This document shows, one piece after another, positions 1 through 39,864 of a stretch of DNA of 39,864 bases. Source of the DNA: a virus; IMG/VR virus record IMGVR_UViG_3300021403_000027, positions 1 to 39,864 of that record; one strand, 5' to 3'. Numbering within the stretch: the first letter of the stretch is position 1; the number at the start of each line of letters is the position of its first letter. The notes under the pieces were generated by a model. That model did not search any database and had not been told where the DNA came from. It was given only the letters and a program-made list of their open reading frames with translations. The translations under genes were made by a program, and so were the position numbers.

Positions 1-136
1 ATCTCGTGTATCCGCATGTACTGATACTGTTGTGAAGCAGCTAAGGCACATATAACAAGCAATAATACCTCGTATGAAATTAACCATTTTTCCCCTCTTG
101 TCAAGTTTTTTTTTGATAGCAATTTGCACAACTGGA
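1..136. repeat. Terminal direct repeat, left copy
   Basis: These 136 bases are repeated at the right end (39729-39864) with a single difference: C at 127 against T at 39855. The repeat holds the first 29 or so codons of the secreted-protein gene (start codon complement at 85-87), so the left copy is only the 5' piece of a gene that is whole at the right end. This is what a circular assembly with an untrimmed overlap looks like; a true short terminal repeat is the alternative. Confidence 0.95.
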
Positions 137-228
137 TGGTTTGCATCACACTAAAACCGATCAAACAGTAAAGAGATAACCGCATAAGCCTCCATTTGTG
201 CAAAGTTTCATCAAAATATACCAGCTAA

Positions 229-561
229 TCAGATATCTTGATACTTATTTCTTCTTACAGACTCATCTTTTTTACCTTCCGCTATGATGAAATCAAAGTC
301 TATTTCTAAGCCTATATCTGCTGGAAATGGATTTCCCTTGTTCCAGCTATCAAATAAATCTTTCATCTTCTCTTTCAGCCGTTCCAGATCTGTCTTGCAT
401 GTCTTTCTAACATTCTGCGGCTTGCTCTCTGGATTGACTGTACAGCAACTGCTATCACAAATGAGTTTTGGTCTCCATGTAGATTCAACGAAGTAAAATT
501 TAAGAGTTGGAAGGTACCTGCACCAAGGGCATGGAGATAGAGGGTAGATGACTTTATTCAT
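229..561 (-). CDS. Lar-like zinc-ribbon protein
   Basis: A 110-residue protein. The first 70 residues have the layout of restriction-alleviation (Lar) zinc ribbons: a CPWC knuckle near residue 11, an aromatic stretch with Trp, a second cysteine group (C at about 35 with CC at about 39-40), and a helix ending in WNKGNPF. The rest is charged and unrecognised. Lar-type phage proteins are known to modulate host type I restriction; that role is inferred here. The start overlaps the end of the preceding small membrane gene by 8 bases, so the two are probably translationally coupled. Last gene of the packaging cluster before the secreted protein. Confidence 0.55.
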   Translation of the reverse strand: MNKVIYPLSPCPWCRYLPTLKFYFVESTWRPKLICDSSCCTVNPESKPQNVRKTCKTDLERLKEKMKDLFDSWNKGNPFPADIGLEIDFDFIIAEGKKDESVRRNKYQDI

Positions 562-727
562 TAGTGATTCTGATTTTATCTTCTGTGAACATATAATCGG
601 TGTATGTCATAGAGGGAAAGTGTTTTTTAACTGACTGATACTTAGCATACTCGCAGCATGCGCCAAGTAGCGATAAAACGATTAGAACGATAATGACTAT
701 CGCATGATAGAGTGTCTTAGATATCAT
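554..727 (-). CDS. Small single-pass membrane protein
   Basis: A 57-residue protein with one strongly hydrophobic helix at about residues 9-25 (AIVIIVLIVLSLLGACC) and a short polar C-terminal tail. The start chosen is the ATG in the ATGA overlap with the previous stop codon; an in-frame ATG nine bases upstream is possible. The helix ends in LLGAC, which could serve as a lipobox. It lies between the large terminase block and the secreted-protein gene. A holin or spanin part is possible but nothing specific proves it. Confidence 0.6.
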   Translation of the reverse strand: MISKTLYHAIVIIVLIVLSLLGACCEYAKYQSVKKHFPSMTYTDYMFTEDKIRITNE

Positions 728-1110
728 TCTACCCATTCCCCTTCGTTATAAATAAAAATAGGCTCTCTAGACTGCTCTAGAAATATCCATCCTATAAGTT
801 GACCGCCTGGATTGCTCATATAAGGCTTTAGCCAGTCAAGAAACAGATTGATCTCTCCATCATAGTTTTTAAGATCAGACCTAGAAAATAGATATTTCCC
901 ATCATAAAATGATGTAGGGGCTGGGATATGGTAGCAAGAGCATGATCTCCCGATAGACTCCCATCTATCAGACCTAAAAAATTCATGTTCGGGTAGAACA
1001 GCCGGCTTATCAAATCCTTCTGAAAACAGGAACTTAAGAACATTATCAACTAATTCGGGGACGTTATCTTTGATTGTGCATTTTATAACTAACTCTGTGT
1101 ATGTACCCAT
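724..1110 (-). CDS. Conserved phage hypothetical protein (MGTYTE type)
   Basis: 128 residues beginning MGTYTELVIK, a beginning I recall from small conserved phage proteins of unknown function found in many tailed phages. It is a mixed alpha/beta soluble protein with no signal peptide or membrane segment. It has a central SCSCYHIP stretch and a C-terminal WIFLEQSREPIFIYNEGEW. Its start codon overlaps the large-terminase stop (TAATG), so it is co-translated with the packaging gene. No function is proposed. Confidence 0.75.
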   Translation of the reverse strand: MGTYTELVIKCTIKDNVPELVDNVLKFLFSEGFDKPAVLPEHEFFRSDRWESIGRSCSCYHIPAPTSFYDGKYLFSRSDLKNYDGEINLFLDWLKPYMSNPGGQLIGWIFLEQSREPIFIYNEGEWVE

Positions 1111-2387
1111 TAAAATATACTCCTATGCCCTGTGAAACGGTCTTTTAGATAATCATCTGGCCTATGTGCATATGGATTATACACAGAAACTTTATGTGTT
1201 GCAATAGCATATCTTAATGCATCAACGGCGTGATCTCCGGTCTTTATCGGCTTGTCATCCCCTCTTTCGGATGCTTTTTTATCCCATACATAGCTCTCGA
1301 TCTCTTTTATCAGGTTTTTACAGTTCGGTTTAATTGTCAAATCACCCTTACGCATCTCACTCGTTACAATTGTGATCCCGTCCAATACTTCGTTATTAGC
1401 GTCAATCGTAGGCATTTGTAGTTTCTGCATTTCGCGCTTAAACGATGCTGCGGAGGGATCAATATATATTTGACGTACATTATAATCTTCAAGAAATTTC
1501 TGCACATCCTGAGCAAACTCAGAATTAGTTTTCCCACGCTCACGTACTTTAGGATCCCAATAGTACTCATCTTCTACCCATAGATGTTTGCCCGTTTGTG
1601 TGTGTCTGCCTGTGCTTACTCCAATAAGTACACATGCAAAAGGATTGCTAGCACCGTAATCAATGCCAGCAATATAATATTCCGCGGCAGGTGGTTTATT
1701 AGTAGTGTGTAATTTACGGTCGAAAAAGTCAAAGATAGCCCCCTCAGCCAAGCACCACAAACCCAAGTAATTACGTTTATAAAACACACCAGATAAAGAA
1801 TTTCTAATCCTATCTTTAAAATCTTGAGGAACATAGGGATTGTCGTCCAAAGTGATTTGTATTTCGTAATAGTTTTTATCGCCGTCTTTCGCCTTGTCAA
1901 TCCACTCTTTAATCTTGTGAGTAGGAAACGATGGGTTACACGTTGCGTGGGCTTTGCTATGAGCGCATGACAATCGAGTATCGATCATATCAATGATTGA
2001 CTCTGGATACAATGTAATTTCATCGCAATACGTTAAAGAGTGTGTGTCACCTTGAAAGTTGCCGATTGCCCCTTCGTCTTTAGCGCCTAGTACAGTTATG
2101 ACTTTGTCCCGAAAATATAGCTTTTTACCGCTCCAGGTGCAGAACGGACGGAACATCTCAAATTCCGAAGACTCCATTATTTTGCGGACAACATTACGGT
2201 AAGCTGTATCAAAAGTATGACCCACAATGTAAATGGCAGAGTCCGGGCAGGCAATACAATCAGTGAGAAAACGAAATATAGAGCCAACAGTTTTACCAGA
2301 TCGAACGGGCCCATGCGCTATATTCCATTTTGCAGTTGCATTTTTGATGTACTCTAATTGACGTGGGGAAAATAGATTATGTGTCAT
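1110..2387 (-). CDS. terL: Terminase large subunit (PBSX/phage_terminase_3 type)
   Basis: The ATP-driven DNA-packaging motor and headful or end-cutting nuclease; 425 residues from the start chosen. Walker A GPVRSGKT is at residues 26-33 and Walker B-type LTYCDE at about 118-123. A C-terminal RNase H-like nuclease is marked by Asp in IDYGASNPFA, IYIDPSAAS and GDHAVDALRYA. The length is normal for the family. An upstream in-frame ATG at 2453 would add 22 residues and overlap most of the preceding gene's 3' end; MTHNLFSPRQ, which directly precedes the conserved N-terminal helix, is preferred. The small subunit lies 2 kb upstream in the same operon. Confidence 0.95.
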   Translation of the reverse strand: MTHNLFSPRQLEYIKNATAKWNIAHGPVRSGKTVGSIFRFLTDCIACPDSAIYIVGHTFDTAYRNVVRKIMESSEFEMFRPFCTWSGKKLYFRDKVITVLGAKDEGAIGNFQGDTHSLTYCDEITLYPESIIDMIDTRLSCAHSKAHATCNPSFPTHKIKEWIDKAKDGDKNYYEIQITLDDNPYVPQDFKDRIRNSLSGVFYKRNYLGLWCLAEGAIFDFFDRKLHTTNKPPAAEYYIAGIDYGASNPFACVLIGVSTGRHTQTGKHLWVEDEYYWDPKVRERGKTNSEFAQDVQKFLEDYNVRQIYIDPSAASFKREMQKLQMPTIDANNEVLDGITIVTSEMRKGDLTIKPNCKNLIKEIESYVWDKKASERGDDKPIKTGDHAVDALRYAIATHKVSVYNPYAHRPDDYLKDRFTGHRSIF

Positions 2388-2586
2388 TATCTTTAAACTC
2401 AAAAGCAACTTGCCCAGGAATCCTAACCCACTCCTGCCATTCACCCGTATCAATCATTTGTCTCTCAATTACCCATGTGTTAGTCTTGGGGTCTGCTGTG
2501 ATCCTTAAATTGGCAAATATTTGAGGTCCAAAGAGTTTGTCTATTACCACAGACTCATAACCGACTTCTACTTTTATTTCTTTCAT
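2377..2586 (-). CDS. Small conserved hypothetical protein
   Basis: 69 residues, predicted beta-rich and soluble, with central WVIERQMIDTGEWQEWVRIPGQ. It starts in a TAATG overlap with the DUF551 gene upstream and its end overlaps the start of the large terminase, so it is embedded in a tightly packed operon. I do not recognise a family. The position next to terL suggests a packaging or head accessory, but that is only context. Confidence 0.7.
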   Translation of the reverse strand: MKEIKVEVGYESVVIDKLFGPQIFANLRITADPKTNTWVIERQMIDTGEWQEWVRIPGQVAFEFKDNDT

Positions 2587-2777
2587 TAATTATCCTCTGG
2601 GGGGTTTGGGGCTAGCATCCAGTGAGTAACATTAACTTCCTCTTCCCACCTGCAAACCTCTCTACTCCACACACCGTCACAGTAATAAACATCACTGCGG
2701 ATGTTTCCGCCGTCATAAGTATACCCTACGTGATCTTTATTTGTTGGCAACCTGTCTTTAACGCTAATCCATTTCAT
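2586..2777 (-). CDS. DUF551 domain protein, copy 1
   Basis: 63 residues forming one DUF551 domain: the opening WISVKDRLP and the closing VTHWMLAPNPPED are the family's two signature blocks, with a YYCDGVW strand between them. DUF551 proteins are short, widespread in phages and prophages, and have no established function. The gene overlaps the next DUF551 copy by 14 bases, a head-to-tail tandem. A third copy is at 34165-34404 on the other strand. Confidence 0.9.
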   Translation of the reverse strand: MKWISVKDRLPTNKDHVGYTYDGGNIRSDVYYCDGVWSREVCRWEEEVNVTHWMLAPNPPEDN

Positions 2778-2982
2778 TTGGCATCCAGTGAGTCACATCC
2801 TCTAGCCATTCCAACGTTTGTTTGTCTTGCCAGTGCGACCAAGGGAATTTTTCATAGCAATGCGCCCACGCCATTTTGTCTGCATGATAATAAGCTCTTG
2901 TCGTTGTTCCATCTTCTTTCTTAACATTTACAATACAGCCTAAACCTTTTGGTAACCTATCTTGTACGCTAATCCATTCCAC
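2764..2982 (-). CDS. DUF551 domain protein, copy 2
   Basis: 72 residues with WISVQDRLP at the N-terminus and DVTHWMPNE at the C-terminus, the hallmark ends of DUF551. The middle is longer and more diverged than in the neighbouring copy, so this is an old duplication or a separately gained paralogue rather than a recent tandem event. It overlaps both neighbours and is transcribed with the terminase genes. Function unknown. Confidence 0.9.
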   Translation of the reverse strand: MEWISVQDRLPKGLGCIVNVKKEDGTTTRAYYHADKMAWAHCYEKFPWSHWQDKQTLEWLEDVTHWMPNEMD

Positions 2983-3266
2983 TAGCTACCATCCCAGTGG
3001 TTTTTCATTAAAGGCAAATAATGCAAAAGGAATTGCCATTCGTCTGCTACATCGTAAAATTCAATTAATTGCCCTGCTTCGTCGACAACTAATTCGTACA
3101 CTCTATCGCCATCGTCTTTGTGCACATATTGCAACAGAGATATGCCTGCTCCGATTGAACACCAAAATTTCTGGGCTCTTCTGTATCCTCTTTCAGCTAG
3201 AAATTCCGTTGTTTCTTCATATTCGCCTTCTGCCCATGCTTTTACCGCAAAATCTGACAATTTCAT
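2982..3266 (-). CDS. Hypothetical protein, small alpha/beta
   Basis: 94 residues, soluble, Trp- and Tyr-rich, with FAVKAWAEGEYEETTEFLAERGY near the N-terminus (two helices) and a hydrophobic strand region later. Its stop abuts the DUF551 start and its own start follows the methyltransferase stop with no gap, so it belongs to the same transcript. No family recognised. Confidence 0.75.
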   Translation of the reverse strand: MKLSDFAVKAWAEGEYEETTEFLAERGYRRAQKFWCSIGAGISLLQYVHKDDGDRVYELVVDEAGQLIEFYDVADEWQFLLHYLPLMKNHWDGS

Positions 3267-4274
3267 TTAACCTCCAAGATAATGACTAACTCGTTTTTCA
3301 GCTATCTCACAATAGTCTTCATCTAGTTCAATACCTAGTGCATTAATTCCTAGCTGTTTAGCTGCGCAAAGTGTAGATCCTGAGCCGGCAAAAGGATCAA
3401 GTAAGGTCGGTGTACCCGGAGGAGCAAGTAAAGTGATTATGTAGCGCATGAGGGAGAGAGGTTTGACGGTTGGGTGCGCATTTAATTTATTCTCAAGCCC
3501 TGCATTTCGTTCCGATTTTGAAGCTTTTGCACAGTAGAAAAATCTTGAAGCTCCTCCTGAATCACCGAATCCATTTTGACTAATTTTTCCAATAAAACCT
3601 TTTTTATAAATATCTCCTGATTTTGATCCTGCGCACATTGAACCTATCGGTGGACTTTTACTAATCCCACTCTGCTCATCTAAAAGCTGCGCTGCCTCTT
3701 CGTCTAAGATCAAATTTGCTGGCCATCGTCCACTAGGCAAAGTGTGTTTGTATTCTAAGTTTAGTCCTTTAAACATAGATGTCCCCCCACCGTTATTTGT
3801 TCTTCCGTCTAGAAGTTCCGAGGCGATCCTGCACCCATCAATATTAATCCCACCCAATCCCCACTTTTCGACATTCTGCTTATACGTACCCTCAAGAGGT
3901 TTCATTGCAATAATTATCGGCTCCCATGCTGGTTTAAGAGCTGTTCCATATCCATCAATACCGAATTTATTGTATGATTTAGGAAATCCAGAACCGTACA
4001 AATAAGATATGCAGTCCCTTATCTCCCATCCTGCATCTTCAATAGCGCATGTTAGTCTATGATATGTCCTTGTTCCGCCAAATGCTGCAAGCATACTTCC
4101 AGGCTTACACACTCTTAATGCCTCTTGCCAATAGTCAACACCTGGTATTCCGTGGTCCCACGATTTTCCCATAAACTTTAAGCCATAGGGAGGATCACAA
4201 ACAACAAAATCAATGCTGTTACCATCCATTGACCTCATCACCTCAAGACAATCGCCATTGATTATTTTATGCAT
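3267..4274 (-). CDS. Site-specific DNA methyltransferase (N4-C/N6-A, DPPY type)
   Basis: 335 residues. Catalytic motif IV DPPY is at residues 27-30, followed by GLKFMGKSWDH. The SAM-binding motif I (DPFAGSGST) is near the C-terminus at about residue 294, followed by GIELDEDYCEIAEKR. This order (IV before I) is the beta-class arrangement. A variable target-recognition segment with repeated Gly/Ser lies between them. The protein should transfer a methyl group from SAM to adenine N6 or cytosine N4 in a short site. No cognate restriction enzyme is adjacent, so self-protection or an epigenetic role is more likely than a restriction-modification pair. It sits between the two terminase genes. Confidence 0.93.
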   Translation of the reverse strand: MHKIINGDCLEVMRSMDGNSIDFVVCDPPYGLKFMGKSWDHGIPGVDYWQEALRVCKPGSMLAAFGGTRTYHRLTCAIEDAGWEIRDCISYLYGSGFPKSYNKFGIDGYGTALKPAWEPIIIAMKPLEGTYKQNVEKWGLGGINIDGCRIASELLDGRTNNGGGTSMFKGLNLEYKHTLPSGRWPANLILDEEAAQLLDEQSGISKSPPIGSMCAGSKSGDIYKKGFIGKISQNGFGDSGGASRFFYCAKASKSERNAGLENKLNAHPTVKPLSLMRYIITLLAPPGTPTLLDPFAGSGSTLCAAKQLGINALGIELDEDYCEIAEKRVSHYLGG

Positions 4275-4298
4275 GTATTTTTTGTCTTGTGTTTGTAT

Positions 4299-4673
4299 TT
4301 ATGCCTCCAAGCACTCATCTGGAGCACCTAGCAACGCTAAAACTTGACTCATTTTGTCATCAAATTTCTTTTCTATGTCTTTATTAATCTGTGCATCTAA
4401 GTTTTCTTTCTGTTGCAATCTTTGTTTGCCTAACCAAATTAGCATTGTCGGATTTTTATCTTTAATTGCTTTATGATATTGAGCTCCTAATAATAAGCTG
4501 TCACCACTAGCCCTCTTTTCCTGCTGTATGTCCGCAATTCGCGCTTTTTTTTCTGACAAGGCTTTTCTTTCTAGTGTGTCCACGCTTACGCCTAGTGATG
4601 CTGCGCATTGTGTTATACTGCACCCAGCCATAAATAAATTATCTACTTTGTCCCAGTCAATTATTCGTGTCAT
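4299..4673 (-). CDS. terS: Terminase small subunit
   Basis: 124 residues. An N-terminal helix-turn-helix (VDNLFMAGCSITQCAASLGV, about residues 10-29) is followed by the block KRASGDSLLLGAQYHKAI and then NPTMLIWLGKQRL, a pattern I recall from small terminase subunits of podo- and siphoviruses. The C-terminal 40 residues are a likely oligomerisation helix. It should recognise the packaging site and load the large subunit. Its separation from terL by a methyltransferase and four small genes is unusual but they share strand and operon. Confidence 0.8.
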   Translation of the reverse strand: MTRIIDWDKVDNLFMAGCSITQCAASLGVSVDTLERKALSEKKARIADIQQEKRASGDSLLLGAQYHKAIKDKNPTMLIWLGKQRLQQKENLDAQINKDIEKKFDDKMSQVLALLGAPDECLEA

Positions 4674-4723
4674 TTTTATTACTCATTTTTGCATCGATGG
4701 CTATAGGTCCGTTATAGTGCTTA

Positions 4724-4752
4724 TTGACATAACATGTTTTATAGTGTAGTAT
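4724..4752 (+). promoter_or_regulatory. Predicted sigma70-type promoter
   Basis: TTGACA (4724-4729), a 17-base spacer and TAGTAT (4747-4752) on the plus strand. The next plus-strand gene starts at 5016, so a transcript from here would be antisense to the minus-strand lipoprotein-like gene at 4755-4943. This is a sequence match only; AT-rich DNA gives such matches by chance. Confidence 0.35.
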
Positions 4753-4754
4753 CA

Positions 4755-4943
4755 TTACTCACTCCACTGTTCATAGTCATCTGTAACAATCTGCGCCTCT
4801 TGCTCCCACCACTGCAAATTTTGTGCTGTGCAGGATGACAAGCATAGTGCAACAACGAGCAATATTAACAGTGTTGCGCACGATGCCAGCACAATAGCTA
4901 TAGCAGCGGACGGAGTAGGTGCGTTATCGTCATTATTAGTCAT
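4755..4943 (-). CDS. Small membrane or lipoprotein-like protein
   Basis: 62 residues from the start chosen (MTNNDDNAP, preceded by AAGG); an upstream ATG at 4970 without a ribosome-binding site would add nine residues. A hydrophobic helix at about residues 12-36 ends in LCLSSC, a plausible lipobox, and is followed by a short acidic, Trp-rich tail. In a phage of this size this could be a lysis accessory such as a spanin, but length and topology alone do not show it. It is the most upstream minus-strand gene of the late cluster. Confidence 0.6.
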   Translation of the reverse strand: MTNNDDNAPTPSAAIAIVLASCATLLILLVVALCLSSCTAQNLQWWEQEAQIVTDDYEQWSE

Positions 4944-5015
4944 ATAAACCTTGATTTCGATTTTCTTCATATATATAGTATCAAAATTTAAAGTACAAGG
5001 CGAGGAGGAAGAATT

Positions 5016-5378
5016 TTGAGAAATAGAGCAAAATGCAGAGTGTGCACAACGATAATCGAGTCACTGACAGCTAAAGATGAGGTGACGTGCAAGTGCGGAC
5101 AAGTCAGTGTGAGCGGTGGTGAGCGGCTGCTATGTGCAGCACTAAACTGGGACAACTTTTTAAGAATTGATGACAATGACAATGAGATTAAGCCGACTAT
5201 AGTAGATAAACCCGAGCCTACGCTTAGCGAGCTTATTGACGAGCTAGATGACTTGATACACCGCATTGATGACATGCCCCAACAAGCGATGATTGTCAGC
5301 ATCAATCATTACGATTACCAGTCACTGCTCATCTTGCTGAGCGGCATTTTCCACATTTTGATCAAACAAAAGCTTTGA
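5016..5378 (+). CDS. Zinc-ribbon protein (DUF7695-like), TTG start
   Basis: 120 residues starting at TTG, supported by a strong GAGGAGG Shine-Dalgarno seven bases upstream. The N-terminal half has CRVC at about residues 8-11 and CKCG at about 25-28, then SGGERLLCAA and NFLRIDD. I recall this arrangement from small proteins in many mobile elements (domain DUF7695 as I remember it), usually of unknown function. An acidic helix follows. The last 57 bases overlap, tail to tail, with the minus-strand gene ending at 5322. It is the only plus-strand gene between the late cluster and the repressor. Confidence 0.75.
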   Translation: MRNRAKCRVCTTIIESLTAKDEVTCKCGQVSVSGGERLLCAALNWDNFLRIDDNDNEIKPTIVDKPEPTLSELIDELDDLIHRIDDMPQQAMIVSINHYDYQSLLILLSGIFHILIKQKL

Positions 5379-5648
5379 TGCTTTCTCTTTTTCTGACTCT
5401 GCGGCAGCGATTGCATGATCGACACATGCGATTGCATCATCAATTTTCTCGATGATTGTGTCTATTATTTTTTGACGATTATAATCTTTTATTTGAACCT
5501 GTCCTATGTCACGACAATAGTATATATTGCTCATCCCGTCGTCGTCAAGCGTGTAAACGCCTGACGCACACTGACACGTTATCTTACCGAGTAGTCTTAC
5601 AATCACTCCCAGTACATTCATTACATCTTCACATTTTTCGCATTTCAT
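5322..5648 (-). CDS. Hypothetical protein with cysteine pairs
   Basis: 108 residues starting MKCEKCEDV after an AGAGGAA ribosome-binding site. It has a CxxC at the very N-terminus and a CQC further on, then a helical C-terminal half (IIEKIDDAIACVDHAIAAAE) likely to form a coiled coil. Its end overlaps the plus-strand gene 5016-5378 by 57 bases. It lies just downstream of the repressor, so it could be expressed with it. Confidence 0.65.
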   Translation of the reverse strand: MKCEKCEDVMNVLGVIVRLLGKITCQCASGVYTLDDDGMSNIYYCRDIGQVQIKDYNRQKIIDTIIEKIDDAIACVDHAIAAAESEKEKASKLLFDQNVENAAQQDEQ

Positions 5649-5838
5649 TTTTGTTTTCCTCTGGTTTTATTTTTGAGTAAATGTACCCTCTGCGTCTGTC
5701 AGGCACTATCCACCATTGGTATCCCATTCTGCCGTACATTTTTGTAAGCTCGATCAAGTCTTGCATCGGTATCGTTGGATTAGGGATGATGCATATTTGA
5801 TCATCGCTATCATACTCAACTCTGTATCCTGTTTTCAT
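5629..5838 (-). CDS. Hypothetical protein in repressor unit
   Basis: 69 residues, beta-rich with Tyr/Trp clusters (RMGYQWWIVPDRRRGYIY). The start is preceded by AAAGG and its end overlaps the start of the next gene by 20 bases, so it is translated within the unit repressor - this gene - 5322-5648. No family recognised. Confidence 0.7.
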   Translation of the reverse strand: MKTGYRVEYDSDDQICIIPNPTIPMQDLIELTKMYGRMGYQWWIVPDRRRGYIYSKIKPEENKNEMRKM

Positions 5839-5865
5839 AACTCAGTTGCCTTTGGGAGCCCATTT

Positions 5866-6054
5866 TTAGTCTCTCAGTAGATCGTCGAGTGTTACTTTTC
5901 CTTTAGTCTCTCTGCATATACGCAGTGCAAGCGCACCTCCAGGCCGGTGATGGTTATTTTTGATGCGTGAGATATGGTGCCTTGACATCCCCACTTTTTT
6001 CGCAAACTCTGTTGCTGTAATCTTGTGCTCATAGAGATAGTCGCATAGTCTCAT
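5866..6054 (-). CDS. Cro/cI-family transcriptional repressor (HTH_3)
   Basis: 62 residues, just a lambda-type DNA-binding domain: the helix-turn-helix is TATEFAKKVGMSRHHISRIK (about residues 13-32), and TLDDLLRD closes the fold. The start chosen (MRLCDYLYEH) has an AGAGGGA ribosome-binding site; a longer frame to 6189 runs through the promoter and is rejected. There is no C-terminal oligomerisation or protease domain, so it is Cro-sized. It is divergent from the early operon and its own promoter contains the same dyad as two early promoters (6088-6100, 6182-6194, 7173-7185), so it probably represses both directions. Confidence 0.85.
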   Translation of the reverse strand: MRLCDYLYEHKITATEFAKKVGMSRHHISRIKNNHHRPGGALALRICRETKGKVTLDDLLRD

Positions 6055-6082
6055 GTTGTCCCTCTTGTTAAGTGTTGTGTGC

Positions 6083-6111
6083 AGTATATCACATAGTGCA
6101 TTGAAAGTCAA
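6083..6111 (-). promoter_or_regulatory. Repressor promoter with operator dyad
   Basis: Reading the minus strand, TTGACT (6111-6106), 17 bases, then TATACT (6088-6083), near the sigma70 consensus and 29 bases upstream of the repressor ATG. The spacer contains TGCACTATGTGAT (6100-6088), a variant of the dyad found in the two early promoters. Binding there would block the polymerase, giving autoregulation. Confidence 0.75.
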
Positions 6112-6170
6112 GGGGTTGTGTGTTGCATTGCATACAACTATTTTTTTGTAAAAAAAGAGAGAAAAGAATG

Positions 6171-6199
6171 TTGCGTCAAAATGCACCATCTGCTATATT
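6171..6199 (+). promoter_or_regulatory. Early promoter 1 with operator dyad
   Basis: TTGCGT (6171-6176), a 17-base spacer, and TATATT (6194-6199) preceded by TGC, an extended -10. The spacer holds TGCACCATCTGCT (6182-6194), a 13-bp dyad. About 45 bases here, including the downstream GTTATCAAAGC, are nearly identical to early promoter 2. It should drive the plus-strand early genes from 6321 through a leader of about 110 bases. Confidence 0.75.
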
Positions 6200-6320
6200 T
6201 AAGTTATCAAAGCGAGCATGTCTCCCTGATGACCGATGTAACAGTCGGCAGGTTGTAGCGGTGAGTGTAGATAGTGAGTAAGAGTGACAATAAAAAACAA
6301 AACAAAAAAAGGTGAATAAA

Positions 6321-6503
6321 ATGAAGAATTACACAGTGATACTAATGGTTACACAATTCGGCACAGAATACGAGAGAATAGAAGTTGAATATACAGTGAT
6401 CGCAAAGGATAAGGATCAAGCAGGCTTTAGAGCGATTGATGCAGCTGCTCAAGATGGCCACTATGTTGACGAGTACGAACTTTTACACATTAACGAAGCT
6501 TAA
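6321..6503 (+). CDS. Small early protein
   Basis: 60 residues, MKNYTVILMVTQFGTEYERI onward: one beta sheet with a helix, acidic, no cysteine. ATG 6321 is chosen because AAAGGTG sits at the right distance; a GTG nine bases upstream is in frame. It is the first gene of the early transcript, a position where phages often place host-takeover or regulatory proteins. No family recognised. Confidence 0.75.
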   Translation: MKNYTVILMVTQFGTEYERIEVEYTVIAKDKDQAGFRAIDAAAQDGHYVDEYELLHINEA

Positions 6504-6510
6504 ATAAATG

Positions 6511-6524
6511 GGGGCGCAAGCCCC
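6511..6524 (+). promoter_or_regulatory. GNRA-tetraloop hairpin before early gene 2
   Basis: GGGGC-GCAA-GCCCC is followed by TTAAAGGAC, so the hairpin ends a few bases before the Shine-Dalgarno of the 6541 gene. It lacks a T-run and so is unlikely to be an intrinsic terminator. A near copy is at 7396-7409. Likely roles are transcript stability, processing or an attenuator; not determined. Confidence 0.6.
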
Positions 6525-6540
6525 TTAAAGGACAATTAAA

Positions 6541-6990
6541 ATGAAATTATTTCACACTAGCCCATCAATTATAAATGAAATCTATGAGGACGGAACATTC
6601 GGTTCACACGTATTTTTTTCTGATCATGAGTATGTAATGACAGAGGGTGATTATGTAACATATTTAGTTGATATAGATGAAAAAGATGTGGTTGCCGCAT
6701 CAAGTTTGTTTTATCAAGATAACTGGAAAAATGCTATGCCTACAGTTCAAAAAGTTATGGATCGAATAGCTGTAGAACAGGACATTGCGATGAATCTTAT
6801 TGATGGGACTTTGTGTTTAATGGATATATCAGAAATGGATTCGGATGATGACTTTTGGATACAGAAAATGCAAGCTGAGGCAGCTCAATTGATGGGTTAT
6901 AATGCCGTAGCTGTTAAAGACGAGACAGGAATTTCCTACATGCTGGACTTAAAAGTCTACAAAGAAAAAATGGAGTTACTTTTCCAATGA
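6541..6990 (+). CDS. Hypothetical early protein (FHTSP...FFSDHEY)
   Basis: 149 residues, acidic. It opens with KLFHTSPSIINEI, then GSHVFFSDHEYVM and a later block MGYNAVAVKDETG. The N-terminal H-T-S followed by FFSD/Y resembles, loosely, ADP-ribosyltransferase-like or RES-like folds in which a His/Thr-Ser strand binds NAD; I could not identify the third catalytic residue, so the assignment is speculative. It overlaps the next gene by ATGA. An early host-modifying protein is a reasonable guess. Confidence 0.75.
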   Translation: MKLFHTSPSIINEIYEDGTFGSHVFFSDHEYVMTEGDYVTYLVDIDEKDVVAASSLFYQDNWKNAMPTVQKVMDRIAVEQDIAMNLIDGTLCLMDISEMDSDDDFWIQKMQAEAAQLMGYNAVAVKDETGISYMLDLKVYKEKMELLFQ

Positions 6991-7142
6991 AAACAAAATC
7001 GATTGAAAATGTGGAAGCATGGCACGAAGAGTGCCGCAAAAACTACGAGTATCATATGAGCACAGCTTCGGCTTGGTACGAGGAGATGAGGAAATATGAG
7101 CAGATAATCGAGGAGATAAAAGAGCAAAGTGTTTTTTTGTAG
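6987..7142 (+). CDS. Small helical early protein
   Basis: 51 residues, MKTKSIENVEAWHEECRKNY onward, predicted as one long charged helix (EEMRKYEQIIEEIKEQ). Its ATG overlaps the previous stop (ATGA), so it is translationally coupled. No recognisable family. Confidence 0.6.
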   Translation: MKTKSIENVEAWHEECRKNYEYHMSTASAWYEEMRKYEQIIEEIKEQSVFL

Positions 7143-7161
7143 AATTTTGCTGCAATTAGTG

Positions 7162-7190
7162 TTACGCTAAAATGCAACACTTGCTATATT
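7162..7190 (+). promoter_or_regulatory. Early promoter 2 with operator dyad
   Basis: TTACGC (7162-7167), 17-base spacer, TATATT (7185-7190) with upstream TGC. The spacer contains TGCAACACTTGCT (7173-7185), in which GCAA and TTGC form a perfect inverted repeat around CAC. It is nearly the same sequence as early promoter 1, so it should respond to the same repressor. It drives the genes from 7251 onward. Confidence 0.75.
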
Positions 7191-7250
7191 AGAGTTATCA
7201 AAGCAAGCAACGTGTGAGCGATGACAAACGACAAAAAAGGAAGTGGAAAA

Positions 7251-7388
7251 ATGGAAACTACAATTGAAACTAAAGAAGAAAGACTAGCAAAAGCTAAGGT
7301 GATGTACGAGATGTCAAAGAAAATGGGGCTGGATCTAGCGTTACCGGCGATACAAAAATTGATAGCTCAGATAGAGTCAGAGGAATAA
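7251..7388 (+). CDS. Small early protein, 45 residues
   Basis: METTIETKEERLAKAKVMYE onward, mostly helical and charged, ending in LIAQIESEE. AAGGAAG precedes the start. It is the first gene after early promoter 2. No family recognised. Confidence 0.6.
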   Translation: METTIETKEERLAKAKVMYEMSKKMGLDLALPAIQKLIAQIESEE

Positions 7389-7395
7389 AAAAGAT

Positions 7396-7409
7396 GGGGC
7401 GAAAGCCCC
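7396..7409 (+). promoter_or_regulatory. GNRA-tetraloop hairpin before early gene 5
   Basis: GGGGC-GAAA-GCCCC followed by TTTAAAATAGGAAG. Same stem as at 6511-6524 with a different GNRA loop and again just upstream of a Shine-Dalgarno (gene start 7430). The conservation of stem and placement suggests a functional RNA element in both early transcripts. Confidence 0.6.
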
Positions 7410-7429
7410 TTTAAAATAGGAAGAAGAAG

Positions 7430-7642
7430 ATGAAATTATCATATGAAGAGTGCTCAGCGATCAATGCAAAACTTGAAGGAATGTTTGAGCTGCGTGATCT
7501 GATGATGAAAGTCCGAAGAGAGACAATTGACATTGAAAAAAATAGTGCGTTAACGGAAGCTATAAATTTATCTTTCGAACTGACTAGAAATTATTTGGAT
7601 GAATTAACTTTTTTAAGAACAGGGGTAAAAAATGTTATATGA
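7430..7642 (+). CDS. Hypothetical helical protein
   Basis: 70 residues, almost entirely helical (YEECSAINAKLEGMFELRDL and SFELTRNYLDELTFL). AGGAAGAAG precedes the start. It overlaps the next gene by 11 bases. It lies upstream of the recombination genes; function unknown. Confidence 0.7.
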   Translation: MKLSYEECSAINAKLEGMFELRDLMMKVRRETIDIEKNSALTEAINLSFELTRNYLDELTFLRTGVKNVI

Positions 7643-7934
7643 ACACTATCTAGACGAACAGTGGGAAGCACAAAGAGGAAGTGAAGAAATACAGACGAGA
7701 GATTTCTTTGAATTTGCGATAGAAAGCAGAAGAGAAAGAGCGCTAGAATTGATTGAGGGAATAGCAGGGACGCAAATACCACACCAATTTTTACAAATCT
7801 TATCTTCTGCGTACTCGATTGATTGTGAGCATGCTATCAAACTAGCATATGATTTAAATTTAGAGCAACTCGATTTTTTAGCGATCGATGGGGATATTAA
7901 GGGTTTTGAAAAAGAATATTTAAACCAAAATTAG
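7632..7934 (+). CDS. Hypothetical acidic protein
   Basis: 100 residues, acidic and helical, with RDFFEFAIESRRERALELIE then a hydrophobic helix pair toward the C-terminus (ILSSAYSIDCEHAIKLAYDL). It is translated from within the end of the preceding gene and stops eight bases before the annealing-protein gene, so it belongs to the recombination operon. I do not recognise it. Confidence 0.7.
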   Translation: MLYEHYLDEQWEAQRGSEEIQTRDFFEFAIESRRERALELIEGIAGTQIPHQFLQILSSAYSIDCEHAIKLAYDLNLEQLDFLAIDGDIKGFEKEYLNQN

Positions 7935-7942
7935 GAAAAAAA

Positions 7943-8725
7943 ATGAACAAAGTACAAGAAATTACAGAATTTAAAGCGGCGCAAAATGATTACTCCCTTG
8001 TCGAGAGGGTTGTGATGCAAGGAGATTTGTCACAGTTAAGCGCAGAACAACGAGTGATGTATTATAGAAAAGTGTGTGAGAGTACGGGGTTAAACCCGTA
8101 CACAAGGCCATTTGACTACATACAGCTTAACGGAAAGCTGACTTTATACGCTAAAAAAGATGCAACGGATCAACTACGTAAAGTTAACGGAATCTCTATT
8201 GACAAGGTCGAGTCTAAAATTGTCGATGAGCTATGTATCGTAACAGCAAGAGCCAGCACAAAAGACGGCCGCACAGATGAATCCACCGGCGTTGTTGTCA
8301 TTGGCAACCTCAGAGGGGATGCAAAAGCAAACGCTTTGATGAAAGCTGAAAGCAAAGCAAAACGTCGTGTAACATTGAGTATTAGTGGGATGGGATGGAC
8401 AGACGAAACAGAGATTGAGACAATCCCGGGGGCAAAAAAACAAGATGTTTGCATGGAAACGGGAGAAATAAAAAGCATAACAAAGCAAAAAGCGGATGAG
8501 CTGACGGCTATAGTCTCTACTTGCTTGCCTGATTTTATAGAAAAATTTTACAAAACATTGAATGCTCATCAAATACAATCGATTGAGACTATGCCGGTCG
8601 AGATGTATGAGCGTGCGAAATTTTCAGCTGTGGCAGCTGCTGCGGAAGCTCAAAAACAGAAGATGAAGACGGAAGAATATGCGCTTGAAATGAGTGCTCT
8701 GGAGGCTGAAAATGATAACGGCTAG
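7943..8725 (+). CDS. Putative single-strand annealing recombinase (RecT/Red-beta-like)
   Basis: 260 residues. It contains LSAEQRVMYYRKVCESTGLNP, TRPFDYIQLNGKLTLYAKKD, ATDQLRK, a GRTDESTGVVVIGNLRGD strand pair, and the basic block ANALMKAESKAKRRVTLSISG. I recall this series from a common phage family annotated as RecT-like annealing proteins. A lambda-exonuclease-like gene lies 370 bases downstream, the usual partner for generating single-stranded ends. The pair would recombine or circularise phage DNA. The exact superfamily (RecT, Erf or Rad52-like) cannot be settled by eye. Confidence 0.72.
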   Translation: MNKVQEITEFKAAQNDYSLVERVVMQGDLSQLSAEQRVMYYRKVCESTGLNPYTRPFDYIQLNGKLTLYAKKDATDQLRKVNGISIDKVESKIVDELCIVTARASTKDGRTDESTGVVVIGNLRGDAKANALMKAESKAKRRVTLSISGMGWTDETEIETIPGAKKQDVCMETGEIKSITKQKADELTAIVSTCLPDFIEKFYKTLNAHQIQSIETMPVEMYERAKFSAVAAAAEAQKQKMKTEEYALEMSALEAENDNG

Positions 8726-8876
8726 CGACATAATCAACGATACGATTGATAGGTGCGGTGAGTATTTAGAAATGGTTGATGATCCCTCGGCATTTGTTGC
8801 CGAGGTTTTAGCTAAAAGAATACTACAGCTTGAAGAAAGAATTGCATATTTGGAGGCTATAAATGGTGATAGATAA
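8712..8876 (+). CDS. Small hypothetical protein
   Basis: 54 residues from ATG 8712 (MITASDIINDTIDRC), which has a GGAGGCTG ribosome-binding site inside the end of the annealing-protein gene. It ends with a coiled-coil-like helix RILQLEERIAYLEAI. Overlaps both neighbours, so translation is coupled. Function unknown; position between annealing protein and exonuclease suggests a recombination accessory. Confidence 0.65.
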   Translation: MITASDIINDTIDRCGEYLEMVDDPSAFVAEVLAKRILQLEERIAYLEAINGDR

Positions 8877-9108
8877 ATTAACAATATTTGTAAGAAACTT
8901 ATCGATTGAGCAGCGTAAAGAGGTTGAAATTAATGAGATACTTCGGGAGATATTTGATCTTCAAGTTGAGTACAAAGCTGCAATTATTCTGTGTGAAAAA
9001 TATAGTGTTGGGCACGAATTGTTAAATAGCATTCGTAAGGAGATGGATGCTTGGAGGGTGAAGTTATGCAAAATTTTAGAGGGAATCGTTAAAAATGACA
9101 CAGACTGA
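8863..9108 (+). CDS. Hypothetical helical protein
   Basis: 81 residues, helical throughout, opening MVIDKLTIFVRNLSIEQR and ending KILEGIVKNDTD. It starts after GGAGGCTATAA within the previous gene and overlaps the exonuclease start by 14 bases. No recognisable motif. Confidence 0.65.
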   Translation: MVIDKLTIFVRNLSIEQRKEVEINEILREIFDLQVEYKAAIILCEKYSVGHELLNSIRKEMDAWRVKLCKILEGIVKNDTD

Positions 9109-9655
9109 AGAAATTAACATAGAACAAGGGTCCGAGGAGTGGCTAGAGCTGCGTCGTACAAAAATTACATCGACAGATGCAGGCACAATTTTGGGAGTAA
9201 ATCCATGGAAAAGTTTAAAAAAACTTAGAGAAGAAAAGTTTGGGGTACGAGACGATTACAAAAATGCGGCGATGCAAAGAGGTCATGATTTAGAACCGGT
9301 GGCACGCAAACTTTACGAAGATTTATACACAGTAAAATTGAAACCGAAAGTTTTTGTGCGTGATTTTGCGATGGCATCTGTTGACGGAATTTGTGATAAA
9401 AATGAACATTTGATCGAAATCAAGTGCCCAACAGAAAAAAATATTGGCAAATCTTTATCGCGTGAGATTCCTGATTATTATTTTGCACAAATGCAGCATC
9501 AACTTTATGTGCTGGGTTTAGATATCATGTATTATTGCGTGTATGATGGGTTTTTTGGGCATCGAAAAGAAGTTCAAAGGGATGAAAAATACATAGAGAA
9601 CATGGTCAAAAAAGAGAGGGAATTTTACGATTCACTTTTTTGTGTAGCTGATTAA
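9095..9655 (+). CDS. YqaJ/lambda-type viral exonuclease
   Basis: 186 residues of the YqaJ viral recombinase family: QGSEEWLELRRTKITSTDAG (the family's N-terminal signature), then ILGVNPWKS, RGHDLEPVARKLYE, and the PD-(D/E)xK core SVDGICDKNEHLIEIKCP, then YFAQMQHQLYVLG. It should digest 5' strands of double-stranded DNA to give 3' single strands for the annealing protein at 7943-8725. Length is a little short of usual (about 200) but all catalytic blocks are present. A terminator hairpin follows. Confidence 0.92.
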   Translation: MTQTEEINIEQGSEEWLELRRTKITSTDAGTILGVNPWKSLKKLREEKFGVRDDYKNAAMQRGHDLEPVARKLYEDLYTVKLKPKVFVRDFAMASVDGICDKNEHLIEIKCPTEKNIGKSLSREIPDYYFAQMQHQLYVLGLDIMYYCVYDGFFGHRKEVQRDEKYIENMVKKEREFYDSLFCVAD

Positions 9656-9690
9656 AATGCCGAAGCGTATCATTGTGAATATAAAAGTAA

Positions 9691-9714
9691 AAAGCCCCCG
9701 AATGTGGGGGCTTT
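9691..9714 (+). terminator. Intrinsic terminator after recombination genes
   Basis: AAAGCCCCC-GAATGT-GGGGGCTTT: a nine-pair stem whose flanking A and T runs allow function on either strand. It lies 36 bases after the exonuclease stop and separates the recombination unit from the replication unit. Confidence 0.75.
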
Positions 9715-9965
9715 AGCTTGCTATATCTTGCTCTCCCTACCAAAGTTGCGCAAGATAAACTGAACAGGGTATTTAGAGTTGATAGCTGAATCATACAAAA
9801 AAAACGGCTAACAATCAACTTAAATCTACTAGTTAAGAGGTTTTTTACAACCGCTAACTTAATAGCTTTAAGATAAATATAACATAGCAGAAAGTCCCAA
9901 TTTCATGCTAGCCCTTTTTAAGCTTTGGTGAAAGAAAAGTCAAAGATTTAAGGAGGACACGTCTA
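9715..9965. other. Intergenic region before replication genes, possible origin
   Basis: About 250 AT-rich bases with no gene. It contains imperfect inverted repeats: GTTGAT near 9778 with ATCAAC near 9813, and CTACTAGTTAAG near 9826 with CTTAATAG near 9857. A good ribosome-binding site (AAGGAGG) lies before the gene at 9966. The position just upstream of two plasmid-type replication proteins makes an origin possible, but I found no clear iterons. Confidence 0.3.
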
Positions 9966-10259
9966 ATGTCAAATAATCAATACGAAAATCAAGCTACTTT
10001 TGAACGTTGCCCCCATGACCGGGAAAATCCCTATATGATGGTTAGTAAGTATATTTTCTACGCCACTCTTTTGTCTCTGCAATGTAGATATATATTGATG
10101 CATCTATCAAATCTAAATCTTAAATCAAATATCTGTAAAAAAGAAATTTCTTTAATCTTAAATATCCCTTTGGGAGAAGTGGAATTATCTTTAACACAAC
10201 TCCAATCCGGTGGTTGGCTGACTGAAAAACAGGCAGAATTTCTTTTTGGGGGTGAATAA
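9966..10259 (+). CDS. Replication-associated HTH protein, short form
   Basis: 97 residues. PHDRENPYMMVSKYIFYATL resembles the HDRENPY(V/M)M(V/I)S opening of plasmid and phage replication or DnaD-like helix-turn-helix proteins as I recall them. A helical region follows with KKEISLILNIPLGEVELSLT, a winged-helix pattern, and QSGGWLTEKQ. Those relatives are usually longer, so this may be a shortened version that acts with the next gene. AAGGAGG ribosome-binding site; the stop directly abuts the next ATG. Confidence 0.6.
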   Translation: MSNNQYENQATFERCPHDRENPYMMVSKYIFYATLLSLQCRYILMHLSNLNLKSNICKKEISLILNIPLGEVELSLTQLQSGGWLTEKQAEFLFGGE

Positions 10260-11258
10260 ATGTCACAATCTCATTCATTTTGTGTGGAAGATGCTAAACT
10301 TTACGGGGTTGAATGCGCTATACTCATTAACCACTTCCGTTTTTGGGTAAATCAAAATAGAGCATGTAAGCGTAATTTTTTTGATGGTAGAACGTGGATG
10401 TTTCAATCACAAGCTGAAATAGCTGCAATATATCCTTATTGGTCACAAGATACCGTCCAACGTATTATAAAAAAATTGATTGATTTTGATGTGATCGTTA
10501 AAGGCAATTACAATAAAACTGCGTACGATAGGACAGCATGGTATGCCTTCAAAAATGAAGAAATTCCTAACATTACGCGGAATCGCGGAATCGGATCCGA
10601 AGACCAGCGGAATGGTCTCCGCGACATCGCATCACCTATACCAGATACTAACAAAGATACTAAAAAAGATCTTCCTCCTCTAACTCCTCCAAAGGAAAAT
10701 TTTGAAAAGCCACAAAAAGAAGAGGAAGAAGAAGATTTTTCATTTCTTTCTAAATATAATTTTAGCGATCATGAGCTTAGACAGCTGGTTCCATTTTCTA
10801 CGGATCAAATTCAGCGAGCACTAAAAGTTGCCTCGTTGCAGAAAGTGACAAAATCCTTTTTCGGCCTTCTGCTAAACATATTGAGGAACCCCGAAAAATG
10901 GCCTGATCCTGCTCATCTATCAAAGGCAGAGGAGTCTAAAAAGCATGAAAGTAAATCCAAATTTGATTATGCTCCGCTTAATCGATCTTATTGGAATCAA
11001 ATTTTGAAAGCAGTCACTCAGGCGATGATCAAAAGTTTCGGGGTCGTCAATGCAGCTAAGGGATGGCATGAAAGGGGCCTTATAGAGTGCGGATCTTATC
11101 TAGAAACTCGAAGTGGCGAGAAAATCTACATGAAAGACGCTTCATTTTTAAATCAAGTTGAAAACTTTCTTAGGAAAAACGATATCGAGCTTGACTCGCT
11201 GTATAAATTTATCTCAGCCTGTAGAAATGATCTTGACAAACAATTAAACAATGTGTAA
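10260..11258 (+). CDS. Putative replication initiation/replisome-organiser protein
   Basis: 332 residues. The N-terminal domain (HSFCVEDAKLYGVECAILIN, HFRFWVNQNRACKRNFFDGR, TWMFQSQAEIAAIYPYWSQD, then the recognition helix region TVQRIIKKLIDF and GNYNKTAYDRTAWYA) is a winged helix of a kind common in phage and plasmid replication proteins. A Pro/Glu-rich linker at about 135-165 (EEEEEDFSF) separates a helical C-terminal domain that may recruit host helicase. No DnaB or DnaC is encoded, so host replication machinery would be needed. Ribosome-binding site GGGGGTG. Confidence 0.7.
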   Translation: MSQSHSFCVEDAKLYGVECAILINHFRFWVNQNRACKRNFFDGRTWMFQSQAEIAAIYPYWSQDTVQRIIKKLIDFDVIVKGNYNKTAYDRTAWYAFKNEEIPNITRNRGIGSEDQRNGLRDIASPIPDTNKDTKKDLPPLTPPKENFEKPQKEEEEEDFSFLSKYNFSDHELRQLVPFSTDQIQRALKVASLQKVTKSFFGLLLNILRNPEKWPDPAHLSKAEESKKHESKSKFDYAPLNRSYWNQILKAVTQAMIKSFGVVNAAKGWHERGLIECGSYLETRSGEKIYMKDASFLNQVENFLRKNDIELDSLYKFISACRNDLDKQLNNV

Positions 11259-11264
11259 AATAAA

Positions 11265-11504
11265 ATGAAACAAATTGAAATTAAACCCAAAAACTTGTTG
11301 AGAGATGTTGCGGATTATGTTGTGTCTGTTTATTATAGCTACATAAAAATTGGAGAGAGTCCTATCTTTTTGGCGTATATACACACGTTGATCGATTTAG
11401 CGATTGACTGCGCACAAAGCCCGTCATTGTCAAAAGTAAGAAAAATAAAAAGAATGGTATACAATGGACTGCATCACAATCATCGTACCGATCACGCTTG
11501 TTAG
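11265..11504 (+). CDS. Hypothetical small protein
   Basis: 79 residues, helical, slightly basic, with VADYVVSVYYSYIKIGESPI in the middle and a basic C-terminus KVRKIKRMVYNGLHHNH. It starts six bases after the replication gene without a clear ribosome-binding site and overlaps the RusA-like gene by 41 bases. No family recognised. Confidence 0.55.
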   Translation: MKQIEIKPKNLLRDVADYVVSVYYSYIKIGESPIFLAYIHTLIDLAIDCAQSPSLSKVRKIKRMVYNGLHHNHRTDHAC

Positions 11505-11871
11505 CGAGTCTAACAAGTCTGAGCATTGGTCGGCTGGAGCAAAGCGTCACAAGGCCCAAAAAATGGCCGTCACGGCGTTTTTGAGACATGAGCTTGAGGA
11601 AGTCCCAATGCCATGTGAAATAACGCTTGTGAGGCATTCTATGCGTTTTTACGACGATTCTAATCTTGTGTCAGCATTTAAATATGTACAAGATGCTGTT
11701 AGTGAGTTCGCGATACCGGAAAAGGCGATAGATAAATATGGGAAGCCACTGGCAGGAAGAGCGGATAATGATCCTAGGATCAAATGGCAATACAGGCAGG
11801 AAAAGTACGATGGCCATTGCATATCGATCGAAATCAAGCCTCTTTTATCTCGAATAGGGAGTCATCAGTGA
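11464..11871 (+). CDS. RusA-like Holliday-junction resolvase candidate
   Basis: 135 residues. An N-terminal strand IIVPITLVSESNKSEHW is followed by a helix, a strand with CEITLVRHSMRFYDDSNLVS, a helix (AFKYVQDAVSE), and ADNDPRIKWQYRQEK before a final strand. RusA-family nucleases have this order, with Asp residues in a DxDN-type motif before a K..DAL helix; DDSN and RADND are the candidate acidic sites. It would cut branched recombination or replication intermediates. Motif match is partial. Its 3' end overlaps the antisense gene 11834-12100 by 38 bases. Confidence 0.5.
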   Translation: MDCITIIVPITLVSESNKSEHWSAGAKRHKAQKMAVTAFLRHELEEVPMPCEITLVRHSMRFYDDSNLVSAFKYVQDAVSEFAIPEKAIDKYGKPLAGRADNDPRIKWQYRQEKYDGHCISIEIKPLLSRIGSHQ

Positions 11872-12100
11872 TGTACTCAAATTCTGCTTTCTTCGGGGGG
11901 TCGATGATCAATTTCAAAGCTTCAATCTCATCTTCTAGTATTTTATTCTTCTTCTTCAATTCTGAAACTTCCGCAAAGAGTTTTTTGCGTACTTTTCCGG
12001 CAGATTCTGCAATTTCTTCGACTTTTTTCTTAAGTGCATTGAATTCAATTTCTGACTTTGATAGATTGTCAATATTTAGATCAAACTGTGTATCGCTCAT
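11834..12100 (-). CDS. Coiled-coil protein on the opposite strand
   Basis: 88 residues: MSDTQFDLNIDNLSKSEIEF, then a charged heptad-like coiled coil (about residues 20-65) and an acidic tail. ACGAGGTTACAC gives a proper ribosome-binding site. The plus-strand frame opposite is low-complexity Ser/Phe, as expected for the complement of a Lys/Glu coiled coil, so the minus frame is the real one. It is the only minus-strand gene inside the early operon and would be transcribed against it. Confidence 0.65.
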   Translation of the reverse strand: MSDTQFDLNIDNLSKSEIEFNALKKKVEEIAESAGKVRKKLFAEVSELKKKNKILEDEIEALKLIIDPPKKAEFEYITDDSLFEIKEA

Positions 12101-12141
12101 GTGTAACCTCGTACCACCAATCTATCATAAAAAGGGATAAA

Positions 12142-12381
12142 ATGCAAAACCAAATGAAGAAAGATGATTTATTAGACATAGAAGAGGCGTCGATTAAGTT
12201 ATTAGATTGCATTAAAAGCATATTCGAAGACTCTACGCCTCCTTTGTTTTTATCTGCCCTGAATTTGACGGTTTACACACTTCTAAAAGAGTTTCAAAGA
12301 GGCACTAAAGTCGATCTTTTGGATACTCACATAAACTGTCTGCGTGCTTTTGAAAACGCTAAAAAAAAGGTCCAAGAATGA
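12142..12381 (+). CDS. Small helical early protein, paralogue family A
   Basis: 79 residues from ATG 12142 (preceded by AAAGGG). The core SIKLLDCIKSIFEDSTPPLF, LSALNLTVYTLLKEF and HINCLRAFENAKKK matches the pattern of the protein at 13390-13650 (IRVILNIFEGNEKLICLNAI, then IVLEECED and EHFCKALIEVHK). The two look like diverged copies. It overlaps the next gene by ATGA. Function unknown. Confidence 0.65.
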   Translation: MQNQMKKDDLLDIEEASIKLLDCIKSIFEDSTPPLFLSALNLTVYTLLKEFQRGTKVDLLDTHINCLRAFENAKKKVQE

Positions 12382-12536
12382 AAGACCTAAAATTATACTT
12401 ATTTAAACGGATGATGCAAGATAACCCTGAAATTTTCATGAAATCACTAGAAGAAATCGAAACTAAGATGATTGAAATGCAGAAAGAAATTGACGATTTA
12501 AATAAAAAAATAAAGTTTCCTTTAACAAGTAGATAG
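12378..12536 (+). CDS. Short coiled-coil protein
   Basis: 52 residues, MKDLKLYLFKRMMQDNPEIF then a coiled coil (EEIETKMIEMQKEIDDLNKK). The start is coupled to the previous stop through ATGA, and the ParB-like gene starts three bases after its stop. No family recognised. Confidence 0.6.
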   Translation: MKDLKLYLFKRMMQDNPEIFMKSLEEIETKMIEMQKEIDDLNKKIKFPLTSR

Positions 12537-12539
12537 AAA

Positions 12540-12998
12540 ATGAAGTGGACAATTTGCGAAGTTGAAATCAAAAGCATCAAACCTAATCCAAGAAATCCTA
12601 GGCAAATTAGCACTCGGCAATCGCAACTGCTAAGTAATCTCATGGATAAATATGGTTTGATTGATAAGCCGATACTTAATCTTGATATGACATTGATAGG
12701 TGGCCATCAACGCATACGCATCCTAAAAAAAAAGAGGATTAAAAAAGTAGAATGCTGGATTGCAGAAAGGCAGCTTGAACAACATGAGCTAGATGAATTG
12801 TGCATAGGGTTGAATAAGAACCAAGGCGAATTTGATTATGACATTCTCGCGAACAATTATGAAATTACGGACTTAATGACCTGGGGATTTGACGAAAAAG
12901 AGTTGTTGGATATATGCGACAGTCAAGAGGCTGAGGAAGAAGAAGAGAAGTCTAAAAAACAAAAAGAATGTCCCCATTGTGGCAAATCTTTAAAATAG
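12540..12998 (+). CDS. ParB/Srx-like domain protein with C-terminal zinc ribbon
   Basis: 152 residues. The ParB-like N-terminal domain shows IKSIKPNPRNPRQIS, LMDKYGLIDKPILNLDMTLI, GGHQRIRIL (the GxxR box), then ELDELCIGLNKNQGEFDYD. A Glu-rich linker leads to CPHCGKSLK, half of a zinc ribbon. Such stand-alone ParB-like phage proteins may bind or nick DNA; there is no ParA partner here, so plasmid-style partition is unlikely. It lies in the early operon after the replication genes. Confidence 0.85.
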   Translation: MKWTICEVEIKSIKPNPRNPRQISTRQSQLLSNLMDKYGLIDKPILNLDMTLIGGHQRIRILKKKRIKKVECWIAERQLEQHELDELCIGLNKNQGEFDYDILANNYEITDLMTWGFDEKELLDICDSQEAEEEEEKSKKQKECPHCGKSLK

Positions 12999-13008
12999 CA
13001 GGGAAAAA

Positions 13009-13299
13009 ATGACAGAAAAAGAAATAGAAAACGAAATATCATCTTTACAGTATGAACAAACTAGGAAAATGCCAAAAAATGCAAGTAACAATATACTCTT
13101 ATGTCTATTTTTGTACTCGATATTTTTTGCTTGCCATGGGATAGCTTTATATGGGGCATCTCCTATCATAAATAGAGCTGTCAATGGTCAAGGGTGCGCC
13201 TGGAAATGTAACTCCTGCCAGCAGCGCATTTGGCAGGACAGTTGCCGTAAAGACTGGAGGGGTGATTATTATTGTCCGCGATGCGGAGCTAAAAAATGA
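13009..13299 (+). CDS. Membrane-anchored zinc-ribbon protein
   Basis: 96 residues. A helical N-terminus is followed by a transmembrane segment (ILLCLFLYSIFFACHGIALY, about residues 29-48), then a four-cysteine ribbon, C-x2-C in KCNSCQQRIW and C-x2-C in YYCPRCGAKK. The zinc ribbon would face one side of the inner membrane. Its stop overlaps the following signal-peptide ORF by ATGA. No known family. Confidence 0.7.
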   Translation: MTEKEIENEISSLQYEQTRKMPKNASNNILLCLFLYSIFFACHGIALYGASPIINRAVNGQGCAWKCNSCQQRIWQDSCRKDWRGDYYCPRCGAKK

Positions 13300-13439
13300 A
13301 ATTTATTATTAAATCAGCCATTTTACTGTGTGCGATAGGTGCATCAGTACCCGAAAATAATTACCCTTTAGAAAATCCAAAAGGTATGAATGGAACAACA
13401 GAACCAATCGAATCCACAAATGAGGTACAACAATCCTGA
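13296..13439 (+). CDS. Short exported peptide
   Basis: 47 residues: MKFIIKSAILLCAIGASVPE looks like a signal peptide with a possible cleavage after GAS; a polar tail of about 30 residues follows. It is coupled to the preceding gene by ATGA and overlaps the next gene by 50 bases in another frame, so one of the two could be spurious. Confidence 0.45.
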   Translation: MKFIIKSAILLCAIGASVPENNYPLENPKGMNGTTEPIESTNEVQQS

Positions 13440-13650
13440 CGATGCTCAAGATATTTTTGAGATGTCTAAAGAGCTAATAAGGGTCATTTTAAATATATTC
13501 GAGGGAAACGAAAAACTTATTTGCTTAAACGCTATTACTAACAGCATTTGCATAGTACTTGAAGAGTGCGAAGACAATAGGGAAGATCAATTGCAATTGA
13601 TCGAACATTTTTGCAAAGCTTTGATAGAGGTACACAAGAGGGACACATGA
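13390..13650 (+). CDS. Small helical early protein, paralogue family A
   Basis: 86 residues, MEQQNQSNPQMRYNNPDDAQ then helices with ELIRVILNIFEGNEKLICLN and EHFCKALIEVHKRDT. The arrangement matches the protein at 12142-12381, which suggests duplication inside the early operon. AAAAGG precedes the start. It overlaps the next gene through ATGA. Confidence 0.65.
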   Translation: MEQQNQSNPQMRYNNPDDAQDIFEMSKELIRVILNIFEGNEKLICLNAITNSICIVLEECEDNREDQLQLIEHFCKALIEVHKRDT

Positions 13651-13805
13651 AAATTGATCTTAATGAGGAAGAAATCGAGTGGATAAAAAGAATTTGCAGG
13701 CGTGCAATAGAATTTGAGGAAATGGGAATTAATCCATCACAGATTACGGATGCAGAAAAATGCAGAAAACTTTTAGATAAGTTGGAGAACAAAAGTGAAA
13801 ATTAA
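13647..13805 (+). CDS. Small acidic helical protein
   Basis: 52 residues from the ATG in the ATGA overlap: MKIDLNEEEIEWIKRICRRA, then AEKCRKLLDKLENKSEN. This looks like a compact two- or three-helix protein. Overlaps the next gene by 11 bases. Unknown function. Confidence 0.65.
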   Translation: MKIDLNEEEIEWIKRICRRAIEFEEMGINPSQITDAEKCRKLLDKLENKSEN

Positions 13806-14004
13806 TATAAATAACACTAAAACTTTGCACAAAGTATTACACGCTTTAGAAGGGCATGACCACCCGGATAAAGTAGAAATTTTAAGTCAACTACTTATTA
13901 AAATACTTATTTTACACAAAATTAAAAAAGAAGTTTTTATTGATTTCATGTCAGAATGCTACGACGCTTTAGAAGAAAATGCAAATAGTTTAGGGTTTAT
14001 ATGA
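13795..14004 (+). CDS. Small helical protein, GTG start
   Basis: 69 residues beginning at GTG 13795, supported by GGAGA upstream. Two or three helices (LHKVLHALEGHDHPDKVEIL, LLIKILILHKIKKEVFIDF). It may be a distant member of the family-A proteins nearby, with the same helix-turn pattern, but similarity is weak. Overlaps the phosphoesterase start by four bases. Confidence 0.6.
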   Translation: MKININNTKTLHKVLHALEGHDHPDKVEILSQLLIKILILHKIKKEVFIDFMSECYDALEENANSLGFI

Positions 14005-14672
14005 AAATTGACGTCGTAGCAGATTTGCACGGGTACTACCCACAGCTTGCAGGAGGAGATCTACTTATTATTGCTGGAGATTTGACCGCCTCCGATGAAA
14101 AGGAAGAATACGATGATTTTATGGGGTGGCTTGATATATATGAGTGTCTTTACAAAAAAATTGTGATAATCGCTGGTAATCACGATAATTTTTTACAATC
14201 CAATCCTGAATACATAAGCTCACACGAGTACGAAAACATCGAATATTTATGCGATTCAGGCACAGAATTTGACGGCTTAAAAATTTGGGGCTCGCCATGG
14301 TCACCTTGGTTTCCACGCATAAATCCTCTTTGCAAAGCTTTTGTTTTTCCCGATGAGGCACTATTTGATAAGTGGGAAATGATCCCTAAAGGCACTGATA
14401 TTTTAATCACGCACACTCCTGCATATGGCACTTTAGACTATAGACAAATGGAGGATGGAACAAAATATCATATGGGCAGCAAAACTCTTGAAGCGTGGAT
14501 AAAATACGTTGAACGACCCTTAATCCACGTCTTTGGGCATATCCATGAATGTGGTGGCATGCAGGCCGAAGAATACGCAACATATAATGACCAAATGATG
14601 AAAAGTATCAATTGCAGCTACGTAAACGAAAAATACAGGCCGGTAAATAAGCCAATAACGATAATTTTATGA
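14001..14672 (+). CDS. Calcineurin-like metallophosphoesterase
   Basis: 223 residues with all metal-binding blocks of the family: DVVADLHG (DxH, residues 4-11), IIAGDLTASD (GD), IIAGNHDNF (GNHD), DILITHTPAY and VFGHIHECGG (GHxH). The active site would hold two metal ions and cleave a phosphoester; the natural substrate (nucleotide, RNA 2',3'-phosphate or other) cannot be read from sequence. Phage-encoded members have been linked to RNA or nucleotide metabolism. It lies near the end of the early operon and overlaps both neighbours by four bases. Confidence 0.92.
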   Translation: MKIDVVADLHGYYPQLAGGDLLIIAGDLTASDEKEEYDDFMGWLDIYECLYKKIVIIAGNHDNFLQSNPEYISSHEYENIEYLCDSGTEFDGLKIWGSPWSPWFPRINPLCKAFVFPDEALFDKWEMIPKGTDILITHTPAYGTLDYRQMEDGTKYHMGSKTLEAWIKYVERPLIHVFGHIHECGGMQAEEYATYNDQMMKSINCSYVNEKYRPVNKPITIIL

Positions 14673-14932
14673 CTGAATATTCTGCAAAAATTGAGATAGA
14701 AGAAGAGGATTTACTCGATTTGATCCATTGGGCTCGTCGGTATTGCGATAAACGATGTACAGGAGTGGCACATCAATTTAATGGTATCTATAAGCGATTG
14801 AGAAGTGCATACCCTGATCTTTTGCGAACAAGAGACTTATTCGATAAAACTTTGATGAATAATTCTGAATTTTGGCCATATGCGCAAGACGGTGATTTTA
14901 AAGACGAAAATGGAGGGTATGATGCACGTTAA
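14669..14932 (+). CDS. Hypothetical protein, end of early operon
   Basis: 87 residues, helical with cysteines and aromatics (DLIHWARRYCDKRCTGVAHQ, LRTRDLFDKTL, EFWPYAQDG). Starts in an ATGA overlap with the phosphoesterase. Its stop overlaps by four bases the stop of the convergent minus-strand gene 14929-15321, and no terminator is visible between them. Confidence 0.65.
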   Translation: MTEYSAKIEIEEEDLLDLIHWARRYCDKRCTGVAHQFNGIYKRLRSAYPDLLRTRDLFDKTLMNNSEFWPYAQDGDFKDENGGYDAR

Positions 14933-15321
14933 TCTTTTTCGTTCTCAAACTCAATATTTTTTATAGCTTTCAGCAAATCTTCTTTCTTGGTGCCCTTATG
15001 TTCGCATCTAAGGATATACTTTATTGCATTACCTAACTCGAACCCAAGATCAAAAGCTCTAATCACATCAATCACGGTCATTCCCTTCCCTCTATAGTGT
15101 AGGGGATTATTTACAGGATCATTCATTCCATTCACGCAATTTTGTTGATTCTGATATTTTTTATTGTTCCCTTTTTTTTCCGCATCTTGCCATTTATCGG
15201 ATTTTCTCCATGCGGAATCTACATCTTTTTCCCAATTCATTTGGCACTTTTTGCAGCGGAATCGTACACATGTGTCACCAATATATATACCGCAATCTAG
15301 ACAATTAGAGAATTTTATCAT
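14929..15321 (-). CDS. Zinc finger plus DUF3310 protein
   Basis: 130 residues. The N-terminal 30 residues have two cysteine pairs (CLDCG, CKKCQ) of a zinc ribbon. The C-terminal domain is DUF3310: VNNPLHYRGKGMTVIDVIRA, GFELGNAIKYILR, then EDLLKAIKNIEFE. DUF3310 proteins are widespread in phages and have been annotated as nucleotide-kinase-related without firm proof. It starts two bases from the stop of the upstream gene and belongs to the short minus-strand unit at 14.9-16.0 kb. Confidence 0.85.
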   Translation of the reverse strand: MIKFSNCLDCGIYIGDTCVRFRCKKCQMNWEKDVDSAWRKSDKWQDAEKKGNNKKYQNQQNCVNGMNDPVNNPLHYRGKGMTVIDVIRAFDLGFELGNAIKYILRCEHKGTKKEDLLKAIKNIEFENEKD

Positions 15322-15486
15322 TTATATTTTTTCCATATGTACCCGATGATCGATCATACCAAATCTTTTTTGCGCTTCTTTCCCTTCTTGGGTAGCTAAC
15401 CAACCAGATTTAATGATTTTAATTATAGCATTTTCTAATTCTTCGTATTCCTTAGATTTCATCGACAATATATGCTTCATGTACAT
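15322..15486 (-). CDS. Small hypothetical protein
   Basis: 54 residues, MYMKHILSMKSKEYEELENA, then KIIKSGWLATQEGKEAQKRF. The stop directly precedes the DUF3310 start. GGAAAATAAT upstream gives a weak ribosome-binding site; internal ATGs could also serve. Helical and basic; no family recognised. Confidence 0.6.
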   Translation of the reverse strand: MYMKHILSMKSKEYEELENAIIKIIKSGWLATQEGKEAQKRFGMIDHRVHMEKI

Positions 15487-15490
15487 AGTA

Positions 15491-15673
15491 TTATTTTCCT
15501 TTTATGTATTCTAAAAATTTACTAACTTCTTCCGCTGTAAACTTGTGATTTTTTCCGTTTATTATTATGTTAAATTCCGAAAATCCCCTATGTTTTTGGG
15601 AAACATAATAGTTGTCTAAATCAATATGTACGTGAGTTTTTTCAATTTCAGGTGGTGTAATTTCGGATTCCAT
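15491..15673 (-). CDS. Small hypothetical protein
   Basis: 60 residues with AAGGGGAC ribosome-binding site. Beta-strand region EKTHVHIDLDNYYVS and FNIIINGKNHKF, then a helix EEVSKFLEYIKGK. In the same minus-strand unit as the DUF3310 gene. Function unknown. Confidence 0.6.
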   Translation of the reverse strand: MESEITPPEIEKTHVHIDLDNYYVSQKHRGFSEFNIIINGKNHKFTAEEVSKFLEYIKGK

Positions 15674-15756
15674 TTATGTCCCCTTGGAGTACTTTTGGAT
15701 GATATTTTACTTGTTCTTATTTGTTGGTAATGCTATACTACGTCTGATAATGGCAA

Positions 15757-15990
15757 TTATGTATAACTTGCCGATTCTTTCCTATAAGTTTTATAAAACT
15801 TATCAAACTCAATCTTCCTAACGAACATCCTATTGCCAAATTGTATAAAATGCTCTTTGAGTCCATTTCTATCCCTATTTGCAAATATCTCTTGCACTTC
15901 ACCCACTTGTAAATCATACTCAGGGCTGCCTATAATACAGGCAATCTTTAAAAAAACTATAGGGTTCCCTTTTCCATCGGCATTTCTCAT
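15757..15990 (-). CDS. Small beta-rich hypothetical protein
   Basis: 77 residues, NPIVFLKIACIIGSPEYDLQ, then VGEVQEIFANRDRNGLKEHF and NRMFVRKIEFDKFYK. This pattern of short strands suggests a small barrel. First gene of the short minus-strand unit, just below the late-operon terminator, so it probably has its own promoter, which I could not define. Confidence 0.6.
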   Translation of the reverse strand: MRNADGKGNPIVFLKIACIIGSPEYDLQVGEVQEIFANRDRNGLKEHFIQFGNRMFVRKIEFDKFYKTYRKESASYT

Positions 15991-16053
15991 TTTTCCGTCT
16001 CAATTTCATTGTGATTGGGTTTAGTTATATCGTTTTATAAAATAAAAGTCAAT

Positions 16054-16081
16054 AAAAAACCGGCTATGTTGGATAGCCGGT
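16054..16081 (-). terminator. Late operon terminator
   Basis: Read on the minus strand: CCGGCTAT-CCAAC-ATAGCCGG followed by TTTTTTATT. This is a standard intrinsic terminator placed after the last Lys-rich gene, so the late transcript ends here. Confidence 0.9.
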
Positions 16082-16136
16082 AAACTTAACACTAAAAGAA
16101 ATGAAAATGAAAAATATTCTCTGCTCTAAACACATG

Positions 16137-16319
16137 TTAATATTCGTGCGCTTTTTTTGCACGCTTTTTCATCATCTGAGCGGCCGACATCGCTTCTTTT
16201 TCTTCTACATGATCGTGCTTTTTCTTTATAGCGGAGTGGGCTTTTTTTGCATCTTCTTTATAATGCTTAGCGTCTTTACCGAGGGCTTTGGATGCTTTTT
16301 CCATGATTTTCTTGTGCAT
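16137..16319 (-). CDS. Lys/His/Ala-rich small protein
   Basis: 60 residues, MHKKIMEKASKALGKDAKHY then runs of Lys, Ala and His, ending MKKRAKKAHEY. Strongly basic and helical, as expected for a nucleic-acid-binding or DNA-condensing protein. It starts in a TAATG overlap with the next protein, which is of the same composition. Last gene of the late operon. Confidence 0.75.
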   Translation of the reverse strand: MHKKIMEKASKALGKDAKHYKEDAKKAHSAIKKKHDHVEEKEAMSAAQMMKKRAKKAHEY

Positions 16320-16474
16320 TACTTCCCTTTCATTTTGTGATGCGTGTGGGAGGCCACTTTAGCTTTAATAGCGGTCTTCGCATGCTCTTTTTTATGCATG
16401 TGGCTATCATGTCCGCCCTTCACTTCTTCTTTGTGTGTAAGCTTATGCTCTTCGTGATGTTTCTTTTTATGCAT
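16319..16474 (-). CDS. His/Lys-rich small protein
   Basis: 51 residues, MHKKKHHEEHKLTHKEEVKG, with about a quarter His. The composition resembles metal-binding or DNA-binding tails. AGGAAAATAGAG upstream. It sits between the DUF6496-like gene and the 60-residue Lys-rich gene and shares their basic character. Confidence 0.7.
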   Translation of the reverse strand: MHKKKHHEEHKLTHKEEVKGGHDSHMHKKEHAKTAIKAKVASHTHHKMKGK

Positions 16475-16476
16475 CT

Positions 16477-16632
16477 CTATTTTCCTTTTTTTCGAGCTTC
16501 GCTATAGCCAATGGCCAAAGCTTGCGATTTGTCTGTAACCAGCTTTCCTGTTTTACTTCCTGAGTGTAACTCCCCCTTGGAGTACTCCTGCATCACCTTC
16601 TTAATCTTGCGTTGCTCTTTACCTTTTGCCAT
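16477..16632 (-). CDS. DUF6496-like small basic protein
   Basis: 51 residues. KIKKVMQEYSKGELHSGSKT, then GKLVTDKSQALAIGYSEARK, matches a pattern I recall as DUF6496: a Lys-rich start, V-M-x-E, G-x-L-x-S-G-S-K, and a C-terminal Q-A-x-A-I-x-x-S-E-A-R. These proteins occur in phages and many bacteria without known function. Its start is just after the S74 fibre stop. Confidence 0.75.
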   Translation of the reverse strand: MAKGKEQRKIKKVMQEYSKGELHSGSKTGKLVTDKSQALAIGYSEARKKGK

Positions 16633-16634
16633 AT

Positions 16635-17774
16635 TCATTCACCTATTTCTAGTCTTTCTATTCTTTTATTTAATTTTTGGATTTCATGCAGTAAAAATAT
16701 AGGCAACTCATGATATTTTATTGTCTCAGGTTGGTTTTCATCATTATACACACATAAATAGGGGACCTCTTCGTGCACTTCTTCTGCAATCAACCCATAT
16801 TGTAAGGATTTATTTTCATCTTTTATGTAATTAAATGTTGCTGGCCTAAGACCAAGTATAGAAACATCCGGAGGAATGCAATCAATATTCTCTTTGTACC
16901 TCTTAGATGACACTGTAACACCTAGCTGACCAGTTGCAGAAACTATAACGGGTGCGCCCGTCACAGAAGCACCTGTGATCCCTGCGATAAAGCATAAATT
17001 TTGCTGCCCCGTTCCACTCCCTTGGTTTCCGATTCTAACAGTGTTATTATCTGCGATCGTGCCTTCACTTCCAACCAAAATATTGCTTGATTCGGATGTG
17101 GTGTAAGAAAAACCAGATCTATCACCCACAAAAATGTTGTTTGTTCCTGTGCTCAAGCCATTTGAACCGGTAAAATGCCCCAAAAAAGTATTAAAAGAAC
17201 CGCTTGTTATTCCTTGGCCACTATTCGTACCTATCCCTAAATTTCTTTGGCCACTAAGAGCAGCCTGAAAACAAGCTTCACCTATGCCAAGATTGTTTGC
17301 TCCCGAAACTCCACCTGACATTGCGGTATAACCTATACCAATAGAGAAATCAGATGACGCCCCCAAAAGCGCATGCCATCCCAGCGCGACAGTTCCGTTT
17401 ATAGAAGATGAAGTTGAAAATAGGGAACCTTCTCCCCACGCAGTATTAAATTGTCCCGTGCTAATTGCATTGCCGCTAACGTGACCTCCGCAGGTATTTG
17501 ATATCCCACTCGATAATGATGATAGAGCTTGAAATCCTAGAGAGGTTGATCCGGCGGATGTAGATGGGCCGGATGTTCCAATCAACAAATTTGTGGATGC
17601 AGGTGCAAAGTCTTGTGTAATAGTGGAACCAGCTCCTACAAATTTAACATTTGTGTTTGCTGTTACCAGATTTATATTTCCTGTCCCGTCCGGAGTCGCT
17701 GAGCCGGTATTTCCCGTGATTTTTAAAACAGTTTGTGGTCCTGATCCTGATGTATTTAAATAAATTTGACTCAT
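16635..17774 (-). CDS. Tail fibre/spike protein with S74 intramolecular chaperone
   Basis: 379 residues. Residues 1-285 are Gly/Ser/Asn/Thr-rich repeats (GIGYTAMSGGVSGANNLGIG type) forming a beta-helical or head-like fibre with short repeats. The C-terminal 100 residues are a peptidase S74 / intramolecular chaperone domain: VSSKRYKENID, SILGLRPATFNYI, YGLIAEEVHEEVPYL, ending in a coiled coil HEIQKLNKRIERLEIGE. S74 domains trimerise the fibre and then usually self-cleave at the Ser before the YKENI block. This would be a receptor-binding protein. It follows the 111-residue virion protein in the late operon. Confidence 0.9.
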   Translation of the reverse strand: MSQIYLNTSGSGPQTVLKITGNTGSATPDGTGNINLVTANTNVKFVGAGSTITQDFAPASTNLLIGTSGPSTSAGSTSLGFQALSSLSSGISNTCGGHVSGNAISTGQFNTAWGEGSLFSTSSSINGTVALGWHALLGASSDFSIGIGYTAMSGGVSGANNLGIGEACFQAALSGQRNLGIGTNSGQGITSGSFNTFLGHFTGSNGLSTGTNNIFVGDRSGFSYTTSESSNILVGSEGTIADNNTVRIGNQGSGTGQQNLCFIAGITGASVTGAPVIVSATGQLGVTVSSKRYKENIDCIPPDVSILGLRPATFNYIKDENKSLQYGLIAEEVHEEVPYLCVYNDENQPETIKYHELPIFLLHEIQKLNKRIERLEIGE

Positions 17775-17782
17775 TATTACCC

Positions 17783-18118
17783 CTAGTTTGCGTAAAGAAT
17801 GCCTACTTTAACACTTCCTGTACCGGCAGCCGGAACAGTTGCATAAAATGCGGTACCTGCACCAAATCCCATATTCATGGCTTTACCGGCGTTGCCTCTG
17901 CAATCCAAAACAAATGACTCCCCTGCTACCATCGTAGTGCCTTTTGTGGACCCGTTATTGTCAGCAAAAAAAATAGTCTGATTCGTTTGATTCTTAACCA
18001 AAATAATCACAGGGTTATTTTGAAGAATTCCCAAGAGTTGAGGCACATTTGTAAATGTGGGGGATAATGTTAGCTCCGTATCAAATACTAGATTTTGATT
18101 TGTTGGTAAATTTGCCAT
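17783..18118 (-). CDS. Small virion-associated beta protein
   Basis: 111 residues, Asn/Thr/Val-rich, with NQTNQTIFFADNNGSTKGTT, then SFVLDCRGNAGKAMN and a final beta strand SVKVGILYAN. It resembles small conserved structural proteins seen next to fibre genes in other podoviruses. AAGGAAAG upstream. It lies between two fibre-like proteins and may be an accessory or capping protein of the fibre. Confidence 0.7.
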   Translation of the reverse strand: MANLPTNQNLVFDTELTLSPTFTNVPQLLGILQNNPVIILVKNQTNQTIFFADNNGSTKGTTMVAGESFVLDCRGNAGKAMNMGFGAGTAFYATVPAAGTGSVKVGILYAN

Positions 18119-18125
18119 ACTTTCC

Positions 18126-18857
18126 TTAGTTCAAAACTAAAAATGTTAAAACAACCGATGCTGTGCTATTTGTTGCCCCTGTTCCGTTTTGAACAACTAC
18201 CACAGATTGATTAGCGGAATTGGTAACGCTTCCTATTGTTAAAGCTGCAAATGCAGTTCCACCGGATAACATATATAAAACTTGTGTAGTGGAAGCAGTA
18301 ATCGAGCTATTGGTGATAGTAAGCGTTACAGATGCCCCTGCGTTGATTGTTGGGGTTGTAATTGTAATCTGTCCTGATCTGCCATTTAGTGTCGCTGTAG
18401 TCGTTCCTGAGGTTGACCCGGAATTTAAAACGATCCCTTTACCAGCTGTAGAGGACACAAAATTACCGTTTGTAGCTGTTATATCACCTGCGGTAGATGT
18501 TATTCCTCCTGTCGTTGCAACCAAACCAGTGGAAGCCGTCAAAGACCCCGTTACAGCGGTGTTCCCTGTTGCATTCCCTATTGCTACTGTTCCGGTTCCC
18601 CCTGTCCCTATTGTCGTACTTGCTGCCCCTGTAGTATTTATTGTTACAGGTCCGACAATATTTGCCCCTGAAGCACTACTAGCAGATGGTTCAACCCATG
18701 TTTGACCGTTAAATATGTAAAATGTCGGGGGAGTTGTGGTTGTGTCGAAGTATTCTTGTCCTAGTTTTGCAGGTAAAGTTAAAGGTGGTCCCGATCCTTG
18801 TAATGGGTATGGTCCTACTTTAATCAATCCACCTGGCGCATAAGCTGTTGTTAACAT
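18126..18857 (-). CDS. Tail fibre/repeat-rich structural protein
   Basis: 243 residues from ATG 18857, chosen because AGAGGTTT lies before it; the longer frame to 19034 runs antisense through the HTH gene and has no ribosome-binding site. N-terminus: YAPGGLIKVGPYPLQGSGPP then a short globular motif (YFDTTTTPPTFYIFNGQTWV). The rest is Thr/Ser/Gly/Ala beta-strand repeats (ITSTAGDITATNGNF) ending hydrophobic. This is typical of a fibre or spike shaft. Followed by the 111-residue protein. Confidence 0.8.
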   Translation of the reverse strand: MLTTAYAPGGLIKVGPYPLQGSGPPLTLPAKLGQEYFDTTTTPPTFYIFNGQTWVEPSASSASGANIVGPVTINTTGAASTTIGTGGTGTVAIGNATGNTAVTGSLTASTGLVATTGGITSTAGDITATNGNFVSSTAGKGIVLNSGSTSGTTTATLNGRSGQITITTPTINAGASVTLTITNSSITASTTQVLYMLSGGTAFAALTIGSVTNSANQSVVVVQNGTGATNSTASVVLTFLVLN

Positions 18858-18962
18858 GTGAAACCTCTTTTTTTCTTTGAAGAGCAAGTTTAAATCATGT
18901 ACAGTAAAGTAAAAACAATTAATTTTAATGAGTAACCCTTTTAGCACCAGGATTGACAAGAA

Positions 18963-19199
18963 ATGATAAACAATGGTAATGTTGATTGTGAGTATTTGTC
19001 TGTGAAAGAGTTCGCTTTTATGTTGAACGTGCATTACAACACTGTTCTACGTTCAATAAAAAGAGGAAAATTATCAGCTGTACGAATAGGATCGGGGAAA
19101 AAATCCTGCTTTAGGATACACAAGAGCGAACTAAACAGGATTGCACTATTTGATATGAAGGAGATGATCGACAAGATCATAGAGGAGAAAACAAAATGA
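18963..19199 (+). CDS. Excisionase-like HTH regulator (HTH_17)
   Basis: 78 residues. EYLSVKEFAFMLNVHYNTVL, then RSIKRGKLSAVRIGSGKK, FRIHKSEL: the winged-helix pattern of the excisionase/HTH_17 group, which bind DNA as small regulators or directionality factors. No integrase is present, so a regulatory role is more likely. It sits on the plus strand inside the minus-strand late operon, with TTGACA at 18954-18959 just before its ATG. It overlaps the next small ORF by four bases. Confidence 0.75.
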   Translation: MINNGNVDCEYLSVKEFAFMLNVHYNTVLRSIKRGKLSAVRIGSGKKSCFRIHKSELNRIALFDMKEMIDKIIEEKTK

Positions 19200-19321
19200 T
19201 ATTTTTACTATTCTTTTTTACATTCCTGATTGCCTTCTATATGGGCAAGCAATCCGGATATGATGAGGTGCGAAACGAGAAGGTAGACGATCTACTTCGC
19301 AGAGATAGAGGAGGAAGATGA
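19196..19321 (+). CDS. Short membrane peptide
   Basis: 41 residues, MIFLLFFFTFLIAFYMGKQS followed by a charged tail. One transmembrane helix at the N-terminus. The ATG overlaps the HTH stop, so the two are coupled as a cassette. The last 30 bases overlap the end of the minus-strand gene 19292-19450, so one of the two may be spurious. Confidence 0.5.
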   Translation: MIFLLFFFTFLIAFYMGKQSGYDEVRNEKVDDLLRRDRGGR

Positions 19322-19450
19322 TTTCTTATTTTTCAGTTCTTTTTTCAACTCTTTAGGGAAGAATTGAAGGTACTCTAATGCTTCCTTAAGGGATGTATTT
19401 TCAAATTCAGGCGTTTCAAGTGATTCTTTTAGTCTAGGATCGCTCTTCAT
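19292..19450 (-). CDS. Short hypothetical protein after ejection gene
   Basis: 52 residues, MKSDPRLKESLETPEFENTS then a helix EALEYLQFFPKELKKELKNK and a Ser tail. It overlaps the end of the 735-residue ejection protein by 17 bases and, tail to tail, the plus-strand membrane peptide by 30. Helical and charged; no family recognised. Confidence 0.45.
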   Translation of the reverse strand: MKSDPRLKESLETPEFENTSLKEALEYLQFFPKELKKELKNKKSSSSSISAK

Positions 19451-21641
19451 TTTCTCTTTCCTCTTTTATAGTTTCCAGTATTCTCTGTAACCTAATGTAC
19501 CCACTAAAGATTTTTCTTTTAAGTTCCTTCCCTGTATTTGTGTGTGCATTGTGTTTTACATATTCTTCCCAAACTTTTAAGTTTTTTCTGATCTCATCTG
19601 CTTTTTCTTCATAGAAAGATGGGTAAAACTCTGGATCCATTTCATAAAGTTGTGTTTTAATTTCATTCATTTTAGGTAAATATTCATCTGGTTTTTCAAT
19701 TGCCTTATAGCGGTAGTCTTCTAAAGTGTTTCTCAATGTGTCTATTTTTTTTGTTTTCTTCTCCCCTGCTGTTAGCTTAGGTTCTTCTACTTGTGATTTA
19801 CCCTTTTCAACTTTAGGTTTAGGAGGCGGTGCAGACTCTTGTTTTTTTTCTTCCACTATAGGTTTAACAGGACTAGCAGGTTTTTCTTTAGGCTTAGGGG
19901 ATGAAACGGGCTTCTCTACTTTAGGCTTTGCAGGCTCTTTTTTGGCTCGTGGTTTCGAAGTGATTAAATTACCTTCTGCATCGTATCTCTCCTTACTGAT
20001 TTTATGAATTATTGGCTGTATATGGTCAAATAGAGAGTACCTATTTTTTATATATCCCCATGTTTTTCCTTCATTCTCTTTAGAATAAATGGGTCTATTT
20101 TTAAATTTCCAAAAAGCATTCCCCCTTGAATCTGCCGTATTTGGGTTATACTCAGCTATTCCAGTCCTAGCCTGTCCTTTAGGAGCATTTTTACTAAATA
20201 CTATATCGTTATAATCTTGTTCCGATGCTTGAGAATACCAAACCATATCCCCGTTATAAAAAGTAGTAACCATCAAATCAATATGGGGCATATGAATAGT
20301 CCCCATTAATGCGGTAGACTTTTTTTCTTCTGGCACACTATTCATCACAAATCTAAACGCATCCTCAACATTCTGGGGAGACGTTTCAAGATCTGAAAAC
20401 TTAAATTTCTTGTCTTTTCCGTCTACGTTTACAGTTGCTACACCATTCTTCACGTCTATAAGATCCCCGGATTCTCCACTGTTCGTTTTTACCATCCTAG
20501 AAGGGGCTTGCGGTTGAATATTCTCAGGTTTTCTGACCATTTCATTAGCAGTCTGATTAAGTTGGCCGCTCAAGGCAGGTGGAATTTGCTCACTTTGTAT
20601 AGGTTGTGGTTCATGCTGATGTTGCATCATTTGTTGCGCAGGCTGCACTTGCGGTTGTGGTGGTGGCATTTGGGGCGATGATGCATTCTCTTGTTGTGGG
20701 GGTGGCTGTTCCTTGTTTTGCATGTATTCATTAAAGTTTCCGCTTTTGCTAAGATCTAACTTTTCCCTTGGATTTTCTTTAACATACTCTTGCATATCAT
20801 TTAAAAGCTTATCTATCTCATTTCCTTTTGAGATGATATTGTAATCTTGTTTTTTCATGACCATTGGCAAAATTAATTTCATTTCGTCATTAGTGGCGCC
20901 ACCTTCTATTAGGCTCATTATTCTATCGGCCTCACCAAGACCCTGTAAGACATTTACGCTCTTAATGTAAGGTTTTCCTAAATTCTCAGGTTGTGGCACG
21001 GGCGCAGGATGATTTTCAGCATTATAACTACGCTCAAAAATACGTGGTGGGACGTTTTTAAATTGCGGTGGTGGCTCTTGTGGTTGTTGATGTGCATCTA
21101 CATCATTATTTTCAGGACCATGAGGTACTAAGGGTTGATAAGGCAGATTTCTTGGCTTTCCTTTTCCTTGATGTGCTATTTGCTTTTGATCATAACCAAT
21201 TTGTTTTTGCTTATTTTCAATTTGAAGCCTATCTTGGTGTATAGTGTGACCGTTTTTTCCTTTCGATTTTCCTGATAATTGGCCTTTCCGTGGAATATGT
21301 ATCGCATCAGGGTAAATAGCACTATTTCGATTTAAATATGCATAGAGGCCAGCCATTGCAGCCCCAGCTGTACCAGCTGCGCCCACCGCTGTCATTAATG
21401 CATTTTTCTTATTGCGCTCATGATTTTTCATGGTTCTTTCATGATCTGTCATGAATAATTCAGGATCATAATGCTTATCTTTTGAGCTTGTCATTCTAGA
21501 AAGGATCTGCTGCGCAGTATATCCCGAGTAATATGCGGCATTAATATTATTTGCATACTGTGGGGATCTTCTTCCTATAGCACTTAAAATTGTACGTGCC
21601 GAATACCCCCTCCCTATTGCATTAAAAATCGCTGATGCCAT
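19434..21641 (-). CDS. Putative DNA-ejection/internal virion protein 1
   Basis: 735 residues. The N-terminus has two copies of a short motif, GRGYSARTILSAIGRRSPQY and SGYTAQQILSRMT, then a hydrophobic Ala/Gly-rich segment (about residues 84-104) suited to membrane insertion. A long Gln/Pro/Lys-rich unordered middle follows. A globular part at about 385-560 contains VNVDGKDKKFKFSDLETSPQ and TAFW-type segments, and the C-terminus is Lys/Pro-rich then helical. This composition and its place next to two other Gln-rich proteins fit the ejection-protein set of podoviruses. Function by position; not proven. Confidence 0.6.
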   Translation of the reverse strand: MASAIFNAIGRGYSARTILSAIGRRSPQYANNINAAYYSGYTAQQILSRMTSSKDKHYDPELFMTDHERTMKNHERNKKNALMTAVGAAGTAGAAMAGLYAYLNRNSAIYPDAIHIPRKGQLSGKSKGKNGHTIHQDRLQIENKQKQIGYDQKQIAHQGKGKPRNLPYQPLVPHGPENNDVDAHQQPQEPPPQFKNVPPRIFERSYNAENHPAPVPQPENLGKPYIKSVNVLQGLGEADRIMSLIEGGATNDEMKLILPMVMKKQDYNIISKGNEIDKLLNDMQEYVKENPREKLDLSKSGNFNEYMQNKEQPPPQQENASSPQMPPPQPQVQPAQQMMQHQHEPQPIQSEQIPPALSGQLNQTANEMVRKPENIQPQAPSRMVKTNSGESGDLIDVKNGVATVNVDGKDKKFKFSDLETSPQNVEDAFRFVMNSVPEEKKSTALMGTIHMPHIDLMVTTFYNGDMVWYSQASEQDYNDIVFSKNAPKGQARTGIAEYNPNTADSRGNAFWKFKNRPIYSKENEGKTWGYIKNRYSLFDHIQPIIHKISKERYDAEGNLITSKPRAKKEPAKPKVEKPVSSPKPKEKPASPVKPIVEEKKQESAPPPKPKVEKGKSQVEEPKLTAGEKKTKKIDTLRNTLEDYRYKAIEKPDEYLPKMNEIKTQLYEMDPEFYPSFYEEKADEIRKNLKVWEEYVKHNAHTNTGKELKRKIFSGYIRLQRILETIKEERENEERS

Positions 21642-23173
21642 TATTCTCCTACAAGGTTTATTCCGTGCAAAATCGTACCTAAGTAATCCAGTGGAGCTTC
21701 ATCTAAATATTGCATCTGGTTGTCTTGGTCTGCATTTAATTTTAAATTACCTTTTAAAATTGCGTCGTCAATCGCAATTTTATATGTTCTCCAATCCACA
21801 TTTTTATCCTCAAGTGCCTTCCTCAACAGTATCAAATTTGTAGAAGGGTCGTCTTTAAATACCTTTGAAATCATATCGTTTGTAGCTGCAATTTGCTCAG
21901 GATTATACTCTTGATTGTCTGAAGAAATAGCCGATGCAATAGTATTCATAGGCCAAGGCAAAGCCTGTGTAATAGACAGATTTTTATTTGATCCCTGACC
22001 TCTTTTTAAAGCTGGAAAAGTGGCAAGATTCTTTTTGGCTCCTTCCGGTAAACTTGAAATTATCGATTCAATTTCTACAGGCCCATAATTCTTATCGCTT
22101 AAAATTCTTCTTGTAGTGTCATATAAGCCCATATCCAAAAGAGGTTGGACTTTATTTTTAATAGAGTTTATACGATGTTCATCGGAAATTTTATTTCCCG
22201 TCGCCGATTCTTTAGTTTTCTGCCACAATCTACCGGCCGGCAATCCATTTTCCAGATTTGATATTTGGTCTTTAACTTGTTTTGCCTTGGTTGCCAATGC
22301 TATTTTTATGTCGGATTGTGATTGACCCTCTTTTGCAGCCTCCTCGCCATACCTATTGAAGAGAGCCTTTAATTCCGGTGATGCGGTGCGATCTGGGGTA
22401 TCCCCTGGATAGTACCTTTTTAATGCTTCTTCTCCCATCTTCCCATATGTGTCTTCAGAGATTATTGCTGCACCCTTTTGATGTTCTATGTCTGAATTAT
22501 ATCTTCTATTTTCTTCATTTCGATTTGTTACATATCCTAGACTTTCATCGTAACTTATTGGGTGTTCACTATTTAGGGATCTTCTGGAAATTTCATGCGC
22601 TTGTTGTGACAATTCATCAGCATCAAATATCCTACGTTTACCACCACCTACAGATGTTTCAGGTAGGCTTCCTTGTTTTCCATATGCCTCATTATCAGGG
22701 CTTCTTTGCTGTATTTGTGGCGTTGTTCTCTCTTGATTTCCACTAGGCTGCTCTTCTGTAGTTGAATAGTTTCTGATCGCACCTTGATCCCTATTATCTT
22801 GTCCTTTAGGTGACCTAGAAACTTTATTATCTAAAAATGAAGGAAGCTTTCTCCTAGGTTTATCTTCCTCTTCATCTTCTGCTTGCATTCTATAAGGATT
22901 CGTTTCTATCTGCTGACTGCTCTCAACTAGACTTCTGCGCTTTCCTTTTTGTAAGTCATTAGCAATAAGAGCCGCCCTAACACTTGGCTCCCGTGTACCT
23001 GAAAGTTCAATCCCTCTTTTTCTTAAAGCTTTATCCTCTTCTTCTCTGTATTTGTCTTCTCTGCGTCGTTCTTCTGATTCCAGCATGCCTTTGCCCACGC
23101 CTTCCCCGAAATTACTTCCAAATTCACTTCCAAAGGAATACTTTTGCTTTGCTGCTGGTATAATCTGCACCAT
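21641..23173 (-). CDS. Putative DNA-ejection/internal virion protein 2
   Basis: 510 residues, highly charged and mostly helical. N-terminus SFGSEFGSNFGEGVGKGMLE then an Arg/Glu-rich stretch (EERRREDKYREEEDKAL). A low-complexity middle (about residues 75-190) and helical C-terminal half (DEHRINSIKNKVQPLLDMGL, ALPWPMNTIASAIS). The start overlaps the preceding gene closely; RBS AGGGGGTTTT. Such proteins enter the head during assembly and are ejected with DNA. Assignment is by position and composition. Confidence 0.55.
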   Translation of the reverse strand: MVQIIPAAKQKYSFGSEFGSNFGEGVGKGMLESEERRREDKYREEEDKALRKRGIELSGTREPSVRAALIANDLQKGKRRSLVESSQQIETNPYRMQAEDEEEDKPRRKLPSFLDNKVSRSPKGQDNRDQGAIRNYSTTEEQPSGNQERTTPQIQQRSPDNEAYGKQGSLPETSVGGGKRRIFDADELSQQAHEISRRSLNSEHPISYDESLGYVTNRNEENRRYNSDIEHQKGAAIISEDTYGKMGEEALKRYYPGDTPDRTASPELKALFNRYGEEAAKEGQSQSDIKIALATKAKQVKDQISNLENGLPAGRLWQKTKESATGNKISDEHRINSIKNKVQPLLDMGLYDTTRRILSDKNYGPVEIESIISSLPEGAKKNLATFPALKRGQGSNKNLSITQALPWPMNTIASAISSDNQEYNPEQIAATNDMISKVFKDDPSTNLILLRKALEDKNVDWRTYKIAIDDAILKGNLKLNADQDNQMQYLDEAPLDYLGTILHGINLVGE

Positions 23174-23182
23174 AAAACCCCC

Positions 23183-23857
23183 TTATGCCCACATACTGGC
23201 TAATTGTGCACCACCACCACTATCTCCACCACCTCCACCCCCACCACTAAAGTTAAAGTTTTTACCAAAACTTTCCCCTGAGGATTTAGCTAAACTTGTT
23301 CCAAAAGTTTTCCAAAATCCGGGTGGACGCTGCCTTTTCTCTGCTAATCCAACATCGTAAGGTCGTTGATTCAGCAGCATATCACTATAGCCCATGATGT
23401 CGTTCAACGCTTGCCTTTGCAATGACTGCCTATTTGATTGCAATTGTGACGCGAAGTCTTGTGCAGCGGCATTGCTGGCGTTTTTAAATCCACTACTTTG
23501 ACGCCCACCTAGTCCTTGACCGCTAAATCTAGAGGCCATACCGCCTTGTAACTCGTTAAATTGTCTTAATGCAGGGGCTTCCATTTCGTCAAATGTGGCT
23601 TGATCGCCTTGTGAAAGCCTTGACAGGTAGCTATCAGGTCCCACATGTTGATAAAGTTGATTGTGCTGCTGCATCTGTTGAGGAGTGTATTGCTGTACAA
23701 TAGATTTTCGATAACCCGATGGGATGTTCTCCCCTGGCATCTTATAAGACATCTGAGAGGGATTCTGTGCTTTAGCTTGCGCTTGTTGTTGATTATAATT
23801 ATCCATCATATCTTTCTGTGATGCATAATTCATGATGGTGGGGGCGTTCTTTGACAT
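23183..23857 (-). CDS. Putative DNA-ejection/internal virion protein 3
   Basis: 224 residues from MSKNAPTIMNYA, chosen for the AGAGG ribosome-binding site directly upstream; a longer frame adds 11 residues that overlap the previous gene. Very Gln-rich helical region (YNQQQAQAKAQNPSQ, YTPQQMQQHNQLYQHV), then GGMASRFSGQGLGGRQSSG, a helix, and a C-terminal poly-Gly segment before SMWA. The pattern ALRQFNELQGGMASRFSG recurs in small ejection-cluster proteins of other podoviruses as I recall. Glycine-rich tail is notable. Confidence 0.65.
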   Translation of the reverse strand: MSKNAPTIMNYASQKDMMDNYNQQQAQAKAQNPSQMSYKMPGENIPSGYRKSIVQQYTPQQMQQHNQLYQHVGPDSYLSRLSQGDQATFDEMEAPALRQFNELQGGMASRFSGQGLGGRQSSGFKNASNAAAQDFASQLQSNRQSLQRQALNDIMGYSDMLLNQRPYDVGLAEKRQRPPGFWKTFGTSLAKSSGESFGKNFNFSGGGGGGGDSGGGAQLASMWA

Positions 23858-23867
23858 AAAAAACCTC

Positions 23868-24329
23868 TTAGACGTTAGAAATCCATTCAAGCGTTACTAT
23901 ACCATAAGTTGCCGTTGGAGCTCCAGCCCCGGACAAAATATTTATATTCGTCGGGTCAATATATGCACTAATCTGCCCTGCAATGGCTGTATTTGATCCT
24001 GCCACTATACCGAACCAATTGCCTGATGCATCCATGTACATCCCAAAAACACGCACGAATGCAAATAGTTCATTAGTTGTGATACCATGCTCTATTGTCG
24101 TTGGCGCAGTGGTAAAAGTATATACCTGCCTAATGCCCTGCATCTTCTGGTTTTTATTAACGTACCAGGCTTCTCCATTGACAACTGATCTATTGGAGGG
24201 GTAGAGGCCGGAAGTACGTACATTAACAGCATTTGCGGTGTCAATGTAAGCCTTATTAATCTCCATTGACAATTGTTCTATATCAGGAGGAAAAGACCTC
24301 GACGTACGTAAATATGGAGTTTGTAACAT
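23868..24329 (-). CDS. Tail-associated structural protein
   Basis: 153 residues. TPYLRTSRSFPPDIEQLSME, then INKAYIDTANAVNVRTSGLY and VNGEAWYVNKNQKMQGIRQV, then a beta C-terminal half (YTFTTAPTTIEHGI, FAFVRVFGMYMDASGNWFG). I recall this as a conserved small protein immediately after the large tail protein in N4gp56-type podoviruses. It probably forms part of the tail tip or a fibre adapter. Confidence 0.75.
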   Translation of the reverse strand: MLQTPYLRTSRSFPPDIEQLSMEINKAYIDTANAVNVRTSGLYPSNRSVVNGEAWYVNKNQKMQGIRQVYTFTTAPTTIEHGITTNELFAFVRVFGMYMDASGNWFGIVAGSNTAIAGQISAYIDPTNINILSGAGAPTATYGIVTLEWISNV

Positions 24330-24335
24330 ATATTC

Positions 24336-27098
24336 CTAGCAAAGTAATTGTGATGGATAGACATCTAAAATAAATCCGTGAAGCTCAAATTCTTCAAATT
24401 GTTGCCCGAAATTAATATCTCGCATCTGGTCATCATCTAAAGTAAAGCCCACTTGTACAACATCGCCTATTAGTGAAGTGTTCTCACGGTGCCAAATCTG
24501 CGCCTGTCCGCTTGTACCACTTCCGGAACTTATCATCATTAAGGATTGGTTGTAAACATCAACGCCTTTCTCATAACTGGTAAATACGACTGTTTCATAG
24601 ATGATAGAGGAGGATTCATCCGAATCATCGGGTGGGATGTTGAAAGGTGTGTTTGCTTCCTGGCTTAGATAGATGTAAAGCGTTAATTGTCCTGCTGGTG
24701 TGGTGGTGAACAAGTATTTCTGAGTACCAATTCTGGTTTTACGCCCTAGCCCCCAGGCTACAGGGAATTGCTTTGTCTGTATAAATGGAACGTACATTCG
24801 TTGAATTAAACCACCGCCAAAGTATGTTCCTGATGTATCCGGAATGGGATTAAGAGTAAAAGTGTTTTGACCAGGATTAGCAACGGAAAAGATACCTCCG
24901 TTAGGGCCCGTGACCCCAAGCATTCCAGAAATAACAATGTAGTCGCCTTCACTTAAGCAGTGGTCAGGGCATGTAATTACTGCGTTTGCGTCAATACCTT
25001 GAATATAAAGAGAACTTGCTTCACCTGTACCCTTACCCCTAAAAAGTATGAATCCCTGTTGATTTCCTGCAATTACTTCAGGCGCATCTAATGTTGATGA
25101 ACCTGCATTCCAGGGTACATTCCATTGAGACCACGTAGGATAAACCGTCCCAATTGTTGCCCACGTCAAACCGCTTTGGCGTCTAAATTGTCCGTAGCAT
25201 GTGTAAGTTTCATTAAATAGGCCCCAAGTGTTCTCTCGATAATTGTATTGTAAGGTTTGTGTCGGATATGTGTAATCATTCTGATTTCCTTTATAAGTTA
25301 GATAGATCCATTCATTGATAAAGTCCCTCTGTGCTGTTATTCGTTCTCTTCCATTATCTGTAAGCTGCATTTGCATATTGTTATCGATAATCGGGATATC
25401 AATTCTTTCGGATTGTCTCTGACTTGTTAATGTTATTCCCCTGTCACCTCTTGCAAATACTTCCGCACCTAAATTTACCGCTGAAAATGTACTCGAAACG
25501 TTTAATTCTGTATTTATAAAGTAGAATTCGAAAGGGTTAAGATCGTTTCCAGTGTATACACAACGAACAGATCCTGCTGGGGATCCAATAATTAGAACAT
25601 CTTCATTACGAGTACATGTAAGCAATGGGGTATCTATTCCAAGCGTTTTAAATCCACCAAAACCTGTTTGATCCGTCCAAAATGCTGATGCCGTAGCCGT
25701 TTGATTTGCAGGAACTAAATATGGGGTAAATTCTGTGTTTGCTAAAGAAGGATCACCCGTAAAAGACGCTGTATAGAACGGGGTTCCATTCTGGGACCAC
25801 AAAACAGTATCTTGCAGATAAACAGGCGGTCGAGAGGAGGACTGCAATACAGGCCCAAAGAATAGCAATCTGTCATGATGTGGAAATATCAATCGTGCAC
25901 CCACCAGATAATACTGATCTTCTGGAAGATCACCTATACTAAAATCAGCCCTGGAAACCGGAGGGCAAAAGTTTACCCAGCCTAAACCGGTTAGTGGTGT
26001 AAAACTTGGACTGGTTGCGGATCCATTTGTAGGGTCGCCATCATACCATTTTAGACAATCTAAAGAGGCGGTCACCTTATTAGTCAAATATTGCACAATT
26101 CCATTTGCGTAGGTACTAGCTGCGATCATTGCATCCGGAAAAGTTACTGTAAACGTATTTCCTGCCGTGGTAACGTAACCCGTTTGAAAGTTTATTGTCT
26201 GTGCGTCTGCTGCGGTTGATGCCGTTATTTCGTTTACAAATACCCAGTCTCCAACAAGCAAATTATTCCCAGCTACGGTAAAATTAACCGTAGTTGCACT
26301 TGTTCTTGCTATAACTGTCGGAATAACAAAAGGCATTCCTATATTAGATGTTGTAAATGGAACAGGAACGCCATTCGTTACCCAAAATGCATTCTGGTAG
26401 TTAGTAGTCCAGAATTGTTGATAGTCTTGTCCATTAAATGTTAAATTAGTTGGAAATGGGCTTTTTGCTACGTAAGTTCCAAATGATATAGGATTTTTAT
26501 AGAAAGAAATAGAATACGAGTTATAAGGGAAAGTTTTTAAAATATTATAAGCTTTTCGTGTGTTAAACCCTATGCATAAACTATCCATTGTTGGATTTAG
26601 ACGGGCTTCTCTTAGTCCCATGGCAGGCAAATTTGCATATCTAAGGTATTGTACAGATATTGAATTTCCTGCCTCTCCGGGTATTGTTACCACACCGGTA
26701 TTATAATTTATCGTGTTTAACCCCAGTGACCCCGTTGGTGTTAAATATCCATCCTTAGTTGGATCTGTGTATACGACTGTGGAGGATGAAGTTATAACTA
26801 AAGTTCCTGGAATAATGCTAGTATTTGGAGTTAGATTTAATGCGAATCCTGTTATAATATTTCCAACACCAGAACCATTTAGAGTAATTGTTGCATTATT
26901 ACTATATATAGATAGCGTACTCTGAAAATACTGTGTTAACCTCGTGAGTAAAGAAGTTCCCCTCTTCCTCTTCACTCGTCCTCTCCAAGGGTATGCATTA
27001 ATCAATACAGGGAAGCTGTCGTCATCTATATTGAATGGTGTTACGCTTGTCTTGAGAGTGCCTGTGATAGGTCCGACTACAATTTTACTTGGTTCCAT
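24336..27098 (-). CDS. Large tail protein (P22 gp10-like hub, with FCCH-like domains)
   Basis: 920 residues, almost all beta-strand, beginning KIVVGPITGTLKTSVTPFNI and FPVLINAYPWRGRVKRKRGT, an opening I associate with the P22 gp10-type tail hub. It contains two segments of the FCCH-like type: one with VGDWVFVNEIT (about residue 275) and one with CPDHCLSEGDYIVISGMLG (about residue 715). These small beta domains are common in phage tail proteins. Central region has propeller-like repeats (DRLLFFGPVLQSS, VLIIGSPAGSVRC). It would close the tail and contact fibres. Largest gene in the genome. Confidence 0.75.
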   Translation of the reverse strand: MEPSKIVVGPITGTLKTSVTPFNIDDDSFPVLINAYPWRGRVKRKRGTSLLTRLTQYFQSTLSIYSNNATITLNGSGVGNIITGFALNLTPNTSIIPGTLVITSSSTVVYTDPTKDGYLTPTGSLGLNTINYNTGVVTIPGEAGNSISVQYLRYANLPAMGLREARLNPTMDSLCIGFNTRKAYNILKTFPYNSYSISFYKNPISFGTYVAKSPFPTNLTFNGQDYQQFWTTNYQNAFWVTNGVPVPFTTSNIGMPFVIPTVIARTSATTVNFTVAGNNLLVGDWVFVNEITASTAADAQTINFQTGYVTTAGNTFTVTFPDAMIAASTYANGIVQYLTNKVTASLDCLKWYDGDPTNGSATSPSFTPLTGLGWVNFCPPVSRADFSIGDLPEDQYYLVGARLIFPHHDRLLFFGPVLQSSSRPPVYLQDTVLWSQNGTPFYTASFTGDPSLANTEFTPYLVPANQTATASAFWTDQTGFGGFKTLGIDTPLLTCTRNEDVLIIGSPAGSVRCVYTGNDLNPFEFYFINTELNVSSTFSAVNLGAEVFARGDRGITLTSQRQSERIDIPIIDNNMQMQLTDNGRERITAQRDFINEWIYLTYKGNQNDYTYPTQTLQYNYRENTWGLFNETYTCYGQFRRQSGLTWATIGTVYPTWSQWNVPWNAGSSTLDAPEVIAGNQQGFILFRGKGTGEASSLYIQGIDANAVITCPDHCLSEGDYIVISGMLGVTGPNGGIFSVANPGQNTFTLNPIPDTSGTYFGGGLIQRMYVPFIQTKQFPVAWGLGRKTRIGTQKYLFTTTPAGQLTLYIYLSQEANTPFNIPPDDSDESSSIIYETVVFTSYEKGVDVYNQSLMMISSGSGTSGQAQIWHRENTSLIGDVVQVGFTLDDDQMRDINFGQQFEEFELHGFILDVYPSQLLC

Positions 27099-27760
27099 TA
27101 ATTACCTATCGCTATCCAATTAAAACCTGTATATGCGGTGGCGGTAGATGACTTTCTCCATGTAAACTGAGTCGCACTTTTTCCTAAAATCCATACCGTA
27201 TTATCACTTGCAGGAGAAACATTGTTCCCTATAAGTGTAACTGTCACCACAAAACAACTACTTGGAAATTTTATACACCCTGCTCTACTAGCAAATATTA
27301 CAGCTGCTGGGGTAGTATATGCACTTCCTGAAATAGTTCCCCATTGTATTAAAACTCCGGAACACCATACGTAACCCTCCACAGAGGACAAATTTCCAGT
27401 TAATTGTGAGAATTGCCCTGGCGCTTGTCCCCCGGTTACAGAAAACAATTGTGTATCTGTAGAAGTGCCAGGACCCGGATTGGCAGGAACAACAACATTT
27501 GCAGCAAAAAATTGATTTATACCAGGGATAGAACCAGGAATTCCTGTTGAAGTGCCCGTCACTCTATTCACTGTTTTTTGTACTGGAGTGGCTGTATCCT
27601 GACGGATATTTCTATGGTATCCCCCTATATTATCCCCGAAACCATGATGGTCAATATTAACCCAACTATTAGTTGATACATTATTTATTAACATCGGGCT
27701 TTGGTCAGCACTAGGATCGTTGTTAGCAGCCGGAACTGTGTTATTAAAAGTTAAATTCAA
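27098..27760 (-). CDS. Tail fibre with gp53-like C-terminal domain
   Basis: 220 residues. N-terminal part LTFNNTVPAANNDPSADQSP, MLINNVSTNSWVNIDHHGFG is a head-binding type opening of short podovirus fibres. The C-terminal half (VEGYVWCSGVLIQWGTISGS, ending AYTGFNWIAIGN) is the receptor-binding tip of the gp53-like C-terminal family. It overlaps the connector protein gene by four bases. Likely host-range determinant together with the S74 fibre. Confidence 0.75.
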   Translation of the reverse strand: MNLTFNNTVPAANNDPSADQSPMLINNVSTNSWVNIDHHGFGDNIGGYHRNIRQDTATPVQKTVNRVTGTSTGIPGSIPGINQFFAANVVVPANPGPGTSTDTQLFSVTGGQAPGQFSQLTGNLSSVEGYVWCSGVLIQWGTISGSAYTTPAAVIFASRAGCIKFPSSCFVVTVTLIGNNVSPASDNTVWILGKSATQFTWRKSSTATAYTGFNWIAIGN

Positions 27761-29007
27761 ATTGTACCTCCATTATTGTATGAATTACCCATTTGTCCTT
27801 GATCTAATCCTTGACTATAGATTGTTTGTGTCCTTGTAGCTGTCCATTGCCTTTGCGACCGTTTCCACACCAATATTTCTTGCTCTCTGAACATTGCTTC
27901 ATTTGATGATGGATCCATGATCGAACCAAATTGCTCTTTGTCCCCTGTATCGGCTAGTATTTTTCTTGCTGCTCCTCTAGCGATATATTCTGACATGTAT
28001 CCAAACGGTATGGCATCGGCTGAATTTAAAAATGCTGCTGGTGTTAAATATCCATCTAGTTCTACGAGATATTGAGTTGCTGGAACGCTTCGCAAAGTGA
28101 GCGTATTATTATAAAAAAGCATCGCTCTTGGAAGACCTGACTGGAAGAAAAAGCATGAAACGTTGATATTATTTCCAGGTGGAATATTGCTCGGAAATGT
28201 GACATTGATAGTGCCAGTAAGGTAATTTATGGTGTTTTGAGTAGTAGAATACTGATTTATGGGATCGGGACTAGCAGGAAGTGCCAAATTACCAAATGGT
28301 GCTTTTCCTGGTTGCATCAGCAATCCATAATTTTGATTCCCATGAAGAAATTGTCCTGAATCGGTCACAAGTATATTTGTACCATCCGAACCTATTGAAG
28401 TGATAAACACTTTTGCATCTACACTGGTTACCGGAATATTAGTCAAGAATGTAGGTAAAAATGATGTTGGATCCAATGCGGCAGGGGGATCAATATTTTG
28501 TCCAGTTGCAATTATCCCCTGCATATCTACATGCCCCCTAATAATAGCATTAAAAGGAGGGTTTGGAGGCGGAACCATAGGAAGAATGGGAAGTTGAATC
28601 GTATATGTTGCCCCACCATCACCGATTGCTACCGAGGGCATGGGTTGAATTATATTAGGCCAAATATTGAAAAACTGTGTTTTTTGAGTTTGTAGAGAAC
28701 AATTGATCCCATTGATATAACATGGGCTTAAAAACCCCTGATAAACTGGATACATATTAATATTCTTAGGGGCACTATCTTGGTTTTCTATCTGGATATC
28801 ATACAACGGCATGTTGTATTGATCTACTCCTGGAGTAGTCATAAACTGATATTTTTTCTTAATGTCAAAAAGTTGAATGCGAGCATCTACGTCGTTAATG
28901 TAAAACCGGTTCACATAGTCGATCAAAACGGCATCAGGAACAGATGCCTGATTTGCCGTTTTAATGATTCGTCGCATATAGGTCAGAATATCGCTTAGAA
29001 GAAACAT
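27757..29007 (-). CDS. Head-tail connector / tail accessory factor (P22 gp4-like)
   Basis: 416 residues. Opening LLSDILTYMRRIIKTANQAS, VPDAVLIDYVNRFYINDVDA, then RIQLFDIKKKYQFMTTPGVD is the helical dock of head-completion adaptors as I recall. A long beta-rich insertion follows and the C-terminus is helical (IARGAARKILADTGDKEQFG, then EQEILVWKRSQRQWTATRTQ). Proteins like this seal the portal and bind the tail hub. Longer than P22 gp4 itself, but the position between capsid-proximal genes and the hub fits. Confidence 0.7.
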   Translation of the reverse strand: MFLLSDILTYMRRIIKTANQASVPDAVLIDYVNRFYINDVDARIQLFDIKKKYQFMTTPGVDQYNMPLYDIQIENQDSAPKNINMYPVYQGFLSPCYINGINCSLQTQKTQFFNIWPNIIQPMPSVAIGDGGATYTIQLPILPMVPPPNPPFNAIIRGHVDMQGIIATGQNIDPPAALDPTSFLPTFLTNIPVTSVDAKVFITSIGSDGTNILVTDSGQFLHGNQNYGLLMQPGKAPFGNLALPASPDPINQYSTTQNTINYLTGTINVTFPSNIPPGNNINVSCFFFQSGLPRAMLFYNNTLTLRSVPATQYLVELDGYLTPAAFLNSADAIPFGYMSEYIARGAARKILADTGDKEQFGSIMDPSSNEAMFREQEILVWKRSQRQWTATRTQTIYSQGLDQGQMGNSYNNGGTI

Positions 29008-29008
29008 A

Positions 29009-29590
29009 TTAGAATCCTACCGCACCCATGAAGATTGATTTTCTTTTATTGGCTGGATTTGCATCAATCCTCTGCACTGTTTTATCAACTATCAGTGTAC
29101 CATAATATTGACCCATTCCATCCGCTCCAGCTGACTTTTGCTGATCCATTGATAGCACATGGTAACTACACCCTTTTAGTCTTTCTGCAAGGTATCTAGG
29201 ACCCCAAACAGGTTTATTAGTTGGAACAACCCATTCTTCCGCTGACATTCCGGCAAAAGGTTTTGTCCATGTAGTAACGTCCTCACCGATAATCTCTTTG
29301 TTTTCAGCAATAAAGTACACATACTCTTTTGAAAATTCATAGTCTTTACGGAAATCTTCATTAAACTTTTCTTTAGATGCTATTGATCTTTTTGGCTTCA
29401 AATAAATGTCTTTGGCATCAGATATTTCTTTCTGTGACATCTTAGTTTGAGGCTCAACTTCCATTTTAGGCGCTTCATTCATACGGTCTAAAGTTAGATT
29501 CTTTACTTGCTTATCGTATTCTTTGAATTGAGCTTCTACTTTGTCCAATTCTTTTTCTGATTCCGAATTTACTCTTGGTTTATTTGTCAT
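29009..29590 (-). CDS. Virion-module hypothetical protein
   Basis: 193 residues. Charged helical N-terminal half (SESEKELDKVEAQFKEYDKQ), then a globular part with KPVWGPRYLAERLKGCSYHV and KTVQRIDANPANKRK. I recall KPVWGPRYLAE from a conserved phage family located just before connector genes. Ribosome-binding site AGGAAGT. Function unknown; likely head completion. Confidence 0.75.
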   Translation of the reverse strand: MTNKPRVNSESEKELDKVEAQFKEYDKQVKNLTLDRMNEAPKMEVEPQTKMSQKEISDAKDIYLKPKRSIASKEKFNEDFRKDYEFSKEYVYFIAENKEIIGEDVTTWTKPFAGMSAEEWVVPTNKPVWGPRYLAERLKGCSYHVLSMDQQKSAGADGMGQYYGTLIVDKTVQRIDANPANKRKSIFMGAVGF

Positions 29591-29595
29591 ACTTC

Positions 29596-30018
29596 CTACT
29601 GTGGTGAAATGTTTATGAAGGATCCAGGAATATACGTTCCTTGATTTAATTCGCCTTGTGCATTCGTTGCGCCTGTGTTTATGTCTCCAATTGCGACAAT
29701 CTGAGCGCTTTCGATCGGATTGCCAGATGCGGTAAACGCATCAACATTTTTTGAAGAATCTATTGAGATTTCAACTTGATTAGATGATGGAAGAGAGAGG
29801 ACGAATCCTGTTAACCCATTTAACTGAAAACTTCCAAATGATATAGGAATAAGCAATCGTATTTCTTGCCCCACCACATAATTTATATTTTCAGTAGTTG
29901 TTATAATGGTTGTAATACCTAATGAGATACCACTAATCAAAAACCTACTTGGCAAGTAGTACTCAGCATGTATTGGTACATTCTGATATGCCGGTATAGG
30001 AAAACTAATGACTGTCAC
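29596..30018 (-). CDS. Duplicate of the capsid-adjacent beta domain
   Basis: 140 residues. GISLGITTIITTTENINYVV, GQEIRLLIPISFGSFQLNGL, GFVLSLPSSNQVEISIDSS, then AQIVAIGDINTGATN match, block for block, the C-terminal half of the 387-residue protein upstream (VITAITLGATTTVTTAEYHN, GQEIAFRIPNQWGTIELNSL, YGYVVSVTDNWTFVCNINSS, PQVVAVGDVNTGGN). This is a partial gene duplication. Probably a second decoration or fibre-base subunit. Confidence 0.8.
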   Translation of the reverse strand: MTVISFPIPAYQNVPIHAEYYLPSRFLISGISLGITTIITTTENINYVVGQEIRLLIPISFGSFQLNGLTGFVLSLPSSNQVEISIDSSKNVDAFTASGNPIESAQIVAIGDINTGATNAQGELNQGTYIPGSFINISPQ

Positions 30019-30066
30019 TTTCTCTCCTAAAAGGGTAGGAACTAATTGTCCCCACCCTAAAATTAT

Positions 30067-31230
30067 CTAAACATTAGTAGTTGTGTAATCATGGAGAATG
30101 GCTCTCCAAACAATCTGATCACTTGTGGTCATAATTGATCCATTTGTTGGCCCCGAACTAATCGGAGAACCTGCCAAACCAGCTCCAATGAAAAACCCTT
30201 GACTTGTGTTATTAACAAAAGCCCCTCTAATCGCAGGTCCATTGATAGTAGACACTCGATTTGTTGAGGTTGGGAATCTTGGAGAAGGATAAAGCGCAGA
30301 ACCTGCAAATATTATGTTTCCTCCGGTATTTACATCACCCACAGCAACTACTTGCGGAAATGTCAATCCTGAAACGGCTGACACCGCAACATTACTTGTA
30401 AATGCAGTAAATGCAGAAGAGTTAATATTGCAAACGAATGTCCAATTGTCGGTAACAGATACCACATAACCATAAATCGGCGAGCCGGGTATAGTTACAT
30501 TAGGTAAAGAATTTAACTCTATAGTTCCCCATTGATTTGGGATTCTAAAAGCAATTTCTTGACCCACTTCAAAGTTGTGGTACTCCGCTGTTGTAACTGT
30601 TGTAGTGGCTCCCAATGTAATTGCAGTAATTACACTTTCTTGAGGTACATAGATAAAAGGATTTAAAACCTTTTTAACTTTTGCACCCGCAGGAGAAGCA
30701 CTTAAATTCGTGTAACTTGCATTATTACTATTCCAGTTAACAATAAAATTGTCAGCGTCTGTTCTAGTAATAATTGTAAAGTACACACCATTCATTTGAG
30801 GCATACCAGTCGTTGCGGACTGAAATAATCCTTCAAACATTACAGTATCACCAACATTGTATCCGTGAGCTGTAACTTGAAATGATGTAGTTGTTCCTTT
30901 AGTGGAAGCTACTACTTGCTGAGAAGCTCCAAATTGCAACGCCAACCCTTGTGACAGTGGAGAAATTCCACCTGTAGCAATTGATGCAAAAGTTGCATTA
31001 AAAACAGTTCCTCCTACAGCAGCACCATAACCTTCTACCATCGTCGGATTTGTTGTACCATCTATTAAACTTGCATCCCACCACGCCCTTGTGACTTTTG
31101 TGGCTGCTGCTGTTTTAATATTTGTATAGTTCCAAATTTCTACAAAATCCGGTATAAATGGCAATCGAACATACTGAGTTGTTCCGGTAGCCGTGAAGTT
31201 ACCTTTTGCTATACGTGAGTATTCAGCCAT
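30067..31230 (-). CDS. Virion protein with FCCH-like domain, capsid-adjacent
   Basis: 387 residues, beta-rich. Opening YSRIAKGNFTATGTTQYVRL and PFIPDFVEIWNYTNIKTAAA are repeated in conserved proteins encoded after N4gp56 capsids. Central FCCH-like segment (TAHGYNVGDTVMFEGLFQSA, GVYFTIITRTDADNFIVNWN) at about residues 120-175; C-terminal half shares blocks with the 140-residue protein at 29596-30018. It directly follows the capsid stop (TAATATGG). Most likely a capsid decoration or head-surface fibre protein. Confidence 0.75.
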   Translation of the reverse strand: MAEYSRIAKGNFTATGTTQYVRLPFIPDFVEIWNYTNIKTAAATKVTRAWWDASLIDGTTNPTMVEGYGAAVGGTVFNATFASIATGGISPLSQGLALQFGASQQVVASTKGTTTSFQVTAHGYNVGDTVMFEGLFQSATTGMPQMNGVYFTIITRTDADNFIVNWNSNNASYTNLSASPAGAKVKKVLNPFIYVPQESVITAITLGATTTVTTAEYHNFEVGQEIAFRIPNQWGTIELNSLPNVTIPGSPIYGYVVSVTDNWTFVCNINSSAFTAFTSNVAVSAVSGLTFPQVVAVGDVNTGGNIIFAGSALYPSPRFPTSTNRVSTINGPAIRGAFVNNTSQGFFIGAGLAGSPISSGPTNGSIMTTSDQIVWRAILHDYTTTNV

Positions 31231-31231
31231 A

Positions 31232-31865
31232 TTACACCCCCAAACTTGAAATGCGTGTGCAAAGCAAATTACGGATAGCCGTATCTTGCGTTAATGCTTG
31301 AGACTGAGCGAACTTAACCGCTAAAGTCGCATTTTGTGCCAACATGCCTGAATAGTACGGATCACGATAGATCAGATTCATGCTAAACCCATCTTGATTG
31401 ATGTGCGTAATCGCTTGCTTACCCAAAATCGTGTTGTAATAGACGTCTGTAGCAACTCCAGAAGAGTTGATAGCAGCACCACGTGCCACAGGAGCTTCAG
31501 AGCTAGTAAGAATCCGTGTATTAAACACAGAACCATATTCACTCGGAGCCGCAGGGGCTGAATGCGGATAATTCCACACACTAGTAAAGCCACCTGGAGA
31601 TGTTCCAGCCATGCTGTCAAAATCTGACTGCAATTCAGTAGATGACAAGCACATATAGCAAGCCCGAATTGGTGTTGTACCGAATTTCAGGTCGCCTTCA
31701 ATGCCAGTCATAAACTTATAGGCATTGTTAGTGTCAAGTGTAGTAGCAACTAAGCTAAAATCACTTACTCCAAGCCCAGCCGGGTTATATCCGTTCGTAA
31801 AGCCACCAGCGTTTATTTGAGACGCAGCAGAGATAATATAATCTCTGAGAATTAACAACCTGTTA
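31232..31865 (-). CDS. Major capsid protein (N4 gp56-like), 3' exon
   Basis: Encodes the C-terminal two-thirds of the capsid protein, RLLILRDYIISAASQINAGG to the stop at 31232. The segment AGGFTNGYNPAGLGVSDFSL, then KFMTGIEGDLKFGTTPIRAC and SFDSMAGTSPGGFTSVWNYP, is the HK97-like core of the N4gp56 family. The open frame upstream is closed by a stop just before 31867, so the exon cannot start earlier. Joined to 32268-32602 (join 32268|31865) it gives 322 residues, within the family's 300-400. By itself it could start at a TTG at 31858 with no good ribosome-binding site. Confidence 0.82.
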
Positions 31866-32267
31866 CTTTATGACCAATAATTGACCGCGAGCAATTATTG
31901 GCGATCTACTAGTTTCCTGTAGATTCACTCCCTTTCGTTGGAGTGCTCGGACTGTCGCATACCATTTTCGTGATGCCACGAAAATGGTCCCTTTCACTCA
32001 GTCTCTCAGGCTGCATTGAAGGCATACAATTTAAGCAAAATCTTTTATTTGTTCCTATTAAGCTCATAAAGTAGCCTTCCGGAGCATCAGAAAAATTTAG
32101 ACTTTTATTACATTCTGCGCACTTCATGCTTGCCCCCTGTCGGCATATCTTTCAACTTAGCCTTCCAAGTCAATCAGAAAAGGTTTATCGAGGACTTAAC
32201 TCAATCCTCGGCTTGACGCATTGCTACGGCTAACCTTTCGGATACCCAAGCAAGTACCATTTATGCG
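31866..32267 (-). other. Group I self-splicing intron in the capsid gene
   Basis: The capsid frame stops at 32261 and resumes near 31865 after about 400 bases. On the minus strand I can pair: a P2-like hairpin 32210-32205/32194-32189; P3 CCTTTTC (32183-32177) with GAAAGGG (31995-31989); P7 GACTG (32003-31999) with CAGTC (31954-31950); P8 twelve pairs (31988-31977/31972-31961); P9 six pairs (31945-31940/31931-31926); two further hairpins (31924-31904 and a ten-pair stem 31901-31874). The P7-P3-P8-P7-P9 order is the group I core. The proposed splice sits in a ten-position P1 (32272-32263 with ATGCGTCAAG at about 32219-32210), whose only mispair is at 32268, and restores the frame; it is not a canonical U-G pair, so ends are approximate. 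P4-P6 were not resolved. Confidence 0.8.
31909..32127 (-). CDS. Intron-encoded small double-CxxC protein
   Basis: 72 residues within the intron, MKCAECNKSLNFSD, then GTNKRFCLNCMPSM: two CxxC pairs about 28 residues apart, like a small zinc ribbon. CAGGGGGC lies just before the ATG. The second half of the frame runs through P7, P8 and P9 of the RNA core, so the C-terminal residues are dictated by RNA structure and the reading frame may be partly accidental. Not a LAGLIDADG, GIY-YIG or recognisable HNH homing endonuclease; an HNH-type zinc remnant is possible. Confidence 0.45.
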   Translation of the reverse strand: MKCAECNKSLNFSDAPEGYFMSLIGTNKRFCLNCMPSMQPERLSERDHFRGITKMVCDSPSTPTKGSESTGN

Positions 32268-32602
32268 GCAAGCAAAGAGAGCATACTAAAACCCTCTTGA
32301 TCTTGTAAAATAACTTGTTCATTTATAATACAACCAGTACCGAAAAAGGCCATTTGTGCATCTATGATGTCACGTTGTGGCACTTGAGCGGGAGGGTCTA
32401 TTCCAGAATTTCCCAACTGCACAGTTGGCGGTTGTAGTGCACGTGGACGCATAAAGCGGCATGTAGTCCCACCATTGGCAGGCATGCTTACTTTATCGGC
32501 TACGGTAATGTAATTCATTGTAGGAGTAGGAACATAAAGCATTGCTGGCGCGAGTGATTGCAGGATCATCGGGCCGAGCGCGCCTGTAGTAGTAATCGAC
32601 AT
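32268..32602 (-). CDS. Major capsid protein (N4 gp56-like), 5' exon
   Basis: Encodes residues 1-111 and two bases of codon 112. SITTTGALGPMILQSLAPAM, then TVADKVSMPANGGTTCRFMR, RPRALQPPTVQLGNSGIDPP, CIINEQVILQDQEGFSMLSL is the N-terminal arm and E-loop region of the N4gp56 capsid family, where EQV.LQDQ is a fixed block. The in-frame stop after LLAA lies in the intron. Start ATG 32602 follows GGGG in a small hairpin. Confidence 0.85.
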
Positions 32603-32739
32603 ATAACCCCAAGGTTAATGCTTTTACCTTCTATACCATAAGGCAGGCGACACCTAGACTAACGCCCTTTACTGATATAGCATCGAGGGTGCGAACCTCT
32701 TACGCGAAGTGTTCATAACGCTGAACTGCGAAATTGAAG
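32603..32739 (-). promoter_or_regulatory. Structured capsid mRNA leader
   Basis: On the minus strand this leader can form GAGG/CCTC around TTCGCAC, GGCG/CGCC, and TAACC-TTGG-GGTTA, the last of which holds the GGGG that acts as ribosome-binding site just before ATG. The folds are short and their role is not shown; they could tune capsid translation or RNA stability. Confidence 0.4.
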
Positions 32740-32766
32740 GTTATAAGTTAAACTTATTATTGTCAA
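32740..32766 (-). promoter_or_regulatory. Possible dedicated capsid promoter
   Basis: Minus strand TTGACA (32766-32761), a 15-base spacer, TATAAC (32745-32740). Placed between the long hairpin at 32782-32823 and the capsid start, it would give capsid its own transcript. The spacer is shorter than ideal. Confidence 0.4.
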
Positions 32767-32781
32767 TACATTCAGTTTGGC

Positions 32782-32823
32782 TTAGAGTATCATTTCGGTG
32801 GCCTCACCGAAATGATACTCTAA
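32782..32823. terminator. Long perfect hairpin between membrane gene and capsid
   Basis: An 18-pair perfect inverted repeat (32782-32799 with 32806-32823) around a six-base loop (GGCCTC). No T-run follows on the minus strand, so it is either a factor-assisted terminator or a processing signal. It starts three bases after the stop of the 32826-33149 gene in transcription order. Confidence 0.55.
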
Positions 32824-32825
32824 AT

Positions 32826-33149
32826 TTAAATAGGTTGAGAAACTTCGAGGGGAGCGGCTTTTTTTTTATTGCCTTTAATATCCCTATGCACTTTAAGTAA
32901 TGCCAAATCGTATAATAAAACTATTGCATTTCCTAAAACAGGAATAATTAGCACAATACATCTTACAAATGTTTTGCTTTTTAAGTGTGTAAAATAATGA
33001 CTAGTATCAATGAAATCTGCTTTCATGAATGGGACAACTAAACATTTTTGGAACAAAACTACAAGGTTGGTTAATGTACTTACTACAGGGATGTAGTCAG
33101 AAATGACATCTAGGGTCACTAAAGGGCTAGCAATGCTGCTTACAGACAT
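32826..33149 (-). CDS. Hydrophobic membrane protein, chlamydia-like
   Basis: 107 residues with a GAGGAGG ribosome-binding site. VDV-type start MSVSSIASPLVTLDVISDYI, then a hydrophobic stretch (VVSTLTNLVVLFQKCLVVPF, about residues 21-40) and a second segment with RCIVLIIPVLGNAIVLLYDL (about residues 62-81). The RCIVL..PVLGN..V..YD pattern reminds me of small membrane proteins common in Parachlamydia-like Chlamydiae; this is recollection, not a search. Its place between scaffold and capsid is odd for a membrane protein and suggests a host-derived gene. Lys-rich C-terminus. Confidence 0.7.
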   Translation of the reverse strand: MSVSSIASPLVTLDVISDYIPVVSTLTNLVVLFQKCLVVPFMKADFIDTSHYFTHLKSKTFVRCIVLIIPVLGNAIVLLYDLALLKVHRDIKGNKKKAAPLEVSQPI

Positions 33150-33208
33150 AAAACCTCCTCAAGGTAAACATTCCCATTGTCGTCTTATGATGAATTTAAT
33201 GCAACTTC

Positions 33209-33367
33209 TCAGATTCCACTAAACTTTTTCCCGTGAAAGATCATGTCGACGAATTTTTCTTTGACCATTTTGTTTTTTTGCTCCTCCCAGTCACTTAAGA
33301 AATACCAGAGATCCTTTCTAGTCATCGGAACAGTCTCCTGGCATACCGGATGATTATATACATGCAT
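33209..33367 (-). CDS. Small basic protein between scaffold and membrane protein
   Basis: 52 residues, MHVYNHPVCQETVPMTRKDL, then WYFLSDWEEQKNKMVKEKFV and a Lys-rich end. AAAGGA lies upstream. Helical and charged; too short for a family call. The rest of 33150-33208 holds nothing evident. Confidence 0.6.
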   Translation of the reverse strand: MHVYNHPVCQETVPMTRKDLWYFLSDWEEQKNKMVKEKFVDMIFHGKKFSGI

Positions 33368-33404
33368 CGTATTCCTTTTTTTGACAACATATTACTTCCT
33401 CATG

Positions 33405-34067
33405 TCATATCCTCATCCGTTTTTGAAGATCCTTCATCTTGTCATACGCACTCTTTTGACCCGATACCGAAAAATCACCCACCTGAGAATATGGAGCGCT
33501 TCCAACGACGCCAGAGGGCTGATAATAAGGAGACCTTCTATTTGCATCGACTTTATCCTGTATTGAAGTGTCTTTTGCTTTGGGCTTATCTACACCTAGT
33601 TCTTTAATTGTTTGGTATACCAGTTTTTGCCTTTCAAATCCTTGTGGCATTCTGAGGATGTTTTCTGCTAATTTAGGATGCTTACGTGCGAAATCTTCGG
33701 AAAAGTTCTCCAGAATACTATGAAAGTCCGCATTCCCATCCAAGAACATCTCTTGCTTAAGTTCTTCTTTTGCCAAATGCTTTGCCTGTTCCATTGCATT
33801 TTTAATTTCTTTTTGTGTATTCTGCCCAAATTTGTTAAGTTTCTTATCAAGTCTTTTGTGGTCTACATATGGATCTGAAAGGTCTTCTTCTTCTTCCTGT
33901 GGTTCATTTCTTCTTTGAGATAATTCCTGAACTTGTCTTTCTAATTCTTCACGTCTGCTTGACTCCTGTGCTAAAGCATACTCATACTTTTGACGCATAC
34001 GCCCTAAATTCTGCTCTTTATCATTTTGATGTTCAATGTGATCTTCATTTTGACCGTTTTCTATCAT
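33405..34067 (-). CDS. Putative scaffolding protein
   Basis: 220 residues from MIENGQNEDHIE, chosen for AAAGGA nine bases upstream; the longer frame has an Ile/Tyr-rich extension through the promoter region. Highly charged, coiled-coil region (about residues 20-60, with RMRQKYEYALAQESSRREEL), then helical blocks with KELGVDKPKAKDTSIQDKVD and an end rich in Lys and Arg (YDKMKDLQKRMRI). Position upstream of the capsid and composition fit the scaffolds of N4gp56/P22-type heads, where a basic C-terminal helix binds the capsid protein. Confidence 0.7.
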   Translation of the reverse strand: MIENGQNEDHIEHQNDKEQNLGRMRQKYEYALAQESSRREELERQVQELSQRRNEPQEEEEDLSDPYVDHKRLDKKLNKFGQNTQKEIKNAMEQAKHLAKEELKQEMFLDGNADFHSILENFSEDFARKHPKLAENILRMPQGFERQKLVYQTIKELGVDKPKAKDTSIQDKVDANRRSPYYQPSGVVGSAPYSQVGDFSVSGQKSAYDKMKDLQKRMRI

Positions 34068-34086
34068 ACGTAAATTCCTTTTTTTA

Positions 34087-34138
34087 TTGACTTCCACCAG
34101 ATATACAATATATAGATAATACAATCAATATATTGATT
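34087..34138. promoter_or_regulatory. Divergent promoter region with 16-bp palindrome
   Basis: Between the divergent scaffold and DUF551 genes lie TTGACT (34087-34092) followed at 16-18 bases by TATATA/TATAGA on the plus strand, and a perfect 16-bp palindrome AATCAATATATTGATT (34123-34138). On the minus strand TTGATT inside the palindrome, 17 bases, and TATATC form a second promoter. A dimeric regulator bound at the palindrome could control both directions. Confidence 0.45.
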
Positions 34139-34164
34139 CAAAGTATATTCACCATGGGATTGCT

Positions 34165-34404
34165 ATGCAGGAACCTGAAATAAATGTACCCAAATGGGTT
34201 TCTACTGAGGACGAGCTCCCGGATAGAGATGGATATTACCTAGTAACAAATAATCCTAAAAATTCCTATGATCTAGGCTGTTGTCAATATGATGGTTACG
34301 GTTTTAGGAGTCTCAACACATATAGAAATGTAAAATATTGGATGACTCCGGTTGAAAATATAAAGAGATATGGTAAAATCTCAAAGGTAACATATGAAAC
34401 TTAA
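34165..34404 (+). CDS. DUF551-like protein, copy 3
   Basis: 79 residues. VPKWVSTEDELPDRDGYYLV and the end NVKYWMTPVEN are the DUF551 ends (W(I/V)S..D.LP and (V/Y)xYWM); the middle has a YDLGCCQYDGYGF strand. First gene of a three-gene plus-strand cassette in the minus-strand late region. Overlaps the next gene by 11 bases. Confidence 0.8.
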   Translation: MQEPEINVPKWVSTEDELPDRDGYYLVTNNPKNSYDLGCCQYDGYGFRSLNTYRNVKYWMTPVENIKRYGKISKVTYET

Positions 34405-34894
34405 TCGACTTGAAACACACGATAGGCACCAACATTTCACTAAGCAAGATTTTGACATATCGCGATGTTGCCAAAATTTGATAGATCAAAAACCATTCGG
34501 AAATCACCCTTTTTATATTTTCGCACATTCACGCACTGAAGATTATTCATTGAAAAAGCGTCTGATATGGCAACCACGATTGACTAGACCATTACCTCAG
34601 ACTAATTCACTTCTATTTAAGGCATATCCTAAGGACGATACGTTGAAAATATGCTGGATAATCCCTGCAAGGGAAATGTGGGGACAGTATAAAAAAGGTC
34701 AAGTATGCGAAAATCTAATGATTGATGAGTTCATACACACATTCGAGCACAATCGTGCACTTTTAAAGAAGAATGAAGAAGATGATTATTCAGATGAAAA
34801 GATCGATCAGATATACAAAGAGATAAGCCAGCAAGCCAAACTTAAAAAGTCCAAAGGTTCATTATTTTTACAATTCCCAAAGGATTTAATATGA
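34394..34894 (+). CDS. Hypothetical protein of late-region cassette
   Basis: 166 residues. HFTKQDFDISRCCQNLIDQK, PFGNHPFYIFAHSRTEDYSL, then RLIWQPRLTRPLPQTNSLLF and WIIPAREMWGQYKKGQVCEN, then an acidic coil (KNEEDDYSDEKIDQIYKEIS). I recall a similar PFYIFAHSRT.DD...KRLIWQPRLT pattern in unannotated phage proteins. Function unknown. The cassette's stop-start overlaps suggest co-translation. Confidence 0.75.
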   Translation: MKLNRLETHDRHQHFTKQDFDISRCCQNLIDQKPFGNHPFYIFAHSRTEDYSLKKRLIWQPRLTRPLPQTNSLLFKAYPKDDTLKICWIIPAREMWGQYKKGQVCENLMIDEFIHTFEHNRALLKKNEEDDYSDEKIDQIYKEISQQAKLKKSKGSLFLQFPKDLI

Positions 34895-35208
34895 AACTCA
34901 GTGCTAGAGAATTAATGTGGAAGTTCCCATGTTTACACAAATTCAAAGATCATGAATGGTTTTCAGAAGAAGCTGTGAAGTGGGATTGTAATCACAAAGA
35001 ATTACCCATGAAAATCACATTCCTACTTATTCAAGACATGTTAAAATTCATTGAAGAAACCAAGTTTACAAGTAGATGGGAAGAAGGATTTAGTTTAAAA
35101 ATAAGATTACAGCATGCTAGGGACTTACTTTCCTTCTTCTGCGATGACACAGAAGAAGAGAAAACAATTAAAGGTTCTAATCTCGGAATAGCTCCCACTC
35201 AGCCTTAA
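34891..35208 (+). CDS. Hypothetical protein ending late-region cassette
   Basis: 105 residues, MKLSARELMWKFPCLHKFKD, then a helical middle (FLLIQDMLKFIEETKFTSRW) and an acidic tail (DDTEEEKTIKGSN). ATGA-coupled to the previous gene. Its last 32 bases overlap, tail to tail, the Tad2-like gene on the minus strand. No family recognised. Confidence 0.7.
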   Translation: MKLSARELMWKFPCLHKFKDHEWFSEEAVKWDCNHKELPMKITFLLIQDMLKFIEETKFTSRWEEGFSLKIRLQHARDLLSFFCDDTEEEKTIKGSNLGIAPTQP

Positions 35209-35398
35209 CGAGTGCTGAAAACGGTAATGAGCTCGGTATATCGCTTTCATCGGAATTCACAATGGTATATCGAGTTTTTCTTTTTCCGAACACTTTCACT
35301 TCCTCCTCTTTCACCCCGATAAATGCTCCTTCTGGCCATGACTTAAGTCTGACCTTTCCACCTTCTTTCACTTCTTCCATTGCTTCAAAAAAATCCAT
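35177..35398 (-). CDS. Tad2-like (DUF2829) protein, candidate anti-Thoeris
   Basis: 73 residues. MDFFEAMEEVKEGGKVRLKS, then WPEGAFIGVKEEE, and the end FSALVKAEWELFRD match the DUF2829 pattern (F.EAL..L..G.KV.R..W......, ending D(L/V)...DWE). The DUF2829 family includes Tad2, shown to bind the cyclic-ADP-ribose signal of Thoeris defence. The active family member must keep ligand-binding residues, which I cannot confirm here. AAGG ribosome-binding site. It overlaps the plus-strand cassette's last gene. Confidence 0.6.
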   Translation of the reverse strand: MDFFEAMEEVKEGGKVRLKSWPEGAFIGVKEEEVKVFGKRKTRYTIVNSDESDIPSSLPFSALVKAEWELFRD

Positions 35399-35408
35399 CT
35401 TTTAATCC

Positions 35409-35597
35409 TTATGCTAATGACCTTGGCGGTCGATTTAACCCTTTTTTCGTAACAGGTACAATACCAACTGAATCTGAACGCATCTTTCCTACTTTATTCT
35501 TTATTCCTGTTCCATAGTTATCACCCATAGGTGCGCAATCGTGGCTAGTATGCCATTCTGCGGATGGTTTACCGTTTTTTACATGTGATTTTTTCAT
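35409..35597 (-). CDS. Conserved small virion-module protein
   Basis: 62 residues. PSAEWHTSHDCAPMGDNYGT, then GIKNKVGKMRSDSVGIVPVT and PPRSLA: YGTGIK..VGKMR and the PP(R/K)SLA end recur in small unannotated proteins of N4gp56 podoviruses as I recall. Its start lies within the end of the 93-residue gene. Possibly a capsid-linked factor. Confidence 0.7.
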   Translation of the reverse strand: MKKSHVKNGKPSAEWHTSHDCAPMGDNYGTGIKNKVGKMRSDSVGIVPVTKKGLNRPPRSLA

Positions 35598-35850
35598 CTA
35601 AAACCCCGCTATAATTTTCACATCCATTCAGCCACGATCCCCACCGTCGAAGGTACACCATTTTCTCATATGCTGGATCTAATCCTAACGCATGCATCCT
35701 CTTTGAATCCCTAAGCATTTCTTCATGCTCTTCCCTTCCATTTACATTAATCCAATTGGTTTCAATTTGTGTGGATAGTGGGTCTACTGCATCTAATGCG
35801 ATTTCGGTCATTGATTTGATGGTACTTTCTTCCCATTCATCTTGGTTCAT
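35569..35850 (-). CDS. Virion-module hypothetical protein
   Basis: 93 residues, acidic helical: MNQDEWEESTIKSMTEIALD, then VNGREEHEEMLRDSKRMHAL and YLRRWGSWLNGCENYSGVLD. Overlaps both neighbours by 4 and 29 bases. Between two conserved small virion-module genes. No function evident. Confidence 0.65.
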   Translation of the reverse strand: MNQDEWEESTIKSMTEIALDAVDPLSTQIETNWINVNGREEHEEMLRDSKRMHALGLDPAYEKMVYLRRWGSWLNGCENYSGVLDEKITCKKR

Positions 35851-36065
35851 TCTTCAATATTAATCGGTAAATTACGTCTAGGTACTTCATCAACTCTCAT
35901 TTGTGCAGGTCTTCCTTTAAGGACTTCACCTTTCATGCTATGATTCATAGACCCTACAGGTTGAGTTTTACCTACACCATGATGCCATCCAGCATTTATA
36001 AAACAACTTGATCGCTCATCATATGGTGGCTGGTCAAAATTCCAGGGGGATTTAATTTTTTTCAT
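35847..36065 (-). CDS. Conserved small virion-module protein
   Basis: 72 residues from MKKIKSPWNFDQPPYDERSS, chosen because the upstream extension is a basic, unlikely stretch. FINAGWHHGVGKTQPVGSMN and VDEVPRRNLPINIEE follow. I recall SPWNFD.PPYDERSS..(V/I)NAG..HGVG..QPVG from small proteins next to portals in related phages. Unknown role; coupled to the next gene by a 4-base overlap. Confidence 0.75.
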   Translation of the reverse strand: MKKIKSPWNFDQPPYDERSSCFINAGWHHGVGKTQPVGSMNHSMKGEVLKGRPAQMRVDEVPRRNLPINIEE

Positions 36066-36155
36066 TAACTTATACCTATCTTTGAGTATAACTTGATATA
36101 ATGGACGCCGGCACAACCTGATCTATCAACATTTTTGGTTACTGGCATTGTCCTA

Positions 36156-36236
36156 AGGCACATGTTGATTTCGATACAACGACCTCCTAAAGAGTTTTTA
36201 CCTCTGCTAGGCGCTCTACCTCTGAGCTAATGTGCC
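36156..36236 (-). tRNA. tRNA-like gene 1, long anticodon arm
   Basis: A seven-pair acceptor GGCACAT/ATGTGCC, a canonical D arm (TAGCTC-AGAGGTA-GAGC), and a T arm with GTTG/CAAC. The anticodon arm is about nine bases longer than normal: CCTA pairs TAGG, then AGAG pairs CTCT around GTAAAAA, putting AAA after U33 if read literally. The T loop ATCGAAA is not canonical. No CCA encoded. Either an unusual tRNA or a decayed one. Confidence 0.55.
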
Positions 36237-36238
36237 AT

Positions 36239-36320
36239 TGCATAAGGTAGGATTTGAACCCACGGATTTTCACCTACAAACCTCATGGTTTGCTGCAATC
36301 AGCCACTCTGCCACTTATGC
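36239..36320 (-). tRNA. tRNA-like gene 2, class II shape
   Basis: Acceptor GCATAAG/CTTATGC is perfect; D arm TGGCAGAGTGGCTGATTGCA is typical of class II (Leu/Ser/Tyr) tRNAs; variable arm AGGTGAAAATCC; T arm GTGGG-TTCAAAT-CCTAC is canonical. The anticodon arm GCAAACC-ATGA-GGTTTGT is 18 bases and its inner palindrome collapses the loop, so the anticodon is unclear (Leu GAG by U33, or Ser TGA by length). It lies two bases upstream of tRNA-like gene 1 in transcription order. Confidence 0.6.
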
Positions 36321-36501
36321 ATACGTCCTGAGTTTATTTAGCCTAGGATAACTCAGGCACAACCTTGCATCTTTCTAAATAACCGTTACTAGTAGATTAG
36401 TTAGATTAGCACTGTCTAGTCGTGGCCACTGCCATTTGTACTTTACGTGACATCGTTTTAAGATTTTTATTTAAACTCGCAATCTTCAATCGAGCTAGGT
36501 T
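36321..36501. other. Short non-coding stretch between tRNA-like genes and 72-residue gene
   Basis: 181 AT-rich bases with no supported gene. With the two tRNA-like genes it makes the longest gap in the late region. I see no terminator or promoter of quality. Confidence 0.5.
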
Positions 36502-36720
36502 CTAATTACGATAACCACTCTTTTGCGGATGGCTTTTCATCTTTCCATCATTGGCTTTCTGCATGCTGTGAATAGCTTCGGTTGTATCTTCATACTTGCC
36601 TAGATGCCCTGCACCCTCTGCTGAATGCTCATCTTTCGTTTTCGCACCCTCCGGAAATACTGATCCTTTAGAGTGGCCTCCGGCCCAAAAACTATGGTCG
36701 TTAATATGTCTTCCGCTCAT
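36502..36720 (-). CDS. Conserved small virion-module protein
   Basis: 72 residues from MSGRHINDHSFWAGGHSKGS with an AAGGAGA ribosome-binding site. HSFWAGGHSKGSVFPEGAKT, then EHSAEGAGHLGKYEDTTEAI, MQKANDGKMKSHPQKSGYRN is a Gly-, His- and Lys-rich pattern I recall from small proteins downstream of portals in N4gp56 podoviruses. A longer frame to 36813 is rejected as it overlaps the portal end. Confidence 0.8.
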   Translation of the reverse strand: MSGRHINDHSFWAGGHSKGSVFPEGAKTKDEHSAEGAGHLGKYEDTTEAIHSMQKANDGKMKSHPQKSGYRN

Positions 36721-36775
36721 AACATTCTCCTTGTTTATTTTTATTTTATAATCACTTTTTTTAAAAAGCAATGCA

Positions 36776-38935
36776 TTACATAGCCTGTTGATTTTGCTGC
36801 ATAGGTTGCCCACCTTGTGGCATTTGAGATTGTCTATCCGGTAACTGTTGGGGTTGTAAAGCCATTAATTGTTGGTAAAACTTTCGCGCTTCCTGTTGCT
36901 TCTCTGCACCCATTCTACCAACCTTCTCTAATTCTTGATCATCCATGTTTATACTCTCAAGGTTATTTGACTGCAAGAAAGTTTCTAGTTCTCCAAATTT
37001 CTGCACAGCTTCCAAAAGTTTTGTAAGGGCTTCCATCTTTTCTTTCGTTGCAAGTGCATGGTTCTTACTAATTTCCGACATTCTTTCTTCAAATAATCCT
37101 ATGTTACTTTCAGCCCTAGAATCACGTTCACGAGCCATTGACAATTGATTATGAATTTTAGACATAAGTTCTTTCATCTTCATTTCTTCGAATGCATGCT
37201 GAATATTCTGCTGTTCTGCTTGAACTGCCTGCATTTGCATTTCTTGATGCTGTAGAAACTCCATAATCTCGGCTTTACCTTGAATATTCATGTCTTTAAT
37301 GATCATACTCGGCGGTATCACCTCACGCCCGAATGCAGCATTGATATCCATCATTTGTTGAGCTTTTAGATTTTGCTGTGTCGGCGTCAATAACCCTTCT
37401 TCTACGACCGTATGATATTTGCTAAAAATACGACTGTAGAAGTGCGGTGAGGGCTCTTCACCTATCATCATGCCCACTTTCTCAGCATTCCAGTTATTTA
37501 GCGCAATGTTAAGCATTTTATCACCACACAACTTAAGAGCATAATCCCACTGATCAAAGTACTTTTGGAATACCATTAAATTAGCAGCCATCTTCATTAA
37601 CTGAGTAAGTGTCGAAATCTGCTTGTCATTCTGTCCTGCCCAATTTTCCAAGTTAATTCCAGCTGTTTTCCATATGAGATCATCCATTTGTTGCGCCAAC
37701 TCAAGATCAGACTGAGGCACCGCAGAAGGAATAAGCTTCTCGCAATCAGCCAACTCATATCCCTCATTGATAATGACATCCCAACCTTGACCTGATTTTT
37801 TAAGGTTGTCCTCATTTGCTACAGCTCCTACTTTTCGCTTCCATCCGGCATTAATAGTTGCTGATACTATATCGTTATTAGTTATTACCTTGTAGTTGAA
37901 TAAGAACTGGGGATCGCGCATTGTGCGAATAAGGCTTCTCACACGTAAATCATAATAATTAATGTGAGGTTCATAATTCCAAAATACTGGTATGAAAGGG
38001 CATCCCATACCGGAACCTAATGGATTATCACCTTGATACATTAGTTGATCATTAAGAACTACTGCAAGTTTCCATACTGGTTGCTCAACTTCAACGACTT
38101 GCATTCCTTCCATGCCGCTCATAATCTGCTCTAATTGCTCGTCACCACCCCCAAAATCAAAGAACTGTTTGCGTTGTTCGCTGTAAAGTCGCTTCACTTT
38201 CTTTTTCCACTTATACCAAACGTAAGACACGACCATTAGGTCATTTCGTGCCATGTTGTAGTTCTCAGGCAGAAAATAAAAGGAACCATAGCGTTGAGGA
38301 CTTCCAGCCATAGGCGCAATATTTTCCAATTTGTCGGGAAATCGCTCTTCGGCTTCTTTTTTAGAAATATACTCCTGACACCACACAAACTGAGCATCAC
38401 TCATATCCGACTCTCTAAAGTAGGGATCCACGAGAAACGAATTATACTCCCATATTTTAAGTTTAAGTTGGCCTTGTGCTGCATCATCACCCGTATAATC
38501 GAGGTACGGCTGTGCCAGAACCATTCCAGAGATCGCGGCCAGTTCACACGCTTTGCTAAATTGCTCATGAATGGATCCTCGCATGCATACAGATGTCATT
38601 AGTTTAGTGTATTGATCAGTAGTTTTAGGATCGCTACCATCAATATTTTGAAATACAATGCTTTTGCGATGTTGCCTCTGATACCCTGTAATCATATTTA
38701 CAGGCTGTTGACACAGGTTAAAGTAATATTGCTGATATGAAGTGGTGGGACTGAAATTAAAATAACGGTTTACAAACGTCTGTGAACCGGCATAGAAAAG
38801 GGTATCAATATTTGCCTGATTCCAACGGCTCTGCTCAACAGGTTGAAACTTGCTATACAGACTATCAAGCCATTGCCTAACATTTCCTTGATTGGGCTCT
38901 AAAGAATTATTCCAAGGCGCATTGTACAAACTCAT
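36776..38935 (-). CDS. Portal protein (P22-type)
   Basis: 719 residues. VRQWLDSLYSKFQPVEQSRW, then NIDTLFYAGSQTFVNRYFNF, and QQPVNMITGYQRQHRKSIVF is the hallmark opening of P22-type portals of podoviruses. SFLVDPYFRESDMSDAQFVW, and the central CPFIPVFWNYEPHINYYDLR with RTMRDPQFLFNYKVI follow. The C-terminal 150 residues are Gln/Met-rich coil as in long portals with a barrel. It forms the dodecameric DNA gate. A 7-pair hairpin (38945-38962) precedes its start; ribosome-binding site AGCAGG. Confidence 0.9.
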   Translation of the reverse strand: MSLYNAPWNNSLEPNQGNVRQWLDSLYSKFQPVEQSRWNQANIDTLFYAGSQTFVNRYFNFSPTTSYQQYYFNLCQQPVNMITGYQRQHRKSIVFQNIDGSDPKTTDQYTKLMTSVCMRGSIHEQFSKACELAAISGMVLAQPYLDYTGDDAAQGQLKLKIWEYNSFLVDPYFRESDMSDAQFVWCQEYISKKEAEERFPDKLENIAPMAGSPQRYGSFYFLPENYNMARNDLMVVSYVWYKWKKKVKRLYSEQRKQFFDFGGGDEQLEQIMSGMEGMQVVEVEQPVWKLAVVLNDQLMYQGDNPLGSGMGCPFIPVFWNYEPHINYYDLRVRSLIRTMRDPQFLFNYKVITNNDIVSATINAGWKRKVGAVANEDNLKKSGQGWDVIINEGYELADCEKLIPSAVPQSDLELAQQMDDLIWKTAGINLENWAGQNDKQISTLTQLMKMAANLMVFQKYFDQWDYALKLCGDKMLNIALNNWNAEKVGMMIGEEPSPHFYSRIFSKYHTVVEEGLLTPTQQNLKAQQMMDINAAFGREVIPPSMIIKDMNIQGKAEIMEFLQHQEMQMQAVQAEQQNIQHAFEEMKMKELMSKIHNQLSMARERDSRAESNIGLFEERMSEISKNHALATKEKMEALTKLLEAVQKFGELETFLQSNNLESINMDDQELEKVGRMGAEKQQEARKFYQQLMALQPQQLPDRQSQMPQGGQPMQQNQQAM

Positions 38936-38944
38936 TTAAAACCT

Positions 38945-38962
38945 GCTGCTATTGTTAGCAGC
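38945..38962 (-). promoter_or_regulatory. Hairpin upstream of the portal start
   Basis: GCTGCTA-ACAA-TAGCAGC on the minus strand, 7 perfect pairs and a four-base loop, then AGGTTTTAAATG, so the hairpin touches the ribosome-binding site of the portal gene. It could be a weak terminator or a translation control. Confidence 0.5.
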
Positions 38963-39044
38963 AAGTTTACTCTTATGATTATTTAAATTACCATTCTAAA
39001 AGAGAAATATAAAATTTGAATACTTTTTCATTCCTTTCGACTCT

Positions 39045-39815
39045 TCAATGACCATTGCGAAATTGTCGAATGTCCACTGGTTGATCAGGATCTTTTTTTG
39101 AGTGCCTTTCGTCATGTTGCCGTTGGCAACTAGTTGCACAATGCTCTACTCCCATGCATATGCCTAATCCTTTGAGTATTCCTCCTACCACTACTACTTC
39201 CGCACCGCCGATTGCGCATAATACATAACCAGCAATGTATGATCCTACCGAAAATGTAACTTTAGGGGGTACATCGTCAATAGTCCACGGAGCTATTTGT
39301 TGACTGCAACCGATTCTATCGTAAAGCTCTCCTTGTTCATAGTAGTTTACTGATACAGCAAAACATCCCACATTCGCGACATCTTCAAAATTGAACCCAT
39401 CTTCTTCGTCTTCCACTTCCTTTGCACAATAGTTGTGATGCTGCATCACACCATCTCTCTTATCCATGTATTTAGCTAGAGACTTAATCCATTTGCTTTC
39501 AAACTTCTTACCAGTAGCATGCATGATCACTTGCTCATATTGCTGTAGACCAGCTTTGAGATATATATGCTTCCCTGTAAATGCCCTTACACACATGCTC
39601 ATTTGCTCGATCTGATAAAAAATATAGTCGGGAGATGCATAGGGGTTATCAAGTAGATTGTCTAAGCAATTGTTAATCTGCGTATAATCTGCCCTATATG
39701 CCTTATTGCATACATCGTAATTGTCTAAATCTCGTGTATCCGCATGTACTGATACTGTTGTGAAGCAGCTAAGGCACATATAACAAGCAATAATACCTCG
39801 TATGAAATTAACCAT
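39045..39815 (-). CDS. Secreted cysteine-rich protein of unknown function
   Basis: 256 residues. A signal peptide (FIRGIIACYMCLSCFTTVSVHA, about residues 4-25) precedes a mature part with many Cys (about 14) and a late hydrophobic segment (about residues 195-224, SYIAGYVLCAIGGAEVVVVG). A His/Lys-rich end follows. No peptidoglycan hydrolase motif is present. It is a candidate for host-surface modification, superinfection exclusion or a lysis role. AGAGGGG ribosome-binding site. Its first codons are duplicated at 1-87 because of the terminal repeat. Confidence 0.7.
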   Translation of the reverse strand: MVNFIRGIIACYMCLSCFTTVSVHADTRDLDNYDVCNKAYRADYTQINNCLDNLLDNPYASPDYIFYQIEQMSMCVRAFTGKHIYLKAGLQQYEQVIMHATGKKFESKWIKSLAKYMDKRDGVMQHHNYCAKEVEDEEDGFNFEDVANVGCFAVSVNYYEQGELYDRIGCSQQIAPWTIDDVPPKVTFSVGSYIAGYVLCAIGGAEVVVVGGILKGLGICMGVEHCATSCQRQHDERHSKKDPDQPVDIRQFRNGH

Positions 39816-39864
39816 TTTTCCCCTCTTGTCAAGTTTTTTTTTGATAGCAATTTGTACAACTGGA
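39729..39864. repeat. Terminal direct repeat, right copy
   Basis: Same 136 bases as 1-136 except T at 39855. It holds the start codon and ribosome-binding site of the secreted-protein gene. See left copy. Confidence 0.95.

Follow-up and report, generated by a model that had tools for sequence, protein, structure and literature searches.

All natural group I introns with established splicing are, as far as we are aware, considered to possess a catalytic core of their own, and a coreless group I intron served by another ribozyme has so far only been engineered. Among phages, group I introns are represented by those of T4 td and Twort orf142, and introns in capsid genes are already known from mycobacteriophage LittleE, where splicing was proven by RT-PCR, and from lactococcal phage Tuc2009 (PMC3706429). 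Small degenerate group I introns of 56–81 nt in the rDNA of Phialophora, Porpidia and Arthonia lack most of the core; they were reported with a P7 and as ribozymes acting alone, the tested case ending in U, and neither a neighbouring ribozyme nor a tag was described for them (PMC3160393). On the engineered side, spliceozymes or trans-excision-splicing ribozymes use a group I core to remove a foreign intron and to join its flanks via P1 and P10, and the segments excised in this way reach 28 nt or about 100 nt (PMC4094466). Pairs of group I introns that flank a short exon and are able to interact are known from Twort orf142 (introns 2 and 3) and from designed tandem Tetrahymena introns (PMC10136302).

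We analysed a stretch of viral DNA of 39,864 nucleotides (IMG/VR record IMGVR_UViG_3300021403_000027, positions 1 to 39,864; hereafter the window), in which the major capsid gene (31232–32602) holds, according to spliced alignment, two insertions of 33 and 348 nt. All features of this gene lie on the minus strand. With the phage introns named above, the 348-nt intron shares the P3–P8 core, a P1 with a U.G pair, P10 and a terminal G, whereas the 33-nt intron has the substrate side only and no core. Engineered spliceozymes are designed, act in trans and carry the guide in the ribozyme; in contrast, the short capsid insertions (minis) would be natural and act in cis, with the guide in the removed intron and a P2-like bridge to the core. 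The minis share with the small fungal introns P1, P10, the loss of most of the core and a pairing between intron and 3′ exon, but they come with a neighbouring ribozyme and mostly with a tag-like ending. The interacting introns of Twort and of the Tetrahymena constructs each have their own core and their interaction skips the exon, whereas the capsid system would keep it. Finally, the putative tag has the C-terminal LAA or LVA of the ssrA (tmRNA) tag -ALAA, which is likewise found on products of failed expression, but its coding sequence lies within the intron or the exon that follows, and it would be read only when splicing is absent. No natural example of a single ribozyme serving two introns like this is known to us.

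The identity of the gene as an N4-gp56 capsid gene, named by the original prediction, was borne out by TIGR04387, which scored 82.8 bits for an intronless relative (L007) and 56 bits for the C-terminal half of the window gene (cut-off 60), and by a further match to PHROG 1357 (‘major head protein’). Cultured phages showed no DNA similarity to the window. Relatives were fetched from IMG/VR via the capsid C-terminal half, yielding 210, of which 80 were kept. About 28 of them have an uninterrupted reading frame, QDQEG-VLAWVSERLAVAMRQAED-LILRDYI, with minor substitutions. The window frame reads QDQEG-FSMLSLLAA-stop, cut after LLAA exactly as noted before, and VLAWVSERLAVAMRQAED is encoded just 3′ of that stop, ahead of the group I core. 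The splice originally proposed, from 32268 to 31865, yields QDQEG-FSMLSLLANRL-LILRDY; aligned with its N4-gp56 relatives, that product has FSMLSLLANRL at the junction in place of 18 conserved residues, and after this comparison the splice was rejected.

For the exon map we used our own dynamic program for spliced protein-to-DNA alignment with a profile of 28 intronless proteins. Because its scoring slightly favours U as the last exon base and G as the last intron base, such ends are no independent test of the boundaries. Exon 1 (32291–32602, 104 codons) ends with QDQEG and a last base U. It is followed by the 33-nt mini (32258–32290) and by a 54-nt exon 2 (32204–32257), which encodes the 18 residues VLAWVSERLAVAMRQAED and is defined by the intronless relatives as well as by the spliced alignment. 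The 348-nt intron (31856–32203), supported by spliced alignment and core fold, separates exon 2 from exon 3 (31232–31855), which starts at LILRDY and includes the stop codon. Joined, the three exons encode 329 amino acids, not 322 as first proposed, and align without gaps to the relatives at both junctions; a peptide from the spliced capsid would span QDQEGVLAWVSER. In case a contig derived from cDNA existed, viral contigs were searched for exact DNA matches to the spliced junctions; there were none. By its fold and splice-site pairings, a group I intron does interrupt the major capsid gene, but the model of a single intron and its boundaries gave way to two insertions; the coreless upstream intron and the meaning of ‘LLAA’ as a likely ssrA-type tag were overlooked. 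Two further elements were noted on the minus strand of the window: a perfect long inverted repeat ahead of the capsid gene (GAGTATCATTTCGGTG..CACCGAAATGATACTC, 32820–32780), a possible terminator or attenuator, and an odd tRNA-like gene with undefined anticodon detected by ARAGORN (36238–36321).

The fold identifies the 348-nt insert as a group I intron. Its core (31950–32183), for which relatives have a homologous and covarying fold, comprises P3 (32183–32177/31995–31989, 7 pairs), P4 (32169–32166/32139–32136), P6 (32135–32132/32023–32020), P7 (32003–31999/31954–31950, 5 pairs) and a perfect P8 of 12 bp (31988–31977/31972–31961). P3, P7, P8, P9 and two more hairpins were found in the right order, in agreement with the original prediction. 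P1 is the hairpin CGAGGAU|UGAGUUAAGUCCUCG, in which CGAGGAU, the last seven bases of exon 2 (32210–32204), pairs with GUCCUCG with a U.G at the splice site, and P10 is formed by AGUUAA and UUAAUU. The guide (32189–32201) consists of the P10 strand AGUUAA (32201–32196) and the internal guide sequence (IGS) GUCCUCG (32195–32189), and the intron ends in GGTTG with a terminal G.

The Rfam search proposed at the outset gave no group I match (RF00028) in the window, neither at the gathering score nor at E ≤ 10. RF00028 does match the introns of two relatives, and we therefore take the miss in the window as limited sensitivity of the Rfam model. Because of this miss an own intron model was built from an alignment of 25 small full introns of the same gene, taken from relatives only and leaving out the window, with a hand-written P3–P8 structure including the P3/P7 pseudoknot. 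In this alignment 95.8% of the cells pair, two-sided changes occur in 24 of 30 pairs, and the covariation score is 0.637, whereas shuffles scored 0.206 and slid versions no more than 0.133. The resulting covariance model had a single match in the whole window, at 32188–32078 (E = 5e-6). The 3′ half of this match is meaningless, because P6 of the window intron is enlarged by some 100 inserted nt that include the start of a 72-aa ORF; the actual 3′ strands of P6, P3 and P7 lie downstream of it, at 32023–31950. The ORF (31909–32127) starts in the P6 loop, overlaps P3, P7, P8 and P9, encodes two CxxC pairs and had no family match at E ≤ 0.01; its ATG is preceded by GGGGG. Full capsid introns have a nearly invariant 3′ end, GTAACA(G/A)NNNG, which is absent from the minis.

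The 33-nt insert begins after U, ends with G and contains UUUAGUAU-GCUCUCUU. Its P1 (32275–32298) pairs the exon sequence AAGAGGGU (32298–32291) with the IGS GCUCUCUU (32282–32275), with a U.G at the splice site and a pair probability of about 1 for the inner seven pairs. Directly preceding the IGS, the P10 strand AGUAU (32283–32287) pairs with GUACU at the start of exon 2 (32257–32253). Judged by these pairings, the insert is a complete group I substrate, with P1 including the U.G, an adjacent P10 and a terminal G. At this length there is no room for a catalytic core, and none was found in the insert; the sole core detected in the window by our covariance model is that of the next intron. Nor does the window mini contain an endonuclease gene. 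By chemistry alone, the mini could be called a variant of group I; we consider it new on the ground that a search for the defining core showed it to be absent there. A scan of the window for further minis gave matches at the shuffled rate only, and so none is claimed outside 32290–32258.

Minis were then collected from the 80 relatives, from contigs found with a DNA pattern that is blind to downstream introns, from further relatives and from GTDB contigs. Short inserts occur at four sites, after residues 88, 91, 104 and 114. We analysed 43 distinct minis, 39 of 30–79 nt and four of 946–976 nt; three relatives with messy spliced alignments (L002, L334, L383) were left out of the statistics, and a broad DNA pattern for site-104 minis, whose matches were unspecific, was not used. 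An IGS of at least 6 pairs with an adjacent P10 of at least 4 pairs is present in 38 of the 39 short minis compared with 0.17% of shuffled inserts. At site 91, an exon change from GCTGCAT to GCTGCGT is matched by a guide change from GTGCAGC to GCGCAG (L406, L407). The four long inserts, all at site 104, have an ORF in the P1 loop and the guide 16 nt from the 3′ end; no recognisable core was found in them, and each has a full intron of 201–213 nt downstream. The ORF of the L019 insert encodes a LAGLIDADG protein (PF00961, 1.4e-11). In this insert (L019:2844–3710) and the matching inserts of L048, L075, L336 and L404 at site 104, the LAGLIDADG gene (tested in L019) follows directly after the -AA stop, and site-104 minis of 30–56 nt without a homing endonuclease gene share a nearly identical 3′ end with these inserts. 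The GTDB matches, which are spread over MAGs from several unrelated phyla, probably represent binned phage contigs. The capsid gene as a whole is an intron hot spot, with full group I introns at more than 20 sites (e.g. L005, L022, L361, L379, L407) and up to five insertions within one gene of 323 codons. Another group I core (E = 7e-24) lies on the minus strand of L170 (7977–8087), where it borders the C-terminal part of the portal gene (PHROG 156) on the upstream side; readthrough into this intron terminates in VV instead of AA.

LAA is the C-terminus of the tmRNA tag. In the window, in-frame readthrough from exon 1 into the mini yields FSMLSLLAA-stop (32261–32290, TAA at 32263–32261), an ssrA-like C-terminus. 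Among the capsid introns, in-frame readthrough ends in AA-stop in 80 of 153 cases (37/43 minis, 43/110 full introns), compared with none of 306 in the other two frames. The endings are mostly LAA, with LVA and QVA variants, in 48 different codings that use all three stop codons. Where minis at site 88 have no stop of their own, the frame runs into the next exon and meets LAA, QAA, LVA or QVA plus stop in all such carriers; at that place the motif occurs in 12 of 125 non-carriers. The ‘LLAA’ of the window is hence likely an ssrA-type tag. That common descent or codon use gave rise to the LAA endings as a by-product, without any degron function, seems unlikely. Certain codings do recur (CTGGCTGCATAA nine times, CTCGCAGCGTAA eight times), partly via related introns, but neither the diversity of codings, stop codons and variants nor the strict dependence on frame is expected of a by-product. 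Moreover, the tags lie at different places (P1 loop, P5 loop, next exon in a shifted frame), and they are usually absent where an upstream mini already stops the ribosomes: full introns have the tag in 6 of 46 cases behind a mini but in 7 of 9 without one (p = 2e-4).

Translation into group I introns disturbs their splicing, and they usually have an in-frame stop close to the 5′ splice site (PMC3073962); a tag at such a stop was not found in the open-access papers searched. Before splicing, the TAA of the mini would halt ribosomes ahead of the ribozyme, and the capsid fragment then released would end in -LLAA, which is predicted to mark it for ClpXP-type proteolysis. The readthrough bias, together with the rarity of the tag in full introns behind minis, points to a plausible role of the mini: it may halt ribosomes far ahead of the ribozyme and tag their product.

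The part of the mini downstream of its guide appears to tie it to the next intron. In the window, GCUUG.CGCAU (32263–32273) pairs with AUGCG.CAAGC in exon 2 (32221–32211) with one mispair, immediately upstream of the exon strand of the P1 of the 348-nt intron (the partner). This is the helix taken by the original prediction for a 10-position P1. The helix itself is well supported, with pair probabilities near 1 save for the mispair and the last pair, but as a splice-site P1 it was rejected: it has no U.G, one of its strands is conserved coding sequence, and it joins the 33-nt insert to exon 2, that is, it forms a bridge. An unconstrained fold of 32302–32182 gave P1 of the mini, one base, the bridge, no base and P1 of the partner, again with pair probabilities near 1.

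In relatives, the tail of the mini, from guide to 3′ splice site, varies with the site of the partner and is complementary to the exon bases that directly precede the partner's P1 strand. At this P1 boundary, 25 of 43 minis have a run of 6 or more pairs; the control values were 2.5% for tails of minis with other partners and 3.7% for shuffled tails. In most of the remaining minis the bridge is one or two bases off or has one mispair, and a weaker or displaced bridge was seen in L131, L352, L363, L335 and L342. Across six partner groups, 191 of 192 cells are paired, a count that is somewhat favourable as pairs were taken at the best-pairing register, and two-sided changes, which this procedure does not affect, occur in 12 of 43 pairs. 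Examples are GGCGAGA/TCTCGCC, GGCTAGA/TCTAGCC and GGCGAGT/ACTCGCC for partners at site 116, and GAACC/GGTTC and GATCC/GGATC for those at site 144.

The minis also have a constant companion. We compared 140 distinct complete genes: a full group I intron between residues 92 and 150 accompanies the mini in all 40 genes that have one but occurs in only 9 of the 100 that do not (Fisher p = 1e-26), and clusters at 93% identity agree. So do the minis found by the pattern blind to downstream introns, wherever the contig extends far enough, and five GTDB mini genes examined later have a partner in 5/5. Partners sit at site 96, 98, 101, 116, 120, 122 or 144, leaving an intervening exon of 24 to 168 nt. 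A core upstream as general helper was discarded, with 27 of 40 mini genes having no full intron upstream of site 88. Genes with a mini at the same site may share descent, so that these counts are not independent events; nevertheless, two-sided changes in guides as well as in bridges speak for ongoing selection.

The companion and the bridge bear directly on the possibility that the mini is an autonomous minimal self-splicing intron of the Phialophora kind, independent of the downstream ribozyme. A precedent is reported for fungal rDNA: introns of 63–75 nt there combine P1 and P10 with a short P7 and a pairing to the 3′ exon (PM), and one of 67 nt splices in vitro when given about 300 nt of exon (PMC3160393). 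The minis resemble them in P1, in P10 and in pairing with their 3′ exon. Yet an autonomous intron would need neither the partner found in every complete gene nor a bridge, and the tail of the mini tracks the position of the ribozyme and abuts the partner's P1. In minis of 30–33 nt, only 15–18 nt remain outside P1 and P10. Taken together, we regard autonomous splicing as quite improbable.

Still less credible is that the mini stays in the message and is bypassed by the ribosome as in T4 gene 60. A short insert with a stop codon and a possible hairpin with exon 2 would fit bypassing, but no in-frame matching take-off and landing codons were seen in the window, and the inserts range from 30 to 79 nt in all phases and up to 976 nt with an endonuclease gene. 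Complementarity of guide and P10, the U.G and the terminal G are a group I signature, and bypassing would require no partner ribozyme. Finally, a dead remnant in a pseudogene or in a capsid made as two pieces is likewise very improbable: TAA ATG at 32263–32258 resembles a stop and restart, but the restarted frame ends after VLAWVSERLAVAMRQAED at a TGA of the 348-nt intron and gives no second capsid piece, and two-sided changes in guides and bridges across relatives would be unexpected.

We therefore favour, with a probability of roughly 0.83, removal of the mini by the downstream ribozyme, which would excise first the mini and then itself, so that two introns are served by one ribozyme. From the exon map, the covarying guide and bridge pairings, the constant downstream core and the tag bias, all obtained by computation, we infer both the splicing of the mini and its order. 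The mini would supply the substrate side only, namely the guide to the end of exon 1 (P1), the P10 strand for the start of exon 2 and the terminal G. Its P1, the bridge, the partner's P1 and P3 with the core would follow one another in a P1–P2–core topology, in which the 3′ splice site of the mini and most of exon 2 are placed in the P2 loop and the partner's P1 is an added hairpin. The downstream core would dock the P1 of the mini, remove the 33 nt and join exons 1 and 2. Removal of the mini would take away one strand of the bridge and free the partner's own P1, after which the partner would excise itself. The excision of foreign segments by engineered group I ribozymes (PMC4094466) indicates that such chemistry is feasible.

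More generally, the minis probably form a natural class of coreless satellite introns with their own guide and a covarying P2-like tether to a downstream group I ribozyme, some of them mobile via LAGLIDADG, and with an -LAA tag that would dispose of capsid fragments made from unspliced RNA. If so, a natural coreless intron serviced by a neighbouring ribozyme would be frequent in these capsid genes and small enough to be cloned whole. It would embody the transition from self-splicing to serviced introns that accounts of spliceosome origin invoke, in that case starting from group II introns. Satellites with their own LAGLIDADG gene would be mobile introns that borrow the ribozyme of a neighbour. 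A truncated capsid product could poison capsid assembly, and the intron-encoded degron would be a bacterial counterpart to the quality control of unspliced messages.
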